Under the pieces are notes generated by a model. The model saw only the letters and a list, made by a program, of their open reading frames with translations, was not told the DNA's origin and did no database searches. From positions 1 through 64,000 of IMG/VR virus record IMGVR_UViG_3300042869_000676: a stretch of 64,000 nt of DNA, one strand, 5' to 3'. This DNA is from a virus. Every line of letters begins with the position of its first letter. Position 1 is the first letter of the stretch. Of this stretch, positions 1-64,000 are shown piece after piece. Made by a program: the position numbers and the translations under genes.

Positions 1-930
1 ATTAGCATTTCCGACAAGAGAAGTCTTAGTCCTTCACTGTTTTATTCTAACAGCAATTATTGTATTCTCATCGCGGACAAAAAAAAGAGTCTTTTCGCCA
101 AAGCTCGCTGGATTCAAAAAAATTCAACCTTTGGAGACAAAAAAGGTTTTTCCGTCGTTGTTCTTACTCCAGAAGAAGCTAAAGCATTTTTAACTTCTTA
201 CACTACTTGCAATCGCATTTTCCTTTCTTCTACTACCAAAGAATTGAAATCTGACGAAGCGAAGGCTTCTGAGGCTCGCATTGTATTTGCCAAAGACACT
301 TACGGTTACAAACCTTTTGTTACTCAAGCTAATCTTCCAGAAGGTAAGTTTTATTACGTTAAACTGCAAAACAAAGATCGCCGCTTTTATTGTGAGATTG
401 CTGGTCAAGAATTTACCAGACATCACTCTTTCGAGTTCTTTCACAAGTTGCATGAATTGAAAATCATTGACCAAACTCATGTTTATGGTGTTCAAGATGA
501 TTCAAATTTGGGCGACGAAGCAATCAACCTTGTAACTCTAGTTGAGGATTACATTAAAAAACAATTAAAAATGCACGGCAGCGTGATCTCTCAAAATCAC
601 GAAAACAACTATCGCGCATCTAAATTTAGAAGTTCCGTAAAAAATGTTGCTGATAGGCTTGACAAGAAGCATCCTTTGAATATGTTCTACGGAACTGAAC
701 CTGTAACTGATAAACAATTCTCTCTTGAACAAGAGAGTTTCATGGAGTTACTTCGCATGACCAACAAATCTTCCTCAGAAACTATTGACAAAACCAAAAT
801 TGATGCTGAGTATGATGCTCTCGTTAAGAAGTATCCAATAGTAATGATGTTCTCAAACTACTATGGTTACCATAACGAAGAGCACTGCAAAAACATGGTC
901 GATTACATTTCCCTGATTGATAAACAATAA
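1..930 (+). CDS. Uncharacterised protein, 5'-truncated by window edge
   Basis: The reading frame is open from base 1 to a TAA at 928-930, so the start lies outside the window; 309 residues are visible. I recognise no domain. The protein is mixed alpha/beta in composition, lysine-rich, with no membrane segment or signal peptide. Its C-terminal third has a charged, helical character and ends in a tyrosine/histidine-rich stretch (YYGYHNEEH). A TTG at 244 could be called as a start, but the continuous, protein-like frame upstream argues against it. It lies 26 nt before the RIIB-like gene. In T4 the gene before rIIB is rIIA, but no HATPase motif is visible in the part seen here, so I do not call it RIIA. 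Confidence 0.75.
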   Translation: MSISDKRSLSPSLFYSNSNYCILIADKKKSLFAKARWIQKNSTFGDKKGFSVVVLTPEEAKAFLTSYTTCNRIFLSSTTKELKSDEAKASEARIVFAKDTYGYKPFVTQANLPEGKFYYVKLQNKDRRFYCEIAGQEFTRHHSFEFFHKLHELKIIDQTHVYGVQDDSNLGDEAINLVTLVEDYIKKQLKMHGSVISQNHENNYRASKFRSSVKNVADRLDKKHPLNMFYGTEPVTDKQFSLEQESFMELLRMTNKSSSETIDKTKIDAEYDALVKKYPIVMMFSNYYGYHNEEHCKNMVDYISLIDKQ

Positions 931-956
931 CAACAAAACTAAACTAAGTTATCTAT

Positions 957-2078
957 ATGAATAAGCCAGCCTACATTATGCGCGATGATTCCATTACCGT
1001 TTTCGTTAATGGTCGTCCTTATACCGTCGAGAAGTCTAATCCAAACTTCTTTGCTCTACGCAAAGCCTTGATCGACGCGAACTATGCCGATATTCCTAGT
1101 CTTGTGAGCGTTGAGCACAAGATCGTCAACTTCTCTCATGGCAAACTTCGCGTTGCTGATGGCGAAGTGTTCTATGGCACTGAAAAGCTACATGGCGTTG
1201 TTGTAACGAAGTTGCTTGAGCTGTTGAAGGCTGGAGCTAAAGATGCTGAGCCTTTGCTAAACTTCATTAGCAATCTCATGTCTAACGTTTCGGCCAACTC
1301 AGTCAACGAACTCTATTCGTTCTTGTCTTACAAGTCGCTTCCAATCACGCCAGAAGGAAATTTCCTCGCTTACAAAGGAGTTAAAAATGATTTTTATTCC
1401 AGCAGCGGCAACACTTCAACCGTTGTTGTTCAAGGCAAAGTGAACGAATCAGGTCACATCTTGAACGCTATTGGCTCTACTATCGAAGTTGCTCGTCGCT
1501 CTGTTGACGACAACAAAGACAATCACTGCTCGTTTGGCTTGCACGTTGGTAGCTTTGATTACGCTCAGAACTGGGCTGGGCCAACTGGACGTTTGCTCGT
1601 TGTGGAGGTTAATCCAGCCGATGCTGTGAGCGTTCCAACTGACTGCTCTTTCCAAAAACTGCGCGTGAGCAAGTACAAAGTTATCTCTGACATTACTCCA
1701 GAGCGCAAAGAGATCAGCGAGCCTATCTATAACGAAGGTGATTGCGATGATTGCGACGAGTGCGGCTGCGATAGCGTCGATGATAGTGGCCTCGATAGAG
1801 CTGAACGGGTGGACGATAACAACGATTCTCGTGACATTGATTGGCGTCACGAAGCTATCAAACTTAAAGTTGGCAATTACATCGAAAATGCTATCAACAA
1901 TGAAATTTATCCATCGTTGTCTAGTATTATGAACGATGCTATTAATGGATATGATGTTGAGTACGATGAGCTTGCTGACATCATCTTTGAGTTGGGCTAC
2001 GACACCAACGAAAACACTCTTCGTGCCGATGGCTCTCGCGTCAGCACGGATGACGCGGTGATCGTTGAGTCATTCTGA
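957..2078 (+). CDS. rIIB-like: RIIB-like protein
   Basis: 373 residues. The sequence fits the phage RIIB-like family (T4 rIIB: membrane-associated, linked to exclusion of competing phages and to lysis inhibition). Family features seen: an early FVNGRPYTV segment (residues 16-24), a central LPIT-EGN-LAYKGV segment (about 128-143), then C-GLHVGS and a VVEVNPADAVSVP strand (about 190-228). The C-terminal third is unusual: a Cys/Asp-rich patch (CDDCDECGCD, about residue 263-272) that could bind metal, followed by a helical tail. Start ATG 957 follows an A/T-rich leader without a clear Shine-Dalgarno site. The next gene begins one base after the stop. Family identity is by pattern recognition; the biochemical role is not known from the sequence. 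Confidence 0.8.
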   Translation: MNKPAYIMRDDSITVFVNGRPYTVEKSNPNFFALRKALIDANYADIPSLVSVEHKIVNFSHGKLRVADGEVFYGTEKLHGVVVTKLLELLKAGAKDAEPLLNFISNLMSNVSANSVNELYSFLSYKSLPITPEGNFLAYKGVKNDFYSSSGNTSTVVVQGKVNESGHILNAIGSTIEVARRSVDDNKDNHCSFGLHVGSFDYAQNWAGPTGRLLVVEVNPADAVSVPTDCSFQKLRVSKYKVISDITPERKEISEPIYNEGDCDDCDECGCDSVDDSGLDRAERVDDNNDSRDIDWRHEAIKLKVGNYIENAINNEIYPSLSSIMNDAINGYDVEYDELADIIFELGYDTNENTLRADGSRVSTDDAVIVESF

Positions 2079-2079
2079 T

Positions 2080-2388
2080 ATGAAACTTAATCCACTTGTT
2101 CAAAAACTAGAAAATGCGAATACGACTGAACTCGATATTGCCTTTGCTCTCTTAAAGTATAAAGAGATCGGCATTTATCGTAAGATTCAAGCCTTGTGCT
2201 TGAGCTTCAACCTGAATCTTGATGAAGTCCTTCAAGGGCTTCCTCAAGAGGAAGGGCGAGTATTAGATTGGGACACTCGCCATTTTATTCATCACTACAT
2301 GATTATCAGAGCAAATGAGCTTCAATCTATTGATAGAACGCAATATCCTCACGATATTGTTAAGCAATCTTTTCACGAACAAAACTAA
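2080..2388 (+). CDS. Small uncharacterised protein
   Basis: 102 residues, starting at ATG 2080 directly after the TGA of the RIIB-like gene; a TTG further upstream (2065) would overlap that gene. Predominantly helical, soluble, no Cys cluster or membrane segment. The central stretch (LLKYKEIGIYRKIQALC) looks like an amphipathic helix. The stop codon overlaps the ATG of the next gene by one base, so it is translationally coupled and part of the same transcript as rIIB. Function unknown. Confidence 0.7.
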   Translation: MKLNPLVQKLENANTTELDIAFALLKYKEIGIYRKIQALCLSFNLNLDEVLQGLPQEEGRVLDWDTRHFIHHYMIIRANELQSIDRTQYPHDIVKQSFHEQN

Positions 2389-2699
2389 TGGACACACTAC
2401 AACTCACAACTAATGGAGTAGCAGCTAACAAGAACTGGTTTGAGATTTGGAATCTTGAACGAGACGGTACGCTTCGCAACTGCATTAACTTCTATGATTT
2501 CGCTTTGGACAATGCCGCAGCATGGGCGGCGCATTGCTTCACCTCAGAAACGGCGCGAACAGAGGAGCCTTATCAAATCGTTCACGCCTTTAAAGACGAC
2601 TCTGGCAAGATTCAGCGCAACGTTCCTGTTGTGGTGGATTCTAAAGACGTTGCTTCTTTACTATCTAGGGTGAGATCAAAAGTTATCAAGGGCGAATAA
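2388..2699 (+). CDS. Small uncharacterised protein
   Basis: 103 residues, ATG overlapping the previous stop (TAATG). Rich in Trp and Asp near the N-terminus (NWFEIWNLERDGT), with a mixed alpha/beta pattern and no recognised domain. Base composition is a little more G/C-rich than its neighbours. An alternative overlapping frame at 2440-2673 looks like a shadow. Coupled downstream of the RIIB-like gene; function unknown. Confidence 0.7.
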   Translation: MDTLQLTTNGVAANKNWFEIWNLERDGTLRNCINFYDFALDNAAAWAAHCFTSETARTEEPYQIVHAFKDDSGKIQRNVPVVVDSKDVASLLSRVRSKVIKGE

Positions 2700-2721
2700 T
2701 TTAAATTAATTTTTATTCACC

Positions 2722-3066
2722 ATGAATAGACAAGACCTGTTTGAGCATCACCAAACGCTCTGCAAGCGAGCGTTTGAGATCATGCAAGCCAAAAACAACG
2801 ACTATGCTGGGAGCAAAGGCGACGTTCCGTTTGCCAACTTTCAGCGGTGCGAAGCTATGGGAGTCTGCACTACTGAACAAGGTTTTCTTGTTCGTATCAT
2901 TGACAAGGTATCTCGTCTTAGCACGTTTGCCCAAGATGGAAAGCTCTTGGTTAAAAACGAAAGCTATGAAGATGCTATCTTGGACATCTTAAACTACTGC
3001 GTCTTAATGTCCGCTTACATCAAAGGTAAGCAAGAAAGCAAATCAACTGATAGCGATGCCAGTTAA
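2722..3066 (+). CDS. DUF1599 / nucleotide-modification-associated domain protein
   Basis: 114 residues that carry the hallmark motifs of the DUF1599 (Nmad1) family, an all-alpha domain related to MazG-type NTP pyrophosphohydrolases: KNNDYAG (24-30), PFANF (36-40), R-x3-DKVSRL (58-66) and ES-x2-DA-x2-D-x3-NY (80-92). Members are common in phages and are associated with nucleotide pool or modified-base metabolism; the exact substrate here is unknown. Start ATG 2722 stands behind an A/T-rich leader. Its 3' end overlaps by 24 bases the 3' end of the convergent minus-strand gene at 3043-3306. Confidence 0.85.
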   Translation: MNRQDLFEHHQTLCKRAFEIMQAKNNDYAGSKGDVPFANFQRCEAMGVCTTEQGFLVRIIDKVSRLSTFAQDGKLLVKNESYEDAILDILNYCVLMSAYIKGKQESKSTDSDAS

Positions 3067-3306
3067 TCTATAACCAGCATCAAAAGGTCGAATAAATAAG
3101 CCTGTTGGCATTCCCAACACATCAATCTTATGATTGTATTCTCTAACTAAATGATCGGAGAAGTCCCCGAAAGTTCCATTGCCAGAAGCAGCGTAACCAG
3201 TAGCAGAGTAAAGTCCAGTGATTTGTGTCTTGTAGCTAGACCAATCTCCAGACACAATGCTATAATTATTATGTATATCTGCTTGTAATAATCGGGGACT
3301 ATCCAT
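3043..3306 (-). CDS. Small protein of unknown function on the minus strand, with its own late-type promoter motif
   Basis: 87 residues if ATG 3306 is used. That start is preferred because the phage motif AAGTGTAATATATAAT lies immediately upstream (3307-3322), as it does in front of several structural genes. The protein is rich in Ser, Gly, Tyr and Thr (GYAASGNGTFGDFSD) and looks beta-structured, as in a virion or receptor-contact protein, but I recognise no family. It converges with and slightly overlaps the DUF1599 gene. Its isolated minus-strand position and private promoter suggest a mobile or independently regulated late gene. Confidence 0.6.
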   Translation of the reverse strand: MDSPRLLQADIHNNYSIVSGDWSSYKTQITGLYSATGYAASGNGTFGDFSDHLVREYNHKIDVLGMPTGLFIRPFDAGYRLTGIAIS

Positions 3307-3322
3307 ATTATATATTACACTT
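3307..3322 (-). promoter_or_regulatory. GTGTAA-type promoter motif
   Basis: Minus-strand AAGTGTAATATATAAT directly abutting the ATG at 3306. It matches the GTGTAA(A/T)-TA element found before many late genes in this window. Confidence 0.5.
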
Positions 3323-3415
3323 AATGTTATCAATCTTGATTTTCATAATAGTGCTATGCCACTTATGGAATCGCCCAAACTATTTTACTAGACGAGATCG
3401 TTGGTAAAACAATTA

Positions 3416-3490
3416 GCTTCAGTAGCTCAGTGGTAGAGCACTCGCCTTGTAAGCGAGCGGTCATCGGTTCGACTCCGATTTGAAGCTCCA
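3416..3490 (+). tRNA. tRNA-Thr (anticodon TGT)
   Basis: Complete cloverleaf. The acceptor arms are GCTTCAG (3416-3422) and TTGAAGC (3480-3486). The anticodon stem CTCGC/GCGAG encloses the loop CTTGTAA with TGT at 3448-3450. The T-loop is TTCGACT, and the 3' CCA is encoded (3488-3490). It reads ACA (Thr), an A-ending codon. The gene for the next protein begins 7 nt after the CCA. Confidence 0.95.
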
Positions 3491-3497
3491 TTTTTAT

Positions 3498-3854
3498 ATG
3501 CAAAAAATACTCATAAACCCAGAAGTTGGCGGATTCTATATGTCTCTGGAAGCTAAGGAAATGTATCTCAAAGCGAAAGGTATTCCTTACACAATAGAAG
3601 ACGGTTACGCTGGCGACGGTTACGCTGGCGGTAAATATGTTCGTAGCGAAGTTGTTTTTTATAATTTAAAACGCGACGATGAAACTTTGTTAAAGATTTA
3701 CGAAGAGATTGGTTGCGAAAGGTTTTCTGTTCTTCATGTTTGTATTCGTATCGTAGAAGTGCCAGATGATGTTGAATGGATAATTTGCACAACTGATTAT
3801 GGTCACGAATGGGTCGCCGAAAAACATCGCACTTGGTTTTACAAAGAACAATGA
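3498..3854 (+). CDS. Uncharacterised protein with a GDGYAG duplication
   Basis: 118 residues from ATG 3498. A TTG at 3480 lies inside the tRNA and is not a credible start. There is a short internal tandem (EDGYAGDGYAGGKY, about residues 33-46) encoded by a nearly exact DNA duplication. The rest is alpha/beta with conserved-looking Trp/His near the C-terminus (DYGHEWVAEKHRTWF). No known domain is recognised. Its TGA overlaps the next gene's ATG (ATGA at 3851-3854). Confidence 0.7.
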   Translation: MQKILINPEVGGFYMSLEAKEMYLKAKGIPYTIEDGYAGDGYAGGKYVRSEVVFYNLKRDDETLLKIYEEIGCERFSVLHVCIRIVEVPDDVEWIICTTDYGHEWVAEKHRTWFYKEQ

Positions 3855-4084
3855 ACTCCGAATGGACAAAACAAAATCCTGATAGTGCAGCGCAGTTGAT
3901 TCACGAACTGCTCTTAACTCAAGATGATTGGCGAACAATGGCAGAAGATATGTTTGAGCACGTCTGCGAACTTCGCGCTATAAATTCATGGATGGAAGAT
4001 ACCACCGAAGGAAACGCAAAAGAATTAAAAATTCTTGACGATGTGATTAAAAGATTTCAGGAACTAAAATCAAAATCTCCTTAA
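3851..4084 (+). CDS. Small helical protein
   Basis: 77 residues, ATG 3851 overlapping the previous stop by ATGA. Strongly helical and acidic/charged (DDWRTMAEDMFEHVCEL...), no cysteine pairs or membrane segment. A start at 3809 in the same frame would overlap the upstream gene for no reason. Function unknown; translationally coupled to the gene at 3498. Confidence 0.65.
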   Translation: MNSEWTKQNPDSAAQLIHELLLTQDDWRTMAEDMFEHVCELRAINSWMEDTTEGNAKELKILDDVIKRFQELKSKSP

Positions 4085-4096
4085 AAAGTGTTGACT

Positions 4097-4519
4097 TTAA
4101 TTCTTTTTCCTCCATCCATCAGTAATGGAGTGACAATTTGGGCAAAGCAATTTTAAATTTAAAGGATCATTATTTGTTCTATTTTTATCAACATGATGAA
4201 TTTCAAGTTTTATTAGTTGCCCTAACCATTCAGTATTTTCGCAAGATTCACAAGCATGACCTCTTTCTTTTATTAAATGCGGTTTTACATAAGACGCTCT
4301 AGAATAATTAGACCAACCTTTTAATCTCTTACCTTTATTCCATTTAGAACCAGTCCAATGAGAAGTATCTATTTCCAATTTCTCTATTAAAGAATGAATT
4401 GTGTAGTAATTTCCCCCGACGCATTTTAAATTTAAATTTCTAAGAAGTTCAGCAATACTCTTGACTTTCTTCGCCAAATCAATAACTTGCTCATCAGTGT
4501 AGTTTCTGTATTTTCTCAT
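4097..4519 (-). CDS. HNH endonuclease (homing type)
   Basis: 140 residues from ATG 4519. The C-terminal half is a classical HNH/zinc domain: CESCEN (two Cys), the LEIHHVDKNRTNNDPLNLKLLCPNCHS core with the catalytic HH, the central Asn and a second CxxC/H pair. The N-terminal half is basic and looks like a DNA-binding region of the sort found in free-standing homing endonucleases. It sits alone on the minus strand between a tRNA and a plus-strand gene, and has its own GTGTAA-type motif (4520-4534) directly before the ATG. This is what would be expected of a mobile homing endonuclease inserted by a tRNA-Leu gene. Confidence 0.85.
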   Translation of the reverse strand: MRKYRNYTDEQVIDLAKKVKSIAELLRNLNLKCVGGNYYTIHSLIEKLEIDTSHWTGSKWNKGKRLKGWSNYSRASYVKPHLIKERGHACESCENTEWLGQLIKLEIHHVDKNRTNNDPLNLKLLCPNCHSITDGWRKKN

Positions 4520-4534
4520 ACTGTATATTACACC
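4520..4534 (-). promoter_or_regulatory. GTGTAA-type promoter motif
   Basis: Minus-strand GGTGTAATATACAGT immediately upstream of the HNH endonuclease ATG. It shares GTGTAATATA with the motif at 3307-3322. Confidence 0.5.
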
Positions 4535-4582
4535 AATAGGCAATCGTTTCTACTAAAAACTTATCGCATTACAAATCTTTTT

Positions 4583-4670
4583 GGCCGAGTGATGGAACTG
4601 GCTATACATAAGCGACTTAAAATCGCTTGCCCTTTAGGGATTATGGGTTCGACTCCCATCTCGGCTACCA
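4583..4670 (+). tRNA. tRNA-Leu (anticodon TAA)
   Basis: Class II tRNA with a long variable arm. The acceptor arms are GGCCGAG (4583-4589) and CTCGGCT (first pair G-U), with discriminator A. Anticodon stem AGCGA/TCGCT holds loop CTTAAAA with TAA at 4618-4620. The variable arm is TGCCCTTTAGGGATT, and the T-arm is ATGGG-TTCGACT-CCCAT. CCA is encoded at 4668-4670. It reads UUA. Confidence 0.95.
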
Positions 4671-4677
4671 TTTTACA

Positions 4678-5259
4678 ATGAAAACATTCTTTACTAGCGA
4701 TACCCATTTTGGGCACGCGAACATTATCAAATACTGCAAACGCCCTTTCTCTTCGACAGAAGAGATGGACAATGCCCTTATTCATAACTGGAACAGTGTT
4801 GTTGGTCCAGAAGATACAGTGTATCATCTTGGCGACTTTGCTGTGGGTGGCGGTCCTGCCGCTCCTTATCTTCGTCGCTTAAATGGCAAAATTCATTTCT
4901 GCTTAGGCAACCATGATAAACGTCTTGTTAAGATGTATCTTGATATTGAATTGGAGCTTCAAAGCTATCTAAATGAAGCGGTTCAGTTCGGGACACCATA
5001 CCTCCGAGAAGTAACAGTTGAGAAACAAAAGATTATCTTGTGTCACTATGCTATGAAAGTATGGAACGGCAGTCACAAAGGTAGCTGGCAACTTTACGGA
5101 CACTCGCACGGCACTCTCCCTGACGACCCAAATGCTCTTGGCTGCGATGTTGGCGTAGATTGCTGGAACTACTTTCCAGTATCTATGGAACAACTTCGCG
5201 CCAAGATGAAAACTAAGAATTACAAATCTATTGATCACCACGGTTCACAAACTTCATAA
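4678..5259 (+). CDS. Calcineurin-like metallophosphoesterase
   Basis: 193 residues from ATG 4678, seven bases after the tRNA-Leu CCA. Metal-binding blocks of the metallophosphoesterase fold are all present in order: SDTHFGH (7-13), GDF (52-54), GNHD (77-80), CHYAMKVW (about 122-129) and GHSHG (141-145). Length and motif spacing fit the short phage/bacterial phosphoesterases that hydrolyse phosphodi- or monoesters; the substrate is unknown. No signal peptide, so cytoplasmic. A second, different phosphoesterase lies at 23446-24081. Confidence 0.9.
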   Translation: MKTFFTSDTHFGHANIIKYCKRPFSSTEEMDNALIHNWNSVVGPEDTVYHLGDFAVGGGPAAPYLRRLNGKIHFCLGNHDKRLVKMYLDIELELQSYLNEAVQFGTPYLREVTVEKQKIILCHYAMKVWNGSHKGSWQLYGHSHGTLPDDPNALGCDVGVDCWNYFPVSMEQLRAKMKTKNYKSIDHHGSQTS

Positions 5260-5263
5260 CTAT

Positions 5264-5539
5264 ATGAAAATCAAATTTAAACCAAAATTTTCTCCTGAGT
5301 TTGAGGCGGAGCATCTTGATACATTGGACTTTCAATGGTCTGGAGTGGACGAAGATGGATATCAGCATATGTACTGTAACATAGCACAGGTTATTGAAGA
5401 AAACGGAGAAATGTTTATTGAGTGGAACGGAAGAAAATATCCGGCATATCATTTTTTACATTGCGATCATTTGGATGATTATTTTTCTATGGACTCTGTA
5501 AGAGTTGTTAAAGGCGGAAAATACATAACACATGAATAA
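5264..5539 (+). CDS. Small uncharacterised protein
   Basis: 91 residues from ATG 5264 (an upstream in-frame start at 5231 would overlap the phosphoesterase gene). Acidic, alpha/beta, with aromatic residues but no recognised motif. The 3' end overlaps the next gene by 8 bases (ATG 5532, stop 5537-5539), so it is translationally coupled. Function unknown. Confidence 0.7.
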   Translation: MKIKFKPKFSPEFEAEHLDTLDFQWSGVDEDGYQHMYCNIAQVIEENGEMFIEWNGRKYPAYHFLHCDHLDDYFSMDSVRVVKGGKYITHE

Positions 5540-5861
5540 CAAACAAAAAGAAATTGTGCAGTTCCCAAAAGGACTTCATATTTACCACTACAATCGAAAA
5601 AATCAGAAAGTTGGCGTGTTTGCCGCTACTGAAACAAAATCTCTTGAAGGCTATTACAGCATTGGTTGGTCTTTATGTAACGTTAATACCGGCGACGTTT
5701 TCGATAAGAACTTGGCCAAGAAGATTGCGTATGATCGCGCCATTGCGTTGTCTAGTGCTGCGCTTCCAATCTCTATGCTAGACTCCTATTTTAAATTCAA
5801 TTTAATTGCCGCCAAGTATTTCAAAGACAAAAAATTCATTGGTAACGTTTTTTGTGGATAA
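5532..5861 (+). CDS. Small uncharacterised protein
   Basis: 109 residues. Soluble, basic, with a FP-GLHIYHYN start and a helical second half containing a run of small residues (AIALSSAALPISML) that is not long or hydrophobic enough to be a clear membrane helix. No recognised domain. Its end lies just before a promoter-like site (5868-5895) that starts a new transcription unit. Function unknown. Confidence 0.65.
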   Translation: MNNKQKEIVQFPKGLHIYHYNRKNQKVGVFAATETKSLEGYYSIGWSLCNVNTGDVFDKNLAKKIAYDRAIALSSAALPISMLDSYFKFNLIAAKYFKDKKFIGNVFCG

Positions 5862-5867
5862 AAACTA

Positions 5868-5902
5868 TTGACATTCTCAAAAACTCTGCTACTTTTCTAA
5901 GT
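5868..5902 (+). promoter_or_regulatory. Sigma70-type promoter placed to give a leaderless mRNA
   Basis: TTGACA at 5868-5873, 16-nt spacer, TACTTT at 5890-5895. The next ATG (5903) is only 7 nt after the -10 box, where transcription should begin. Confidence 0.6.
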
Positions 5903-6082
5903 ATGAAACTTAACCCTGACAATCGTTACATTCAAAAGTTCTTCAATTACGATTATGAAAAATGGGATGATGAGATTATCAAGAACAATCCATCTTGCAT
6001 CTTTCATCTGATCGAGGTTGTGAAGAATAACCCAGATGACGAAAACAACTTGTTACGAAAATTTAATCTTGACTTTCTGTAA
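5903..6082 (+). CDS. Very small protein, probably expressed from a leaderless transcript
   Basis: 59 residues from ATG 5903. Frame 5852 upstream has only non-ATG starts and overlaps the previous gene. Acidic and aromatic (YIQKFFNYDYEKWDDE), soluble, no known domain. No Shine-Dalgarno can exist if the promoter at 5868-5895 is used, since the predicted transcript starts at about the ATG. Function unknown. Confidence 0.6.
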   Translation: MKLNPDNRYIQKFFNYDYEKWDDEIIKNNPSCIFHLIEVVKNNPDDENNLLRKFNLDFL

Positions 6083-6104
6083 AAACCGCTCTACTCTTCT
6101 GCTC
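6069..6104 (+). promoter_or_regulatory. Sigma70-type promoter placed to give a leaderless mRNA
   Basis: TTGACT at 6069-6074, 17-nt spacer, TACTCT at 6092-6097, and ATG at 6105 seven bases later. The layout matches that at 5868-5903. Confidence 0.6.
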
Positions 6105-6413
6105 ATGGAAACTTATAAAGTAATTGTTGACGAAGATAAAAACATTTATTGGTCTAACGATAAAGACCAACTCCATCGCCTTGATGGACCCGCTGTTGAA
6201 TATGCTGATGGCTCTAAAGAATGGTATGTTGATGGTAAACTCCATCGCCTTGATGGTCCAGCTATTGAATATACTGATGGTCATAAAGCATGGTATGTTA
6301 ATGGTGAAGATATGACCGAAAAAGAATTCAATGAATACATCAAACCCAAGCCATCTTGTGAAGGTAAGGTTGTTGAAGTGGATGGGGTCAAGTATAGGTT
6401 AGTTAAAGTTTGA
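6105..6413 (+). CDS. Protein with HRLDGPA...WYVDGK repeats (MORN-like)
   Basis: 102 residues from ATG 6105. It contains two clear tandem repeats of about 21 residues, each with a LHRLDGPA(V/I)EY core followed by a DG and a WYV(D/N)G element, between residues 22 and 66. The same repeat is frequent in phage and giant-virus hypothetical proteins and resembles a MORN-type beta-hairpin repeat. The C-terminus (EVDGVKYRLVKV) is a separate small beta segment. Repeats are also visible in the DNA, so copy number may vary between relatives. Function unknown. Expressed from its own promoter at 6069-6097, apparently leaderless. Confidence 0.75.
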   Translation: METYKVIVDEDKNIYWSNDKDQLHRLDGPAVEYADGSKEWYVDGKLHRLDGPAIEYTDGHKAWYVNGEDMTEKEFNEYIKPKPSCEGKVVEVDGVKYRLVKV

Positions 6414-6444
6414 CTTTCGCAAAAACTTTGACACTGTATATTCA

Positions 6445-6630
6445 ATGAAAAATATATATATGCTTTATAGTAACAACGACGGTGAATCAGTTGCGTTTGG
6501 TGATATCCAATACATTTCCGAACATATATCAACAGCTAAACCGAATCTCAAATCGGTATTGAAAATACTTAACGCACAAGACGATCTTATGCTTATGCAA
6601 GTTGTATCCAAACATGGACAAGAAAGCTGA
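6445..6630 (+). CDS. Very small uncharacterised protein
   Basis: 61 residues. TTGACT at 6411-6416 and a TATA-like -10 region (6434-6442) end 2-5 nt before the ATG, so this is a third gene that may lack a leader. The protein is soluble, with no recognised motif. Its end overlaps a 52-residue gene that starts at 6614. Confidence 0.55.
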   Translation: MKNIYMLYSNNDGESVAFGDIQYISEHISTAKPNLKSVLKILNAQDDLMLMQVVSKHGQES

Positions 6631-6772
6631 AACACATTTATTTTGGACAACATCCTCAAGTTCAGTTGGCGCATCGCGGTGGCGTAGCTTTGTGCGTAAA
6701 GCCGATTACGATCTCGCCATCAAAAAAATTCAACAACTCGAAAAACAATTAAAAAGAATTAAAAATACATGA
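6614..6772 (+). CDS. Very small basic coiled-coil protein
   Basis: 52 residues. The frame opens with ATG 6614 and ends at TGA 6770-6772, which overlaps the next ATG (ATGA at 6769). The N-terminus is Ser-rich (WTTSSSSVGASRWRS) and the C-terminus is a basic helix (IKKIQQLEKQLKRIK) with heptad-like Leu/Ile spacing. The tight ATGA coupling supports it being real. Function unknown. Confidence 0.5.
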   Translation: MDKKAETHLFWTTSSSSVGASRWRSFVRKADYDLAIKKIQQLEKQLKRIKNT

Positions 6773-7395
6773 AAACAACCGCAGAAGTTCGTTATGAGTT
6801 CAAAACCAGCGTTTCACTTGGTTATTCCAGTATGGACGCACCATCAGGTATTACTGAGATCGAAGGCAAAGTTTATGCTGATATTTTCGATAAATCTTTG
6901 GACGATACTCTTTCAAAGCTGATAGGAAACTTCAAAGTCATAAAAGCAGATCCAAATTTTGAATTTTATTCAACTATGGACCACGATCAAAATATAAATG
7001 ATATTGCTAATCATATCTTTGAGGAAAACCAAACCTCAAAACTTGAAGACCATTTTGGTTCAATTTATTTCGTAGAATCGTTCTTTATTGAAAAACAATG
7101 GCGTGGACGAGACATTTCTTTGATGGTTATGCAAGACTTCATGGAAAAACGCTCCGAAAATTGCTCTGTTTTTGTTCTTTGTCCTTATCCTCTTGACGAG
7201 CACGTTGCAAAAAATACAACAGAATCAGAAACAAAAGCTATTTCAAAGAAGTTAATCAAGCATTGGAAAAAGCTGGGCTTCGAAAAATTATTTGATGGTT
7301 ATTACTATTTGAATAATGCTTACGAGATGAAAAAAACAAATTTTAATTTTCAATTTGAAATCGAACCAATCACTCAAATCGCGCCTTCCGTTTAA
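6769..7395 (+). CDS. GNAT-family N-acetyltransferase-like protein
   Basis: 208 residues. The C-terminal two thirds fit a GNAT fold: a beta-strand ending in YFVESFFIEKQWRGRDIS (about residues 102-119), which corresponds to motif A, where RGRDIS replaces the usual Q/RxxGxG/A, followed by a helix. Then come a LCPYPL strand and a KHWKKLGFEKLFDGYYYLN segment (motif B region). The acetyl-CoA loop is slightly degenerate, so activity is likely but not certain. The substrate is unknown. Upstream A/T-rich leader AATTAAAAATAC is repeated before the next gene at 7411. Confidence 0.7.
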   Translation: MKTTAEVRYEFKTSVSLGYSSMDAPSGITEIEGKVYADIFDKSLDDTLSKLIGNFKVIKADPNFEFYSTMDHDQNINDIANHIFEENQTSKLEDHFGSIYFVESFFIEKQWRGRDISLMVMQDFMEKRSENCSVFVLCPYPLDEHVAKNTTESETKAISKKLIKHWKKLGFEKLFDGYYYLNNAYEMKKTNFNFQFEIEPITQIAPSV

Positions 7396-7410
7396 AACAA
7401 TTAAAAATAC

Positions 7411-7605
7411 ATGAAAGACGATACTCCAGCTATAATTGCTCTCCTCTTTGTTCTCGCTGCTCTTTGTTTTATGTTTGGTACTTTTATAGGCTCTAAGCTA
7501 GAAAGAGATCAAAAAAATATCGAAGCTGTAAAACGCGGCCATGCAACTTGGGTTGTCTCGACAGATGGGAGCACCACTTTTCAATGGAAAGAGAGCTGCA
7601 AATGA
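7411..7605 (+). CDS. Small single-pass membrane protein
   Basis: 64 residues with one strong membrane helix near the N-terminus (about residues 7-27, IIALLFVLAALCFMFGTFIG) followed by a charged segment and a soluble tail. Same leader sequence (AATTAAAAATAC) as the gene at 6769. The stop overlaps the next start (ATGA at 7602). Function unknown; could sit in the inner membrane. Confidence 0.65.
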   Translation: MKDDTPAIIALLFVLAALCFMFGTFIGSKLERDQKNIEAVKRGHATWVVSTDGSTTFQWKESCK

Positions 7606-7823
7606 AACCGCAAATCAACGACGGAGGACCAGCTTTCCCCATGACTGGCGAAGGATGCCATAATCCGCTTTACTCTCAACCCGGAATGACGTTACGAGAT
7701 TATTTCGCAGGTCAGGCTTTGGCGGGTATGCCGTGGTCTTATGAAATTTCGCGCAAAGACCAAGCCCAAAAATGTTTTCAAATTGCCGACGCTATGCTCG
7801 CAGAACGGGAGACCAAAAAATGA
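7602..7823 (+). CDS. Small phage protein with DGGPAFP / GMTLRDYFAGQAL motif
   Basis: 73 residues. The DGGPAFP and PGMTLRDYFAGQAL signature is widespread in small phage and prophage proteins of unknown function, usually in early or accessory clusters. Start ATG 7602 is set by the ATGA overlap with the upstream gene; an earlier start at 7548 would lie inside it. Overlaps the next gene by ATGA (7820). Confidence 0.75.
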   Translation: MKPQINDGGPAFPMTGEGCHNPLYSQPGMTLRDYFAGQALAGMPWSYEISRKDQAQKCFQIADAMLAERETKK

Positions 7824-8026
7824 AACATCATACTTTCGATGAAATCCAAGCTAAAGCCTATAAGCTAAACAACTTATGGAAAGAGTTTATAGCTTTGCTT
7901 GAGACCACAGAAGAAAGCGACTCTGGTAACGAGTTTCGCCCAAATTATATTGGTTCTTGCCGCACATTAGATGCCGACAGAATGAATCAAATCATCAAAG
8001 AAGCTAAAAAAGAGATTAGCAAATGA
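7820..8026 (+). CDS. Small helical protein
   Basis: 68 residues, ATGA-coupled at both ends (7820 and 8023). Helical and charged, no known motif; the central segment (ETTEESDSGNEFRPNY) is acidic. One of a run of tiny coupled genes in an early operon. Function unknown. Confidence 0.65.
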   Translation: MKHHTFDEIQAKAYKLNNLWKEFIALLETTEESDSGNEFRPNYIGSCRTLDADRMNQIIKEAKKEISK

Positions 8027-8208
8027 AGACTTTAAAAGAATTAAAAATCGAAATGGAATTGGCTAGGGAAACTTACAACGAACACCTTAAAACCCTTGAG
8101 CCGTACAAACGAACCTATATTAAAGCTCTTGAAGCCTACGATAAAGCTCTGGACGATGCTCTTGAAGATGCTCATACCAATCAAGAAAAGAAGGCTAAAA
8201 ACAAATGA
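8023..8208 (+). CDS. Small coiled-coil protein
   Basis: 61 residues, almost wholly helical, with heptad-like spacing (LKELKIEMELARETYNEHLK...) and a basic C-terminus. ATGA-coupled at both ends (8023, 8205). Probably an oligomerising small protein; function unknown. Confidence 0.65.
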   Translation: MKTLKELKIEMELARETYNEHLKTLEPYKRTYIKALEAYDKALDDALEDAHTNQEKKAKNK

Positions 8209-8756
8209 ACTCACCTGATCAACCATGCCAAACCACGCCCGCTGGCGATCTACGACAGCAAATACTGGATAGTCGCGTGCCAAAAAACGAACGCGAGTGG
8301 TGGGCTGCTAGGGAAATTGAAAAACTCGAACGCGAACTCACCGCCGCGAATGCGGAGTTGGCCATTGCCGAAAACTGGGTGGAGCACCACTCCAAACACG
8401 CCGACGATTTGATCTCCGAAAACGTCCGCCTCCGCGCCGAGGTGGAGCGGTTTAAGGAATGGCTCGCAGACCCGCACAACCTGCACGCTCACTGCCTCCG
8501 CACGCTTACCGAGGGTCAGATCGCGCACTTGTTCGGCGAGCGTATGACCGCAATCGTCAACCGCGCCGATAAAGCCGAGGCTGAATGTGTGAGGCTAAAA
8601 TCTCTCGGCAGTTGGGCGCATACTTGCGTTCACCACAACGATGCTGAAAGAAAAGCGGCGATGTGTTGCCCCGTTTGCGACTATTTTGGAAACGACAAAT
8701 TAATTACAGCAGAAAGAATTGAAGCGTGGCAAGCTGCGCTAAAGGATAACAAATGA
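8205..8756 (+). CDS. Coiled-coil protein with C-terminal CCPVC pair
   Basis: 183 residues. A long coiled coil (about residues 35-85, EKLERELTAANAELAIAE then ENVRLRAEVERFKEWL) is followed by a region ending in H-x-C-x2-H and CCPVC (about 141-158), which could bind zinc. The gene is clearly more G/C-rich than the tiny genes on both sides, which suggests a separate origin. Similar proteins (coiled coil, DPHNLHAHC-type centre) occur in phages of unrelated hosts. ATGA-coupled to both neighbours. Function unknown. Confidence 0.7.
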   Translation: MNSPDQPCQTTPAGDLRQQILDSRVPKNEREWWAAREIEKLERELTAANAELAIAENWVEHHSKHADDLISENVRLRAEVERFKEWLADPHNLHAHCLRTLTEGQIAHLFGERMTAIVNRADKAEAECVRLKSLGSWAHTCVHHNDAERKAAMCCPVCDYFGNDKLITAERIEAWQAALKDNK

Positions 8757-8956
8757 ACAAAACACCTACATCCCCAACTGACACAGAAATGCTCAACTGG
8801 CTCGACCAACAAGGAGACCATTACGAATGGAAAGTGCAGCTTCCAACTGACTACCCTAAAGTAGCCGATGCCGTTTTTATATGCCGCAACACAACAAGCG
8901 GTTACAAAACCATACGCGAAGCAATAAATTCAGCTATGAAAAATAGCAAACGATGA
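8753..8956 (+). CDS. Small phage protein, TDTEMLNWL type
   Basis: 67 residues starting ATG 8753 (ATGA overlap). The N-terminal TDTEMLNWL-x-Q segment followed by a Y-KTIREAI-A C-terminal helix is a pattern common in small phage proteins without known function. ATGA-coupled to the next gene at 8953. Confidence 0.65.
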   Translation: MNKTPTSPTDTEMLNWLDQQGDHYEWKVQLPTDYPKVADAVFICRNTTSGYKTIREAINSAMKNSKR

Positions 8957-9138
8957 ATACTCCTCGCACCTATGATATTTTAAGTGCTAAAGCCTCTCTG
9001 CTCTCTAGTATGGGGCTTCGCTTAAAGTTATGGCAAGACGGCGAGTTGTGGAGATGGCAGTGGAACAACGGTTTAGCTGGCTGCACTGACGCCCAAACCA
9101 AAGCTGTTGCTTTAGTTTTCGCCTTAGAGAACATCTAA
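8953..9138 (+). CDS. Small uncharacterised protein
   Basis: 61 residues, the last of the run of ATGA-coupled genes that begins at 6614. Trp-rich middle (LWQDGELWRWQWNNG) and a C-terminal helix. No known family recognised. Function unknown. Confidence 0.6.
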   Translation: MNTPRTYDILSAKASLLSSMGLRLKLWQDGELWRWQWNNGLAGCTDAQTKAVALVFALENI

Positions 9139-9150
9139 CTAAACATCTAA

Positions 9151-9175
9151 AGACTCTAAGTGTAAACTAGAGTCT
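9151..9175 (+). promoter_or_regulatory. GTGTAA-type promoter motif inside an inverted repeat
   Basis: AGTGTAAACT at 9159-9168 lies between AGACTC (9151-9156) and GAGTCT (9170-9175), a perfect 6-bp inverted repeat, with ATG following at once at 9176. Confidence 0.5.
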
Positions 9176-9763
9176 ATGAGTTCTGAAAAAAAAGACACAA
9201 ACTACAAATCATTCGTTAAAGAGAAAAACCTTTTAATTGACGCATGGGAAAATCCACTTAATCCTGCTGACTGGGATGATGTTATGAAGTTCTCGCAGTG
9301 CGAGAACGTTCAAGTAAATGGAGTAAAGATAGATGGCGGCAAAGAAGATTGTATCGACGCTGTTCGCGGTTTAGATTACTCGTTCACTAACATAGTTTTA
9401 AATCCACTTAACAACGGTATTACCATAAAAGGCAGCATTGATGGATGGAATTTAAAAGATATTTTATTCACTCGCAAAGGCAAAACCTACACAGTTCAAG
9501 TAGGCCAGTACGACAACTACTGGACACCTTGGACAAAACCCACAAGAAATGGCACCATTGATAATGTATCTATTGAAGACGATTCTACTGTTGTTATTGA
9601 AATTTGGGACGCTGAACTTCCAAAGCAAGTTATCAACTGTAAGAACTTGAAGGTCGTGAAGATACCAAAGATCATCTGGTTCCCATACTTCTTCTTTCGC
9701 GCTATGCAAAAAGACAAAACTTTTATCAAGAAATGTATAGACAAAATGCGTGGCAAACTTTAA
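9176..9763 (+). CDS. Uncharacterised protein with repeated beta-strand pattern
   Basis: 195 residues. The middle (about 45-165) shows short alternating strands (VQVNGVKIDGG, SFTNIVLNPLNNGITIKGSI, GTIDNVSIEDDSTVVIEIWD, KNLKVVKIPKI) like a small right-handed beta-helix, where each turn contains an N or D. The C-terminus is basic and aromatic (WFPYFFFRAMQKDKTFIKK). No catalytic motif is recognised. It could be a structural or sugar-contacting protein; this is inference from pattern only. Transcribed from the motif at 9159-9168, with the ATG directly behind it. Confidence 0.65.
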   Translation: MSSEKKDTNYKSFVKEKNLLIDAWENPLNPADWDDVMKFSQCENVQVNGVKIDGGKEDCIDAVRGLDYSFTNIVLNPLNNGITIKGSIDGWNLKDILFTRKGKTYTVQVGQYDNYWTPWTKPTRNGTIDNVSIEDDSTVVIEIWDAELPKQVINCKNLKVVKIPKIIWFPYFFFRAMQKDKTFIKKCIDKMRGKL

Positions 9764-9788
9764 TATAAATTAGTAACTGTACACTACT

Positions 9789-9983
9789 ATGGAAAATCAA
9801 ACACAAAATCAACCGCAACTCACACTAGATGTTGCTTTCAATAATGTCGCGGCTCTTTATGAGCAAGCTCGTTTAACGCCAAAGGAACACAAAGTCATGG
9901 AAGCGAGCCTTCAAATGATCTTGGAGGTCGTTAAAGACAAGCTGGCGGCGTCTCAAGGTGGTTTGTCGGGCCTTGTAAAGTAA
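9789..9983 (+). CDS. Small helical phage protein
   Basis: 64 residues, Gln/Asn-rich N-terminus then two helices (VAFNNVAALYEQARLT and EHKVMEASLQMILEVVKDKL). The pattern is familiar from small phage proteins of unknown function that are often found next to virion or late genes. A TGTACACT sequence lies at the site where other genes carry the GTGTAA motif. Followed by a strong terminator (10013-10053). Confidence 0.65.
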   Translation: MENQTQNQPQLTLDVAFNNVAALYEQARLTPKEHKVMEASLQMILEVVKDKLAASQGGLSGLVK

Positions 9984-10012
9984 TTTACAAACGTTCAACT
10001 ACATCCCTTGTG

Positions 10013-10053
10013 CCCCCAAATATGCCAACTAGGTAATTTGGGGGTATTTTTTT
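10013..10053 (+). terminator. Rho-independent terminator
   Basis: CCCCCAAAT (10013-10021) pairs with ATTTGGGGG (10036-10044), followed by TATTTTTTT. Ends the plus-strand unit that includes 9789-9983. Confidence 0.9.
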
Positions 10054-10119
10054 GTGTAATTAAACAATAACGAACCCTATATAACCAGAAGGTCCAAATT
10101 ATTAGCTTCTTAGATTTTT

Positions 10120-10476
10120 ATGGAAGAAATTTTACTTATGAACGTCTCAACAAATCCATCAGAAATAGCGTTTTTTGCGTTGATTTTTGTCCCTATTTTA
10201 CTGGTATTATTAGCTGAATTATTTTACATCAAAAAAGCTAAGAAAAATGATGACTTTTTCATTGAAAATCTCACAGAATATAGCGACTTTCCGATTGATA
10301 GCAAAGAAGCCGAAAAAGTGAGCCAAAAATTGAAGGAAAATAGCGTTGTTTTAGGAGTGAAAAAGCCCAAATCTTTCAAGACAAAAAGAAAGCCTCAAAA
10401 CACTAAGGTTTTAGCCCCAAAATCCATCAAAAAACCACGCAACGATTACCTAGCCGATCTGGTCGAAAAAAAATAA
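10120..10476 (+). CDS. Membrane-anchored small basic protein
   Basis: 118 residues. One long membrane helix at about residues 15-37 (IAFFALIFVPILLVLLAELFYI), then a linker and a highly basic Lys/Pro-rich tail (KPKSFKTKRKPQNTK...). The topology (N-terminal anchor, basic tail) would put the tail in the cytoplasm or periplasm depending on orientation. Near a spanin candidate, so a role in lysis is possible, but nothing in the sequence proves it. A second in-frame ATG is at 10138. Confidence 0.6.
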   Translation: MEEILLMNVSTNPSEIAFFALIFVPILLVLLAELFYIKKAKKNDDFFIENLTEYSDFPIDSKEAEKVSQKLKENSVVLGVKKPKSFKTKRKPQNTKVLAPKSIKKPRNDYLADLVEKK

Positions 10477-10693
10477 CCTTTTTCTCCCAAAAAACCCTTG
10501 ACAAATCATACAGCTAATATAAGGTAAGATATAGTATAGATAATAAGAGAAGAATAAGATAGATAATAGATAGATAGTAATTGATTTGTGTTTTTAAGGT
10601 TCTACCTCGACTCTCATTTTTAAATAATTAAAATTCACCTAAAATTTTTTCTTCTCACTATTATCTCTCCTATATAATATACCTATATTTTTT
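10477..10693 (+). other. Gene-free A/T-rich spacer
   Basis: A 217-base stretch without a gene. It has TTGACA at 10498-10503 and a GATA-rich segment (AGATAGATAATAGATAGATAG near 10557), but no clear -10 box at proper spacing. It may carry a promoter for 10694-10933. Confidence 0.4.
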
Positions 10694-10933
10694 ATGTTTT
10701 TCCCATATTTAATCACATACACAGCAATAGTTATCTTCTTGTTATTCATCGTGTTACCAATCGCGCTGTGCGCGAGCGTGGTAATCGGAATTTATACAAC
10801 AATATCAAAATTTTATAGCCTATTACATGAAGCAACCACAGACCTTTTCAAGTCAGCAAAAGCTGGTCTTGAGAAACTTAAAGCGAAAAAGCTATTAAAG
10901 AAAGTAATCAAAGATAACACAATAGATATATAA
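10694..10933 (+). CDS. Small membrane protein (holin-like topology)
   Basis: 79 residues: a long hydrophobic N-terminal region (about residues 4-37, LITYTAIVIFLLFIVLPIALCASVVIGIY) that could form one long or two short membrane helices, then a basic amphipathic helix (KSAKAGLEKLKAKKLLKKVIK). Small size, N-terminal hydrophobic block and basic tail are typical of holins, and a nuclease and a spanin candidate follow, but holins cannot be recognised by sequence alone. Hypothesis only. Confidence 0.55.
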   Translation: MFFPYLITYTAIVIFLLFIVLPIALCASVVIGIYTTISKFYSLLHEATTDLFKSAKAGLEKLKAKKLLKKVIKDNTIDI

Positions 10934-10998
10934 TGTGGTATAATACCCTGACCCGGATAACACTTTAGTAATTTCACAAAACGACGTAACCCTTTAAT

Positions 10999-11415
10999 AT
11001 GTATCAATATAAAGCAGAAATCATAGCAGTCATTGACGGAGACACAATTGAGGTCGATTTTGACCTTGGCTTTGGCGTTTGGCTGCGCAAACAGCGCATC
11101 AGACTAGAAGGCATTGACACTCCAGAGAGCCGCACAACAGATAAAGAAGAAAAGATTAGAGGCATTTTATCTAAAGAGAAACTAAAAGAAGTATTACTCA
11201 AGGATAAGTATATATATGTGCAAACTAAACTTGATCCTAATGAAAAGTTTGGCCGCATCTTAGCTAAGATATCAACACCTTCTGGTATAGAAGTGAATCA
11301 ATGGATGATATCTAACTACTATGCTGTTGCATATCAAGGAGAAAACAAAGAAAAGGTAAAAGAATTACATTTAGCTAATGCTAAAATACTAAAAGCAAAA
11401 GGTGAAATACAGTAG
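10999..11415 (+). CDS. Staphylococcal-nuclease-like (SNase/TNase) endonuclease
   Basis: 138 residues with all key motifs of the thermonuclease fold. VIDGDTIEVD (11-20) provides the Ca2+-binding Asp residues. RIRLEGIDTPE (33-43) contains the catalytic Arg35 and Glu43 with Asp40-Thr41. KFGR (83-86) gives the second catalytic Arg. The family cleaves DNA and RNA. No signal peptide is visible, so it would act inside the cell, for example on host nucleic acid, unless it is released at lysis. It lies between small membrane proteins and the spanin candidate. Confidence 0.9.
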   Translation: MYQYKAEIIAVIDGDTIEVDFDLGFGVWLRKQRIRLEGIDTPESRTTDKEEKIRGILSKEKLKEVLLKDKYIYVQTKLDPNEKFGRILAKISTPSGIEVNQWMISNYYAVAYQGENKEKVKELHLANAKILKAKGEIQ

Positions 11416-11423
11416 TGTAAATA
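11414..11423 (+). promoter_or_regulatory. GTGTAA-type promoter motif
   Basis: AGTGTAAATA, about 50 bases before the spanin-candidate ATG, overlapping the stop codon of the nuclease gene. Confidence 0.4.
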
Positions 11424-11472
11424 TACACATCTAAACACGAATTGAAATAAGCTAAATATAAGAGGACTAAAC

Positions 11473-12015
11473 ATGAACCAAAAAAGTGTAAATATAGTGT
11501 TATTATCTTTATTGTTAAGTGGTTGCAGTTCTTTTATGAAGATGCCAGATGGTACTGTATCTAATAAAAATGCGCCGATATTCGTTAAGCCAAACACGAA
11601 CAGCCCGGCCGTAAATAAGCAGGAGGTTGAAGCGGCACCTTCTGTCCGGCGCCCGGCAGTGGTGAGCTTCAATGCCGAAAAGTACATTATGGTAAAGGAA
11701 AGTGATTTGAATAAGCTAGTAGAAGAGAAGACTAAAGAAGCTATTTTAAATTCATATAAAATAAAGCCAAACACGAATACTATTTCTGTTAATAATGAGA
11801 ACACGAATGGTAATGTTGTAAATAATGAGCCTACTGATATTGTTCCAGTTGGGAAAGTGCCAACCGTTGAGACCTTGGTGGTTAAACCACAGGAAACTTC
11901 GTCTATTGGCAGGTACTTGGCGACGGTAGTGGTGGTGCTAGGGTTCATCTTAGGAGTGGGCTGGCTGTTCTGGAAGAACAAACTCGCCGCAGCTAAAGAA
12001 AAGAAAACCGAGTAA
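11473..12015 (+). CDS. Candidate unimolecular spanin (lipoprotein with C-terminal membrane helix)
   Basis: 180 residues. The N-terminus is a lipoprotein signal (IVLLSLLLSGC, lipid-attachment Cys18). The middle is a long Asn/Thr/Pro/Val-rich periplasmic stretch with one predicted helix (KESDLNKLVEEKTKEAI). The C-terminus has one strong membrane helix (about 148-167, LATVVVVLGFILGVGWLFW) and a basic cytoplasmic tail. An outer-membrane lipid anchor plus an inner-membrane helix on one chain is the defining topology of unimolecular spanins (phage T1 gp11 type), which fuse outer and inner membranes in the last step of lysis. The leader AGAGGA 8-13 nt before the ATG is a good ribosome site. If right, the host has an outer membrane. 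Confidence 0.7.
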   Translation: MNQKSVNIVLLSLLLSGCSSFMKMPDGTVSNKNAPIFVKPNTNSPAVNKQEVEAAPSVRRPAVVSFNAEKYIMVKESDLNKLVEEKTKEAILNSYKIKPNTNTISVNNENTNGNVVNNEPTDIVPVGKVPTVETLVVKPQETSSIGRYLATVVVVLGFILGVGWLFWKNKLAAAKEKKTE

Positions 12016-12016
12016 A

Positions 12017-12128
12017 GTGGCGCATTCTTAGGGTTGTGGCGCATTGTTTCGGTTATGGCGCATTTTTCGTGGAACATCTTTGCGTTGTGGAACATTTTTG
12101 TGGAACATCTTTAGCTTCGTGGAACATT
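12017..12128 (+). repeat. Iteron-like array: three GGCGCATT and four GTGGAACAT repeats
   Basis: Direct repeats (G/A)TGGCGCATT at 12017, 12036 and 12055 (period 19) run into GTGGAACAT(C/T) at 12069, 12087, 12100 and 12119 (steps 18, 13, 19). GTGGAACA is exactly one arm of the palindrome at 16298-16313. The same four-copy array with identical steps recurs at 17990-18049. Lies between the spanin candidate and the promoter at 12160. Confidence 0.85.
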
Positions 12129-12159
12129 TGATTTTTTAATCTTTTTTTAAGAAAAGGTA

Positions 12160-12196
12160 TTGACCAGAGGTTAAAAATCATTTTTAATTCTGGGGT
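12160..12196 (+). promoter_or_regulatory. Sigma70-type promoter, leaderless layout
   Basis: TTGACC (12160-12165), 17-nt spacer, TTTAAT (12183-12188), ATG at 12197 eight bases later. The upstream sequence GAAAAGGTATTGAC is repeated at 13378-13391, before the structured RNA region. Confidence 0.55.
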
Positions 12197-12424
12197 ATGA
12201 ATGAAACACCAATTAAAAAAGGCAGAGGTCGCCCCGCTGGTGGCACCTCTTTTGTAAACGTGTCTATCGCTGACTTGAAACGGTTCGGAGAAATTCCTGT
12301 TCCTGTTTCTCGCGTGTGGCTTGAAAAAATGGGCTTGACGGTCGCAACAATCTCACCCATTGTTAGCGAAGTTAAACAAGAAATTGCTCCCGCTATTGAA
12401 TTCAAATTGACCCAACTAAACTAA
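12197..12424 (+). CDS. Small basic protein with AT-hook-like N-terminus
   Basis: 75 residues. The N-terminus KKGRGRPAGG resembles an AT-hook (R-G-R-P core) that would bind A/T minor groove. The rest (SIADLKRFGEIPVPVSRVWLEKMGL) is a short helical region found in small phage proteins of unknown function. It sits between the iteron-like array and the RuvB-like ATPase, whose ATG overlaps its stop, so the two are co-expressed. A DNA-binding partner of the ATPase is a reasonable guess. Probable leaderless start. Confidence 0.7.
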   Translation: MNETPIKKGRGRPAGGTSFVNVSIADLKRFGEIPVPVSRVWLEKMGLTVATISPIVSEVKQEIAPAIEFKLTQLN

Positions 12425-13362
12425 TGAAAGCTCGTTTCTCCAACCTAATCGGCCAAACTGATGTCAAGAAGAAGTTCGATTTCTATCTCGACTCTCAGAA
12501 TCAATCACAACGTTTTCCTTTTGTTTTGCTCACGGGCGCAAAGGGAATGGGCAAGACCGAGTTCGCCAAAGAAGCGGCTCGATCTATCGTTGGGAAAAGT
12601 GGCGAAGCTCGCCCATTTCTTGAGATCAACTGCGGCACAATCAAAAACGCGCAAATGTTCTTTGAGCAAGTGTTCGCACCTGTGATTCAAAACAATGAAG
12701 TTACTGTTCTGCTGGATGAGTGTCATGCTCTGCCCAAAGACTTAATGACTGTGCTTCTCTCTGCTTTTAACACTGAGAAAACTGAGCGCAAACAAATCTC
12801 TTGGAAGGACGGACTCTACGAGTTCAATTTCAAGATGCAGAGTTTCATGTTGGCAACGACTGAACAAGATCGTTTGTTTGGCCCATTGAAAGATCGTTTG
12901 CTGTCGATTGATTTTCAAGCCTACTCTGTGGCGGAAACTGCTGAGATTATCAAACGCGCATTCCCTGACATTAGTTTTGAAGGTGATGTGCTTAGTCTCG
13001 TTGCCAAAACTGTTCGTGGAAATGCTCGCTCTGCTATCCAACGCGCAAAACAGATTGAGATGTATTGCCAGACGAAACACAAGAAAACGTTTGACGTTGC
13101 TGACTGGACTTCACTCTGCGACAAGATCGGCATCAACTCATCTGGTCTTTCTAATTCTGAGATTCAAGTGTTGACAACTCTTAAACAGCGCGGCGACTGC
13201 TCGCTTTCAATGTTGAGCGCAGTCACAGGTATGTCTCGCTCTGCGCTTCAACGCGACGTGGAAATCTTCCTCTTGCAGCGCGGTTACATGAAGATCGAAG
13301 GTTCCAGAAAGATTACCGCAGAAGGTGTCAAGGCTTTGTCTGCTATCGAGGAGAAAAAATAA
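12424..13362 (+). CDS. RuvB-like AAA+ ATPase with C-terminal winged helix
   Basis: 312 residues. The AAA+ core has Walker A GAKGMGKT (38-45), Walker B VLLDEC (95-100), a sensor-1-type LATTE (143-147) and PLKDR with an arginine finger (Arg158). LATTEQDRLFGPLKDR matches the RuvB signature. The C-terminus (about 245-310, GLSNSEIQVLTTLKQRG...SRSALQRDVEIFLLQRGYMKI) is a RuvB-type winged helix for DNA. RuvB drives Holliday-junction branch migration; phage versions may serve recombination or act as clamp-loader-like or replication-associated ATPases, and the sequence does not decide between these. No RuvA or RuvC is in the window. It is directly followed by the structured-RNA candidate. Confidence 0.85.
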   Translation: MKARFSNLIGQTDVKKKFDFYLDSQNQSQRFPFVLLTGAKGMGKTEFAKEAARSIVGKSGEARPFLEINCGTIKNAQMFFEQVFAPVIQNNEVTVLLDECHALPKDLMTVLLSAFNTEKTERKQISWKDGLYEFNFKMQSFMLATTEQDRLFGPLKDRLLSIDFQAYSVAETAEIIKRAFPDISFEGDVLSLVAKTVRGNARSAIQRAKQIEMYCQTKHKKTFDVADWTSLCDKIGINSSGLSNSEIQVLTTLKQRGDCSLSMLSAVTGMSRSALQRDVEIFLLQRGYMKIEGSRKITAEGVKALSAIEEKK

Positions 13363-13386
13363 AAAGAAAAAAGATAGGAAAAGGTA

Positions 13387-13420
13387 TTGACGAGTGCAGA
13401 AAAATCCTCACACTCATTTT
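13387..13420 (+). promoter_or_regulatory. Possible promoter of the structured RNA
   Basis: TTGACG (13387-13392), 18-nt spacer, CACTCA (13411-13416), close to the TACTCT -10 used at 6092. The upstream AAAAGGTATTGAC is the same as at 12153-12164. Confidence 0.4.
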
Positions 13421-13432
13421 CGTTGAGGTCAT

Positions 13433-13821
13433 CTGACTCCCGCCCCCCACGCCTGACAATACTAGGTGGGGCGGGAAATCAGGTTGTTCTTTCTAATTTT
13501 GGTTGAGAAAAAGAGTATCGAGCGCGGCGAAGAGCCAAGCGACGCCTAATCGACCAAAATTTTGTAACGCTAAAAATCCCAAGCAAGAGTGCTTCTATGT
13601 GAAAACGGTAAAAGTCCGTCACGGGAGGTAAAGCCACGAATAGAGGCTTACTCGTTACAATCTAATTTTTGTGGTGAAGCAAAGTATGGAGCAGCCCTTC
13701 CTAGTGCTGGGTATTAGCGGTTGAAAACTACCGCCGCCACATTAAAACTTTCCTCAATCCGCCGATCCACATTGGCTGGTGAGGAACCCTGGAAGTGGGT
13801 CGCGCATACTTTAATCACGCG
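13433..13821 (+). ncRNA. Candidate structured non-coding RNA, about 390-400 nt
   Basis: A gene-free stretch made of consecutive helices. (1) CTGA + CCCGCCCC (13433-13446) with GGGGCGGG + TCAG (13468-13482). (2) AATTTTGGTTGA (13495-13506) with TCGACCAAAATT (13550-13561), 12 bp with one G-U. (3) TGTAACG (13563-13569) with CGTTACA (13653-13659), enclosing hairpins AAGC/GCTT, ACGG/CCGT and GTAAaGCC/GGCTTAC. (4) TGTGGTG (13670-13676) with CGCCACA (13735-13741), enclosing CAGC/GCTG and GCGGT/ACCGC. (5) TTCCTCA (13750-13756) with TGAGGAA (13780-13786), enclosing GCCGAT/ATTGGC. (6) ACCC/GGGT. (7) CGCG/CGCG. No open frame fits it. I see no tmRNA, RNase P, 6S or group I intron signature. Ends are approximate. 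Confidence 0.7.
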
Positions 13822-13875
13822 AATAATTTTGCTAGCTAAACTAAACAATAACTGATTGCTTAACTAAATACTAAA

Positions 13876-14331
13876 ATGCCTAACTGGTGCCAAAACAACA
13901 TCGCCATCTCTGGTGATTTAAATAAATTTAAAACGTGGCTTAACGGTGAACCGTTCAGCCTGAATAAGATTGTGCCAATGGATCAAATCTTATTGGAAGA
14001 TGAAGGCTGGCATAATTGGCGCATCGAGAATTGGGGAACTAAATGGGACGTGGACGTAGAGGCTGAAATCACTTTCAGCGGAGACAGTGCGATACTTATC
14101 CACTTCAACAGTGCGTGGGGACCGCCTAACTTAGCTATCGCTAAGCTCTCAGAATCTTTTCCAGAGATTACAATTGAACACTCTTATCTTGAAGAAGGTA
14201 TGTGCTTTGTTGGCAAAGATGTCTATTCTAATGGCGCTCTTCGTAACGCAGTATGCTACGAAGACCCTAGCAAAGAAGAGTGGAAAGAACTTGCCACTGC
14301 TGAATTTAACTGGGAACCTTACGAGGAATAA
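13876..14331 (+). CDS. DUF1281-like (YubB/Api92-type) ferredoxin-fold protein
   Basis: 151 residues starting MPNWCQNNIAISG, the signature opening of the DUF1281/Api92-like ferredoxin-fold domain. The family also shows WRIENWGTKWDVD (here about residues 48-60), a beta strand with FNSAWGPP (about 77-84), and a C-terminal E/Y-rich tail. Found in plasmids, phages and integrative elements; function unknown. It follows the structured-RNA candidate by about 50 nt and is followed by a tiny gene 5 nt later. Confidence 0.8.
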   Translation: MPNWCQNNIAISGDLNKFKTWLNGEPFSLNKIVPMDQILLEDEGWHNWRIENWGTKWDVDVEAEITFSGDSAILIHFNSAWGPPNLAIAKLSESFPEITIEHSYLEEGMCFVGKDVYSNGALRNAVCYEDPSKEEWKELATAEFNWEPYEE

Positions 14332-14336
14332 AACTT

Positions 14337-14522
14337 ATGGCTAAAACTAAAACCAAAACAACTTATGCTTTCTCTGTTAATTTTTATAATTTGCTTGAAG
14401 CTGCTTCTCAGGAAGAAGCCGAAAAGCAGGTATTAGAAATTCTCCGCCAAGCTGTAGAAAAGAAAGACCTCTCAGACTTTGAGATTTACTCCCATAGCAA
14501 AGATTACTTTTTAATTCACTAA
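14337..14522 (+). CDS. Small uncharacterised protein
   Basis: 61 residues. Lys/Thr-rich N-terminus, then an alpha/beta pattern (YAFSVNFYNLLEAASQEEAEKQVLEILRQAVEKKDLSDFEIYS) like a small beta-alpha-beta unit. No known family recognised. Short gap after the DUF1281-like gene and one base before the next gene, so in the same transcript. Confidence 0.6.
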   Translation: MAKTKTKTTYAFSVNFYNLLEAASQEEAEKQVLEILRQAVEKKDLSDFEIYSHSKDYFLIH

Positions 14523-14523
14523 A

Positions 14524-14694
14524 ATGCCCCTACCAGAAGAAGCAACTTCCACAATGAATACACTGCGATTCATTTACAGTAAGTATAAAGCTGAATTCGA
14601 TAAAGCTCTCAAGTATGATGAGAAGAAAGATCGCAAGTATCAGAACGAAATGAGGAAATTGCAACGAGAAAAGCTTAAACAACAAATAGCTTAA
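14524..14694 (+). CDS. Very small basic helical protein
   Basis: 56 residues, ATG 14524 to TAA 14692-14694, too short for usual ORF cut-offs. Lysine-rich helix (YKAEFDKALKYDEKKDRKYQNEMRKLQREKLKQQ) with coiled-coil character. Sits one base after the previous stop and 7 bases before a tRNA. Supported by position and codon pattern only. Confidence 0.5.
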   Translation: MPLPEEATSTMNTLRFIYSKYKAEFDKALKYDEKKDRKYQNEMRKLQREKLKQQIA

Positions 14695-14701
14695 TAGTTT
14701 A

Positions 14702-14776
14702 GTCCTTATCGTATAACGGATAATACAAGGCTCTTCTAAAGCCTCAATGAAAGTTCGATTCTTTCTGGGGACACCA
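14702..14776 (+). tRNA. tRNA-Arg (anticodon TCT)
   Basis: Acceptor GTCCTTA (14702-14708) pairs with TGGGGAC (two T-G pairs). Anticodon stem AGGCT/AGCCT holds loop CTTCTAA with TCT at 14735-14737. T-arm GAAAG-TTCGATT-CTTTC. CCA is encoded at 14774-14776. Reads AGA. Confidence 0.93.
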
Positions 14777-14778
14777 TC

Positions 14779-14851
14779 GGGCAGATAGCTTAGTGGTTAA
14801 AGCAAAGAACTCATAATTCTGTGATCGGGGGTTCAAGTCCCTCTCTGCCCA
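14779..14851 (+). tRNA. tRNA with CAT anticodon (probably Ile2, possibly elongator Met)
   Basis: Acceptor GGGCAGA pairs perfectly with TCTGCCC. Anticodon loop CTCATAA has CAT at 14812-14814. T-arm GGGGG-TTCAAGT-CCCTC. No CCA is encoded. AGCTTAGTGGTTA-AGC and TTCAAGTCC look like bacterial tRNA-Ile2, which reads AUA after lysidine modification of C34. A Watson-Crick first pair argues against an initiator. The identity between Ile2 and elongator Met cannot be settled by eye. Confidence 0.85.
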
Positions 14852-14865
14852 TTTCTTTAGAGACA

Positions 14866-14968
14866 AAAGGTGAACCACTTATCTCTTAATACTAAAAGAC
14901 GAAAGCTGAACTAGATAATACTTAATAACGAAAGGTGAACTACTTAATACGTAATAACGAAAGGTGAA
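14866..14968 (+). repeat. AAAGGTGAA direct repeats
   Basis: Four copies of AAAG(G/C)TGAA at 14866, 14902, 14931 and 14960 (steps 36, 29, 29), the last two inside near-identical 29-bp units containing TAATAACG. The same word occurs twice at 17722 and 17757, again just before a G-rich array. Confidence 0.75.
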
Positions 14969-14994
14969 TGCGTTAATAAGTAATAATAAAAACA

Positions 14995-15093
14995 GGGGTA
15001 GGTAGGGGTAGGTAGGGGTAGGTAGGGGTAGGTAGGGGTAGGTAGGGGTAGGTAGGGGTAGGTAGGGGTAGGTAGGGGTAGGTAGGGGTAGGT
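14995..15093 (+). repeat. Tandem repeat GGGGTAGGTA, about 10 copies
   Basis: A 10-bp unit repeated without interruption for 99 bases, all G on the plus strand. Capable of G-quadruplex formation. Followed by TTGAGA...TCTCAA (15097-15119), an inverted repeat that also follows the array at 17791-17954. Confidence 0.95.
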
Positions 15094-15130
15094 GAATTGA
15101 GATTGGTTCTCAGTCTCAACGGTGGAGCAG

Positions 15131-15158
15131 AAAAAACCCGCCCTTTTCGGGGCGGGTC
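15131..15158 (-). terminator. Rho-independent terminator of the minus-strand DUF932-like gene
   Basis: On the minus strand ACCCGCCCC-gaaaa-GGGCGGGT is followed by TTTTTT. An almost identical copy lies at 19125-19151 downstream of another minus gene. Confidence 0.9.
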
Positions 15159-15177
15159 GCTTTGGCGATCTCTGCGA

Positions 15178-15975
15178 TTAGTTAGCGCCGATCTCGGCAG
15201 GCAAAACAACGTTGATTCCTGCGAATGGGTCGAGGACGCTGTGAAGGATCGAGGACCGAATCGGGAGAGCGTTCAAATTCCCCTTGTAGATTTCGGTGAA
15301 GGCATTGTGAAGGCTCCAGAGGTTGCGCGGTGCAAACTCTTCGTGCAAGGGCTTGTCCCACTGGTCGAGCACATCGGCGATCATATTTTTGCCGATTGCG
15401 CCAGACCGATAAGAGCGCAAGATGAGGTTTCCAGCGGTCTCGTCGTCGAGATTCGTGTTCGTGTATTTTTTGACGCGGGTCTCGTGGTTCGTCCACATCT
15501 CGCCAAGCTTACCAAGCGCTTCGCCCATTTTCTTGGGTAGGTCGAGCATGATGTTGGTGGTGTGGCGGCGACCGATCACAATTTCGTTGTGGAAAACAAG
15601 ATTGTCGCAGACGAAAGGTGCGTTGCCAGCGCAAATGCCAGCGCGAAAATCTTTGCAGTGCGAGTTACGCAAGCCGACAACGGTGCCAGAGGTAGCGCCG
15701 TCTTTTTTCATGTCGATCTGAAACAAGCCAAAGTAATTTTGACCATATTTTGCAAGGGTGTGGTGTTCTTTGATTACGCTCAGGCCTTTTTCTGCGAGCT
15801 GGTCGCGGAAAATTTCGACCATGCGATTGTGGCTCACTGGCACGAAGCTGCGGGTAGTTTCGGGCAAGGGGACGTTGCCGATATCGGCAAATTCTACGGC
15901 GACGTTTCTGCCTCCTGCAACGTGCAGGTTCAACTCGCGCTTCTGATTAACTTGGGGGACATTTACAGTTTCCAT
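15178..15975 (-). CDS. DUF932-like phage/plasmid protein
   Basis: 265 residues. The middle has the typical DUF932 pattern VVGLRNSHCKDFRAG...FVCDNLVFHNEIVIGRRHT (about residues 99-140), preceded by the FVPVSHNRMVEIFRDQL and YFGLFQID segments. This family is common on plasmids and phages and in conjugative elements; its function is not established, though proposals link it to DNA metabolism or to protection from host systems. Start ATG 15975. A 7-bp inverted repeat CGACTAG-gtgat-CTAGTCG at 15999-16017, 24 bases upstream of the ATG, is a likely operator. Ends in a terminator at 15131-15158. Confidence 0.8.
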   Translation of the reverse strand: METVNVPQVNQKRELNLHVAGGRNVAVEFADIGNVPLPETTRSFVPVSHNRMVEIFRDQLAEKGLSVIKEHHTLAKYGQNYFGLFQIDMKKDGATSGTVVGLRNSHCKDFRAGICAGNAPFVCDNLVFHNEIVIGRRHTTNIMLDLPKKMGEALGKLGEMWTNHETRVKKYTNTNLDDETAGNLILRSYRSGAIGKNMIADVLDQWDKPLHEEFAPRNLWSLHNAFTEIYKGNLNALPIRSSILHSVLDPFAGINVVLPAEIGAN

Positions 15976-15998
15976 TTTTTTGTGTGTTTTATTGGTTG

Positions 15999-16017
15999 CG
16001 ACTAGGTGATCTAGTCG
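15999..16017 (-). promoter_or_regulatory. Operator-like inverted repeat upstream of the DUF932-like gene
   Basis: Perfect 7-bp arms CGACTAG and CTAGTCG separated by five bases, in the 5' leader region of the minus-strand gene that starts at 15975. Confidence 0.5.
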
Positions 16018-16211
16018 ATGAGGAAAAACTGAAGTATCTGTTTAGACCGTGCAAGCCTTTTTGACGAATTAGTTGAAAAGAATCTTTGGGTATTTTTGCG
16101 GAAGGTGTTGACAAGTGCTTTGATTTTTTGTTGGGAAAATTGCGCGGCGCGCTTATATCAGAAAATGGCGCAAAGTCAACCCGGTATTTTTCTTTTTAGA
16201 AATTATTTATT
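16018..16211 (+). other. Gene-free stretch with a TTGACA box
   Basis: No credible gene. GGAAGGTGTTGACAAGTG at 16100-16117 resembles the upstream regions at 12153 and 13378, but no -10 box follows at normal spacing. Confidence 0.4.
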
Positions 16212-16246
16212 TTGACAACGGTGTTTTATTCTGGTAAAATAAAACA
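16212..16246 (+). promoter_or_regulatory. Strong sigma70-type promoter without a downstream gene
   Basis: TTGACA (16212-16217), 17-nt spacer, TAAAAT (16235-16240). Predicted start about 16247, at the first base of a GGGGTAGG repeat. The next hairpin terminator is at 16314-16347; no open frame lies between. Confidence 0.7.
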
Positions 16247-16292
16247 GGGGTAGGAAAATTTTGATTAGGGGTAGGTAGGGGTAGGGGTAGGA
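16245..16292 (+). repeat. GGGGTAGG repeats with AAAATTT
   Basis: GGGGTAGGAAAATTTT at about 16246 and a cluster GGGGTAGGTAGGGGTAGGGGTAGGAAAATTT ending at 16298. It is the same composite word as in the arrays at 17369-17390 and 17791-17954. Directly precedes the parS-like palindrome. Confidence 0.85.
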
Positions 16293-16295
16293 AAA

Positions 16296-16315
16296 TTTGT
16301 TCCACGTGGAACAAA
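16296..16315. other. 20-bp perfect palindrome with a parS-like core
   Basis: TTTGTTCCACGTGGAACAAA. The inner 16 bases TGTTCCACGTGGAACA (16298-16313) agree with the bacterial chromosomal ParB site as I recall it (TGTTNCACGTGNAACA). No parA or parB is in the window. The half-site GTGGAACA makes up the arrays at 12069-12128 and 17990-18049. Confidence 0.75.
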
Positions 16316-16347
16316 AAAAGCGAGGCAGTTACGCCTCGCAAATTTTG
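16314..16347. terminator. Bidirectional hairpin terminator
   Basis: GCGAGGC (16320-16326) pairs with GCCTCGC (16333-16339). There is a T-run on the minus strand (AAAAAAA at 16313-16319) for the gene at 16369-16560, and AAATTTT on the plus side for the transcript from 16247. Confidence 0.8.
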
Positions 16348-16368
16348 GATGAATTATTTATTTAAAGA

Positions 16369-16560
16369 TTAACTTTTTTGAATTGGAATGAATAGTTTAG
16401 TTACTCGTTGATTTCTAGGGTGGTTCATATAATTTAAAGATATAGAATGTCCTTTGATTTTATCAATCTTCGCCTCCATACGAGTAAGGAGCCTTCGATC
16501 TTTTTCGTTTTGAGCGATCATGCAGATGCTCATTGTATCTTCTTTAACGGATGTTTTCAT
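16369..16560 (-). CDS. Small basic protein
   Basis: 63 residues, minus strand. Start ATG 16560; a second in-frame Met lies nine residues later. Helical N-terminal half (MSICMIAQNEKDRRLLTRMEAKIDKIKG) and a basic C-terminus (NHPRNQRVTKLFIPIQK). No domain recognised. Seven bases after the stop of the gene at 16568-16846 and followed by a terminator, so it is the last gene of a minus-strand unit that also contains the SleB-type hydrolase. Confidence 0.6.
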   Translation of the reverse strand: MKTSVKEDTMSICMIAQNEKDRRLLTRMEAKIDKIKGHSISLNYMNHPRNQRVTKLFIPIQKS

Positions 16561-16567
16561 GTTTCGT

Positions 16568-16846
16568 TTAGTTTTTTTGTTTTATGTATTTCTCCATCTC
16601 GTCCCGAATTTCGTCGGGCATGAAGCAAGAAAAGTATTTTTCAGAACTAGATCCTTTCCAGTCCCAGATTGAGCAGTCGTGGTTTTGACCATCTAATTCC
16701 GCTGTGAAATACCAGACGGCGCAACATTTTCCATCTATGCTCGCAGTAGGTTGAAAGCCGAGAGCATTTGAAATTTCGTCGATGGTGAAGCCAAAGATAG
16801 TTCCGGTTTTGTAATTGTTTCCGATTTCTGCGGGTGTGATTCTCAT
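16568..16846 (-). CDS. Small uncharacterised protein
   Basis: 92 residues, minus strand. Start ATG 16846 overlaps the stop of the hydrolase gene by ATGA. The middle has a GFTIDEISNALGFQPTASIDGKC segment, then W-Y-aromatic residues (CAVWYFTAELDGQNHDCSIWDWKGSS), and an acidic C-terminal helix. No family recognised. Position after a hydrolase suggests a lysis-associated or immunity-like role, but this is only a context guess. Confidence 0.65.
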   Translation of the reverse strand: MRITPAEIGNNYKTGTIFGFTIDEISNALGFQPTASIDGKCCAVWYFTAELDGQNHDCSIWDWKGSSSEKYFSCFMPDEIRDEMEKYIKQKN

Positions 16847-17280
16847 TTGTAAAAAATATGATTTTCGATTGTAACTGTTGCAAGCATTTTTTTATTCCAA
16901 GATGGATTTATTTTTGTCGTGTGATAAAACTGTGCGTTTTTCGTGTAATTAGTGGAGCCAAGATTTTGAGCAATTTTGAGAGCGTTTGACCATTTCTTGT
17001 GTTTCTTTGCTTTGTTGATCTCAGCTTCAACATCTTTGCCGTTCCAACAAGAGAACTGTTTGCGCTGCAAACAAACTTGCATTGGCGAAAGTTTGCGCGA
17101 GATTGAACGGTTGTAAATCACTTCGGCAACAGCAGACATTGCGCGAAAATCGCGCTCGCCGCCAGCCTCGGCAATCAAAGTTGCGGCGACAATCTCAGTT
17201 GCGCTGACTGTTACAACCGATTTGCTGTGCAATGAGTTCAGCCCAGAAAAAAACGCGAGGAGAAGGCAAAGGGATTTCAT
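16843..17280 (-). CDS. SleB/CwlJ-type cell-wall hydrolase with signal peptide
   Basis: 145 residues, minus strand. Residues 1-20 form a signal peptide (KSLCLLLAFFSGLNSLHS). The rest matches the Hydrolase_2 (SleB/CwlJ) domain: LIAEAGGE (35-42, catalytic Glu38), M-AVAEVIYNRS (48-59), VCLQRKQFSCW (69-79) and A-FYHTTKINPSW then IENHIFY at the end. The family cleaves peptidoglycan glycan strands and serves as the endolysin in some phages. With an export signal it would not need a holin for passage. Together with the spanin candidate at 11473 it would form a Gram-negative lysis system, though on the opposite strand 5 kb away. A short ORF overlaps its 5' end on the same strand (17195-17359). Confidence 0.85.
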   Translation of the reverse strand: MKSLCLLLAFFSGLNSLHSKSVVTVSATEIVAATLIAEAGGERDFRAMSAVAEVIYNRSISRKLSPMQVCLQRKQFSCWNGKDVEAEINKAKKHKKWSNALKIAQNLGSTNYTKNAQFYHTTKINPSWNKKMLATVTIENHIFYK

Positions 17281-17359
17281 TTTTGTTGAGGTGTTGAATG
17301 GTTTGGTAACGGGAAAAGTTGTTTGCGATAAAGATTTCAGCGAGTTCGTATTCGTTCAT
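17195..17359 (-). CDS. Possible short gene overlapping the hydrolase start
   Basis: 54 residues from ATG 17359 on the minus strand, in another frame than the hydrolase, which it overlaps by 86 bases (its signal peptide region). The unique N-terminal half (NEYELAEIFIANNFSRYQTIQHL) looks protein-like; the overlapping half is constrained by the hydrolase frame. No ribosome site is visible. May be only the leader region of the hydrolase gene. Confidence 0.3.
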   Translation of the reverse strand: MNEYELAEIFIANNFSRYQTIQHLNKNEIPLPSPRVFFWAELIAQQIGCNSQRN

Positions 17360-17368
17360 TTTTTTTGA

Positions 17369-17391
17369 GGGGTAGGGGTAGGAAAATTTAA
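17369..17391 (+). repeat. GGGGTAGGGGTAGGAAAATTT repeat unit
   Basis: A single composite unit (two GGGGTA steps then GG-AAAATTT), touching the 3' end of the minus-strand gene 17388-17621 and matching the arrays at 16245 and 17791. Confidence 0.75.
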
Positions 17392-17621
17392 CCAGACGAG
17401 TCAGCCCAGAAAGCTAATTTCTTAGATGGCGAAATGTAAAGGGATTCGTGCATAGAAAGCCGAATTTCTTTCAAGTCGGTTACGTCGGACAAAACGGCGG
17501 GGCGAGTTTTCCAGCCGTTTGCTGCGCCAAGATTAGTATAGCCAAGTACGTCGTTGAAAAAATTAACTTCAATTTTTTCGCCGTTTAACAAGAGGGTTTT
17601 TTTTCCGTGAATGTTGGTCAT
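17388..17621 (-). CDS. Small uncharacterised protein
   Basis: 77 residues, minus strand. Start ATG 17621. Beta-strand N-terminus (HGKKTLLLNGEKIEVNFFNDV), then a helical region and an aromatic C-terminus (KLAFWADSSG). No family recognised. Its stop lies inside the repeat unit at 17369-17391. Function unknown. Confidence 0.55.
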   Translation of the reverse strand: MTNIHGKKTLLLNGEKIEVNFFNDVLGYTNLGAANGWKTRPAVLSDVTDLKEIRLSMHESLYISPSKKLAFWADSSG

Positions 17622-17721
17622 GGCTAAAAACTATTTTTTTTTCGTGGTGGTTGCAAGTTTTTTTTTAGATTTATTTTTTATTTTTTGAGAAAAAAGCTTG
17701 ACAAGAGTTTCGGCAAATAGT
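17622..17721 (+). other. Gene-free spacer with TTGACA
   Basis: T-rich spacer. TTGACA at 17698-17703 with TAAAGG 17 nt downstream (17721-17726) is a weak promoter candidate that would transcribe the repeats that follow. No gene is seen. Confidence 0.4.
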
Positions 17722-17765
17722 AAAGGTGAATGAGTTCTGTTCTAATAACAAACATGAAAGGTGAA
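17722..17765 (+). repeat. AAAGGTGAA direct repeats, second cluster
   Basis: Copies at 17722-17730 and 17757-17765 (step 35), with TAATAACA alongside, as in the cluster at 14866-14968. Precedes a G-rich array in the same way. Confidence 0.7.
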
Positions 17766-17790
17766 CGTGTTAATACCTAATAACAAATCT

Positions 17791-17954
17791 AGGGGTAGGA
17801 AAATTTTTAGGGGTAGGGGTAGGAAAATTTTTAGGGGTAGGGGTAGGGGTAGGAAAATTTTTAGGGGTAGGGGTAGGAAAATTTTTAGGGGTAGGGGTAG
17901 GAAAATTTTTAGGGGTAGGGGTAGGGGTAGGAAATTTTTAGGGGTAGGGGTAGG
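17791..17954 (+). repeat. Interrupted G-rich array: seven AGGGGTAGG blocks separated by AAAATTTTT
   Basis: Blocks of (AGGGGT) x 1, 2, 3, 2, 2, 3, 2 each closed by AGG, separated by AAAATTTTT (once AAATTTTT). All G on the plus strand. Followed by TTGAGA-ttagg-TCTCAA (17959-17975). Long frames through this array are repeat artefacts. Confidence 0.95.
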
Positions 17955-17989
17955 CGTTTTGAGATTAGGTCTCAACTTCAATAAACGGC

Positions 17990-18049
17990 GTGGAACATTT
18001 CGGCACCGTGGAACATTTTCGTGGAACATTTCGCGCAGCGTGGAACATT
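17990..18049 (+). repeat. GTGGAACATT iteron-like array, four copies
   Basis: GTGGAACATT at 17990, 18008, 18021 and 18040: steps 18, 13, 19, identical to the array at 12069-12128, though the bases between the repeats differ. Lies 87-146 bases before the ATG at 18136. Confidence 0.9.
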
Positions 18050-18135
18050 TTGGCGTGCCAACCTCGTTTTTTTAGCAAAGATTTTTTTTTATTTTTTAGT
18101 CGTTTTTTTTCGTTGGGTGTGGTTTATTTCCTGCG

Positions 18136-18852
18136 ATGAAAAAAACACTTCCCTTGCTTGCTTTCGGCGCGGACGCGAAAACGTCAAAAGGCGCTTTGCT
18201 TAATTACTTGACGGGCATTTTATACTTGGCTCCGGCCAATGAAGGAGGATTTGGAAATCTTTGCGTGAATGCTTCGGCGGGTTGTCTCTTGTCCTGCCTT
18301 TTCACGGCGGGGCGGGGTCGGATGTCAAACGTTCGCCTCGGTCGAATTCGGAAGACACGTTTATTTTTTACGGATAAAAAAGCATTTTTTGAACAGTTAG
18401 AAAAGGACATCGCGCGCGGCATGAAACGGGCGGCGAAATTGGGGCTAGGGTATTGCGTGCGGCTGAACGGGACGAGCGACGTTCCCTGGGAACGTTTGGG
18501 GATTTTCGAAAAATTTCCGTCCGTGCAATTTTATGATTACACGAAAAGCGTTTCGCGTGCGCTCGCGCACGCTCGCGGGGAAATGCCGTCGAATTATTAT
18601 TTGACGTTTTCGCGCTCTGAATCAAACGAAACGGACGCGCTCGCAGTGTTGGCTGCGGGCGGCAACGTTGCGGCGGTGTTTTCCTCGCCGAATTACCCGC
18701 AAACGTGGAAAGGGTTTGAAGTGGTGGACGGTGACAAGTCGGATCTGCGTTTTTTAGACAAGCGGGGCGGCGCTGTGGTTGCGTTGTATGCGAAGGGAAA
18801 AGCGAAAAAGGACGCAAGCGGCTTCGTCATTCAAACGGGGGGCGGCGCGTGA
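18136..18852 (+). CDS. Conserved phage/plasmid-type protein with Cys cluster, function unknown
   Basis: 238 residues. The N-terminal third has CVNASAGCLLSCLFTAGRGR (about residues 43-62), three cysteines spaced C-x7-C-x3-C, followed by RKTRLFF and an acidic helix. The middle has YCVRLNGTSDVPWERLGIFEKFPSVQFYDYTKS (about 106-138), and a strand YYLTFSRSESNE follows. I have seen this arrangement in uncharacterised phage and plasmid proteins; the Cys spacing resembles a metal- or Fe-S-binding site but is not a radical-SAM CxxxCxxC. The gene is more G/C-rich than the late genes. It is the only plus-strand gene between 14.7 and 25.6 kb and lies behind the second iteron array, which may regulate it. 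Confidence 0.75.
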   Translation: MKKTLPLLAFGADAKTSKGALLNYLTGILYLAPANEGGFGNLCVNASAGCLLSCLFTAGRGRMSNVRLGRIRKTRLFFTDKKAFFEQLEKDIARGMKRAAKLGLGYCVRLNGTSDVPWERLGIFEKFPSVQFYDYTKSVSRALAHARGEMPSNYYLTFSRSESNETDALAVLAAGGNVAAVFSSPNYPQTWKGFEVVDGDKSDLRFLDKRGGAVVALYAKGKAKKDASGFVIQTGGGA

Positions 18853-18922
18853 TTTCTTTTATCGTCTTTTTGGTGGTGCTCTGGTTTATGCTATCAAAGC
18901 AAAGGGCCAAGCGATAAAACGG

Positions 18923-18952
18923 GGCGGGCCTAGCGGCTCGCCTCTTTTTTTT
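18923..18952 (+). terminator. Rho-independent terminator
   Basis: GGCGGGCC-tagc-GGCTCGCC followed by TCTTTTTTTT, 70 bases after the stop of the gene at 18136-18852. Confidence 0.8.
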
Positions 18953-19000
18953 GTGCGCGTGTGCGCGTGTGCGCGTGTGCGCGTGTGCGCGTGTGCGCGT
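18953..19000. repeat. (GTGCGCGT)6 alternating purine-pyrimidine tract
   Basis: Six perfect 8-bp units, 48 bases of uninterrupted purine-pyrimidine alternation, a classic Z-DNA-forming sequence. Seven bases later the TAGGGG array begins. Confidence 0.95.
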
Positions 19001-19006
19001 GATGCG

Positions 19007-19120
19007 TAGGGGTAGGGGTAGGGGTAGGGGTAGGGGTAGGGGTAGGGGTAGGGGTAGGGGTAGGGGTAGGGGTAGGGGTAGGGGTAGGGGTAGGGGTAGG
19101 GGTAGGGGTAGGGGTAGGGG
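19007..19120 (+). repeat. (TAGGGG)19 telomere-like G-rich array
   Basis: Nineteen perfect 6-bp units, 114 bases, G on the plus strand, able to form several stacked G-quadruplexes. Lies between the Z-DNA tract and the terminator at 19125-19151. Confidence 0.97.
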
Positions 19121-19124
19121 CACG

Positions 19125-19151
19125 AAAAAACCCGCCCTTTTCGGGGCGGGT
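19125..19151 (-). terminator. Rho-independent terminator of the minus-strand gene 19178-19708
   Basis: Minus strand ACCCGCCCC-gaaaa-GGGCGGGT then TTTTTT; virtually the same sequence as 15131-15158. Confidence 0.9.
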
Positions 19152-19177
19152 CGTTGGTTGCGTTGCGTTGCTTTGCG

Positions 19178-19708
19178 TTAGCTTACGCGGCGCACGCTCC
19201 GCACCGCAATCAAATTTTTTTCCCCTAGCGTATAACAAGCAAATTCCTTTTTCTCGGCAAATTCAGACGCGAGGCAAAGGGACTCGATCACGGCACGGGA
19301 GACGCTTTTCCCGTTGAGACGGAAAACGGTTTTGCAAGCGCGGGGCGTGCCGTCGCTGTTGTTCACGGGGTAAAGGCGGAGATAGAAAGCTCCCTTGTGC
19401 TCTATCAAACGATTCTCCATGCCGTCAACCCATTTGCCCCACGGTAAACCCTGATTCTCTGCGGGCGCGTCGCCATTGGCGCGGGCCTCGATGACCGATT
19501 GGCGGTTGTCGTGCTTTGCGCCGACTTGAACCGTTGAGCGGACTGATTTTGTGATGATGTCGGAAACTCCTTTGCGGGTTTTCATCGGGCGGCTCCATGA
19601 GACGCCAACAAATTGACCGGCGGGCACGCTCAAAAGTGCGGCGGCGATTGGTGACAAGGTGGCGGTTGCGGTTGCGGTTGCGGTGGCGGTGGCGGTGGCT
19701 GTTTTCAT
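19178..19708 (-). CDS. Uncharacterised protein with N-terminal (TA)n repeat
   Basis: 176 residues, minus strand, start ATG 19708. Residues 4-17 are an Ala-Thr dipeptide repeat coded by a GCAACC/GCCACC microsatellite, so its length may vary between relatives. The body has GVSWSRPMKTRKGVSDIITKS (about 34-54), then VGAKHDNRQSV, QGLPWGKWV (about 85-93) and an HKGAFYLRLYPV strand. The pattern recalls uncharacterised phage proteins, function unknown. G/C-rich. Transcribed towards its own terminator at 19125. Confidence 0.7.
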   Translation of the reverse strand: MKTATATATATATATATLSPIAAALLSVPAGQFVGVSWSRPMKTRKGVSDIITKSVRSTVQVGAKHDNRQSVIEARANGDAPAENQGLPWGKWVDGMENRLIEHKGAFYLRLYPVNNSDGTPRACKTVFRLNGKSVSRAVIESLCLASEFAEKKEFACYTLGEKNLIAVRSVRRVS

Positions 19709-19816
19709 ATGTGTTTTTTTTGTGTTGTTGTTGGTAACGAAAAACAGCGTGCATTTTTATTTGCCGAATTCAAGAAAAAAATCGCACGAACTATTTTTTT
19801 ATTTTTAGAAATTCGC

Positions 19817-19852
19817 TTGACACGTTTTTTGTTTTTTTGGTAGGATGCGAAA
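19817..19852 (+). promoter_or_regulatory. Sigma70-type promoter upstream of palindromes
   Basis: TTGACA (19817-19822), 18-nt spacer, TAGGAT (19841-19846). The first palindrome (19856-19875) covers the predicted start. No plus-strand gene follows for more than 5 kb, so an antisense or regulatory RNA is possible. Confidence 0.5.
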
Positions 19853-19855
19853 AAC

Positions 19856-19992
19856 ACTATAGCGAATTCTATAGTGGCGCGAGGAAATGATATAGCGTTG
19901 TATCAAAAATGATATAGCACTATATCAAAAAGTATATAGCGCTATATACACCCCCCGCCCTTATATAAAAAAGTATATAGCGAATTGTATAG
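19856..19992. promoter_or_regulatory. Array of five operator-like palindromes
   Basis: ACTATAG-cgaatt-CTATAGT (19856-19875), GATATAGCGTTGTATC (19889-19904), GATATAG-ca-CTATATC (19911-19926), GTATATAGCGCTATATAC (19932-19949, perfect) and a degenerate copy at 19973-19992. The centres are 31, 22, 22 and 42 bases apart, close to 3, 2, 2 and 4 helical turns. Confidence 0.8.
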
Positions 19993-20241
19993 GGCGCGGG
20001 GGGGGATGGTAATTCCTCACTCTACCATCAATTTAAACCATCTTAATTTAATTACCCCCAAGGCTATCTTTACTTATCTCACTTACATTTACTTGCTTTA
20101 CTTACCCTTGATTAGCTTATATATCTTACCTGTATATAAACATACCTAAAAGAAACACTATCCCCCCACCCTTTTCTGAGAAAATGAGAAAATATCTAAA
20201 AGAATAGGAACAAAAACTCACTTTCCGGGCGGGGGAGAATT

Positions 20242-20838
20242 TTACCTAGCCTTTGGCTTAATTCCTTCTTCTTCTAGCTGTTTATCATAGGCTAAAGAAA
20301 CGAGCATAGCTTCTTCATGTGTTTCAAAATAACCTAAATGTTTGCCGCATCTTTTAACACGGTATTTTTTAGATCCATCTTTAAACGTTAATATGAATAT
20401 TCCGTACTTATAATTTTTTAGTTTTTTATTGTTATTATTTTGCTTCATAGTAACTTCATATAAATTAGATATAGAGTTATTTAAGGGATTTTTATCTCTA
20501 TGATCTACAAGCATATTTATTTCAGGCCAACGCTTGTGATACATAGTATATAGCAAAGTATGAACATGGTGATTTTTTCTTTTAAACGAGGTCCTTTTGT
20601 ATCCGTTCCATATACTAGTAATCTCTTTGCCTGAATTTCTGTTAGTTAATGTGCCTTTTTCAAAATCAGCGATAAATGACTCCGACAAATCTTCTGGAGT
20701 TGGTCTATTTTTGTATTCAAAATAAAGCTTTACAAACTCGTCTATATCCATATGCTGGCTTCTTTTATAACGAAAAATCGCATCTTTTTCTTGAAAAGAC
20801 ATAGATAGCTCTTCTGGCTGTTGATTTTCTTGATTCAT
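20242..20838 (-). CDS. HNH homing-type endonuclease (HNH_3 plus AP2-like tail)
   Basis: 198 residues, minus strand. Residues about 92-133 carry the HNH_3 motif: HTLLYTMYHKRWPEINMLVDHRDKNPLNNSISNLYEVT, with catalytic D-H and two Asn. The C-terminus (YGIFILTFKDGSKKYRVKRCGKHLGYFETHEEA) has the strand pattern of an AP2-like DNA-binding domain, as in other phage HNH-AP2 endonucleases. Such genes spread by cutting and copying into related phages. Three bases from the next HNH gene. Confidence 0.85.
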   Translation of the reverse strand: MNQENQQPEELSMSFQEKDAIFRYKRSQHMDIDEFVKLYFEYKNRPTPEDLSESFIADFEKGTLTNRNSGKEITSIWNGYKRTSFKRKNHHVHTLLYTMYHKRWPEINMLVDHRDKNPLNNSISNLYEVTMKQNNNNKKLKNYKYGIFILTFKDGSKKYRVKRCGKHLGYFETHEEAMLVSLAYDKQLEEEGIKPKAR

Positions 20839-20841
20839 AAA

Positions 20842-21546
20842 TTAACCTTCGTTGAAAAATTCTCCGTGTAATTTTCGACCTATTTCATCTCGCCAAGCTT
20901 TAAGTATTTGAATTGTAGCTTCAACAAATTCTTTTTTAACAGTCATCGACTTGAAATATTTCTTCCCATTACAAGAAACACAAGCATCAACACGCACGCG
21001 ATCATCAGAAATAGAACGCACAAAAACACCTTTTACCCCTGATTTGTTACTTTCGTACAATGATTTGTTACTGGCGTTTTGAGAATTAGTACTTTCTCTT
21101 AGATTGCAAGGTCTATTATCTGTTTTATCTTCATTTATATGATCTACCTTATAGCCTTTTTTGGCCCAACGACCATTATGTAAACAAAAAATAATTTTAT
21201 TAAGAAAAACCGTAAAATAATAACCCTCAAATTTTATACTGGCTACTATATATCCCTGACGTTTTAAAAAGCCAACTTTATCACCAGCCTTTTTATTACC
21301 ACTGTTGTTTTTTAAAAACAAATTTCCATCTTCGTCATGATAATACATCTTAGCTAATTGTTCTGGAGAAATAACATCTTCAATCCTTTTTTTTGGCCCC
21401 TTATACTCCCAAACATCCATTGCATAGTTGAAGTTTTCTATTCCGCCGATTCTTTTTACTAAGAGTCTAATTTCAGCAAGCATTTCTGCCGTCACAATTA
21501 ACTCTTTTTTTTGATTTGTTTGTTTTGCTTTTTTAGTTAGCGCCAT
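20842..21546 (-). CDS. HNH homing-type endonuclease (HNH_3 plus AP2-like domain)
   Basis: 234 residues, minus strand. HNH_3 core: NKIIFCLHNGRWAKKGYKVDHINEDKTDNRPCNLRESTNSQNASNKS (about residues 115-161), with VDHIN and the final Asn. The SGVKGVFVRSISDDRVRVDACVSCNGKKYFKSMTVKKEFVEA part (about 168-209) resembles an AP2 DNA-binding domain (typically SGVKGVYW...). The N-terminus is basic and may contact DNA. Its neighbour at 20242 has the same layout but low identity, so this is a family pair rather than a fresh duplication. Confidence 0.88.
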   Translation of the reverse strand: MALTKKAKQTNQKKELIVTAEMLAEIRLLVKRIGGIENFNYAMDVWEYKGPKKRIEDVISPEQLAKMYYHDEDGNLFLKNNSGNKKAGDKVGFLKRQGYIVASIKFEGYYFTVFLNKIIFCLHNGRWAKKGYKVDHINEDKTDNRPCNLRESTNSQNASNKSLYESNKSGVKGVFVRSISDDRVRVDACVSCNGKKYFKSMTVKKEFVEATIQILKAWRDEIGRKLHGEFFNEG

Positions 21547-21555
21547 ATAAATACT

Positions 21556-22077
21556 TTACTTAACCTTTTCCGCTAAAAGCGCCAACAACTCATTAGAGAT
21601 ATCTTCTTTATCTACCGTATAATCAGGAAGAGTAGTAGAAGAGCCTGAATAATGGTCAAATTCGGAAACTTGAACGTAATTCAACGGCCCCAAATGCGCC
21701 AAATAGCGACATTTTTCTTCGTTATAGTCTTCTGGAAGGTTATCGAACAACCAAACAGCGCCCGGTTCAATTTGAGGAATTTTGCCAGTGCGCCCGCGAA
21801 TATCCTCACGAGAGTATATATCTTCGGCCTCAAATCCAAAGGAAAAGGCTTTGTTCATGGCAAGAGCATAGTCTCTTGTAGCTACTGTGAGCATAAAAAC
21901 CTTAGCCTTCTTACGAGCTTGCTCAAGAAACGCGACAGAACATTCTCTAACCTTCGTATTATAATGCTCTTTTGAGCTTAAAGTTATCTTTTGATAACCG
22001 GGCATAACTGATTTGGAGAATAATCCATAAGTATGGATTAATGTTTCATCTAAGTCAACGAATATGTATTTGTTCAT
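21556..22077 (-). CDS. HAD-superfamily phosphatase-like protein
   Basis: 173 residues, minus strand. The N-terminal FVDLDETLIHTYG (6-18) is HAD motif I (DxDxT, nucleophile Asp8). Motif II is the MLTVATRDYALAM strand (Thr/Ser role, about 62-74), and VWLFDNLPEDYNE (about 108-120) supplies the motif IV acidic residues. This resembles NLI-interacting-factor-like or short phage HAD phosphatases. Substrate unknown. Flanked by HNH endonucleases on both sides. Confidence 0.8.
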   Translation of the reverse strand: MNKYIFVDLDETLIHTYGLFSKSVMPGYQKITLSSKEHYNTKVRECSVAFLEQARKKAKVFMLTVATRDYALAMNKAFSFGFEAEDIYSREDIRGRTGKIPQIEPGAVWLFDNLPEDYNEEKCRYLAHLGPLNYVQVSEFDHYSGSSTTLPDYTVDKEDISNELLALLAEKVK

Positions 22078-22109
22078 GTTATGCCTTAATTAAAAATATT
22101 AAAAATAGC

Positions 22110-22646
22110 TCAATCAAAGTTGCTAATTTGAATCCCAAGTACAAGGTCATCCCCAGTACTATCCTGTTTTTCAGTGTTTTCATTAAATTTTGGTATTTTG
22201 TGTAGGTATGGTTCTAAATCAAATCTTCCAGCGTGAAATTCGGCGTGGCAGTTCTTGCATAATGGGGCGCATTTCTGTAGTTCTTTTATAAGTTCTTCAT
22301 CATCTAATTTTCTTCTACACTCTCCTATCTCAAACTTTTTCTCTGACGGGACAATGTGATGAAAGTCTATTGCTTCCGGAACAGAATGTCCGCATCTGAT
22401 ACATGCGCCGCCTAAATGGTTAATATAACTAATTTTTAAACATCTTGCTACATCTCTCCTCGTTTTTAAATTTCTATGTGGAGTTTTATCATGGCATTCT
22501 TTACAACTTCCCCTAAGACCAAATCGACCTGCCTTATTCACATAGAAATCAGAGAAAAGCTTAAGCAATTTACAAGCACGACAAGTTTTATGTGTTACAG
22601 TTTGATGCGTCACTAAAGTATCAACTATTGTATCAGTTTGCGTCAT
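22110..22646 (-). CDS. HNH endonuclease with N-terminal zinc ribbon
   Basis: 178 residues, minus strand. N-terminal C-x2-C (CRACKLLK) and C-x2-C (CKECH) form a zinc ribbon of the type found in phage HNH nucleases. The HNH core contains CIRCGHSV, DFHHIVPSEK and CAPLCKNCHAEFH (about residues 80-140). Overlaps by 14 bases the 3' end of the small membrane protein gene at 22633-22839. Third HNH nuclease of this minus-strand cluster. Confidence 0.88.
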   Translation of the reverse strand: MTQTDTIVDTLVTHQTVTHKTCRACKLLKLFSDFYVNKAGRFGLRGSCKECHDKTPHRNLKTRRDVARCLKISYINHLGGACIRCGHSVPEAIDFHHIVPSEKKFEIGECRRKLDDEELIKELQKCAPLCKNCHAEFHAGRFDLEPYLHKIPKFNENTEKQDSTGDDLVLGIQISNFD

Positions 22647-22839
22647 TCAAATCCTCTTCATAAGGTGGCTGAGAACCATTTTTAATATAAAAAAACAATT
22701 CTTTTAAGCCTTTAACAAAGTCACGCCCGGCTTCTTTAGAGTTAAAGGTCATTTGAATCAAGAATGTTAAGCCTCCCAGCACAATAAAGGCTGGGATAGC
22801 TAATAGCGCCCAAATTAATCTAAAAACTAAGCTTTTCAT
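22633..22839 (-). CDS. Small membrane protein
   Basis: 68 residues from ATG 22839 (an earlier start would lie inside the preceding gene). One strong membrane helix (about residues 5-28, VFRLIWALLAIPAFIVLGGLTFLI) with a charged soluble C-terminus ending in an acidic segment (PYEEDLNDAN). Function unknown; it lies one base after the gene at 22841-23440 and is probably co-transcribed with it. Confidence 0.65.
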   Translation of the reverse strand: MKSLVFRLIWALLAIPAFIVLGGLTFLIQMTFNSKEAGRDFVKGLKELFFYIKNGSQPPYEEDLNDAN

Positions 22840-22840
22840 T

Positions 22841-23440
22841 TTAGGTCCAAAACTTTTCGCGGTTTTTAACCACAAAGTCGCACAAAACTGTGTCGCATTC
22901 GTTAAGGTGTTTGTCCATTTCAATGTAAGCTGTGAAATTATCATTCTCTAAACTCAAAGCGTGATTGTGAATATCGTCTAAAAGCTTTTGCCGTCCACCT
23001 TTAGCGTAATCGTAAGCTTCTTTAAGTTGTTTAACGAATTGAATTTCCTTTTCAGTCTCTGAACAAATATGTTCAAGATATTTTTCTCTTTCAACTAGCT
23101 CAACAACGCAAGCAAGATGAAACAAAACAATAATTTCGACCATATCCATTTCTCCGCTCTTATCAAACACAGCGTTACGAAACTCTTTGCGTGGATGACG
23201 CAAGAAATTCTTGATTTTGCGCTTAATAAATCGGTAATTGGAACCAACTGAATAATAGCAATCATCATAAGTTTCTCTTAGGAAACGCTGAACAGGATAC
23301 TGAACGGACAAGTAAGCGTAATACTTGTCCCACTCTCTAAAACCTAGAGCGTATGGCGCAACGTACCACCCAGTAGGCCAAAACCATACTTTCTTTTCTG
23401 TTTTTTCTTTACCTTGTGAAATGTATTCTTCTGCTGTCAT
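22841..23440 (-). CDS. Uncharacterised protein
   Basis: 199 residues, minus strand. Trp/Tyr-rich N-terminus (VWFWPTGWYVAPYALGFREWDKYYAYLSVQYPVQ), then a strongly helical remainder (MVEIIVLFHLACVVELVEREKYLEHICSETEKEI) without a proper membrane helix. No family recognised. Co-directional with and 5 bases after the phosphoesterase gene at 23446-24081. Confidence 0.7.
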   Translation of the reverse strand: MTAEEYISQGKEKTEKKVWFWPTGWYVAPYALGFREWDKYYAYLSVQYPVQRFLRETYDDCYYSVGSNYRFIKRKIKNFLRHPRKEFRNAVFDKSGEMDMVEIIVLFHLACVVELVEREKYLEHICSETEKEIQFVKQLKEAYDYAKGGRQKLLDDIHNHALSLENDNFTAYIEMDKHLNECDTVLCDFVVKNREKFWT

Positions 23441-23445
23441 ATTAT

Positions 23446-24081
23446 TTAGAGTTCGATTGTTCTAGCAGTGTTAATTGGTTTGTATTGTTCAGTGCAGATA
23501 GCTGCATTAACAAACATAGTGTTGTTTTTAACTTCAATGCCGTAGCCATTGTGGATATGGCCAAAAACATGAAGCTTAAGTTTAAGGTTTTCAGTGATTG
23601 TAGTGAATAAGTTGGCGCATCCAACGTGAACATTGCCCGGAGCTTTGTCAAGAATACTCATAGGTGGACCATGAGTAATCAAAACATCAGTATTTTTTGG
23701 AATCAAGTTCCAATGTTCTTGAATAGCCAATCCGCGTTTGCGATTAAACGCCCAATCAAAGAATTCTGGTTGAACTGGCGATCCCCAAAAGTTTAAACCT
23801 TCAATTGTGACGCCTTCATCTTGAAGATAGTGAATGCCCGGCGGTATGATCGCGTTGATTTCAGAACGGCTTGCTTTTTCCATCCATTTATCATGATTAC
23901 CAGCGATAACAAGCTTGTATTTGTGCGGCAAAGAGCCGAACCATGCGAAAAACTCGACGCAATCAAAGTAATCGCCGCCATTACAAAAGTCTCCAGAGTG
24001 GATAATCATATCTCCATCTGGAATCTTACCTTTTAAATGACCGTGAAGTCCATGAGTGTCTGAAATACAAATAATTTTCAT
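23446..24081 (-). CDS. Calcineurin-like metallophosphoesterase
   Basis: 211 residues, minus strand. Complete set of motifs: SDTHG (7-11), SGDFCNGGDY (29-38), AGNHDKW (60-66), ITHGPP (about 135-140) and VFGHIHNGYG (about 175-184). The order and spacing suit small phosphoesterases related to the YfcE/MPP class. It differs from the phosphoesterase at 4678-5259 and is not a recent duplicate. Substrate unknown. Overlaps the next gene start by ATGA (24078-24081). Confidence 0.9.
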   Translation of the reverse strand: MKIICISDTHGLHGHLKGKIPDGDMIIHSGDFCNGGDYFDCVEFFAWFGSLPHKYKLVIAGNHDKWMEKASRSEINAIIPPGIHYLQDEGVTIEGLNFWGSPVQPEFFDWAFNRKRGLAIQEHWNLIPKNTDVLITHGPPMSILDKAPGNVHVGCANLFTTITENLKLKLHVFGHIHNGYGIEVKNNTMFVNAAICTEQYKPINTARTIEL

Positions 24082-24314
24082 ACGAATTCAACCATTTCTT
24101 TGTCGCCATCTACGATATACTTTAAAAATGTTTTATATTCTTCGCTAACGGTAGATTCAATACCGATTACATAAGCAGTCATTAAAATATCGGACAAGAG
24201 CTTCTCTTGCGTTTCCGTAGAGTAAGCTTTTAGCGCGTTAATGTGGCCTTCAAACTTTTTTGGAAGCTTTAACTTTGCTGGTTTTTTGTTTTTTAGATTT
24301 TTCTTTGGTTTCAT
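24078..24314 (-). CDS. Small basic protein
   Basis: 78 residues, minus strand. Very lysine-rich N-terminus (KPKKNLKNKKPAKLKLPKKF), then two short helices and an acidic end. Overlaps the previous gene (24250-24537) by 65 bases in another frame, and the phosphoesterase by ATGA. The lysine-rich start might be a low-complexity extension of a shorter product. Function unknown. Confidence 0.55.
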   Translation of the reverse strand: MKPKKNLKNKKPAKLKLPKKFEGHINALKAYSTETQEKLLSDILMTAYVIGIESTVSEEYKTFLKYIVDGDKEMVEFV

Positions 24315-24537
24315 TAGTTTCTACTCCATAATAATCACAAACTATGCGAAGAGCACCCGCGAGAGTGAGGTTGTATTCCAAATCCTCTGTTTCCCAACTT
24401 TCTAATTTCTTTTTAGACTGCAAAATTTTAACATTTTGCATTGTATTCTCATAATGCCATTTGAGGCTAGTTGATGTGAGACTATCGGCCAAATCTGCGC
24501 TAAAGAGAGGAATCTCTGAGAGAGTTTTTGAGTTCAT
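24250..24537 (-). CDS. Small uncharacterised protein
   Basis: 95 residues, minus strand, ATG 24537. An earlier in-frame start at 24606 would overlap the upstream gene more heavily. The middle is helical (TSTSLKWHYENTMQNVKILQSKKKLESW); the C-terminus is lysine-rich. Overlaps both neighbours (24500-24537 and 24250-24314), an unusually compressed arrangement for this window. Function unknown. Confidence 0.55.
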   Translation of the reverse strand: MNSKTLSEIPLFSADLADSLTSTSLKWHYENTMQNVKILQSKKKLESWETEDLEYNLTLAGALRIVCDYYGVETNETKEKSKKQKTSKVKASKKV

Positions 24538-24718
24538 AATTTTTAGAGTGGTCGGTTTTAAACCAAATGTCAAGACTTTGTGATAAGAAATCGTAAAATT
24601 CATCATCTTCTCGCACAGAATTAAAACGAATGTCTCGATTTGCGAGTTCTTGATACACCGCAGCAGTCATTGCAACGATGTCTCCTTTGTAGATTTCTTT
24701 GTTAGTTGTTAAGGTCAT
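24500..24718 (-). CDS. Small uncharacterised protein
   Basis: 72 residues, minus strand, start ATG 24718 overlapping the stop of the gene at 24715-25275 by ATGA. Mixed helical; no motif recognised. Member of a tightly overlapped minus-strand series. Function unknown. Confidence 0.6.
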   Translation of the reverse strand: MTLTTNKEIYKGDIVAMTAAVYQELANRDIRFNSVREDDEFYDFLSQSLDIWFKTDHSKNYELKNSLRDSSL

Positions 24719-25275
24719 GCGATTTTGTGAAAAAAGTTAGCGATTGCTGTAAAAAACTTATATTTGTAGCGAGAGAAATTGCGGTAAGTGAGAGTATAAA
24801 AAATATACTTATTGTACCAAAGATTATGGTTTTTAGCGATCTGCTCTTTCCATCTCTTCTCATTTTCTAGTCTCTCTTTGTTTGATTCTTTAGTGAATTT
24901 CGCCAAAACAATGCTATCGCAAACGCCGTGAGTGAAAGTAGCTTCGTAATCTACGGAGCAGTCCCAAAGATCAAGAACGTCTCGGTAATAAGTGTAGAAA
25001 ACGATCTTGCCGTGATGGTTAACTTGTTCAAGATACTCTCCGCTTCTTTCCATATGGCCGAAATCCCAAGGGCCAGATGGCTTTTCTGGCTCGACAAATT
25101 TATTCACTTCGTATTTTCGTACAAAGAGTTTTTTGCCTTGGATAATATAAGTTTCTAAGCAATTGATCAAATCTTTAGTTTGAAAATCGCCGTTATTAGA
25201 GTTTAGGCCAAGGCAAATCATTTCCTCTGAGTAAGGAAGAGTGTCGCTAACGATAATTGTGTCGAACATTCCCAT
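24715..25275 (-). CDS. Uncharacterised phage protein (MGMFDTI type)
   Basis: 186 residues, minus strand. The opening MGMFDTIIV and a following C/L-rich strand with FQTKDL resemble a widespread class of phage hypothetical proteins. The middle has several Tyr/Trp residues (IVFYTYYRDVLDLWDC) and a C-terminal aromatic basic helix. No catalytic motif recognised. Translationally coupled to the next gene by ATGA. Confidence 0.7.
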   Translation of the reverse strand: MGMFDTIIVSDTLPYSEEMICLGLNSNNGDFQTKDLINCLETYIIQGKKLFVRKYEVNKFVEPEKPSGPWDFGHMERSGEYLEQVNHHGKIVFYTYYRDVLDLWDCSVDYEATFTHGVCDSIVLAKFTKESNKERLENEKRWKEQIAKNHNLWYNKYIFYTLTYRNFSRYKYKFFTAIANFFHKIA

Positions 25276-25279
25276 AAAA

Positions 25280-25528
25280 TTATTTATTTGGTTTTAAAGT
25301 TTTGGAAACGAGGTATCCGTCTCCTGATGGAGTGAAATCAACACTATCTCCTTCATTAAGTCCAGCCTTTTTGAGCATTTTTTTTGGAATTACAATGAAG
25401 TAGCCGTCTTTGTCTTGAAGAACAGGCACTTGCACCTTATTTTTCTTTTTAAAAATATCATCAATTCTGTTTGCGAATTCGTCAGAAGAGATAGAAGATG
25501 GGCGACGTTTTGATCCTTTTCCGTTCAT
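25280..25528 (-). CDS. SpoVT/AbrB-type (MazE-like) DNA-binding protein
   Basis: 82 residues, minus strand. The C-terminal half (about residues 42-80, GYFIVIPKKMLKKAGLNEGDSVDFTPSGDGYLVSK) is the swapped-hairpin AbrB/MazE fold: IPKKML-KAGL-EGD-V is the core signature. The N-terminus is basic and Ser-rich, perhaps an additional DNA-contact arm. It is the first gene of the minus-strand unit and faces the late plus-strand unit across a 52-base divergent region, so it is well placed to regulate either. No toxin gene of the MazF type is seen next to it. Confidence 0.82.
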   Translation of the reverse strand: MNGKGSKRRPSSISSDEFANRIDDIFKKKNKVQVPVLQDKDGYFIVIPKKMLKKAGLNEGDSVDFTPSGDGYLVSKTLKPNK

Positions 25529-25565
25529 AAGTTATAGTAGTTCAAGAGGTGGTTTTTCCAGTTAA

Positions 25566-25576
25566 AGTGTAAAAAA
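25566..25576 (+). promoter_or_regulatory. GTGTAA-type promoter motif
   Basis: AGTGTAAAAAA, five bases before the ATG at 25581. It opens the plus-strand structural gene region. Confidence 0.5.
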
Positions 25577-25580
25577 TAGC

Positions 25581-25946
25581 ATGGAAGATCAGATGAATTC
25601 TTTTATTTCTCAAAATTCGGTACTTTTGGTAGCGGGCGTTGCTTCGTTGCTGTTTAAAGAATTTATCATCAACATTGTCAAGAGCATTATCTTTAAAATG
25701 ACATCTGGATTAAAAGAAGATGACGTTTTAATGTTTTGGGACGGCACAAAAAGCCCAGCGAGAATTGTGAGAATCGGCTTAATGTCAACAACTTTGTTTA
25801 TCTACGACGTAAACGAAGAAGGAATCATTACTGGCGGCAGTCGTCTTGTTATGCAGAACGTGAAACTGGAAAATGTCAAGTTCTTGAAACGGCTAGCAAT
25901 GATTGACGACGCTGATCTTAAACAGTTCAAAAAAAGTGTAAAATAA
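25581..25946 (+). CDS. Membrane-anchored small beta-domain protein
   Basis: 121 residues. N-terminal membrane helix (about residues 13-33, SVLLVAGVASLLFKEFIINIV), then a small beta-rich domain: DDVLMFWDGTKSPARIVRIGLMSTTLFIYDVNEEG (about 47-81), resembling the beta domain of mechanosensitive-channel-like or KOW proteins. The C-terminus is basic. It could hold a membrane-associated role, but no family is certain. The motif AGTGTAAAATA at its 3' end (25935-25945) may be the promoter of the next gene. Confidence 0.6.
   Translation: MEDQMNSFISQNSVLLVAGVASLLFKEFIINIVKSIIFKMTSGLKEDDVLMFWDGTKSPARIVRIGLMSTTLFIYDVNEEGIITGGSRLVMQNVKLENVKFLKRLAMIDDADLKQFKKSVK
25935..25945 (+). promoter_or_regulatory. 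GTGTAA-type promoter motif
   Basis: AGTGTAAAATA overlapping the stop codon of the previous gene and ending 5 bases before ATG 25951. Confidence 0.5.
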
Positions 25947-25950
25947 TCAG

Positions 25951-26739
25951 ATGCCTTACGTTACTTACGATAAAATCAGGGCGTATTTTACGAACGCTGA
26001 TAGCGCTACCGACAACATCTTGTACGCAACTAGTTTAAGCGCATCAAACACAACTAGTTTAAAAAGAGTTAGAAGAATTGGTCAGGAGATGGATTACTAC
26101 ATTCAAACTGGCCCAAAAAGTTCAAGTATTTCCGCAAATGTTCTTTTAGTTTCTGGAGAAATCAACAAAATCATCAATTTAACTGGAGATTCTGTTGGCG
26201 GATCAGCAATCAAAGTTCCAGATTACCAATTTAGTAAATGTTATTTAAAAAGTTTTTCCGCATCGTTTGAACCTTGGAAAGTTGCGTCTGCCGCTTTACA
26301 ATTCGACTCTTACGGATTAGCTAATGGCACAGGAGTTTACGCTTATACTGAACAGCAAGCTTCTTCTGAGGTTTTGCTCTCGCCTTTAAGAGCAACAACA
26401 ATTCAATTCTCTGCTCCAAGCTTTTCCACTACTCCAATCTCACAGTACGAGAATATTTCTTTCGATATTCAAGTTGATAGAGTTCCAAATTTTGTTATTG
26501 GCTCGGAATATCCCGAAAAAGTTAGCGTTTCTAAAGTTACAAAATCTTTGCAAGTAAACGGACTGTCCAATGCAGATTGGCTATCTGATTATCAACCAAA
26601 CACAACAGTAACCTGCACAATTACAATGTCGGACGCTACTGTTTTTTCGGTAGCTGGCGTTTTATCTAATCAAAGTCTCTCTGTTGATTCCAACGGAGTA
26701 GCTAAAGGAGGATTGCAGATTATTGAAGAGATGGTTTAA
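25951..26739 (+). CDS. Probable virion protein (tail-tube-like)
   Basis: 262 residues. Soluble, beta-rich and Ser/Thr-rich, without cysteine clusters or membrane helices. Segments such as DNILYATSLSASNTTSLKRVRRIGQEMDYYIQTG and SISANVLLVSGE, then CYLKSFSASFEPWKVASAALQFDSYG (about 90-115), suggest a tail-tube- or baseplate-hub-like beta barrel. I read a similar strand pattern in the protein at 58155-59276, but at low similarity. No family call is safe. Position just before PhoH and the packaging genes is unusual for a tube protein. Confidence 0.6.
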   Translation: MPYVTYDKIRAYFTNADSATDNILYATSLSASNTTSLKRVRRIGQEMDYYIQTGPKSSSISANVLLVSGEINKIINLTGDSVGGSAIKVPDYQFSKCYLKSFSASFEPWKVASAALQFDSYGLANGTGVYAYTEQQASSEVLLSPLRATTIQFSAPSFSTTPISQYENISFDIQVDRVPNFVIGSEYPEKVSVSKVTKSLQVNGLSNADWLSDYQPNTTVTCTITMSDATVFSVAGVLSNQSLSVDSNGVAKGGLQIIEEMV

Positions 26740-26745
26740 CACTTT

Positions 26746-27525
26746 ATGGCAAAAAAAGCCCCTAAGAACAAGAAAACTAAACCTGCGGGAATCACAATTC
26801 CGCAACTAAAACAAGAAATCAAATTTAAAGAAAGAAAATTTAAGTTTTCAGATAAGCAACAAGACTTATTAAAAATACTTTTAAACGAGCAGACCAAAAT
26901 CTCTTTCATCGCTGGACCAGCGGGAACATCAAAGACATTTATGGCTGTTTACGCAGCGTTAAACCTCATTAGCAACAATGACAAAGAAATCATTTACATT
27001 AGAACAATCGCAGAGAGCGGAGAGAAATCTCTAGGAGCACTGCCCGGAACAGTTGGCGACAAATTTGCGCCTTACTTGATTCCTCTTGAGGATAAAGTTC
27101 ACGAAATGATCGAAGCTACTGATGCTTACCGTCTTAAAGACGATGGTAGGCTTACCGCAATACCAGTTAACTTCCTAAGAGGCAGCACATTCACTGATAA
27201 AATCATTATTGCTGATGAAGTGCAAAACTTTACAGCTAAAGAGATTACAACTCTCTTAACTAGAATCGGAGAAGGTACAAAAATCTTTTTATGCGGAGAT
27301 TTTATGCAGTCCGACATTAAAGTTAAGAATGGTTTCCTTGATTTCTTTGAACTTTTCACTGGAGAAGACTGCATGGAAAAAGGAATCTATACTTTTGAGT
27401 TCTCTGAAGAAGATATTAAAAGAAGCGAAATCTTAAAATTTGTTGTAAAGAAGATTAACAATATTAATCTCCGTTATAGAATAAAAGATGAGCAGCGCAA
27501 CGTCAAAAACGTCTCAGTTGAATAG
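26746..27525 (+). CDS. phoH: PhoH-like ATPase
   Basis: 259 residues. Walker A GPAGTSKT (57-64), a PhoH-type GE-x-LGALPGT region (about 92-101) and Walker B IIIADE (153-158) are in the expected order, followed by LCGDFMQSD (about 185-193), typical of PhoH. PhoH-like proteins are RNA-directed NTPases common in marine and freshwater phages; their role in infection is not settled. Six bases after the previous gene, and the 3' end overlaps the next gene by 38 bases. Confidence 0.93.
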   Translation: MAKKAPKNKKTKPAGITIPQLKQEIKFKERKFKFSDKQQDLLKILLNEQTKISFIAGPAGTSKTFMAVYAALNLISNNDKEIIYIRTIAESGEKSLGALPGTVGDKFAPYLIPLEDKVHEMIEATDAYRLKDDGRLTAIPVNFLRGSTFTDKIIIADEVQNFTAKEITTLLTRIGEGTKIFLCGDFMQSDIKVKNGFLDFFELFTGEDCMEKGIYTFEFSEEDIKRSEILKFVVKKINNINLRYRIKDEQRNVKNVSVE

Positions 27526-27829
27526 TTGGGCAAATATTATTAAGGTATTTGGCGGAATTTTGATCGCCTGTACGTTGTACTACCTAAATACAACGTATGT
27601 AAAGAAGGATGATTTTAATCCTGTTGCTTTAGAGATGAAAGTTCAGGCAGAGCAAATGTCTTACGTTAATACAGAGGTAAAAAATATTTCTCGACGCCTT
27701 TCAAAGATAGTAGATGACGAAGGAAAGCCAGTTAATACAGACAAAATGGTTGAAATACAGAAAGATATTACTAAGATATTAGTAAAGCTGGAAAACCTTA
27801 ACGATAAGGTTGACCGCATATCTAAATAA
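27488..27829 (+). CDS. Small membrane-anchored coiled-coil protein
   Basis: 113 residues. N-terminal membrane helix (about 17-34, IIKVFGGILIACTLYYL), then a coiled coil (about 50-113, NPVALEMKVQAEQMSYVNTEVKNISRRLSKI...). Overlaps PhoH by 38 bases in another frame; the start ATG 27488 could be moved downstream but no better ATG lies before the membrane helix. Topology is spanin- or anchor-like. Function unknown. Confidence 0.6.
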   Translation: MSSATSKTSQLNSWANIIKVFGGILIACTLYYLNTTYVKKDDFNPVALEMKVQAEQMSYVNTEVKNISRRLSKIVDDEGKPVNTDKMVEIQKDITKILVKLENLNDKVDRISK

Positions 27830-27833
27830 TAAT

Positions 27834-28211
27834 ATGGCTATCACTTTCTGTTCATCGTGCGGCGCAAAACATGAGTATGTTGGATTTGCGCCAAACTTTT
27901 GCTCAAAATGCGGTTCTTCTTTTGGCTCGAAAGCTGTTCAACAGTCAACGGCAAAAGTTCAGCAGAAACCAACTGCTATTCGCAGTTCACAAGTAGAAGA
28001 CGATGACGAAGATTCTTCCGATATTGAGGAGCTTCCACACATAGAGTCGTTAGACGTTGAAATCGCAATGGAAGGAGGCTTTAAAGCCTTCAGCCTTGAA
28101 GATCTACAACGGAATCCCATGCAAGCGCAAGCTAAGAAATTCAAAGCAAAGCGCTCTGATGGTATTGATGGCCTATCTCCCGAAAAATATGGAAGCTCAA
28201 AAGCTCGGTAA
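27834..28211 (+). CDS. Zinc-ribbon protein
   Basis: 125 residues from ATG 27834 (an earlier frame start overlaps the previous gene). N-terminal zinc ribbon FCSSCGAKHEYVGFAPNFCSKCGSSFG with Cys6, Cys9, Cys23, Cys26. Then a low-complexity acidic linker (EDDDEDSSDIEELP) and a basic C-terminus. Its 3' end overlaps the sigma-like gene by 23 bases. The position next to a gp55-like sigma factor fits a transcription cofactor, perhaps a late-transcription activator; this is inference from context. Confidence 0.7.
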   Translation: MAITFCSSCGAKHEYVGFAPNFCSKCGSSFGSKAVQQSTAKVQQKPTAIRSSQVEDDDEDSSDIEELPHIESLDVEIAMEGGFKAFSLEDLQRNPMQAQAKKFKAKRSDGIDGLSPEKYGSSKAR

Positions 28212-28896
28212 GATAACCTACGAAGATAAAAAAGACATTATAGACAAAATCATTGAGAAGCACAGATATATCTGGCAGCTCAAAGCTATTTGTTGGATGG
28301 ATTACGAAGATGTCGCACAGATTGTGCGATTCCATATCTCAAAGAAGTGGCATATGTGGAAGCAAGATCGCGCACTTGAACCTTGGATAGCTAGAATCAC
28401 TTCTAATCAGATCAAGAACTTGCTTCGCAACAACTACTCTAACTATACTCGCCCATGTTTAGGTTGCAAGTATAATCAAGGCAACGAACCACCAGCGTGC
28501 TCGATCACACCAAGCGGAAGACAGTGTTCTGAATGTCCTTTATACAGGAAATGGGAGAAAACAAAAAAGAGTGCATACGATGTTAAGCTTTGTGTATCTA
28601 TCGAAGGCCACACAGATGCTGTTCACTCAATGCGAGATCAGAATTTTGACATTTTATCTAGCGCAGCTCGCCTTCATGAAGAAATGCGCTTATACCTTGC
28701 TCCTAAGCAATACAGGGTCTATACAAGGCTTTTCGTTGACGGTGTGGACGAGGAGAAGGTAGCGGCGGAAATGGGCTACAAGACGAACGAAAAGGGTAAA
28801 AAGGCTGGATATAAACAAATCAAAAATCTTAAGAAGCTATTTAGACAAGTAGCTCTAAAAATTTTACAATCGGAGGATATTTTAAGTGGAAGCTAA
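28189..28896 (+). CDS. gp55-like late sigma factor, with inserted Cys motif
   Basis: 235 residues from ATG 28189; the in-frame extension back to 28057 overlaps the zinc-ribbon gene and contains no sigma motif. Region 2 is seen at about residues 25-85: YIWQLKAICWMDYEDVAQIVRFHISKKW then LEPWIARITSNQIKNLLRNNY, matching the ExLxQExFxxxW...WLxxIxxNxxxDxxR pattern of sigma-70 proteins. A cysteine cluster (Cys90, 93, 104, 113, 116; C-x2-C...C-x8-C-x2-C) is inserted after region 2. The C-terminus has LAPKQYRVYTRLFVDGVDEEKVAAEMGY (about 170-197), a helix-turn-helix like sigma region 4. This is the arrangement of T4 gp55-type sigma factors. A likely reader of the GTGTAA motif, but that is inference. 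Confidence 0.8.
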   Translation: MEAQKLGKITYEDKKDIIDKIIEKHRYIWQLKAICWMDYEDVAQIVRFHISKKWHMWKQDRALEPWIARITSNQIKNLLRNNYSNYTRPCLGCKYNQGNEPPACSITPSGRQCSECPLYRKWEKTKKSAYDVKLCVSIEGHTDAVHSMRDQNFDILSSAARLHEEMRLYLAPKQYRVYTRLFVDGVDEEKVAAEMGYKTNEKGKKAGYKQIKNLKKLFRQVALKILQSEDILSGS

Positions 28897-29962
28897 ACAA
28901 GAAACAACAGACATCTCTTTCACAAACGAAGAGGCAACACAAATTAGAGACTTAGCCAAACAATTTCCTGATTTAAATACTATCACGCGCAAATTCTTTG
29001 CTAATGAGAAGCTTGATGGGCGGTCTAAGCAGGGAATTGCTATTAGATCGTTCTTAGCAAGCAACAAAATCAATTATAAAACATCTAAGTATGAAAGAGC
29101 AGCGGACATTGAGTTCTCAGAGTCTCAAAAAGAGTTTATTATTGATCAAACAGCTATTGGATTGTCTGCTGTAAGAATTGCCGAACTCATTTTTCCTGAT
29201 CGCAGAATTGTTAACCTTGGAGTTGAGCAAAGAGCTGTGGCAAACTTCATTAGAACGGTAAACGCAGAAGGTCAACCTGAATCCGAAAGCGCTATTGGCG
29301 TAAAGTATTTAGTTCCGCGTTCTGTTGAGCGCGTAGTTAACAAAATCAATCAAGCTACTGGCGAAAAGATCAATAAAGAAAAATTAAACCGCCAACATAA
29401 ATTCTGTATTGAGAAGCTTACTATCAATTTAGCCAACTCGCGGTTTCAAAAGATCATTAACTGCTATACATCACAAGAAGATCGTAATATTTTCGAGGAA
29501 GAGTTCATTAGAATGACTTGGGACAAGCCTGACCTTACTGCTGATGAAGTTAATTTGTACATGAACGTGTGCAAAGAAATTATCAACTTGGAAACAACTT
29601 CAAGACACTTGGATAAGCTGAATAAAATGTTTGAAGATACTCAAGAGCAGAACGAAATGAGTATTCGTCTTGCCGAAATCATCAAAGCGAAGAGCGGCGA
29701 GTATCATCAATGCGAAGGCCGCGTAGAAAGCTTGATTAAAAAGCTTCAAGGTGATAGATCAGGGCGCATCAACGCTAGACAAAAGGAGAATGCTTCTATC
29801 TTAGCTATTGTTCAGCTGTTTCAAGACGAAGAAGAGCGCGCTAACATGATCAAGATCGCTGAAATGCAAAAGACTCTTGTTAGAGAGGAAGCTGGCAAGC
29901 TTGAAAGTATGGTTGAGTGGAAAGCTCGTATCTTGGGCATATCATTAGATGATGCCGTTTAA
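28886..29962 (+). CDS. Uncharacterised protein; possible terminase small subunit
   Basis: 358 residues. Start is GTG 28886, chosen because CGGAGGAT (ribosome site) lies eight bases upstream and no ATG is near. Strongly helical and charged, with an N-terminal region NEEATQIRDLAKQFPDLNTITRKFF and a central helix-turn-helix-like part (SESQKEFIIDQTAIGLSAVRIAELIFPDRR). The latter looks like DNA-binding of the type seen in small terminase subunits. C-terminal half is coiled-coil-like. Lies two genes before the large terminase. Role inferred from position. Confidence 0.6.
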   Translation: MEAKQETTDISFTNEEATQIRDLAKQFPDLNTITRKFFANEKLDGRSKQGIAIRSFLASNKINYKTSKYERAADIEFSESQKEFIIDQTAIGLSAVRIAELIFPDRRIVNLGVEQRAVANFIRTVNAEGQPESESAIGVKYLVPRSVERVVNKINQATGEKINKEKLNRQHKFCIEKLTINLANSRFQKIINCYTSQEDRNIFEEEFIRMTWDKPDLTADEVNLYMNVCKEIINLETTSRHLDKLNKMFEDTQEQNEMSIRLAEIIKAKSGEYHQCEGRVESLIKKLQGDRSGRINARQKENASILAIVQLFQDEEERANMIKIAEMQKTLVREEAGKLESMVEWKARILGISLDDAV

Positions 29963-30923
29963 GTGCAAAGAATGTAATCAAGATTTTCCAAGCGAAAGAA
30001 GTCTTCATACTCATTTGAAGAAGCATAAGATGTCGCTTGCAGACTACTACTGCGCCCATTACCCGAAGAAAAACCTCTTAACTGGTACAAAGCTAAGCTT
30101 CAAGGATAAAGAGTCTTATTTTGAAAAGGATTTCGAGAACAGAGAGCAGTTATTAAAGTGGTGCAACTTTGAAAAAGCAGAAGTTGTTAAACCGTATATC
30201 AAACAACTGCTTGAAAGGCGAGTAGCTAACAAAGAATTAGTTGTTGCGCCTAGTCATATCGAAATTGAGACAAGCGAACTGCCAAGTATCGACTGTTTCA
30301 AGAAGCATTACGGTTCTTACTCGGCGGCTTGTTCTGAGATTGGCATAAAGCCAATGTTCACAAAGAATATCCACAAAGATTTTTACTCTGACTACTCTAA
30401 CGTTAATATATTCATTGATACAAGAGAGCAGCAGCCATTGCAGTTTCAGAATCAGAGAGAAGTTAAGCTAGATTTTGGAGACTATACTGCTGGTGGGCAA
30501 AATTATTCTAAAACATTTGTTGATAGAAAATCAGAAGGTGATTTTAAGAGCACTTTAGTTGGAGAAAACTTTGACAGATTTAAAAGAGAGATCGAGAGAT
30601 GCAAATCTATGGATTGTTTCTTGTTTATTGTAGTGGAATCTAGTTTTGATCAGATCAAGAACAATAACGACTTCACCTCACATAAATCCAACTTAAAATT
30701 CGTATATCACAATATGCGTTTGTTGCAACAAGAGTTCCACAAGAACTGTCAATTCGTTTTTTCTGGTAGCAGAAAAAATAGCGTAGCGTTAATACCTAAA
30801 CTTCTCGTTTGCGGCCCAAAACTTTGGGAAACAGACATTCAATACTTCATAGAAAAGGATCAATCATGGCTTGGATCGTTGGCGACCAAAAAAGAAAAAG
30901 CATTTACAATAGCAATAAAGTAA
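29949..30923 (+). CDS. C2H2 zinc-finger / ERCC4-type nuclease fusion
   Basis: 324 residues. The N-terminal 26 residues form a C2H2 finger: Cys6, Cys9, His22, His26 (FKCKECNQDFPSERSLHTHLKKH). After a helical middle, residues about 153-200 carry the ERCC4-type nuclease core: IDTREQQPL (156-164), LDFGDYT (174-180) and FVDRKSEGDF (190-199), with the V-D-R-K catalytic block. Members cut branched or structured DNA, so resolution of replication or packaging intermediates is plausible. Overlaps the end of the previous gene by 14 bases. The next gene, terminase, starts 58 bases before this one ends. Confidence 0.85.
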   Translation: MMPFKCKECNQDFPSERSLHTHLKKHKMSLADYYCAHYPKKNLLTGTKLSFKDKESYFEKDFENREQLLKWCNFEKAEVVKPYIKQLLERRVANKELVVAPSHIEIETSELPSIDCFKKHYGSYSAACSEIGIKPMFTKNIHKDFYSDYSNVNIFIDTREQQPLQFQNQREVKLDFGDYTAGGQNYSKTFVDRKSEGDFKSTLVGENFDRFKREIERCKSMDCFLFIVVESSFDQIKNNNDFTSHKSNLKFVYHNMRLLQQEFHKNCQFVFSGSRKNSVALIPKLLVCGPKLWETDIQYFIEKDQSWLGSLATKKEKAFTIAIK

Positions 30924-32737
30924 ACGAAGAGATTTTAAAGAAAGAAGGTTATCTAGAAGAGCGCGAAGCTAAGATTCTTCTATATAAATTTCTGCGCAGC
31001 AACATTTCGTTCGCTTCTGAGATTATTTGTGGTGTAAAACCGTTTCCGTTTCAGCATCTCGCAATTAAAACGATGTTTGAAACAGATTACTCCATGATGG
31101 TATGGAGTCGCGGTCTCTCCAAGAGCTTCACCTGTGCTGTTTTCGCTGCATTAGACGCGATTTTGAATCAAGGTGTTCACATTGGCATTGTAAGTAAAAC
31201 ATTTCGTCAAGCAAAGATGATTTTCCGCAAGATTGAGGAAATCGCGGACAAGCCAAATGCTATTTTCTTAAAGCAAGCTATCACAAAGGTATCTAAGAGT
31301 TCGGACGAATGGACAATGGAGTTTGGCCGCAGCAAAATTACCTGCTTACCACTTGGTGACGGTGAAAAGCTTCGTGGTTTTCGCTTTCACCGTATGATGA
31401 TTGACGAGTTCTTGTTGATGCCCGAAAGAATCTTTAACGAAGTTATTATTCCGTTCCTTTCTGTTGTGCAAAATCCAACAGAGAGAAAAGAAGTATATGA
31501 TTTGGAGACTCAGTTGATCGCTAGAGGAGATATGACTGAAGAAGAGCGTTTTAGATGGCCGAATAATAAAATTATTGTACTGTCTTCTGCGTCTTATCAG
31601 TTTGAGTATATGTATAAGTTGTATAAGCAATATGAATCGCTTATCAAGTTTCCGGAAAAGGATGGAAAAGGTAATTCGACTAGAGCTATCTTGCATTTCG
31701 CTTATGATGTAGCTCCTCATGGTCTTTACGATGAAAGTTTGCTGACTCAAGCCAAGTCAACTATGTCTGAATCACAGTTCCAAAGAGAATTCGGTTCTAG
31801 ATTCATGGACGATTCTTCTGGTTACTTTAAACTAAGCAAGATGCACGAATGCACAATCAAGCCGCTTGAAGGACAGGCTATTGAAGTGGCTGGTCAGAAA
31901 GGTTCTGATTATATTTTAAGCTTCGATCCTTCGTGGGCAGAGAATGAATCGTCTGACGACTTTGCCATGAACCTTATTAAGCTCGATGTTCCTAATCGCA
32001 AAGGAATTCTCGTTCATAATTACGCTGTATCAGGAACTAATCTTAAAAAGCACATCGACTATTTAGCTTACTTGATGAATAACTTCAACATCGTTGGAAT
32101 GTGCGGAGACTATAACGGCGGCGTGCAGTTTATTAATGCCGCAAACGAAAGCGAAGTATTTAAAAACGCTAAAATCGAAATTAAAATGTTTGAAGCTGAT
32201 TTTGATTCGCCTGAAAAGTATCAAGACGAAATTCGTAGAGCAAGAAGAGCGTATAATTTAAAAGACACTCGCATTTGTTACCTTAGAGTTCCAACAAGCT
32301 CTTGGATTCGCTACGCTAACGAGTTATTGCAATCTAACTTCGATCATAGAAAGATGTTGTTCGCCGCAGAAGCTGTTGATAACGATTTCACAGCTCAAAA
32401 GAACAAGACCATTCCAATTAAAACGATTAAATTCTTCCGTGATCAAGAAGATAATCAAACGAACGATGCAAAGATGGTCGATTTCGTTGATCATCAATCT
32501 GATTTGATCGAATTGGTTAAAGCGCAATGTTCCTTAATCATTCCAACAACAACAGCTAATGGACATCAGAGTTTTGACTTGCCGCCAGAACTAAAAAGAC
32601 AAAGTGGAGCAGAAAAAACCCGTAAAGACTCATACTCTTGCTTAGTATTAGGCAACTGGATGATGAAAATCTATTTTGATATGATGGATTGTCCAGAACA
32701 ACAGCCGCAAACTTTTACTCCGTTCTTCGTGAGGTAA
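30866..32737 (+). CDS. terL: Terminase large subunit
   Basis: 623 residues from ATG 30866, with AAAAGGATCA (ribosome site) just upstream; it overlaps the previous gene by 58 bases. The N-terminal ATPase has Walker A-like SRGLSKSF (81-88, an atypical K-S pattern like T4-type terminases), an IVSKTFRQAK motif (108-117), Walker B MMIDEF (177-182) and the coupling motif VLSSASY (238-244). The C-terminal nuclease starts with ILSFDPSW (350-357, catalytic Asp354) and includes GMCGDYNGGVQF. It drives DNA packaging and cleaves concatemers. Length and motif order are those of the T4 gp17 family. Confidence 0.93.
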   Translation: MAWIVGDQKRKSIYNSNKVNEEILKKEGYLEEREAKILLYKFLRSNISFASEIICGVKPFPFQHLAIKTMFETDYSMMVWSRGLSKSFTCAVFAALDAILNQGVHIGIVSKTFRQAKMIFRKIEEIADKPNAIFLKQAITKVSKSSDEWTMEFGRSKITCLPLGDGEKLRGFRFHRMMIDEFLLMPERIFNEVIIPFLSVVQNPTERKEVYDLETQLIARGDMTEEERFRWPNNKIIVLSSASYQFEYMYKLYKQYESLIKFPEKDGKGNSTRAILHFAYDVAPHGLYDESLLTQAKSTMSESQFQREFGSRFMDDSSGYFKLSKMHECTIKPLEGQAIEVAGQKGSDYILSFDPSWAENESSDDFAMNLIKLDVPNRKGILVHNYAVSGTNLKKHIDYLAYLMNNFNIVGMCGDYNGGVQFINAANESEVFKNAKIEIKMFEADFDSPEKYQDEIRRARRAYNLKDTRICYLRVPTSSWIRYANELLQSNFDHRKMLFAAEAVDNDFTAQKNKTIPIKTIKFFRDQEDNQTNDAKMVDFVDHQSDLIELVKAQCSLIIPTTTANGHQSFDLPPELKRQSGAEKTRKDSYSCLVLGNWMMKIYFDMMDCPEQQPQTFTPFFVR

Positions 32738-32770
32738 AACGAAAGTCATAAAAGTACTTTTGATACTTTT

Positions 32771-32793
32771 AGTGTAACTTTTAATATATAATC
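32771..32793 (+). promoter_or_regulatory. GTGTAA-type promoter motif
   Basis: AGTGTAACTTTTAATATATAAT in the 58-base gap, two to three bases before the portal ATG at 32796. Confidence 0.5.
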
Positions 32794-32795
32794 AT

Positions 32796-34787
32796 ATGTC
32801 GCGTTCATATAACAAGAAGTCGGACTATTGGAGCAAGTTCAACAAGCCAGAAAGCAGCTCGCTTCCTGTTCATAACAACTACGAACCAAAGCTTTTAGGA
32901 GAATCTTACTTCACAGAAGTTGCCAAAGCTTCTTATAGCCGTCCAGTTCAAGGAGCTACAGACACAGCACAGAGCACAAAGATTCCAAGAAACGGAACTG
33001 ACCACAACATTCGCCGCTATGCTCTTTTGAGTCAAGGAATGCTTCCTTATCAGTTCTCTAAAGACGGTGTTGACATTCGTGATGCTATTTTGCTTTGCCA
33101 AAAGGCTTACGCAAACGTCGCTTTAGTTAGAAACACAATCGACATTGCCACAGAGTTCGCTAATACAGAGATTTATCTTGAAGGCGGCACTGCGCGTAGT
33201 AGAGAATTCTTTACTAAGTGGTTTGAGAAGATCAAACTATGGAAATTGAAAGACCAATACTTCCGCGAATACTATCGCAGCGGAAACATCTTCTATTACC
33301 GTATCGACGGAAAATTTAAAGCAGAAGATTTTAAACTTTTGTCTGGTTTAAGCGAAAACGGAGTCGTCAATAACAAGATTCCTCTTCGCTACATCTTAAT
33401 TAATCCTTACGAAATCGTTGCTAAAGTTTCCGCTTCATTTTCAGAAGCGATTTACGAAAAACTTCTTTCTGAATACGAGTTAGAAAGACTCAGAAATCCA
33501 AAAGACGACGCAGATAGAGAATTGTTTAAAGCTCTTCCTGCTGATATGCAGAAGAAGGTTAAAGATAAGGCTTATTTTAGAGATGGATTAAAGATTAAAC
33601 TTGATCCATCATTTTTGCTATACTCTTTCTATAAGAAACAAGACTACGAGCCATTTGCAATTCCGTTTACCTTTCCGATCATGGAAGATGTTAATGCGAA
33701 ACTGGAATTAAAGCATATTGACCAAGCTATTTCTCGCACAGTAGAGAATGTATTGTTGCTTATCACTATGGGCGCGCCTCCTGACGAGGGCGGCATCAAT
33801 CCAGCAAATATGGCGGCAATGCAATCGTTGTTTATGAACGAAAGCGTTGGCAGAGTTCTCGTTTCTGACCATACAACAAAAGCTGAATTCATTATTCCTG
33901 ACTTAAAGAAGGTTGTTGGCGAAGAAAAATACAAGATTCTTAATCAAGATATTAAAGAAGGCTTAATGAACGTTCTTGTTGGCGACGACAAGTACAACGG
34001 TCAGACCGCGAAGATTGGCTTCTTCATGGAGCGCCTTAAAGAATCGCGCAACTGTTTCTTGAACGACATTCTTCAACCAGAAATCATTCGCATCTCAAAA
34101 GATTTAGGATTTAAAGCTTATCCTACTGCTAAATTTAAACAAATTGATCTTAAAGACGAGATTCAATATATGCGCACAGTTAGCCGTTTGATGGAGCTGT
34201 CGATTATCACTCCAGAACAAGGTATTGAAGCTATGGCTAACGGCAAATTGCCTTCTTCGGAAGAATTAAGTCCAGCTCAAGACAAACTCGTAGAAGAAAG
34301 AAAGAAAGGATACTACAATCCTCTTGTTGGCGGCGTTCCAATGACTGAAGATCCAAACGCACCAGAGCCAGCTGCTCCTGTTGCCGCTGGAAAGCCAGTT
34401 AATAAACTTTCTAGAACTCCAACGGCGAAACCAAAGAACTCTATACCTGGCAGACCGCTAGGAACAAAGTCAAAAGCTTCTACTTCTGATATTCAATCTA
34501 CTGTTTATGCAGTTGACGCTTTCATGAAAGCTTCTGAGACGTTCACTGCTGAAAAGTTTGGCGTATCTAAGCTTAACGATCAGCAAAAATCGAGCGTAAT
34601 CGAGCTATGTAAGAAAGTTGTTGCTGCTTCTAGCAAAGAAGAATGGACAACTAGACTACAAGCTTGTGTACAAGATTTAGGCAATATCGAAAAGCTTCAA
34701 CCAATGAAAGAAATCACTGATACTGCTGATGAATTTCTATTGGACGAATATTCTGCGGCTATTTTGTATCATTCTGCTGTAAAGTAA
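32796..34787 (+). CDS. Portal protein
   Basis: 663 residues, between terminase and the prohead protease. The sequence fits a phage portal: N-terminal arm rich in Ser/Tyr, a central portion with EYYRSGNIFYYRI and LRYILINPYEIVAKVSASF (about 165-220), a long helical wing and AISRTVENVLLLITMGAPP, and a Pro/Ala-rich linker with a TPTAKPKNSIPGRP segment at about residue 545. The portal forms the dodecameric ring through which DNA enters and leaves. Length is greater than HK97-type portals (about 400-430 aa), as in T4-like or large phages. ATG 32796 is preceded by the late motif at 32771. Confidence 0.88.
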   Translation: MSRSYNKKSDYWSKFNKPESSSLPVHNNYEPKLLGESYFTEVAKASYSRPVQGATDTAQSTKIPRNGTDHNIRRYALLSQGMLPYQFSKDGVDIRDAILLCQKAYANVALVRNTIDIATEFANTEIYLEGGTARSREFFTKWFEKIKLWKLKDQYFREYYRSGNIFYYRIDGKFKAEDFKLLSGLSENGVVNNKIPLRYILINPYEIVAKVSASFSEAIYEKLLSEYELERLRNPKDDADRELFKALPADMQKKVKDKAYFRDGLKIKLDPSFLLYSFYKKQDYEPFAIPFTFPIMEDVNAKLELKHIDQAISRTVENVLLLITMGAPPDEGGINPANMAAMQSLFMNESVGRVLVSDHTTKAEFIIPDLKKVVGEEKYKILNQDIKEGLMNVLVGDDKYNGQTAKIGFFMERLKESRNCFLNDILQPEIIRISKDLGFKAYPTAKFKQIDLKDEIQYMRTVSRLMELSIITPEQGIEAMANGKLPSSEELSPAQDKLVEERKKGYYNPLVGGVPMTEDPNAPEPAAPVAAGKPVNKLSRTPTAKPKNSIPGRPLGTKSKASTSDIQSTVYAVDAFMKASETFTAEKFGVSKLNDQQKSSVIELCKKVVAASSKEEWTTRLQACVQDLGNIEKLQPMKEITDTADEFLLDEYSAAILYHSAVK

Positions 34788-34790
34788 TTC

Positions 34791-36404
34791 ATGGCGTTTA
34801 AGTATAAGACGAAATTAGATAACATTTCTGTCGCTTGTCACAAAGTGGGCAGCAAAGATTTTCAAATTTCCAAAGCTTCTCTTGATGAGCTGAAAAAGCT
34901 CTCTCCAAATATTAACTTTGAAGATAATCCTGATTTATTAGGAGTGTCTTTTAACTTAGCTGTGCCAAATATGGTAAACCATAATGGCGACGGTATTTCA
35001 GGAGCTACTGCTGCTAAAATCGCTAAAAGATTTGTTAACAAGTATCTAAATATCGAGCATAACAAGAAACGTGTTATCGGTCATATCACTAACTACGGAT
35101 TTAATAGATTAAGCGACAATGTCTCCATGACAGAAGAAGAAGCGAGCAAAACATTAGATCCATTTTATTTATCAGTTGCAGGAGTTGTTTATAAAACAGT
35201 AGATTCGTCTTTTACTTCTTTGATGATTCGCAATTCTGATCCTGCTGATTCGTTCAGAAACTCAATTTCGGCAAGTTGGGAAATTGGTTTTAGCAGTTAT
35301 TATTTAGCTGTTGGAAGCGACAATTTAAAAGAAGCGGACATCATTACTGATCCAGAAACTGTTGCAGAATACTCAAAATTTTTAAAAAGTAGAGGCGGCA
35401 ACGGAAGAATGCAAGATGGCACAGCGATTAACAGAGTTATCGTTGGAGAAATCTATCCGCTAGGAGGAGGATTCACTACAAATCCAGCTGCGCAAGTTAA
35501 TGGCGTAGTGGCATTTGATTCTAAGGTTTCAGTTTCTCTCCGAGACTCCGAAGATGAAGCTTCAGAGGAGGAGCCGCAAGATTTAGAGATGCAAGATTCA
35601 TCAAAAGATTACCGTCACGAGGTGATGGCGTTTTTAATGAATAAAAAATCAAATTCCATTTTAGAGATAAAAAATGTAAAAAATATAAACCATATGGACT
35701 TAGAAAAACTTATCGCAGAACTCAAGGGTGCTCTTCTTGAGAAAAAGTTCGGTGAAGAAGCTGTTGCTTCAATGACCAGCCAATTCACAGAAGCTATCAA
35801 ACAAAAAGACACAGAATACCGCGATTCAATCGCTGCCGAAAAAAATGCTAAAGAACAAGCTCAGAAGCTTTACAACGAAACTGTTGCTTCTGTTGAACAA
35901 ATGAAAGCTTCTTTGGCCGCAACTCAAGAAGAGTTGAATAAAATTAAAGAACAGAAAACTCAAGAAGAAGCCGTTGCTCGCCTCAATGCTCGCGTTAGCG
36001 AACTTGATGCTGCTTACGAACTCTCTGACGAAGACCGCAAGGTTATCATTGGCGAAGTTCAAACTCTTGATTCTGTTGAAGAAGCTTTCGCTTCTTACAA
36101 AGAAAAATTTGGTGTTGTATGGAAACACAAGAGCAAGGACTTCATCAAGGCGCAAGCCGCTGAAATCGAAAAGAAGATTTCAGAACAAGTTGAAGCTCGC
36201 CTCAAAGAAGTTAGCAAAGCTTCTGTTGCTACCGTTGTTGAAACAAAGGTAGAAGACAAGAAACCTGACATTACAGCTGCTCTCGAAAGCGCTGTTGCTA
36301 CAAACACCGCGCCAGATAGTCAAACATCTGTCGAAATCAACTTCCGCGATAAGTTTGCACAAGCTTTTTCGCGTGAAAACATTAGCGTAAGCTATTCTAA
36401 ATAA
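34791..36404 (+). CDS. Prohead protease fused to scaffold
   Basis: 537 residues. The N-terminal part (about residues 45-260) is a prohead protease: GVSFNLAVPNMVNHNGDGISGATAAKIAKRFVNKYLNIEHNKKRVIGHI contains the catalytic His (NIEHN), and SISASWEIGFSSY the Ser region. The C-terminal part (about 302-537) is a long, charged, coiled-coil scaffold (LEKLIAELKGALLEKKFGEE... QTLDSVEEAFASYKEKF). An in-frame ATG at 35694 (Met302) with its own promoter-like motif allows separate production of the scaffold. Starts four bases after the portal stop. Confidence 0.88.
   Translation: MAFKYKTKLDNISVACHKVGSKDFQISKASLDELKKLSPNINFEDNPDLLGVSFNLAVPNMVNHNGDGISGATAAKIAKRFVNKYLNIEHNKKRVIGHITNYGFNRLSDNVSMTEEEASKTLDPFYLSVAGVVYKTVDSSFTSLMIRNSDPADSFRNSISASWEIGFSSYYLAVGSDNLKEADIITDPETVAEYSKFLKSRGGNGRMQDGTAINRVIVGEIYPLGGGFTTNPAAQVNGVVAFDSKVSVSLRDSEDEASEEEPQDLEMQDSSKDYRHEVMAFLMNKKSNSILEIKNVKNINHMDLEKLIAELKGALLEKKFGEEAVASMTSQFTEAIKQKDTEYRDSIAAEKNAKEQAQKLYNETVASVEQMKASLAATQEELNKIKEQKTQEEAVARLNARVSELDAAYELSDEDRKVIIGEVQTLDSVEEAFASYKEKFGVVWKHKSKDFIKAQAAEIEKKISEQVEARLKEVSKASVATVVETKVEDKKPDITAALESAVATNTAPDSQTSVEINFRDKFAQAFSRENISVSYSK
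35674..35690 (+). promoter_or_regulatory. Internal GTGTAA-like motif before nested scaffold start
   Basis: ATGTAAAAAATATAAA at 35674-35689, four bases before in-frame ATG 35694. Matches the other late motifs except for A instead of G at its first base. Confidence 0.4.
35694..36404 (+). CDS. Nested in-frame scaffold protein
   Basis: 236 residues, the C-terminal part of the gene at 34791-36404, starting at Met302. Nested scaffold genes inside protease genes are established in phage lambda (C/Nu3) and others. Here the evidence is an in-frame ATG, the upstream promoter-like motif and a sharp change of composition at that point, from beta-rich protease to coiled coil. Acidic and lysine-rich as expected for a scaffold that is lost from the mature head. 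Confidence 0.6.
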   Translation: MDLEKLIAELKGALLEKKFGEEAVASMTSQFTEAIKQKDTEYRDSIAAEKNAKEQAQKLYNETVASVEQMKASLAATQEELNKIKEQKTQEEAVARLNARVSELDAAYELSDEDRKVIIGEVQTLDSVEEAFASYKEKFGVVWKHKSKDFIKAQAAEIEKKISEQVEARLKEVSKASVATVVETKVEDKKPDITAALESAVATNTAPDSQTSVEINFRDKFAQAFSRENISVSYSK

Positions 36405-36439
36405 TAACAATCAAGTAAATATATAATAAGGAAAACAAT

Positions 36440-37060
36440 ATGGCTATTCGTCTCTTACCATTCCGTCAACTCAATGAGTTTGACGTGGTCAATATGTACG
36501 CCCTTGTTGACGCTGCCGTTAACGAGAGCACAACAGGCGTTGGCAGCGGTGACGCAGGTGTTTTCGTTAAAGTTTCCGCAGGTAACTTTGACTTAGATCC
36601 TGTTTCATACGCTTCCGACTCATACCTCGGCAAAACCGATTATCCGCATATCGGTGCTGCCCAATATCCAAAGGTTAACCTCAAGGTTACACCTGCCGCC
36701 TCTGGCGACCTCACAAACTGCCTCGGCATCACTCTCCGTCAAACTGCTAAAACAGATGAAAACGGCGAAAAACTTCTCTACTACCGCCAAAAAGCGGAAG
36801 AGCTGATGTGTGTTCTGCCTGGTCAAGCTGTTCCAGTTGCTACTCGTGGTATCTTCTCGCTTGGCGCTGGCGCTATCGACGGTACCCTCACAGTTGGCTC
36901 TGGCTTCAAACTTTCCGCCAATGGTGGTAAAGTTACAGGCTGCGCTCACAGTGACGCTGGCAAACTCGGCCTTGTTCTTGGAACAGGCTCACGCACAACT
37001 CTTAACGGTGTTGCTGATCAATTCAACGGCGGTTTCGCTGTTGTAGGTCTGCGTATGTAA
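36440..37060 (+). CDS. Probable head decoration or stabilisation protein
   Basis: 206 residues between protease-scaffold and capsid genes. Gly/Ala/Ser-rich beta protein with LPGQAVPVATRGIFSLGAGAIDGTLTVGSGFKLSANGGKV (about 125-164), similar in composition to capsid-decorating trimers (D/Hoc-like small beta proteins, or DUF2190-type). Ribosome site AAGGAAAACAAT before ATG 36440. Expected on the capsid outer surface. Function by context and composition, not by a specific motif. Confidence 0.7.
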   Translation: MAIRLLPFRQLNEFDVVNMYALVDAAVNESTTGVGSGDAGVFVKVSAGNFDLDPVSYASDSYLGKTDYPHIGAAQYPKVNLKVTPAASGDLTNCLGITLRQTAKTDENGEKLLYYRQKAEELMCVLPGQAVPVATRGIFSLGAGAIDGTLTVGSGFKLSANGGKVTGCAHSDAGKLGLVLGTGSRTTLNGVADQFNGGFAVVGLRM

Positions 37061-37094
37061 TTGAACAATAAAATATAAAAGGAAAAAATTTATA

Positions 37095-38234
37095 ATGAAA
37101 ATCACATTAAAGCGCACACCAGAACAGATTGAGCTTATCAAAGCTATGGCTAGCCGCAACCGCACCATCGCTTACGATGCGCAAGTTGCTCTCGCCTCTT
37201 TCATCGGACCTGTACTTGCAGAAGTTATCAACAACGCTCCTACACTGAGCAACTTGTTCACAACTCTGCCATTCAATGCCGACGACAATCCCAGCATTCC
37301 GCTCGACCTCTACTTCGACATCAATGACGAAGACTATATCACAGTATATTCTCAGTCAGTCGCTGGTGGTCTTCCAACCAATCAAGTTCTCCCAACCACA
37401 TCCGAATTGAAAGTCGCTACTTACAGCCTCGACAGCGCTCTGTCGTTTGATCGTAAGTACGCTGCCAAACATCGTATGGACGTTGTAGCGAAAACCTTCA
37501 CCCGCATGGCCCAAGAAGTTCTCTTGAAACAAGAACGCACTTCCGCCTCGCTGGTAATGGCCGCTCTCGCAGCCGCCACCACAAACAGCAAGCAGCACGT
37601 TCAAAAAGCTAACCAAGCTGGTCGTTTCCTCTTGGCTGACTTGAACGAACTGCTCACCCTCGCAAAGCGTATCTCCACATCGTGGGCTAACGGTACTCCT
37701 GCTGGTGGCGCTCGCGCTGGTTTGACCGACATTCTGGTTTCCCCAGAAATCGTTGAGCAAATTCGTGCAATGGCTTATAACCCAATCAACACCGTTTCTG
37801 GTATCACCGCTGCTGGCGGCACAGCTTCTTCAGTTGGCATTCCTGCCACTGACGAAATGCGCTCCGCTATCTACGGTGCAGCTGGCATTCCAAGCTTCTA
37901 CGGCGTTTCGATCTTGGAATTCGTTGAAATGGGCAAAGGCCAAAAGTTCAACACCATTTTCGACACCGCTGCTGACGCCACCACCTTCACAAAGGCTGAT
38001 GGTACAAGCTCTGGTGACTTCACTGGTTCCACACAAGAAATCATCGTTGGTATTGACCGCAGCCGCGAGTCACTCCTTCGTGTTGTCGCTACCGATCCAG
38101 ATTCCAACTCGGAATTCACGCTCGTTGCCGACGACCAATTCAGCATCCGCCAAAATAAGATCGGTTATTTCGGCTCGATGGAAGAAGGCCGCATGATTCT
38201 CGACAATCGTGCGCTTGTTGGCAAGATCGTCTAA
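37095..38234 (+). CDS. Major capsid protein
   Basis: 379 residues. It follows the protease-scaffold and decoration genes and is followed by a strong terminator, as expected of the most highly expressed late gene. The sequence shows HK97-fold features: a helical N-arm, the spine-helix region (about residues 125-150, HRMDVVAKTFTRMAQEVLLKQERTSASLVMAAL), GLTDILVSPEIVEQIRAMA, and a C-terminal IVGIDRS...RVVATDPDSN segment then DDQFSIRQNKIGYFGS. Codons are more G/C-rich than in neighbours, as often seen in highly expressed genes. Ribosome site AAAAGGAAAAAA upstream. Self-assembles on the scaffold; residues that would be processed are not identified. Confidence 0.88.
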   Translation: MKITLKRTPEQIELIKAMASRNRTIAYDAQVALASFIGPVLAEVINNAPTLSNLFTTLPFNADDNPSIPLDLYFDINDEDYITVYSQSVAGGLPTNQVLPTTSELKVATYSLDSALSFDRKYAAKHRMDVVAKTFTRMAQEVLLKQERTSASLVMAALAAATTNSKQHVQKANQAGRFLLADLNELLTLAKRISTSWANGTPAGGARAGLTDILVSPEIVEQIRAMAYNPINTVSGITAAGGTASSVGIPATDEMRSAIYGAAGIPSFYGVSILEFVEMGKGQKFNTIFDTAADATTFTKADGTSSGDFTGSTQEIIVGIDRSRESLLRVVATDPDSNSEFTLVADDQFSIRQNKIGYFGSMEEGRMILDNRALVGKIV

Positions 38235-38251
38235 TAGAATAGTTCTTACGA

Positions 38252-38280
38252 AGCCCGCCTCGAAAGAGGCGGGTTTTTTA
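38252..38280 (+). terminator. Rho-independent terminator after the capsid gene
   Basis: CCCGCCTC-gaaa-GAGGCGGG then TTTTTT (38254-38279). Confidence 0.95.
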
Positions 38281-38298
38281 TTCTCTATACTCTAGAAA

Positions 38299-38308
38299 AG
38301 TGTAAACT
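38299..38308 (+). promoter_or_regulatory. GTGTAA-type promoter motif
   Basis: AGTGTAAACT, 17 bases before ATG 38326, just after the capsid terminator, so it restarts transcription. Confidence 0.45.
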
Positions 38309-38325
38309 GTAAGGTATCATCTAGT

Positions 38326-38721
38326 ATGGAAACATCAACTGGACAGTCTAAAGTTAAAGAAAATCCGAGTCTTATGAGTGCTTTAAACAGCATTCAAGAT
38401 AAGAACTCTAAGGAGTATCGTGATAAAGTTCGTGAACTAGAAACCGCTTTAGGCGTTAAAGAAGTAAATATTTTTGGCACAGCAAATCGCTCTATCTTTG
38501 AAGAAAATTTAGATGAGATGAACGAGATGCAAATGCAAGCGTTGGCGCGTCGTCTTTACATTGATCAATCTGGCAGCAAGCCTATGTTAAAGAAGCGTTT
38601 GATGAGGCAGTTTGACACTCAGAACGTTCAGAGTCGTGGTTATTTTTCTCCTCAACCAAAACAAAAAGAGCTATTTTCTGAAAAACAGAAGATTGCTATG
38701 AACAAAATCTTAAATGGCTAA
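38326..38721 (+). CDS. Uncharacterised protein with SAP-like segment
   Basis: 131 residues. The middle (about 66-95, MNEMQMQALARRLYIDQSGSKPMLKKRLMRQF) looks like a SAP-type DNA-binding helix-turn-helix (L-x-L-R-x2-D-x-S-G-x-K-x2-L-x3-L). Overlaps the next gene by 8 bases. The location after the capsid gene suggests a head or neck component. Function by context only. Confidence 0.65.
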   Translation: METSTGQSKVKENPSLMSALNSIQDKNSKEYRDKVRELETALGVKEVNIFGTANRSIFEENLDEMNEMQMQALARRLYIDQSGSKPMLKKRLMRQFDTQNVQSRGYFSPQPKQKELFSEKQKIAMNKILNG

Positions 38722-39202
38722 TATCGAACAAGTAGCAAGCGGTATATTCTTCTACGAATTTGACGCTGATGTAGCAGAAGCTAATATCAGTGTCATTTCT
38801 GGTTGGATTACCGCAAACTTAGGCGAAATCAACAACTTGATTTTTACTAATTTCACAGGCGAAGATGCTAGTCTTGGAAAAGAAGAACAAGATATTCTCA
38901 AGCATCTTTATATGGCGAGCTACTACAAAAAGAAGTCGAGAAACGTCATCAAATCTATTGGTTCTTCCTCTGGAAACGGAATCTTGTCTTTAAAAGACGA
39001 AGACAATACAATTGTGTTTGTTAATACAAACGAAGTGAGCAAACAGTTTCATTCTTTATCGAAAAGTCATATGGAAGAAGTTAACAAACTTGTTTATGCT
39101 TATAATTATTATCAAGCAAGACCAACTCAAGTTGTAAACAAGAGTATGTTTAATGATGTTATGGGTTTGGTTGCTACTGGTACAGGTTTCATCATCTACT
39201 AA
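38714..39202 (+). CDS. Probable head completion / neck protein
   Basis: 162 residues. Mostly helical N-terminal half (ANISVISGWITANLGEINNLIFTNF, then LGKEEQDILKHLYMASYYKKKSRNVI) resembles the helical connector proteins (gp6/gp15-like) that follow the capsid gene in many phages. This is based on position and helix pattern, not a clear motif. Followed by a terminator. Confidence 0.65.
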   Translation: MANIEQVASGIFFYEFDADVAEANISVISGWITANLGEINNLIFTNFTGEDASLGKEEQDILKHLYMASYYKKKSRNVIKSIGSSSGNGILSLKDEDNTIVFVNTNEVSKQFHSLSKSHMEEVNKLVYAYNYYQARPTQVVNKSMFNDVMGLVATGTGFIIY

Positions 39203-39224
39203 AGTCTAGTTTTAATTAAAATTC

Positions 39225-39253
39225 AAAAGCGCACCCTTAAAAGTGCGCTTTTT
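39225..39253 (+). terminator. Rho-independent terminator
   Basis: AAAAGCGCAC-ccttaaaa-GTGCGCTTTTT. The following GTGTAAATT at 39254 restarts the fibre genes. Confidence 0.95.
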
Positions 39254-39263
39254 GTGTAAATTT
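39254..39263 (+). promoter_or_regulatory. GTGTAA-type promoter motif
   Basis: GTGTAAATTT, touching the terminator above and 19 bases before ATG 39282. Confidence 0.45.
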
Positions 39264-39281
39264 AAATGAACGCTTCTAACA

Positions 39282-39623
39282 ATGTCTGCTTCTACTTACA
39301 ACATTTCCATAGAAACAAATACAGATTATTCTGTTAGTCTTATACTTAAAGATGCTGGAGGCGTAGCAATCAATCTTACTTCTGCAACAATTGATGCAGA
39401 AATAAAACAGAATTATTATTCGCCAACACTTGTTGCTTTTACAGTAACGAAAACAAATCCTAGTATTGGATCAATCAAACTTGCTTTAACTGCTGCGCAA
39501 ACTGCGGCATTACATCCGGGCGATTTGCAGTATGATGTTTTAGTAAAATTTGATAATGGTACATTTCAAAAAATATTAAAAGGAGTTATTTCGGTAACAT
39601 CAGGCATAACATCACTCTCATAA
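39282..39623 (+). CDS. Small fibre / baseplate-type protein
   Basis: 113 residues. An immunoglobulin-like beta domain typical of the N-terminal part of phage baseplate and upper fibre proteins: NTDYSVSLILKDAGGVAINLTSATIDAEIKQNY, then IGSIKLALTAAQTAAL and GDLQYDVLVKFDNGTFQKILKGVISV. Resembles the BppU-like N-terminal domain. Two bases before the next gene, which probably is its partner. Fibre attachment function inferred. Confidence 0.7.
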   Translation: MSASTYNISIETNTDYSVSLILKDAGGVAINLTSATIDAEIKQNYYSPTLVAFTVTKTNPSIGSIKLALTAAQTAALHPGDLQYDVLVKFDNGTFQKILKGVISVTSGITSLS

Positions 39624-39624
39624 A

Positions 39625-40314
39625 ATGCCCGAAGTAGTTGAAATTATTATATCTGGTAATGATGATGGGCCGATTCAAATTATTGAAGCGGATCAGTTCA
39701 ATCATAACTCGCTTCCTGACTTACAAGGAGGAACTGGTGGTCAATATTATCACTTAACAAGTGGTCAATACAATTTCGTTACTGGTATTTTCGCAGATCA
39801 GATTGATCCTACTCACGACGTATTCTTTGAAAAGAATGTCTCTGTCTCAGGCACACTTCTTCTTGGTAGTGGAACAGACAATACTTTAAGTGGTATTCGT
39901 ACAGCTGCTGATGGCAGTTTTTCTCAAGCTGGTGATGCTCAATATTCCGAATTTATTTTAAAAAGAGAAACAACAACAACTGGAACTTATGAGTTGGCGT
40001 TTCCAAATCAAATCAAGAAGTTAACTTTGCCTAATAACACTTCATGGTTCTTTAAAGTGAGAGTTATTGGAAGATCAACTGCTGGTTTAACATCAACGTT
40101 TAACGCAGAAGGCACAATTAAGAAAGGTATAAGCGCAGGATTCACAGAAATTGTTGGAGGAACAATTGTGAACGGAATAACTGATGAGTTGGCAGTTGGC
40201 GGAATCTTAATCGACGCTGACACAACTTATGGTTACTTGAAGATCAGCGCTTTAGGTTTGGCGGCGACTACAATTCACTGGGTTGCATTTCTAGATTTAA
40301 TACAAGTAAAATAA
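39625..40314 (+). CDS. Tail fibre or attachment protein
   Basis: 229 residues. Contains a central linker (LPDLQGGTGGQYYHLTSGQY) of the type found in phage fibres that carry repeated G/Q-rich connections, followed by a beta-rich globular head (EFILKRETTTTGTYELAFPNQIKKLTLPNNTSWFFKVRVIG). No enzymatic motif. Neighbours are all fibre genes. Receptor contact or chaperoning is likely but not proven. Confidence 0.75.
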   Translation: MPEVVEIIISGNDDGPIQIIEADQFNHNSLPDLQGGTGGQYYHLTSGQYNFVTGIFADQIDPTHDVFFEKNVSVSGTLLLGSGTDNTLSGIRTAADGSFSQAGDAQYSEFILKRETTTTGTYELAFPNQIKKLTLPNNTSWFFKVRVIGRSTAGLTSTFNAEGTIKKGISAGFTEIVGGTIVNGITDELAVGGILIDADTTYGYLKISALGLAATTIHWVAFLDLIQVK

Positions 40315-40324
40315 CAACAAAATC

Positions 40325-40334
40325 GTGTAAATAA
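40325..40334 (+). promoter_or_regulatory. GTGTAA-type promoter motif
   Basis: GTGTAAATAA, with GGAG ribosome site at 40344-40347 and ATG 40358 downstream. Confidence 0.45.
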
Positions 40335-40357
40335 TTTAATAACGGAGAATTTAAAAA

Positions 40358-42388
40358 ATGGCTATCTACTATACAGGCTCACTGGTCGGCAATCAAATCA
40401 ACTTTACAACAGGCTCTGCGTCGATTGTTGCCGCTGACCTTAAACAGTACGTTATCGACCAGACAGTTTCTGGTGGACAAACTGGTTTAACCCCAAGCAC
40501 AAAGGCTACATTCGACTTTACCACTGGTATCTCTGGTTACCTTAGTGGTCAAGCTTATGACTTGAGAGTTGCCACAGGAATTATCTCCAATTTCACTGGT
40601 ACTCTTGGCTCTGCTGCTTTCCGCGATATCTCTGAAACTGTCGCGGAAAACGGCACAGGCGTTTCAACGTCTGATTCTGTATGGGATTTCGGCACAGGCT
40701 TGTCTGGCTACCTCTCTATCAACGCTGGTAATCTTTACCAAGTTAATGCTTCTAGCCCAACTGCTAATACAGCTAATATCAATTTAACTGGTCGTGTTAG
40801 CGGTCAAGTTTTCAATGATTTTGTTCAAGTAGTTGCTGGAACTGGTCTTGAACTTTCTGTTGCTACTGATGCAATTACAATTTCTCACAAAGATACTTCT
40901 AGCGTAGCTGATGTTACTGTTGCCGCAGCTGCTGGTTCTGCTATCACTGGTGTTGTATTCACTTTTGACCCATTTGGTCACGTTCTCTCTGCTACTGGTC
41001 AAACCGCAGTTATTGTTCGTGATCAAATTGCTAGCGGCGTAACCACAACTGCTCCAAGTGAAGGTTCTGTTCATACTTTGTCTGGTTTGCTGAGAACTTT
41101 AATCAATGAATCGTATGCTAGAGATTTAGAAAGCGTAACAAACAGCGGAAATTCTACCACAAACGGAATTACAGTTGGCGATCTTACTGCAAATGGTAAT
41201 GTGATTCTTGGTAGTGATGCTTCTGATACATTAACAGTTAAAGCTGGTCCAGTTGTTTTCTTAAACTCTGTTCAAAGCTCTGACGCTGTTGTTTTCGGTC
41301 CAAACGACGCGACAAAAGTTTCGGCTTACAAATCCGACGCAAATCTTTTAAGACTTGATGGTAGTTTAGTCATTACTGGTAACTTAACTGTTAGCGGTAC
41401 TACAACCTACATTAACACAACCGAAACAAACATCGGTGATGCGCTAATTACTCTTAACGCTGACTTTACTGGAGCAGTACCAACTGAAAACGGTGGTATT
41501 GAAATTGAACGCGGCACAGAAGCAAACACAGCTCTCCGCTGGAACGAAGGTCTTGATCGCTGGCAGTTCACAAACGATGGAACGACATACTACAATATGC
41601 CGATCACATCGGAATTCACCATGTACGACCTTGCTGTCGCTGCTGGTGGAACTAATGATGCGATTATCCGCATCACAGGCTCTAATGGCGACGTAAATGA
41701 CATTACTATTAGCGGCTCTAGCGGAATTCTTGTTACTGACAATGGTTCTAATCTGATTGTTGTTTCTCACGAAGATACATCTGCTGCCGTTAGCACAGTT
41801 AGCACAAATACTCAAGGCGTTGTAATCCAGAATTTCACTGGTCTAGTTGATATTTACGGTCACATCACTGGTCTTGGCGTTCAAACAACTGACCTTGACG
41901 TTCTTTATCCTCGCACTGGTCAAGTAACACTTGATTACATCACCACAAACGGTTCTGGCACAGCTAACGATCTTGTTATCGGTGGCATTACAGTTTCAGG
42001 TTCTGCTCAAGCTAAGTCTGATCACTTTGCAGTTTACTGCACAACTACAGACGACGCAACCACAGAAATGTTCTTAAACGGAACATCTGGACGAGTCACT
42101 ATCGCAAATAATTCTGCCGCTTCTTTCAAAGGAACAATCACAGCGTTCGATACAACAAACGCCAAAGCCGCTTCTTGGTCTTATGATTGCTTGGTTGCTA
42201 ACAAAGCTGGTAATACAGCTCTTGTCGCTAACGCTATCGTCACAAAGTTCGCTTCTGAAAGCAACGCTCCTTGGGAAGTGTTCGTTGATGGCGACAATAC
42301 AACAGATTCTCTAAAGCTCCAAGTTAAAGGCGAAGCCGCCGCTACAATCAAATGGACTGCTAGCGTAATTAGCGCTGTCGTTTCATAA
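40358..42388 (+). CDS. Large tail fibre protein
   Basis: 676 residues. The N-terminus MAIYYTGSLVGNQINFTTGSAS is related to that of the proteins at 42424 and 44894 (M-x-YY-G-S-x-Q-x-x-F), suggesting a shared attachment module. The middle has many short beta repeats (SVADVTVAAAAGSAITGVVFTFDPFGHVLSATG; ...LVITGNLTVSGTTTYINTTETNIGDALITLN), as in phage fibre shafts. The C-terminal head is compact (WSYDCLVANKAGNTALVANAIVTKFASES). Strong ribosome site GGAG. No chaperone domain seen; it may use the S74 domain of neighbours or none. Confidence 0.85.
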   Translation: MAIYYTGSLVGNQINFTTGSASIVAADLKQYVIDQTVSGGQTGLTPSTKATFDFTTGISGYLSGQAYDLRVATGIISNFTGTLGSAAFRDISETVAENGTGVSTSDSVWDFGTGLSGYLSINAGNLYQVNASSPTANTANINLTGRVSGQVFNDFVQVVAGTGLELSVATDAITISHKDTSSVADVTVAAAAGSAITGVVFTFDPFGHVLSATGQTAVIVRDQIASGVTTTAPSEGSVHTLSGLLRTLINESYARDLESVTNSGNSTTNGITVGDLTANGNVILGSDASDTLTVKAGPVVFLNSVQSSDAVVFGPNDATKVSAYKSDANLLRLDGSLVITGNLTVSGTTTYINTTETNIGDALITLNADFTGAVPTENGGIEIERGTEANTALRWNEGLDRWQFTNDGTTYYNMPITSEFTMYDLAVAAGGTNDAIIRITGSNGDVNDITISGSSGILVTDNGSNLIVVSHEDTSAAVSTVSTNTQGVVIQNFTGLVDIYGHITGLGVQTTDLDVLYPRTGQVTLDYITTNGSGTANDLVIGGITVSGSAQAKSDHFAVYCTTTDDATTEMFLNGTSGRVTIANNSAASFKGTITAFDTTNAKAASWSYDCLVANKAGNTALVANAIVTKFASESNAPWEVFVDGDNTTDSLKLQVKGEAAATIKWTASVISAVVS

Positions 42389-42423
42389 GTGGGCGATGAA
42401 TTTTGAAATTAACATAAAGCAAT

Positions 42424-44400
42424 ATGGGAGTTTACTATCTAGGAGCAAGTCCTCAACAAGTTGATTTTCAAATCGTTGATGTTGATACTGGCGTTTTCTT
42501 AAACGCGCAGAGTGGCATAGCTTATAGTTCAACTCGCTTAAGCGGGCAGCTTTCATCTTATTACGCAGACGCATCTAATCTAACTGGAACTGCAAATTTA
42601 CCTTCTGGTGTTTTTGGTACATTAGATGTTGATTCGTTTATTAGAAATGTATCAACCAAGTTCGTTGATTATACAGTTTCTACTGCTGACGATGTTATTA
42701 TCTCAAGTTCAGCTGATCCAAAGACAATTAGTTTAATCTACGCTTCTGGCAACGCTGGAAGACAGTTTGTAATCAAAAATAAAGGAGCTGGAACTGTTAC
42801 AGTTAACGCTTCTGGAGTTGGTCAGATTGATGGCGCAGATACTTATTCTTTGCCGCAATATCAATCTATATCTGTGTTTAGCGATGGATCAACTTGGAAC
42901 GCTGATGCTGGTAAGCAAGGCATTCAAGGTATTCAAGGCTTGCAGGGCGTACAAGGAACTCAGGGTCCACAGGGAACTCAAGGCGTTCAGGGTACGCAAG
43001 GCGTTCAAGGAACTCAAGGCGTTCAGGGTACGCAAGGTTTACAAGGCCCACAAGGAACGCAGGGTGTTCAAGGTACTCAAGGTTTGCAAGGCCCACAAGG
43101 AACTCAAGGAGTTCAAGGTACACAAGGCGTTACTGGTTCGCAAGGCTCAACAGGCGCAACTGGAGCACAAGGAACTACTGGAGCTACAGGCGCGCAGGGA
43201 ACTACTGGTACTAACGGCGCTACAGGTTCACAAGGCTCAACAGGAGCTACTGGCTCGCAAGGCGCTCAAGGAACGCAAGGAAGAACAGGCGCGCAGGGGA
43301 CGACAGGCGCAACAGGTAATACTGGTAATACCGGTTCGCAAGGTGCAACAGGTTCAACTGGATCTACAGGCGGTACAGGCGCTACAGGCGCGCAGGGGGC
43401 GACAGGCGCAACAGGTAATACTGGTAATACTGGTTCACAAGGCGCGACTGGCTCAACTGGATCTACAGGATCAACTGGCGCAACAGGAGCGCAGGGAATT
43501 TCTGGCGCAACAATAGACAATACAGAAAGAACTTTATCCCGTTTATCTTTCACGGGTGTTGGTGGAAATTCTAATGTAACTTTTGGAGCAAATCACTATT
43601 CAATTGGTCAAGCTGGAGGAGGTTGGGATTATCCATATCCAGATTTAATTATTGGTTACCATACAGGTATTCGCATTGGTGGGTACTGGAATTACGGCGG
43701 TACAAGATTCTATAATGATTCACCAACTTCTAATGGTGGTGCCGAAGCTGAATTAATGTCGATAGGTAATGGAGATAATAACGTAAGAGTTCAAAATACA
43801 ATTTATGCCGCAGTTTTTTCCGATATTAACAATACTGCATATTATTTAGATCCAAATTCAAACTCCAATTTTGCTGGATCTATAAGCGTTAGCCAAAATA
43901 ACGCTTCGGGTGGAGGCATCATTCTCGCTGATGATGGCGACATTGTTGATTTGAATGACGCTTACTGTTCAATGCGATTTACCTCTGGAGTTCGTATTTT
44001 TAGCGCAAATAGAAGTGGTAGCGCGGTTATTAGTCTAGGAAGTAACGGAGCAATCGTAGCGAATTCTAATATTACCGCTTATGGAAGCGCTTCTGATATT
44101 AGATTAAAAGAAAATATTGTTCGTATTGATAACGCATTAAATAAGGTAATGCAGATAAATGGTTATTATTTTAACTATACTGGTAAAACTGAACGTATGG
44201 TTGGCGTTGTCGCGCAGGAAATTGAACCAGTTTTAAAAGAAGTCGTATATGAATACGAAAATATCGAAACAAAAGAAAAGAACAAAGCTGTTTACTACGG
44301 AAATATCACAGCTCTTCTTATCGAAGCGATGAAAGAGCAGCAAGCTACCATCGAATCACTAAAAGACCGCATTTTAGTGCTGGAAAACATTAAAAACTAA
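42424..44400 (+). CDS. Collagen-like tail fibre with S74-type C-terminal chaperone
   Basis: 658 residues. Residues 1-160 form a beta-rich attachment module. Residues about 162-359 are collagen-like Gly-x-x triplets, mostly GxQ ([10 protein letters not shown]) changing to GxT/GxS in the second half. The C-terminus starts at about 556 with SDIRLKENI, the hallmark of intramolecular chaperone (peptidase S74) domains, which trimerise the fibre and then cleave themselves off. The head between 359 and 556 probably binds a receptor. Confidence 0.92.
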
Positions 44401-44418
44401 TTTAAAATATATAAATTT

Positions 44419-44778
44419 ATGGCTATCACATATACATGGAAAGTAACAGGTATCAAGGTAAAAGACGAAGGCGCAAATAAGAACGCTATCGTTCAAACCT
44501 ACTGGAAAAAAATCGGTACAGACGAAAACGGCAACGTTGGAGAATTCTCTGGCGCTACTCCTTTCACAAGCGCGAACGTTCCTGACGGACAGTTCGTTGC
44601 ATTTGAAACTCTTACTGAAGCTAATGTTATCGCGTGGGTTCAAAGTGTCGTAACTGGCAGCTACGAAGAGCACGTTAACGAGCAAATCGCCAAGCAACTC
44701 GCTAAGAGCGATCCAGTAGAAATCAAAATGCCTTGGGATACTGGTGTTGCCCCTTCTGGCTCTGCTCCAACCCCATAA
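44419..44778 (+). CDS. Small virion-associated protein (cyanophage-type)
   Basis: 119 residues. Opening segment MAITYTWKVTGIKVKDE followed by AIVQTYWKKIGTDENG and FVAFETLTEANVIAWVQSVV, EEHVNEQIAKQLA is the pattern of a small family widespread in aquatic myo- and siphophages, of unknown but probably structural function. Sits between two giant fibre genes. No enzyme motif. Confidence 0.75.
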   Translation: MAITYTWKVTGIKVKDEGANKNAIVQTYWKKIGTDENGNVGEFSGATPFTSANVPDGQFVAFETLTEANVIAWVQSVVTGSYEEHVNEQIAKQLAKSDPVEIKMPWDTGVAPSGSAPTP

Positions 44779-44893
44779 GTTAGGTTGAGTTTATATAGCA
44801 GCTATGTTTTAGCCTTAAATGGTTAAAATATAGTTCGTTTTATGCTCAATTTAACTGTAAATCTAGTTATCGGATTAAGGTAACTATAATAAC
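44779..44893 (+). other. Gene-free spacer with weak promoter-like sites
   Basis: 115 bases before the largest fibre gene. ACTGTAAATC (44854-44863) is a partial match to the late motif. No terminator is apparent. Confidence 0.35.
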
Positions 44894-47800
44894 ATGGGTA
44901 AATACTACTTAGGTTCTCAATCAGGCGCGCAGGTAAACTTCTCAGTAGCAGATGCTACTGGAGTTATTAGCGACTTGAACTTAAGCGGTCTTTATCTTAG
45001 CGTAACTGGTAAAGCCGCCGATTCTGCGAAACTTAACGGAACTGGCGCTGACTATTATCGAAATGCTGGTAACTTAACTGGCTATATATTTGTTGATACA
45101 ACAGGAATCACAAATGATATTACTGGTTTATTAGATCTTCCTAATAACTACCTTTCAATTACTGGTAAAGCTGCCGATTCTAATCTCTTAGATGGATATG
45201 ATAGCTCTTATTTTAGAGATGGAAGTAATATTACAGGAAATGTAGTATTAAGCGGCGTTTTTACTGGTCTATTTAGCGGCGCAATATCTCATACTGATTA
45301 TGTTGATTTCCATACTGGAACAACGTTTGGTTCACTTCCAGCTCGTTTAAAATGGAACGAAGAAGATGGAACAATTGACCTTGGATTAAAAGGCGGAAAC
45401 GTAGTTCTTCAAGTTGGTCAAGATGCTGTTTCTTATGTATCAAATGCAGAAGCGACAACTCTTAATAAAGGTGAAGTTGTTTACTTATTCGGCGCTCATG
45501 GAGATCGCGCTTCTGTAAAAAGAGCTTCTAATTCTACTGAAGCTACATCAAGCAAAACATTAGGTGTTGTATTAGAATCTATTGCTCCAAACGGTGTTGG
45601 ATTTGTAATGTCTAACGGTGTTGTTGAAGGGCTTTCTCTTGGAAGTTTTCAAGCTGGTGATTCTGTTTGGCTAGGCTCAACACCCGGCACTTTTACTGCA
45701 ACTAGAGCGCTCGCTCCAAGTCATCTTGTTTTCATTGGTGTTATAGCTAGAGCAAATAACGGTAACGGTCAATTATACGTTAAAGTTCAAAACGGTTTTG
45801 AACTAAACGAAATTCATGACGTAAAAATTACTGGTTTAGCTAACAACGATTTCTTAATTTATAATAGCGGCTCTGGTCTTTGGGGAAATAAACAAGCTGA
45901 TGCTTCAATTATTGTTAACACTCCGTACAGCGGAATTTCTTCAACTAATGTTCAAGATGCAATCAACGAATTAGAAGATGAAAAACTTTCAATCACAGGA
46001 AAAGCTGTTGATTCAGATTCTTTAGACGGAAATGATTCAACGTATTATAGAAACGCCGCAAACTTAAGTGGTGTTGCTACTTTACCTTCTGGCGTTTTCA
46101 ATTATCTTAATGTTACTGGAACTCTTGACGCCGATTCTTTTGTTAGAAACGTAAATGTAAAAACTGGTCACTATACTTTAACAACTAGTGATGATAATAT
46201 TGTTTTTGATTCCGCTACTCCATATACTGCCACTTTAATCTCAGCTTCTTCTAATGTTGGTCGCCAATTTGTTATCACAAACAAAGGATCTGCGCAAATT
46301 ACTGTTGACGCTACTTACAATGGGCAAATTGATGGAGCTAATGCTTATTACTTAGAACAGTATAAGACTCTTGTTTTAATTAGTGATGGCGCAACTTGGA
46401 ATTCTGTTGGTGGTAGCCAAGGCGTTCAAGGCTCTCAAGGATTACAAGGCGTTCAAGGAACTCAAGGCGTTCAAGGAACGCAAGGAGTTCAAGGAACGCA
46501 AGGTGTTCAGGGCACACAAGGTATTCAAGGCACTCAAGGAGTTCAAGGTACGCAAGGAATTCAAGGATTGCTTGGTATTCAAGGAGCCGAAGGCGCGCAA
46601 GGCATTCAAGGAATTCAAGGTGTTCAAGGAACAACTGGTATTCAAGGATCTGCTGGTTATATCGGCGCAGACGGTTCTCAAGGCACTTTTGGTTCGCAAG
46701 GCACACAAGGAACTCAAGGAATTCAAGGTCTTCAAGGACTTGAAGGCTCACAAGGAACTCAAGGAGTTCAAGGCGTTCAAGGCGTTCAGGGAACTCAAGG
46801 CGTTCAAGGCGTTCAAGGATTGCAGGGCGTTCAAGGAACACAAGGAATTCAAGGCACTCAAGGCTTAGAAGGCTTACAAGGCGTTCAAGGCACACAAGGA
46901 GTTCAAGGAATTACTGGCGCTCAAGGAGCAACAGGCTCACAAGGAGCGCAGGGAACTCAAGGTATTCAAGGCTTAGAAGGTGCGCAAGGTACACAAGGAG
47001 TTCAAGGAACACAAGGAATTCAAGGATTAGAAGGACTGCAAGGCGTTCAAGGCACACAAGGAATTCAGGGCGTTCAAGGCACTCAAGGCGTTACTGGTTC
47101 TCAAGGTGCAACAGGCTCACAAGGCACTCAAGGCACTCAAGGAGTTCAAGGAATTACTGGATCACAAGGCGCACAAGGTACTCAAGGCGTTCAAGGCACT
47201 CAAGGTGTTCAAGGCGACAGAGGTATTGAAATTTCTACTTCTGCAACTGCTCCAGTTTCTGCTGAAGCTAATGATCTTTGGTGGAATTCTTCTGACGGTA
47301 ATTTAAATATTTATTATAGCAGCAATTGGGTAGAAGCTTTCTCTGCTATCGCTGGTCCACAAGGAACAACTGGTGGACAAGGTGTAACAGGCGCACAAGG
47401 AACTGCTGGAACATTCGGCGGCGCTGCTTTCGATTATACTTTCAGCGACTCAACAACTGACGCTGACCCAACATCTGGTAAACTTCGTTTAAATAACGCT
47501 CTATTCTCTTCTGCTACTGAATTATACATTAGCCAAACAGACGATTTAAGCGTTTCTATATACAATTTCTTACAGACCATTGATGATTCTACTTCTGCAA
47601 TCAAAGGTCACTTCTCGATCACTAGCAAAACAACTCCAGCTAATTCTGTTTTATTTAGTATCACTGGAAGTCATACTCATGCGACAAATTACTTTAAAGT
47701 TCCAGTAAGTAAATTATCTGGCGTAAATTCTTTCTCAAACAACGAAGACATTGTAATTACTTTTGCTAGAACTGGTGACGTTGGTGACGCTGGCGCTCAA

Positions 47801-50800
47801 GGTACACAAGGGTTGCAAGGCGTTCAAGGGTTGCAAGGCGTTCAAGGGTTGCAAGGCGTTCAAGGGTTGCAGGGCGTTCAAGGAATCCAAGGAGAAACTG
47901 GTTCGCAAGGAGCAACTGGTTCTCAAGGCGTTCAAGGGTTGCAGGGCGTTCAAGGATTGCAGGGATTAGAAGGTGCTCAAGGCGTTCAAGGCGTTCAAGG
48001 AACGCAAGGAATCCAAGGAGAAACTGGTCTACAAGGAGCAACTGGTAGCCAAGGAACACAAGGAGTTCAAGGAATCACTGGTCTGCAAGGCACGACGGGA
48101 TCACAAGGAACTCAAGGCGTTCAAGGAACTATTGGTTCTCAAGGAACTGCTGGTTACATTGGCGCTGATGGCGCACAAGGAGCAACTGGAACAACTGGCG
48201 CTCAAGGATCGCAAGGAATTCAAGGCGTTCAGGGTGTTCAGGGAGTTCAAGGCACTCAAGGTGTTCAGGGCACGCAAGGACTTCAAGGCGTTCAAGGATT
48301 GCAAGGCGTTCAAGGCGTTCAAGGCGTCACTGGCTCGCAAGGCGCTAGCGGCTACGTTGGTTCTGATGGCGCGCAAGGCTCCACAGGCGCGCAAGGCATT
48401 CAAGGCTTGCAAGGTGTTCAAGGTCTTAAAGGAACACAAATAACAACATCTGACTCTGCGCCCGGCTCTCCAACCGTTAATGATCTTTGGTGGAACTCCA
48501 CATCTGGTACATTGATGATTTATTACTATGATGGCGATACTTTTCAATGGGTAGATGCTGCTGCTGGCGCAGTTGGTTCGCAAGGTGCAACAGGTGCTCA
48601 AGGTGCAGTTGGTGCGCAAGGCGCAACTGGTTCACAAGGCGCTCAAGGAACTCAAGGAGTTCAGGGAGCTAACGGCTCGCAAGGAACAACTGGAGATACT
48701 GGTGCTCAAGGCTCAACTGGCGCTCAAGGCGTTCAAGGCATCACTGGTACGCAAGGTATCACTGGTCAAACAGGCGCTCAAGGAGCAACTGGCGCACAAG
48801 GAACTTCTGGAACAAACGGTTCACAAGGAACAACTGGTAGCCAAGGAGCTACTGGTACACAAGGAACAGTAGGAGCACAAGGAACAACTGGTGCTCAGGG
48901 CGTTCAAGGAACTTCGGGAGCTTCGATTCTTGGTACAGCGAATACTTGGGCAAATACAAATGCGTTTACGACGTTGAGCGCGAGCAGTTCAATCAGCGGT
49001 GCAGTTGGAGCATATTTTCCTTCTATTTCGCCCGCGCCATCTGGCTCTAATCTAGAAGTAGGTTATGACTCCGGCAGCAACATTGGTGTGTTACAGGCTT
49101 ACAATCGCACAGGCTCTGCTTGGCGCGATGTCGGAATGTATGGGTTGACTTCAAAACACTTTGCCAGCGGTTCCTTGATTGGCACATTCTCCTCCACCGG
49201 CCTCGCCGTGACCGGGGCGTTGTCGTCTACCACAGGAGCCAACTTTGCGACGAGCAGCGGCAACGTCGGCATTGGGACGAGTTCGCCTTCTGGATATTTG
49301 GCAAACAAACTTGTCATAAATACAGGCACTGATTACAACAATGGCATAACTATCGCTAGTGCATCAAATAGAAATGGCTCAATCTGGTTTGGTGATGGAA
49401 CAACGGGCAATGAGTCGTATCGTGGCGGCATTGATTATCAACACACCACAGACACATTGTATTTATACGCAGGTGCTTTAGGTAATTTCACACTCACCTC
49501 CACTGGCGTCGCCGTGACTGGAACAATTAGCGGTACTGGAGCAAATACATTTGTTTCAACCACAGCAAGTGGTAACTGGGGATTTGTTCACAGTAATTTT
49601 TATGCGGGTCAGGGTGGAAATGTATATAGCAAAGGTTTCAGCAGCGGAGCCATAGGCATCTTTAATGGAAGTGTCACTGCCCAAGATATTTATTTGTACA
49701 ATCAGAACGACCCAGGCGCCGGTATTCTTGTATTAAAAGCCAGCGGTAACGTCGGCATTGGGACGACGAGTCCTACGTCTAAACTGACAACATATTATAC
49801 AGGAATTTACGACAGTAATACTACTCGGTTTGTTGACATTGCTGGTGAGTTTTTTGGAACTGATCCATCTTCAGCCACTAACGCGGGAGCTTTTACTGGC
49901 ATAAGAATGGGTAACATTACGGCTGGAAAATACGCCATGATGGGCGCGGTTTCTGAAGATAATTTAGGTTTTTCAAGAGCGAATGGTTTATCTTTTTGGA
50001 CATCTCCGCAGGACACTGCGCCAATCGAGAGGTTGCGTATTAGCAACGCTGGTAACGTCGGCATTGGTACTGCGAGTCCTAGCGCAAAACTTGAAGTTAA
50101 TGCCGGAACTGGAACTCCTGCATTTAATAACGGAATTGCAATAGTAACAGGTAATAGTACATTTACTGATGGTCACGGTGGCATACTTCAGTTTCAAAAT
50201 GAAGATGTGATAACGGCAGCAGTTAGAGGAATAAGAGAAGCTGGTTGGGGTTCTGCGATAGCTCTATATACCCATAATACAAGTTCCGGAAATACATTTG
50301 GCACTACTGTCGTAGAGAGAATGCGCATCGACAGCAGCGGCACTCTGCTGGTGGGGACGACAAATACTGATCCAACATTTAACCGTGTTAATGGCACAAA
50401 CATTACGAGCGATGGAAGAATTTATGCGCGAGCTACTGGTTCTTGGGACTTAGGTGCCAATAGCTCTACTCCAATTCATATTGCATTTTATACAGACAAC
50501 GGCTCTGCGCGGGTAAATGCTGGCTCAATTAGTTCGTCTGGCAGCACCACAACCTACGCAACCAGTTCCGACTATCGCCGCAAATCTAACGTCCAAGACC
50601 TTACTGGCAGCGGCGCGTTTATCGACGCTCTAAAACCGCGCACGTTCGATTGGGATACTGGCGACAAGGGCGTTGGTTTCGTTGCTCACGAATTTGCTGA
50701 GGTATCTCCTTCGTCTGTTAGTGGCGAAAAAGACGCCGTAGATTCTGACGGCAAGCCTGTCTATCAAGCCATGCAAGCCTCCTCATCTGAAGTTATCGCC

Positions 50801-50860
50801 AACCTAGTTGCAGAACTTCAATCCCTACGCGCCCGCGTAGCCGCACTCGAAACCAACTAA
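44894..50860 (+). CDS. Giant collagen-like tail fibre (1988 aa) with S74 chaperone
   Basis: Residues 1-505 hold a beta-rich attachment region with repeated [10 protein letters not shown] / [12 protein letters not shown] units. Collagen-like triplets occupy about 506-775, 964-1179 and 1225-1342, nearly all GxQ. Two related inserts ([14 protein letters not shown] and [14 protein letters not shown]) separate them. From about 1345 a head region contains several NVGIGT-SP modules, as in large bacterial or phage adhesins. The C-terminus (about 1891) has [15 protein letters not shown], an S74-type chaperone. The size suggests a long trimeric side fibre. Confidence 0.93.
46411..48921 (+). repeat. Collagen-type triplet repeat DNA in the giant fibre
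   Basis: Three blocks of imperfect 9-bp units (about GG-x-x-x-x-CAA), most of type GGNGTTCAA and GGNACNCAA, at 46411-47220, 47786-48432 and 48568-48921. High internal identity makes it prone to recombination and length change. Antisense and off-frame ORFs here are artefacts. Confidence 0.95.
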
Positions 50861-50888
50861 TATACCTATTAGAAACTAACAGAAATTA

Positions 50889-50902
50889 ATGTAAAATAAT
50901 AT
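50889..50902 (+). promoter_or_regulatory. GTGTAA-like promoter motif
   Basis: ATGTAAAATAATAT, just before ATG 50906. Confidence 0.4.
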
Positions 50903-50905
50903 AGT

Positions 50906-53629
50906 ATGGCCGTTCCAATTTCATTTCCCGCAAACCCGACTGTAAATCAAGTCTATACTAACGCCCAAAACAAAAATTGGCGCTGGAACGGTACGTCTTG
51001 GAAAGCTTTCAACAGCTCTTTCTTTGATACTACAAATGCGGACAATATTGTAACTGGAACACTTGCTAATGCGCGAATTCATTCAGTATTAACTGGAAAG
51101 ACATATAACGGAATTTCGCCAACAACTCATACCACCGGGTTCTCTGTTGCTGGTGGAAGTGAAACTAGCAAAACTTTAACTGTTCGCAACACTTTAGCTA
51201 TTCAAGGAACTGATAATGGTTATTTGGATATTGGAGCTGGTGGAGTTCTTAAGAGCGCCGCTTTTACTGATGCTTCGCAAGGAACTACAGGCGCGCAGGG
51301 TACGCAGGGCGTGCAAGGCACTCAAGGAGTGCAGGGAACTACTGGTATTCAAGGGTCGCAGGGCGTTCAGGGGTTGCAGGGAGTTCAGGGTACTCAAGGT
51401 ATCACTGGCTCGCAAGGTGCGACAGGATCGCAAGGAACTGGTGGAACAATCGGCGTAAATGGCGCTCAAGGTTCAACTGGAGCTACTGGTTCGCAGGGTA
51501 CTACAGGAACAACAGGAACAACAGGAGCTACAGGCTCGCAAGGTGCTCAAGGAACGCAAGGAAGAACAGGCGCGCAGGGAACAACAGGAACTACTGGTAA
51601 TACTGGTAATACTGGTTCGCAAGGCGCGACAGGCTCAACAGGTAATACTGGTAATACTGGTTCTACTGGCGCAACTGGCGCAACAGGCGCACAAGGAACT
51701 TCGGGTGCAACAATTTTAGGTAACACTCAAGCTTGGAGTGCGGTAAATTCTTATAATTATCTTAGTGCAAGTGGAATTGCAAATAGTTCGTTTAGTATTG
51801 GCACTTCCGTACTTGGTGGCGTTCATATTAATCCAGGCGGTGGGACTGGTGGAGGAAATTCCTACGAAGGCGCAATTACTTTCGGCGTTGGTAACAATGC
51901 AGCTGCTCAAGCTGGTATTTACGTAAGTAATAACGGCAGTGAAGGTACTCATATGGCTTTTGCTACTACGGACAGTTACGCAACTGGCCCGCAGATTGGT
52001 TTGAGAATTATGAATACTGGTTATTCATATTTTCCAAGAAACTATGTTGAATCTGCTGGAAGTTTTCGCGCTCCATTATTTTATGATAGTAATAATACAA
52101 GTTATTATTGTGATCCAGCGAGCGGAACTAATCTTAATGGAACATTTGTAAATAATGGCGGAACAACAATGACTGGTGGTTGGAATCGCAGCATGCTTTT
52201 GTCTGCCACGTTTCCAGTTCTTGTATTTGGTTCTAATGCTACAAAATTTTCGGGAATAGGTGTTGATTACAGTAGTGCCGCAGCAGGAATGTTTTTCTGG
52301 GTTAACGGTTCCAGCAGTGATATTAGCGGAACTGGAAACGTAGCTCTTGGTATTAATACTGGTAATTATGTAACAGCTTATGGTTCATTCCGCGCACCAA
52401 TTTTCTATGACAGTAATGATACAGGATATTATTGCGATCCAGCCAGTACCAGTAGATTAAATGCAATTACCTATACTAATATGTATAGTTCGGCTAGTTC
52501 GGCTTACGGGTTTTTTGGAAATAATGTTTATACAGATACTGTAAATTCTGGCGCTGCTGGTGATCCATTGGAATTATGTTATCATACAGGAGCTTATACT
52601 ACTACATCTGGTAGTATGCGAGCGCCACTTTTTTATGATAGCAGTAATACTTCATATTATTGTGATCCTGCATCTACATCAGTATTGTATAGAACATTAA
52701 CTTCTCATGTTTCTCTAGATTCAACGCGTGTTGTTGCTCCAGGAGGTGGATCATATACAACTCAATCATCCTCTATTACTGGTGCGATTAAAATTAAACT
52801 TCCAACAGCCAAGCTTAATTCAAATACGATGTTGCGTTTTACTGTTAAAATTTACCAGTATAGCACGGGTTTATGTCATGAATTTAATATTGGTGGATAT
52901 AATTACAATGGTGGTCAATGGTATAATGTATTTGCAACTCAAGTTAGCGATGGATCGACTTCTCCATATACCGTAAGATTTGGTTATGATTCGACTGCAA
53001 ATTGTATTTGGATAGGAGAAACTGGCAGTTCTTGGTATTATCCTCAAGTTTTCGTAACCGATTTTCAAGCAGGATATTCAGCAATTAATAGTGATTGGGC
53101 TGACGGTTGGGAAGTCAGTTATGTAACTTCTTTCAATTCAGTAACTGAATCTAGAGTAGCTTCAATGGCGTTCACAACCAATAATGGTTCTGGAACAACA
53201 TTATATGCTACTATTTTTTACGACGCTAACAATACCGCATATTATGTAGATCCAACTGATAGTTCCACTTCTATTCGTTGCGCTGGGAATATCACAGCTT
53301 ATTACTCCGACGAACGCTTAAAAACCCATTTAGGTAAAATTGAAAACGCAGTTGATAAAGTCAAAACATTAGAAGGTTTCTATTACGAAGCTAACTCTAT
53401 CGCTCAATCTTTTGGCTATAAAGTTAAACGTGAAGTTGGCGTAGGCGCACAAGCTGTTCAAAAAGTTCTTCCCGAAATCGTTTCAGAAGCGCCAGCTTCT
53501 GCGAAATACCTTACGATTGATTACTCAAAGCTAGCTCCTCTTCTCATTGAAGCAATTAAAGAACAACAACAACAGATTGAACACCAACAACTCCAAATCG
53601 AAGAACTAAAAGCGTTAATTAAAAAATAA
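50906..53629 (+). CDS. Collagen-like tail fibre with S74 chaperone
   Basis: 907 residues. The N-terminus ([29 protein letters not shown]) is a different attachment module from that at 42424, shared with the next gene. Collagen triplets lie at about 124-266. Then comes a head with repeated [18 protein letters not shown] modules (four or more, each about 45-75 residues apart). At about 800 [17 protein letters not shown] starts an S74 chaperone ending in a Gln-rich coiled coil. The SYYCDPAS-type modules are typical of phage fibres with swapping receptor-contact units. Confidence 0.92.
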
Positions 53630-53635
53630 TTTAAA

Positions 53636-56600
53636 ATGGCCCTTAATTTCCCAACATCACCAGAACTAAATCAAGTTTATACCAGCGGCACCCGGAGTTG
53701 GCGTTGGGATGGCTCGTCTTGGGTCGCAAACAATAGCGTAACGAATATATTAGGCTATATCCCGGTTAATAAGGCGGGCGACACTATGAGTGGCGGCTTA
53801 AATGTGCCAAATGTTAACGCTGTTACTGTTACGGCGAATTCTAGTGGATTTAGCATCGCTGGTGGTAGTTCTTCGTCAAAAACTTTAACTGTTTCAAATG
53901 GAGTAACTATTGCTGGAACAGATGGTTCAACTTTAAATATTGGCGCTGGTGGAACTCTTTTAAGTGGCGCTTTTCAAGCTTCTTCGCAAGGAACAACTGG
54001 CGCGCAAGGCGTGCAAGGAACAACTGGTTCGCAAGGCGCTCAAGGAACAGATGGAGTACAAGGAAACACAGGCGCACAAGGCACACAAGGACTTACTGGA
54101 CCTAATGGCATACAGGGCGCAACTGGAACTCAAGGCTCTACAGGAACTCAAGGAGCAACTGGCGTTCAAGGTTCAACTGGTGCTCAAGGAATTCAAGGAA
54201 TTACTGGTTCGCAAGGTGCAACTGGAACGCAAGGAGCAGTAGGTTCAACAGGCGGAACAGGAGCAACTGGCTCTACTGGCGTTCAAGGTTCAACTGGCGC
54301 TCAAGGAACTTCGGGCGCATCTATTTTAGGAACTAATAACACTTGGACTGGAACAAATGCGTTTACTTATCCGTCAGGCACCGCAATTATTTCATTAGAT
54401 AGTACAGCTTCTTTAGGTACTGGTACTGGACTCAGCCTTGCTTGGAGATCGTATTCAAATTCGGGAAATAGTATTCTAGCAACAACAGCTGCTATGAGAG
54501 GAGCTAGAGAAAACTCTACTTCTGGTAATTATGCTGGTTTATTTTCTATATATACCACAGATTCTGGTGGATCTAATCTTGAGCGTTTTCATATTAATAG
54601 TAGTGGAAATGTTGGTATTGGTACGACGAGTCCTGCTGCAAAACTCCATGTCAATGGTGGTGAAATTTACGTTCAAAGCACCGACTATGGTCGCGTAATG
54701 TTTGTTCGTGGTAGTACTAGCATTTGGGCTGTTGGACCAAGAAACACGGACGATCTTTACATTCGCCGCGAAGGTGGGTCGGCAAATGTGATTTTTGATG
54801 GTGGCAACGTCGGCATTGGCGTAACCGCACCAACAGCTTCCTTACAGGTTGCTTCGTCTTCTGCTCTTGCTGCCGGTAATCCTTCAATTATTTTGCAAGG
54901 CTCAAATAACACAGAGCGGATTAGTATCCGCAGCACATCCGCGTCTGTATTTGTTGCTCAATTTGCCAATGGCACACTTGCAAGCCCAACGGCTGTAACC
55001 ACTGGCAACTTTCTTGGTAGCTACCAATTTGGCGGATATGCTGCAACGCTTTGGACTAGGGGCGCACAAGTCTCTGGTTCTGCCGCTGGCACATGGACAG
55101 ACACAAGCACCCCAGCAAATATAGTATTTGAAACAGTTCCCTCAGGCTCTACAGGATTTTTAGAACGTATGCGTATCGACAGCAGCGGTAACGTCGGTAT
55201 TGGAACGGCAAGTCCTGCAAATAGATTATCGGTCGCTGGTTCAGGTACATCGCTATTTCACTTTTTAGGCGAAGGTAATACATATTATGTATTACGTTCT
55301 AGAAATAGTGCAGATAGCGCGTTTGCTGATTTAGTATTAAGAACTGATGATTTTGTAATAGAAGCAGGAACTTCTGGAGCAGTAACCGAACGTCTTAGAT
55401 TAGGAGATACTGGTAATTTTAATATAGATTCAGGAACATTTTTTGTTGACGCTCTAAATGACAGGGTCGGCATTGGTACGACGAGTCCTGCTTATAAATT
55501 ACATCTCAGTGGAGGTTCTGATACTCGTATTCAAATAGACGCAACCTCTACTCAAGGATTTTATTTTACAAAGGCAGGAACTAATAACGGAACATTTCGC
55601 GTAGATACTGACGGTAATTTTGAGTTTTACACCAAGACGGTTTCCCAAGCAATGGTTCTAACGGCTGCTGGCAAAGTCGGCATTGGGACGACGAGTCCCG
55701 GAGCAACATTAGACGTAAACGGAAACGGACGTTTTATACAAAACGCCGCAGCGACGACAGGAGCAATTATTCTTCGTCAAGCCGCAGCAGATGCGGAAGG
55801 TTCATTCATTCAGTGGGTCAATAATGCGAACACCGTTGAAAAAGGTTGGTTTACTGTAGATACATCTAGCAACATGAAATTTGCTACGGTTTCTACCGAG
55901 CGGATGCGTATAACTTCGACAGGCAACGTAGGTATTGGGACTAGCTCACCTGGTAACTTTAGATTGAATGTCACATATAGTACAGGTAATTATGCGCCTG
56001 TAGAATTTAGCGGACCAGGAGTAGCGGCTTGGGGTATTGGATTAGTTGTGCGAACAACTGGCGGCACTGATGGTGCGGCAATTTTATTAAGAAACCGTGA
56101 CGTAAAAAACTGGCAAATTCGTGGTGAAGCTAGCGGAACAGGATTTCATATTACAGAAGATGGTGGTGATGGAAATTACGGTAGCGGATTCGGTACTGCA
56201 AGATTGACGATTGCTGCTGGCGGCGCTGTCAATATTCCCGGTTCTCTTTCCAAAGGTTCTGGCTCATTCCGCATTGAACATCCACTACCTTCAAAATCCG
56301 AAACCCACGAACTTGTTCACTCTTTCATCGAAGGTCCACAAGCTGATCTTATTTATCGCGGTAAAGCAACACTAGTAAACGGTGCTGCATCCGTGAATAT
56401 TGACACCTCCGCCACTATGACAGAAGGCACATTTGAAGCTCTCTGCCGTGAAGTTCAATGTTTCACTACTAACGAAAGCGGTTGGACTGCTATTCGTGGA
56501 AAAGTTACAGGCAATATTCTCACAATTCAAGCTCAAGATTCTACCTGCACAGACGAAATTTCTTGGATGGTAATTGGCGAACGCCAAGACAAACATATGA

Positions 56601-56704
56601 TGGATACTGAATGGACAGACGAAAATGGTAAAGTAATTGTTGAGCCTTTAAAACCAGTTAAAGAATTAGCAAGCGATAGTGAAACAACAGAAACTAATTC
56701 TTAA
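53636..56704 (+). CDS. Collagen-like tail fibre with NVGIGTTSP head modules
   Basis: 1022 residues. N-terminal module ([30 protein letters not shown]) is close to that of the previous gene. Collagen triplets at about 117-227. The head has several NVGIGT-SPAxxL modules (spaced about 50-90 residues). The C-terminal 150 residues lack an S74 signature and have a distinct globular domain ([25 protein letters not shown]...[18 protein letters not shown]), so it may be trimerised or held in another way than its relatives. Confidence 0.9.
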
Positions 56705-56768
56705 AATACACCAACAACACAACAAAAACTTATTAGATAAAAACGTTGTTTAATTAATAATAAATAAA

Positions 56769-57734
56769 ATGCCACTCCCGGTATCACCAAATCCAATTTC
56801 CCTTAACCTAGTTAATTTAGAACTTGGTCTTGCAGGAACAGCGACGATTTCAATGAACGACGCTGCTGTGCGTACTCTTGCTGGTGTTGGCGGCAGTGGC
56901 ACAACGATTTCTATGAGTAATTTGCATGGAAAGAGTAATTCTATTTCAGCTACTGGTGGCACAGTAACTACAAGCGGCGGATATAAGATACATACATTTA
57001 CTTCTTCTGGAACTTTCTCGGTTTCATCAGTTCCTTCTGGAGCTACAATAAGATATTTAGTAGTTGCTGGAGGTGGCGGTGGCGGTGGAGCTTCTGGCTT
57101 TTTCGGAGCTGGTGGTGGAGCTGGCGGATTAAGATATAGTGGGTCATACTCAATTTCGGCTGGAAGTTACGCTGTAACAGTTGGCGGCGGCGGTGGTGGA
57201 GCTGCGCGTGGTGACGGAGGATCTGGAGCTACTGGATCAGGATCTTCTTTTGCCTCTATTTCTAGCTCAAGCGGTGGTGGCGGCGGAGCTTACGGAAATA
57301 ACGGAGGCGGTAACGGAGGTTCTGGCGGTGGCGCTGCTCAATCTCACGCGTCTATAGGCTATGCTGATGGAGGCGGCAGCGGGAATAACGGAGGAGAAGG
57401 AAGTCCATGGGGACGCGGCGGCGGTGGTGGCGCAGGAGCTGTAGGCGGAAACGCTATTGATGGAAATCTTCAAGGAGGAGCTGGCGGATCTGGTCTTTCT
57501 TACGATATTTCAGGAACTAGTACAGCTTACGCTGGAGGCGGTGGTGGCGCTGGATATTATGTTGGAGGAGGCGCTGGTTCTGGAGGTGGTGGCACTGGTG
57601 GCGTAGGGCAAAGTGACGTTGGCGCAACAGCTGGCCAATCTGGAACTGGCGGTGGTGGCGGTGGCGGAACAAATTCTAACGGCGGACAAAACGGAGGTTC
57701 TGGAGTAGTTATCATTAGTTACTTAGGAGCTTAA
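56769..57734 (+). CDS. Glycine-rich tail adhesin
   Basis: 321 residues. An N-terminal module with SLNLVNLELGLAGTATISMNDAAVRTLAG and SGTTISMSNLHGKS (about 10-60) is a common phage tail-tip docking unit. After a short beta segment, about residues 95-315 are extremely Gly-rich, with (G)n runs of up to seven Gly and G-G-G-S/A units, as in polyglycine-II-type adhesins (phage S16 gp38 class), where variable loops between Gly runs bind the receptor. It sits at the end of the fibre block and is the best candidate for a host-range determinant in the window. Confidence 0.85.
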   Translation: MPLPVSPNPISLNLVNLELGLAGTATISMNDAAVRTLAGVGGSGTTISMSNLHGKSNSISATGGTVTTSGGYKIHTFTSSGTFSVSSVPSGATIRYLVVAGGGGGGGASGFFGAGGGAGGLRYSGSYSISAGSYAVTVGGGGGGAARGDGGSGATGSGSSFASISSSSGGGGGAYGNNGGGNGGSGGGAAQSHASIGYADGGGSGNNGGEGSPWGRGGGGGAGAVGGNAIDGNLQGGAGGSGLSYDISGTSTAYAGGGGGAGYYVGGGAGSGGGGTGGVGQSDVGATAGQSGTGGGGGGGTNSNGGQNGGSGVVIISYLGA

Positions 57735-57744
57735 TAAAAATTTT

Positions 57745-58089
57745 ATGGCACACTTCGCAGAAATTAATTCGCAAAATCTAGTATTAAGAGTTCTTGTTGT
57801 TCCTGATGAAGAACAGCATCGCGGACAAGAGTTCTTAGCTAGTGACCTTAAACTTGGAGGAACTTGGATTCAAACAAGTTATAATGGAACTATTAGAAAA
57901 AATTACGCAGGAATAGGAGATACCTATGATTCTTCTAGAGATGCTTTTATTTCTCCTAAACCGTTTCCATCATTCGTTCTAAACGAACAAACTTGCAGAT
58001 GGCAAGCTCCAGTGCCATGCCCAAGCGGAGAACTTCATGAGTGGAACGAAGCTTCTTTAAACTGGATTTTAGTTCAACCTCCTGTTTAA
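57745..58089 (+). CDS. Small fibre-associated protein (aquatic T4-like type)
   Basis: 114 residues. MAHFAEINSQNLVLRVLVVPDEEQHRGQEF... then GGTWIQTSYNGTIRKNYAGIGDTYDSSRDAFISPKPFPSF is a conserved pattern in many cyanophage and aquatic phage genomes, next to tail fibre genes. Its role is unknown, possibly fibre assembly or attachment. Followed by a bidirectional terminator. Confidence 0.82.
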   Translation: MAHFAEINSQNLVLRVLVVPDEEQHRGQEFLASDLKLGGTWIQTSYNGTIRKNYAGIGDTYDSSRDAFISPKPFPSFVLNEQTCRWQAPVPCPSGELHEWNEASLNWILVQPPV

Positions 58090-58104
58090 AAAAATCTAAC
58101 CAAT

Positions 58105-58136
58105 AAAAAAGCCCCGAATTTCTTCGGGGCTTTGTT
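58105..58136. terminator. Bidirectional terminator
   Basis: AAAAAAGCCCCGAA-tttc-TTCGGGGCTTTG separates the plus-strand fibre unit from the convergent minus-strand tail unit. Confidence 0.93.
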
Positions 58137-58154
58137 GTTTATGGGGTATTTAGT

Positions 58155-59276
58155 TTAGGAAGCTGTAGCAACGAAGACGCCGTTTGTGGAGTCTTGTGGC
58201 GCACCGATCTGCGATGTGAACACGAGATCAACTGTCTTGTTGTCACCAAGCGAAGAAGACAAGCTTTCACTAACGAGCTTGGCATTTCTGATTTGGTAAA
58301 CAAGTTTTTCAGCATTAGCTGGATCTCTGAAAGCGAATTTCAAGGTCTTGAAATCGTCGTTGTTAACCAACGAGAAGAGATTACCAGCAGCTTTCAAGTC
58401 AGCAACAATAGCGGAAACGTTAACGGTAACTTCAACTGGGAAGTCGATAACCTTAGCGTAGCCGAAACGATTGCCGAGACGTTGAAGTGTGGTACGGCCA
58501 ATTGGAATATCAATCGAGAAAGATTGAATATGCGCAGCGGAATTACCAGAGTCAACGCCTGTTGGCATATCAACGATAATTGGATCAACCAATTCCATTG
58601 TAATGTCGCCGGGGCGAAGAGCAGAGAGACCTACGCTGCCAGTAGTTGGAGCAGGAAGAACGAACTGATTAGAGCCAGTAGCGCTAGTTTCTACAGTCAA
58701 AGAAGGAAGAGTGCCGCTGTTGCCTTCAACAACATTGATATTCAAACCTTCAATTGTGACTGAAGCGGTAGGAATGCTACCAACAGCTGCTTCGATACCG
58801 TATTGGGTAACGAAACCGTTGCCGATTGTGATGGTGCTAGAAGCGGCACCAGTCAAAGTGGAGCCAGCAGAACCAGCAGCGTCATTGCCTTCTGGAGCGG
58901 TGAAAATGTGGAAGTTACGACCAGAAACTGTTGCAGTGTCGTTTGTCTGTGTAGAGTCAATAAGACCGCTAATAAAAGACAAAGTTGTTCCGACGCCAGT
59001 TCCTACGCTGAAACCAAGAGCGGTTTCGTTGTTACCTGTGGTCAGGTAATACGAGAAGTCAAGGTTAATTGTAGGTGGTTCCAAGATGATAGCGTCAATA
59101 CGAGCAAGATTACCAAATTGGTTAATATCTTGACGAGCGACAGAGAAGCCATAGTTGGCCGATTGTACACGGTGCAACTGCTTGATGTTGTTAGCCGCAT
59201 GAGTAGCTGTTGGTACAAGAGTACCATCGCTAACGAAAAGGGCTTCTGATTGATAAATTACTCTATTACGTGCCAT
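58155..59276 (-). CDS. Candidate major tail tube protein
   Basis: 373 residues, minus strand, start ATG 59276. A large beta-rich protein with ALFVSDGTLVPTATHAANNIKQLHRVQSANYGFSVARQDINQFGNLARIDA (about residues 12-62) and PTINLDFSYYLTTGNNETALGFSV (about 69-92), a pattern seen in tail tube proteins of aquatic T4-like or siphophages. An insert or additional domain (about 105-215) is Thr/Ser/Gly-rich. The C-terminal GDNKTVDLVFTSQIG strand is typical of tube subunits. Position near the tape measure supports the role. AATGTAAAGTATTT lies about 30-40 bases upstream on the minus strand. Confidence 0.7.
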   Translation of the reverse strand: MARNRVIYQSEALFVSDGTLVPTATHAANNIKQLHRVQSANYGFSVARQDINQFGNLARIDAIILEPPTINLDFSYYLTTGNNETALGFSVGTGVGTTLSFISGLIDSTQTNDTATVSGRNFHIFTAPEGNDAAGSAGSTLTGAASSTITIGNGFVTQYGIEAAVGSIPTASVTIEGLNINVVEGNSGTLPSLTVETSATGSNQFVLPAPTTGSVGLSALRPGDITMELVDPIIVDMPTGVDSGNSAAHIQSFSIDIPIGRTTLQRLGNRFGYAKVIDFPVEVTVNVSAIVADLKAAGNLFSLVNNDDFKTLKFAFRDPANAEKLVYQIRNAKLVSESLSSSLGDNKTVDLVFTSQIGAPQDSTNGVFVATAS

Positions 59277-59302
59277 AAGTTTTAAAAGTTAAGAGAAGGT
59301 TT

Positions 59303-59316
59303 AAATACTTTACATT
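59303..59316 (-). promoter_or_regulatory. GTGTAA-like promoter motif
   Basis: GAATGTAAAGTATT on the minus strand, about 27 bases before the tube candidate ATG at 59276. Confidence 0.35.
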
Positions 59317-59338
59317 CTTTTGCCTAGAAATGGAATCC

Positions 59339-60184
59339 TTATGCTCTAGGGTATCTATATTGGGTGATTTCAAAATCAATAAAGCCAATATAGGTTTTTA
59401 CATTAGACGATCTTGATCTAGTGTCTTTAAGTTTAGACACAGTAACGTCGTCTATAAACAGCTCAACAGAAGGATTTGGGTTAGCGTAGTAATCGCTGTA
59501 ATTGTACGGATAAGATTTAAGGTCGCCGTATTCAGTTAAAGGATATTCGCCAAAGTCTTTTTCGGTAAATACTTTCTTTTGAGTGTCTGCAAAAAGCGAC
59601 AAGACCCCATCTAAGTGATATGGATTGTCAGTGAAAACAACGCATTTCATAATAGAGCGAGTTTCGTCTTCGCCGCCAAAAGAGAAAGGTTTGTTTTTGA
59701 TAGAATCAGAAACAATGAAAACAGCAGGAATAATCTCGTCGTAAGGCTGAATATAAGTTCCGCTACGAGGAAATTTGAGGTTTTCGTCAAAATTGTTCTC
59801 AATGATAAGATCGTCTTCATCTTCATTGCTCATGTAGATGCTAAAATCTTTAACAGAGTAAGCTCCTGTAACATTAGCTGTGGCGGCAACTCCAGTAGTT
59901 AAAACGCGGCCATTAAGATAATCCATTACCAACCCGCCGCCCCTAGGCTTGAAAACAGAATTGACGAATACACCAGAGGGAACAATTGCTCCAGATACAC
60001 TGGAATCAAAGACGAATTGTTTATGAGAACTTCCAAAAACTTTGTAGGCAGTTGATATTCTTGGATCTTCATAGTTATAAAATTTACCTGTTTGATTTGA
60101 GAAAGCTTCGCCTTCGCTAAGAAGGTGATGGTCAAACCACAAAGCGAATGAAGTGGCTACGTTATGTTGGTATTGTGGTTTCAT
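59339..60184 (-). CDS. Tail or neck protein of unknown family
   Basis: 281 residues, minus strand. Rich in Tyr, Phe, Asp and Ser, beta-structured: a FYNYEDPRISTAYKVFGSSHKQFVFDSSVSG segment, and a C-terminal VKTYIGFIDFEITQYRYPRA strand that could join a tube or ring. Overlaps the gene at 60162-60761 by 23 bases, so coupled to it. In order, it lies between the tube candidate and the presumed tail-completion proteins. No family recognised. Confidence 0.7.
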   Translation of the reverse strand: MKPQYQHNVATSFALWFDHHLLSEGEAFSNQTGKFYNYEDPRISTAYKVFGSSHKQFVFDSSVSGAIVPSGVFVNSVFKPRGGGLVMDYLNGRVLTTGVAATANVTGAYSVKDFSIYMSNEDEDDLIIENNFDENLKFPRSGTYIQPYDEIIPAVFIVSDSIKNKPFSFGGEDETRSIMKCVVFTDNPYHLDGVLSLFADTQKKVFTEKDFGEYPLTEYGDLKSYPYNYSDYYANPNPSVELFIDDVTVSKLKDTRSRSSNVKTYIGFIDFEITQYRYPRA

Positions 60185-60761
60185 CTAGTTGAGAGAATTT
60201 CTTTTCGTAGCGGTTGAGAATGTCGCTAATATATTTTACATTTTTAAATCGAACTTTCGAGGCAATTTTTGATTTAACTTGAATAGCCGGGCCAGAACGA
60301 GATTGTGGATAGTTTTTCTTTTGATTATAAAGATACCAACCTACGCCAGAAATGCCAGTTTCAATGCCTTTGGCCCAGCTTCTGCCTTCGGCCCAAGGCA
60401 TAGGAGTAACGTCCCAAATGTCTTCTGGAGCTGGCAGGTAAATGTTCCAGATTGGACCATCATCAGTTAATGTGCGAAATCTAATAACTGTTTTATCAAA
60501 TTCTCGCTTAATAGCGTCAATAGGAGAAGTGCCAGCTTCAAATCCAATAAAAGTAAACAAATTGCCATAGCCACCTAAAGTGTTGCTTGAGTTTGACGCT
60601 CCTACGCCAATTGAAATCTCTTTAGTTATTTCATGATTCATTAGCTCTCTAATCATCTCAGCTTTAATATTATTAAAACTTCTTTCGATCTTTTTATCGA
60701 AATCTTCTTTAACTAATTGGGCAACTTGCCTTTTAACTGACTTATCTAATTGAAACGCCAT
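60162..60761 (-). CDS. Probable tail completion (neck) protein
   Basis: 199 residues, minus strand. The N-terminal helix (DKSVKRQVAQLVKEDFDKKIERSFNNIKAEMIRELMNHE) and the TDDGPIWNIYLPAPEDIWDVTPMPWAEGRSW segment with an aromatic pattern fit an HK97 gp10-like / minor-tail completion protein, but this is by pattern and position only. Three bases after the gene at 60765-61217. Confidence 0.6.
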   Translation of the reverse strand: MAFQLDKSVKRQVAQLVKEDFDKKIERSFNNIKAEMIRELMNHEITKEISIGVGASNSSNTLGGYGNLFTFIGFEAGTSPIDAIKREFDKTVIRFRTLTDDGPIWNIYLPAPEDIWDVTPMPWAEGRSWAKGIETGISGVGWYLYNQKKNYPQSRSGPAIQVKSKIASKVRFKNVKYISDILNRYEKKFSQLDETTIPT

Positions 60762-60764
60762 AAA

Positions 60765-61217
60765 TTATTCGTCAACAGGAGACAGTAAGAAAGAATAGTA
60801 TTGTGGGCCAAACATACCATAAGGCTTGTAATCAGAAGCTATAGAATATCTGCGCCCATCAAGATCAACTTTTCTAGCTTCTTTTAGTTTAACATAAGCA
60901 TCATACTGAACTTTGATTTTAACAGAGCCTGTTGGATAAATAACTTTTTGTTGATCTAAGGTACCCGGAAACACGCTTTGTTCATTTGAAACATACTTGA
61001 TTCTAGCTTTAAATGTAAACGACTGAGGAGTTAAGCTACTGTATGCTGTGTTATCTAAATCTCTCTTGTAGAAGCTGTTGTAGGTAGGAGAAGTAGATAT
61101 GATAACAACTGTTGGATTCATGATAACAGTAATTTCACGCGAAAATGTTTCATGGATATCATCCATTGCGGAATTAATAAAAGATTTCTGTGTAGCAGAA
61201 ATGTATGAAGTCGCCAT
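60765..61217 (-). CDS. Probable head-tail connector or tail terminator protein
   Basis: 150 residues, minus strand, start ATG 61217. Alpha then beta composition: an N-terminal helix (ATQKSFINSAMDDIHETFSREITVIMN), then strands (FTFKARIKYVSNEQSVF; KVIYPTGSVKIKVQYDAYVKLKEARKVDLDGRRYSI) consistent with tail-terminator or head-tail-connector proteins. The late motif AGTGTAAAGTAAAAT abuts the ATG on the minus strand. First gene of the minus-strand tail unit. Confidence 0.6.
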   Translation of the reverse strand: MATSYISATQKSFINSAMDDIHETFSREITVIMNPTVVIISTSPTYNSFYKRDLDNTAYSSLTPQSFTFKARIKYVSNEQSVFPGTLDQQKVIYPTGSVKIKVQYDAYVKLKEARKVDLDGRRYSIASDYKPYGMFGPQYYSFLLSPVDE

Positions 61218-61232
61218 ATTTTACTTTACACT
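61218..61232 (-). promoter_or_regulatory. GTGTAA-type promoter motif
   Basis: AGTGTAAAGTAAAAT on the minus strand, directly before the ATG at 61217. Faces the plus-strand motif at 61243 about 10 bases away. Confidence 0.5.
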
Positions 61233-61242
61233 TTGGATTTTA

Positions 61243-61258
61243 AATGTAATATATAATA
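61243..61258 (+). promoter_or_regulatory. GTGTAA-like promoter motif
   Basis: AATGTAATATATAATA, then AAAAGGA ribosome site and ATG 61271. Divergent from the motif at 61218-61232. Confidence 0.5.
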
Positions 61259-61270
61259 AGGCAAAAGGAT

Positions 61271-61567
61271 ATGACAGGCAAAGAATATTTAAATGATAAA
61301 GTTAAGGTGAACACCTCTGATCTGTTCAAGAGGATGCTTGGTATTTTAGAAGATATTAAGCATGAACATGATAGGCAATTTGCTCTGCTATACACCTCTG
61401 CCCCAGATTCTTTTAAGCCAGTTGTGCGCCAAGCAAACTATTTAGACGAAGATCAAATGAGTTGGTTACGCAAGCGCGTGCTAGACATGGGCAACGAATC
61501 AATCAGAAAGATGTCTTCCGATTTGGAAGTTATCAGAGTAGAATTTCAACACACATTTAAACAATGA
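61271..61567 (+). CDS. Small helical tail-assembly-region protein
   Basis: 98 residues, ATG 61271 with AAAAGGAT ribosome site. Almost wholly helical (DLFKRMLGILEDIKHEHDRQFALLY..., MSSDLEVIRVEFQHTF). Its TGA overlaps the next ATG by ATGA. A short helical gene before tail assembly chaperones suggests a virion or assembly partner; no family recognised. Confidence 0.65.
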   Translation: MTGKEYLNDKVKVNTSDLFKRMLGILEDIKHEHDRQFALLYTSAPDSFKPVVRQANYLDEDQMSWLRKRVLDMGNESIRKMSSDLEVIRVEFQHTFKQ

Positions 61568-62298
61568 AAGAATTATTCGATTTCACAGTCATGCTTCCAA
61601 AAGAAGTTGATGTCACAGAAACAAAAGAAGAAAATGGTCAGACCATTACTATTACTAAAAAAGTAACAGAAGAAGTTCCGCATCGCGTAGTTTTTAAGCA
61701 GCCGTCGCGCAGAGATATTGAAGACTCTGATCTTCAATTCAGCATTGAGCTTTCTAACTGCGTAAAGAAAGGCATTCTCACAAAAGGTATGTTGCTTAAA
61801 AAGTATTCTGATACTGGAGGTCTTTCTTCACAAGACGACTCACAGCGTTTAAGTAGTCTTTACGCCGCAATTGGTAAATTACAACAAAAGTATATGTTGA
61901 TGAAAACAGAAGATGGCTCTGAATCTTTAGAGAAAAACGACGTTCTTCAACAAATCGCAGTTCTGAGAAAAGAAGCTGTTGATCTTGAAACTGTTTATCT
62001 TTCCTTCTTTAACAATACCGCTGATACTATTGCGCAAAACAGCGTTATTCGCTGGTTCTGTTTGAATATGACTCATAAGCAAGTTGCGAATGGGCCAATC
62101 GAACCAATGTTTAAAGGATCAACGTACGAACAAAAACTAGACTCTCTTTCGGATCTCGATGAAAACGGCGATCCGCTGTTCACAAAGGTTTACACTAAAC
62201 TGATTACGTTCACTTCTTTTTGGTATTTCAGTAAAACAGTTTCTAAAGACGACTTCAAAAAACTAGACGAAGACATTGCAGCGGGAAAATTTGAGTGA
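61564..62298 (+). CDS. Tail assembly chaperone candidate, N-terminal product
   Basis: 244 residues. It lies directly before the tape measure gene region and is helical and acidic, with an N-terminal MKELFDFTVMLPKEVDVTETKEENGQTITITKKVTEEVPHRVVFKQPSRRDIED, typical of the first tail assembly chaperone in aquatic phages. It shares a 32-base overlap (62267-62298) with the next frame. That overlap contains GGGAAAA, and the next frame has no ATG start, so a programmed frameshift (lambda G-GT type) is likely. The frame change is +1 (equal to -2). Confidence 0.72.
   Translation: MKELFDFTVMLPKEVDVTETKEENGQTITITKKVTEEVPHRVVFKQPSRRDIEDSDLQFSIELSNCVKKGILTKGMLLKKYSDTGGLSSQDDSQRLSSLYAAIGKLQQKYMLMKTEDGSESLEKNDVLQQIAVLRKEAVDLETVYLSFFNNTADTIAQNSVIRWFCLNMTHKQVANGPIEPMFKGSTYEQKLDSLSDLDENGDPLFTKVYTKLITFTSFWYFSKTVSKDDFKKLDEDIAAGKFE
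62267..62298 (+). other. Candidate programmed frameshift region
   Basis: Open in both frames between TAG 62264-62266 (frame 2) and TGA 62296-62298 (frame 1). Contains GCGGGAAAATTTGAG. The heptamer G-GGA-AAA fits the -1 slippery pattern, but the downstream frame needs +1 or -2. Confidence 0.5.
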
Positions 62299-63268
62299 AA
62301 TAGACCTATTTATTAGGTTTACAGAAATCATTAAGGGCTACTCAACGGCTGAATACCGTAGTAGCCCTATTTTTGTTAAGCATTTAGGCTGCAATGAAAA
62401 AGCTATTTTTGATTTAAGGTACAAACAGTTTCATAAGATAGCGGTAGATAAGGGGATACCTACAGAAGAACAGTCGTTGGAAACTGCAAAAAAAGAAGGT
62501 TTTTGGAGCGATAACGATGAAGCAGAAATCGCTAAAATTCAATCTTATATTGAACGGTTGAATGTTACTAAAAAAAATCTTTTTAAATCTTTAGAGATTA
62601 AAGAGATTCAGAAAGTAATAGACGAGCAAAAAGAAAAGTTGATAGCTAAATTAACAGAAAGAAGAAGCGTTTTAGGAAAAACTGTAGAAGAGTACGCTTC
62701 AAATAGATCGAGCGACTATATTATTTACGAGTCTTTTTACAAAGACGAAGAATTGAAACAAAAATTTTTTTCGATACAAGACTTTGAGGATATGTCTTAC
62801 GAGGAATTAGTAGAGTTTATCTTGCTTTATAACACATTCATGCACGACTTTATGGATATTAATATCCAGAAAACTGTTCTGATGGACTTCTTTAATCAAT
62901 ATTTTTTGGTACTTGATTATCCGACAGAATTCTTTGGTTTGCCTATGGTAAAACTTACTGATTTTCAAGTAAGAATTATAATGTATGGTAAGATATTTAA
63001 GAGTATATTTGACAATGTAGAGAATATTCCTGACAATATTAGAAAAGACCCTGAAGCTTTACTAGCGTATAAGGACAAATCTACCGCTAAAAAAGACTTT
63101 GATTCTAAACACGCTCCAAAAGGAGATGTTAGCGCATCTATGGTATTCGGCGCAAGTAAAGAAGATATGGACGATAACAACATGAAGGGCACTTCTCTTA
63201 ATAAGTTGATGAAAGAGAAAAAAACTCTTAATATGGAAGAGCTAATGAAATTACATGGCGAAGGTTAA
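62276..63268 (+). CDS. Tail assembly chaperone candidate, frameshift extension product
   Basis: 330 residues from the nominal TTG 62276, but probably read as an extension of the gene at 61564 (combined product about 570 residues). The first in-frame ATG is about 170 codons in, so separate initiation would need a TTG. Mostly helical (SEIDLFIRFTEIIKGYSTAEYRSS..., KNLFKSLEIKEIQKVIDEQKEKLIAKLTERRSVLGKTVEEY), ending in a lysine-rich flexible tail. Immediately precedes the tape measure gene. Confidence 0.7.
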   Translation: MQRENLSEIDLFIRFTEIIKGYSTAEYRSSPIFVKHLGCNEKAIFDLRYKQFHKIAVDKGIPTEEQSLETAKKEGFWSDNDEAEIAKIQSYIERLNVTKKNLFKSLEIKEIQKVIDEQKEKLIAKLTERRSVLGKTVEEYASNRSSDYIIYESFYKDEELKQKFFSIQDFEDMSYEELVEFILLYNTFMHDFMDINIQKTVLMDFFNQYFLVLDYPTEFFGLPMVKLTDFQVRIIMYGKIFKSIFDNVENIPDNIRKDPEALLAYKDKSTAKKDFDSKHAPKGDVSASMVFGASKEDMDDNNMKGTSLNKLMKEKKTLNMEELMKLHGEG

Positions 63269-63271
63269 TCT

Positions 63272-63290
63272 TTGAGTGTAAAATACTCAA
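63272..63290 (+). promoter_or_regulatory. GTGTAA-type promoter motif inside an inverted repeat
   Basis: AGTGTAAAATA (63275-63285) within TTGAGT (63272-63277) ... ACTCAA (63285-63290), followed by TTAAAGG and ATG 63302. Resembles the arrangement at 9151-9175. Confidence 0.5.
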
Positions 63291-63301
63291 AAGGTTAAAG
63301 G

Positions 63302-64000
63302 ATGGCAAACATACTATCAATTCAAGGAAAAGTTACTGGTATTAATGAGTCTGTTCAAGCGCAAGAAAAGGCGCTTAAGCCGCTTAATATACAAGCTAAT
63401 GTTAAATTAAATGAAGGGTCATTAGGAAAATTATCTCAGCCACTTGGAAGGGTTACTGGGCTTGCTACAGAGTTTGAAAAGTCTATCGCAGCATCTAATG
63501 CTCGTGTTATCGCCTTCGGCGCTTCGGTAGGTATCATAAACGGTATTCAAAACGCCTTTGCAAGCCTTGTAACAACGACAATAGAAGTCCAAAAAAGTTT
63601 AGCTCAAATCGGTGCCGTTAGCGGAAAAAGCGGAGATGAGCTTAATCGTTTCGGTGATAGTCTTTTTGAATTGGCGAAAAATACTGGACAATCATTTAAA
63701 ATAGCAAGCGAAGCCGCCGTTGAATTCTCTCGTCAAGGTTTAAGTTTGCAGGAAACCTTATCTAGAACTAACGATGCTTTAACGCTGGCTAGATTCACTT
63801 CTTTAAGCGCGGCTGATGCTGTTGATGTTTTAACTGCTGCGGTAAATTCTTTCGGCAGTTCAGGATTAACAACCTCAGAGATTTTAAATAAATTAGTCGC
63901 CGTAGATAGCAAATTCGCCGTTTCTGCTGCTGATTTAGCTAACGGTTTATCTCGCGCTGGATCTATCGCTCAAGATGTTGGCGTATCTTTTGACGAATTA
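63302..64000 (+). CDS. Tail tape measure protein, 3'-truncated by window edge
   Basis: 233 codons are visible and the frame is still open at base 64000. After a short N-terminus (ILSIQGKVTGINESVQAQEKALKPL), residues about 55-230 match the TP901-type phage tail tape measure core: FEKSIAASNARVIAFGASVGIINGIQNAFASLV, LAQIGAVSGKSGDELNRFGDSLFELAKNTGQSFKIASEAAVEFSRQGLS, and SADAVDVLTAAVNSFG...KLVAVDSKFAVSAADLANGLSRAG. Tape measure proteins set tail length and reach the cell membrane during injection. The two preceding assembly genes and the late motif fit the usual order. Confidence 0.9.
   Translation, partial: MANILSIQGKVTGINESVQAQEKALKPLNIQANVKLNEGSLGKLSQPLGRVTGLATEFEKSIAASNARVIAFGASVGIINGIQNAFASLVTTTIEVQKSLAQIGAVSGKSGDELNRFGDSLFELAKNTGQSFKIASEAAVEFSRQGLSLQETLSRTNDALTLARFTSLSAADAVDVLTAAVNSFGSSGLTTSEILNKLVAVDSKFAVSAADLANGLSRAGSIAQDVGVSFDEL

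Follow-up and report, generated by a model that had tools for sequence, protein, structure and literature searches.

The gene-free stretch at positions 13433-13821 of the DNA analysed here (the window, i.e., positions 1 to 64,000 of IMGVR_UViG_3300042869_000676, an IMG/VR virus record of 75.6 kb) is best explained, with a probability of about 0.55, as a locus in a phage, perhaps a freshwater one, for a modular noncoding RNA of approximately 400 nt that would include a tRNA mimic and would either have its own promoter or be cut from an mRNA as a long noncoding leader. The RNA would be assembled from blocks: a GC-rich hairpin at the 5' end, an insert that is optional (domains A, B, and C) and a 3' part whose last element is a conserved hairpin. 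Within the insert, domain C would be the tRNA mimic, in which a 5-bp T-arm extends a 7-bp acceptor-like stem, with D-like and anticodon-like arms besides. In addition to tRNAs, phages are known to encode ribozymes adjacent to tRNAs and large RNAs without known function, and a covarying, non-decoding tRNA mimic that is traded among phage lineages and set in modular noncoding RNAs would allow the reasons for keeping such RNAs to be tested, candidate reasons being processing punctuation and decoys against tRNA-cutting defences.

Locus and Coding Content

An earlier note on this DNA had described the stretch as gene-free, and this was borne out: no open reading frame of at least 60 aa was found between 13363 and 13875, where the smaller ones reach at most 52 aa and have non-ATG starts. 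The neighbor that had been called RuvB-like encodes an AAA ATPase; its Pfam domains are RuvB-like, and the top PHROG match is a DNA-polymerase clamp loader. The downstream tRNA pair is also present, the first tRNA starting at 14702, 880 bases 3' of the stretch instead of the 850 given before. Relatives of the Api92-like downstream gene had no homologous RNA at their loci.

TABLE 1. Genes and predicted RNA elements at the locus (window coordinates).
Feature	Position	Strand	Evidence
AAA/RuvB-like, clamp-loader-like ATPase gene	12424-13362	+	Pfam, PHROG
Putative promoter, TTGACG (13387-13392), 16-nt spacer, CACACT (13409-13414)	13387-13414	+	Sequence
p1, 5' GC-rich hairpin	13433-13482	+	Fold z -3.55
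Domain A, 12-bp helix with one G-U	13495-13561	+	Fold z -2.87
Domain B, branched, closing pair UUGUAACG:CGUUACAA	13562-13660	+	Fold z -2.33
Domain C, tRNA-like cloverleaf without encoded CCA	13670-13741	+	Seven further records, covariation, cloverleaf scan
Hairpin UUUCCUC...GAGGAA, 3' of domain C	13749-13786	+	Kept in L002/L003; changes in loop region
3' hairpin GUGGG-UCGCG-CAUACUUUAAUCA-CGCGA	13795-13822	+	Recurs elsewhere, covariation
Downstream gene, DUF1281_C/Api92-like	13876-14331	+	Pfam; another gene in its place in L002/L003

Putative Promoter and Fold of the Candidate RNA

The TTGACG box reported previously is present in the sequence and, together with the CACACT element, forms a putative phage-type promoter, from which transcription would be expected to start near 13421. 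The TTGAC box is conserved in two related viral records, L002 and L003, and another promoter of the phage group (TTGAAC-N16-CACACT in G042) has the same spacing and the same -10 element. No intrinsic terminator was found 3' of the window RNA.

Folding of the plus strand of 13433-13821 gave -128.7 kcal/mol against a mean of -109.1 for shuffled sequences (z -3.51; 0 of 100 shuffles as good), and the minus strand gave a z of -2.67. The strong helices noticed before, in nested and consecutive order, were all recovered, including the 12-bp helix of domain A, and the two hairpins 3' of domain C, when folded together, gave a z of -2.51. That both strands fold better than shuffles, with inverted repeats beside the clamp-loader-like gene, would also suit a DNA-level element, e.g., a replication origin beside a replication gene, a reading made very improbable by the presence of G-U pairs, by the recurrence of domain C at different sites in other genomes, and by the promoter and terminator that flank the G042 copy.

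The start of domain A resembles the start of domain C (a 32-nt match; 0 of 2000 shuffles as good), and the covariance model of domain C did not recognise domain A. No homologue of domain A was found elsewhere, while a pattern scan for domain B returned three unrelated matches, each without the remainder of the domain, and hence no homologue; the structures of domains A and B are thus predictions from folding energy.

Conservation in Near Relatives

L002 and L003 share the gene order of the window, with approximately 90% protein identity in the ATPase gene. Between the genes, both records retain the promoter box, the GC-rich hairpin and the 3' part but have no counterpart of the middle 255 nt (13494-13748). 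The retained pieces are 88-91% identical to the window, apart from the 5' part in L003 (82%), where 8 nt are inserted; in the adjacent gene, by comparison, third codon positions are 66-69% identical. In addition, the 49-nt p1 stem-loop is free of substitutions in L002 and carries two in L003, both in the loop; the probability of 49 unchanged positions at 69% neutral identity is approximately 1e-8. The identity well above that of third codon positions and the unchanged p1 indicate that the conserved pieces are under selection, though noncoding. The homologous RNAs of L002 and L003 fold with z of -3.2 and -2.6, respectively, and a scan with the 5' hairpin pattern matched in these two records only. 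The proposal of one large structured RNA is therefore sustained with regard to structure and not with regard to a single conserved unit, as the RNA is a chain of blocks of which the middle 255 nt are absent in both relatives.

A tRNA-Like Cloverleaf in Domain C

Domain C reads, from 13670, UGUGGUG (acceptor), AA, GC-AAAGUAUGGA-GC (D-like arm), A, GCCC-UUCCUAGUGCU-GGGU (anticodon-like arm), AUUA (variable loop), GCGGU-UGAAAACU-ACCGC (T-like arm) and CGCCACA (3' strand of the acceptor). The spacing is that of a cloverleaf, i.e., a 7-bp acceptor, a 2-nt linker, the D-arm, 1 nt, the anticodon arm, a variable loop of 4-5 nt, and a 5-bp T-arm abutting the acceptor. All junction lengths fit the tRNA layout in seven of eight copies of the domain (described below), the copy in L285 being one acceptor base short. 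The D-stem of the copies has just 2-3 bp, and the anticodon loop, in place of the 7 nt of a tRNA, has 11 nt in the window group, 4 nt in G027 and L284, and 5 nt in L285. The T-loop (UGAAARCU, 8 nt) is non-canonical and no CCA is encoded 3' of the domain. On account of the CCA, the anticodon loop and the T-loop, domain C is regarded as tRNA-like and not as a tRNA, and neither ARAGORN nor the Rfam tRNA model called it as one.

When the 64-kb window was scanned on both strands with a strict cloverleaf pattern, the only hits were domain C and a true tRNA at 3416. Applied to relatives (2.7 Mb of strand sequence), the scan returned true tRNAs, the copies of domain C and four unexplained others; its loop ranges had been set after domain C was seen, which somewhat weakens the test. 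Folded alone, domain C was slightly better than shuffled sequences (z -1.46 in the window, -0.30 in G042). Within the window RNA, the forced cloverleaf costs 6.4 kcal/mol, and the minimum-energy fold of the whole RNA prefers another pairing. The G027 copy follows this plan too, its D-stem having 3 bp and its anticodon stem 6 bp, and for it the cloverleaf and the minimum-energy fold coincide.

Distribution and Covariation of Domain C

Domain C recurs in seven other viral records (G042, G048 [L194], G027, L280, L286, L284, and L285), a small set that consists of fragments of uncultivated phages. The search covered 80 related loci, reached via the terminase, and 47 records were searched for the insert of the window. 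The copies in G042, L280, and L286 are identical to the window at 70-71 of 72 positions, the G042 copy having been detected as a 96% match to the last third of the insert. The location of the domain in G042 differs from that in the window, and the genes of these two phages are 67-75% identical (45-49% at third codon positions); near-identity of domain C despite such divergence indicates that it was recently exchanged or is extremely constrained. A covariance model (R1) built on three near-identical copies matched G027 (E 9.7e-7), whose copy keeps just 36 of 72 bases, L284 (4.1e-8) and L285 (8e-6). A pattern derived from the G027 comparison retrieved L280, L286, L284, and L285, all of which were confirmed by the model. 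The genomes G049, G051, and G052 (L280, L285, L286) had no match to the terminase of the window, and the motif therefore crosses phage lineages.

In the alignment of the eight copies (A6), 98.4% of cells pair and 9 of 18 pairs show changes on both sides; the covariation score was 0.627, as compared to 0.04-0.16 with slid partners, and all stems are maintained through changes on both sides. Most of the double changes separate two sequence groups of domain C and may represent one set of events on one branch, so that the independent events are fewer than these counts suggest. The covariation predicted for homologues was obtained for the 3' blocks and not for domains A and B, and the homologous blocks remain noncoding in the other records. 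A tRNA cluster near the domain, or directly beside it as in L285, together with the missing CCA and the lack of a proper anticodon loop, could suggest a decayed tRNA gene whose cloverleaf is a functionless remnant. This explanation is disfavoured and quite improbable, given that the stems are kept through changes on both sides and that domain C is 97-99% identical where third codon positions are 45-49% identical, while a remnant would drift.

The surroundings of the domain differ among the records. In L285, the start of the domain lies 3-4 nt past the CCA of a tRNA-Glu, which itself follows a tRNA-Thr. Theta ribozymes, the HDV-like phage RNA motifs at tRNA 3' ends, have this position (PMC10879173), and a self-cleaving ribozyme of that type might be expected there. 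The Rfam ribozyme models, however, gave no match, and the cloverleaf connectivity of domain C differs from HDV connectivity. In the HDV fold, a nested double pseudoknot with a catalytic C in J4/2, the P2 strand comes last and P1 closes inside, whereas the covarying outer stem of domain C joins the first and last strands and leaves no strand outside for the last HDV helix, making a theta-like ribozyme hardly credible. In G042 and its sister record G048, domain C lies within a 370-nt intergenic RNA gene with a fold z of -3.64. The promoter of this gene reads TTGCAC...TATTCT, five internal domains accompany the closing helix CCUAGU:ACUGGG, and the terminator (GGGGGCGGGGAGCGATCCCCTCCCCC-AACTTTTTTC) is strong. 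Just 5' of domain C in G042 (L186 6918-6990, minus strand) is an element GCGGGGG...CCCCCGCACCA with a 7-bp acceptor-like stem, an encoded CCA and a 5-nt T-loop; it was not called by ARAGORN and is possibly a second tRNA-like block.

Domain C was not found in bacterial genomes, BLAST searches of phages and plasmids with the window region and the homologous RNAs gave no real match, and no description of the motif was found in open-access papers. The domain C model and the sequence signature TAGCGNNTGAAANCTNNCGCC can be used for finding further copies.

The 3' Hairpin and a Possible Loop–Loop Contact

The 3' hairpin recurs in L002, L003, L286, L280, L285, and L284. Across six distinct sequences, all cells of its five pairs pair, and two of the five pairs show changes on both sides (U-A to G-C; C-G to G-C to U-A). 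Two matches to the hairpin pattern in bacterial genomes were rejected as chance, the helix not being kept. In L286, a promoter, a closed 5' domain, domain C, a hairpin, a further domain and the 3' hairpin follow one another in approximately 415 nt, the size of the window RNA. The shared blocks and size indicate that the window and L286/L280 RNAs are members of one modular class.

In both the window and L286, an 8-bp pairing without mismatch can form between the D-like loop of domain C (AAAGUAUG) and the 3' hairpin loop (CAUACUUU), and the minimum-energy fold of the whole window RNA adopts it. The pairing is broken in L280 (4 bp), and L285 and L284, with the two motifs apart, show no such match, for which reason the contact is put forward as a hypothesis. 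A tentative extension, to which a low probability is assigned, would be a new class of phage RNA with exchangeable blocks around a tRNA mimic, in which the kissing contact would shape a defined three-dimensional RNA that captures or diverts host tRNA-binding proteins during infection.

In the window, L002, L285, and L286, approximately 30-60 nt separate the 3' hairpin from a downstream start codon, as would be expected if the stretch were a cis-acting leader, i.e., a 5' untranslated region that regulates the following gene. Downstream genes differ among relatives, however, the one 3' of the RNA region in L002 and L003 being different from that of the window. Moreover, a strong terminator follows domain C in G042 and G048, and in L284 the 3' hairpin is not immediately 5' of a gene, so that control of the next gene is considered unlikely.

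Comparison with Known RNAs

The absence of tmRNA, RNase P, 6S, and group I intron signatures, proposed from reading the sequence, agrees with the searches: the Rfam search suggested at that time gave no match at the gathering score and none credible at E up to 10, and neither ARAGORN nor Rfam found a tmRNA. GOLLD and ROOL are large structured phage RNAs of unknown function, often near tRNA islands (PMC12286853). The suggested membership in these classes was not supported by any Rfam covariance-model match, and the window RNA is much shorter, at approximately 400 nt, than GOLLD, many members of which exceed 800 nt. The alternative offered with it, that the RNA is possibly new, is retained in the sense of a structured noncoding candidate outside Rfam.

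Nearest in kind are the T4 species 1 and 2 RNAs, small stable phage RNAs adjoining tRNA genes. They correspond to rnaC (139 nt) and rnaD (119 nt) in the T4 tRNA cluster (NC_000866 70908-71171); rnaD ends in CCA and rnaC contains a T-arm-like GGGTTCGAATCCC. The window RNA is longer and modular in comparison, and its own block recurs across phages; a full-sensitivity search with the domain C model gave no credible match in either T4 gene. To our knowledge, the species 1 and 2 RNAs have no known function. Non-decoding RNAs with the shape of a tRNA include the B. cereus tRNAOther and plant virus TLS (PMC3399842; PMC4810234). The likeness of domain C to these pseudo-tRNAs and viral TLS is one of shape, and domain C differs in sitting inside a multi-domain phage RNA.

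Possible Roles of the tRNA Mimic

With no encoded CCA and no usable anticodon loop, domain C cannot decode and should act by being mistaken for a tRNA. Host RNase P and RNase Z would engage the 12-bp acceptor/T stack, thereby setting the ends of a stable RNA and freeing it from the neighboring transcript. RNase P cleaves tRNA-like and acceptor/T-stem minimal substrates, phage RNAs included (PMC11143913). Processing by these two enzymes is ranked first because a stacked acceptor and T-arm suffices as an RNase P substrate, phage RNAs being among the substrates, and because domain C lies directly 3' of a tRNA in L285 and within or at the end of RNA genes elsewhere. The antisense C4 RNA and the phage M3 RNA, phage noncoding RNAs processed by RNase P (PMC11143913), set a precedent for tRNA-processing enzymes acting on such RNAs; for the window RNA, processing is a proposal. 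From sequence and comparison, we infer that the RNA is transcribed, takes a tRNA-like three-dimensional shape, is bound by these enzymes and benefits the phage.

The main alternative, although of low probability, is a decoy, an RNA that would mimic a tRNA and thereby tie up anticodon nucleases of the host or further defence proteins that target tRNAs. A cloverleaf unable to decode would serve this purpose, and a near-identical copy of domain C in phages without the terminase of the window is as expected of a traded accessory element. Anticodon nucleases usually bind at the anticodon arm, and in domain C the corresponding arm is not constant, its loop having 11, 4 or 5 nt and its stem being rewritten from one group to the other, so that no particular tRNA is imitated; nor was a defence partner identified.

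Other Elements in the Phage Group

Further recurrent elements were observed in these phages. A motif of approximately 35 nt, GAGACTGGGCAACYTGCGnnAGTGGTGGCCCAC, is found at or near the 3' side of the clamp-loader-like gene in L184, L185, L183, L180, L194, and L284, and the loci with this motif that were scanned had no Rfam match. Approximately 60-390 bases 3' of the same gene, L184 and L185 have a domain of approximately 115 nt, whose closing helix is CCCAGTCAAGTTA:TAACTTGACTGGG in one record and CCCAGTCAGGTTA:TAACCTGACTGGG in the other, and in which an inner CAGC:GCTG corresponds to CGGC:GCCG; these compensatory changes point to another unassigned structured RNA. The palindrome CCGGGCCNGGCCCGG, sometimes followed by TTGTAAAAAAA, recurs in intergenic regions of the group, 3' of the clamp-loader gene in L181, L182, L183, L184, and L185. 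Intergenic promoters of G011, G042, G030, G035, G044, and G017 show a AATAATCAAAATAAA stretch with TTGCAC/TTGTGT, and their -10 boxes include TATTCT, CATTCT, CATACT, and CACACT.

In the window itself, a tandem repeat of AGGTAGGGGT-type units is found at 14993-15092, 3' of the tRNA pair. The intergenic region at 12000-12130 has degenerate repeats (GTGGAACATTTT / GTGGCGCATT), of which the GTGGAACATTTT form is also present in L002 and L003. At 12157-12195, a second TATTGAC box is followed by a long near-perfect hairpin (CCAGAGGTTAAAAA...TTTTTAATTCTGG), located immediately 5' of the start codon of a 75-aa open reading frame.
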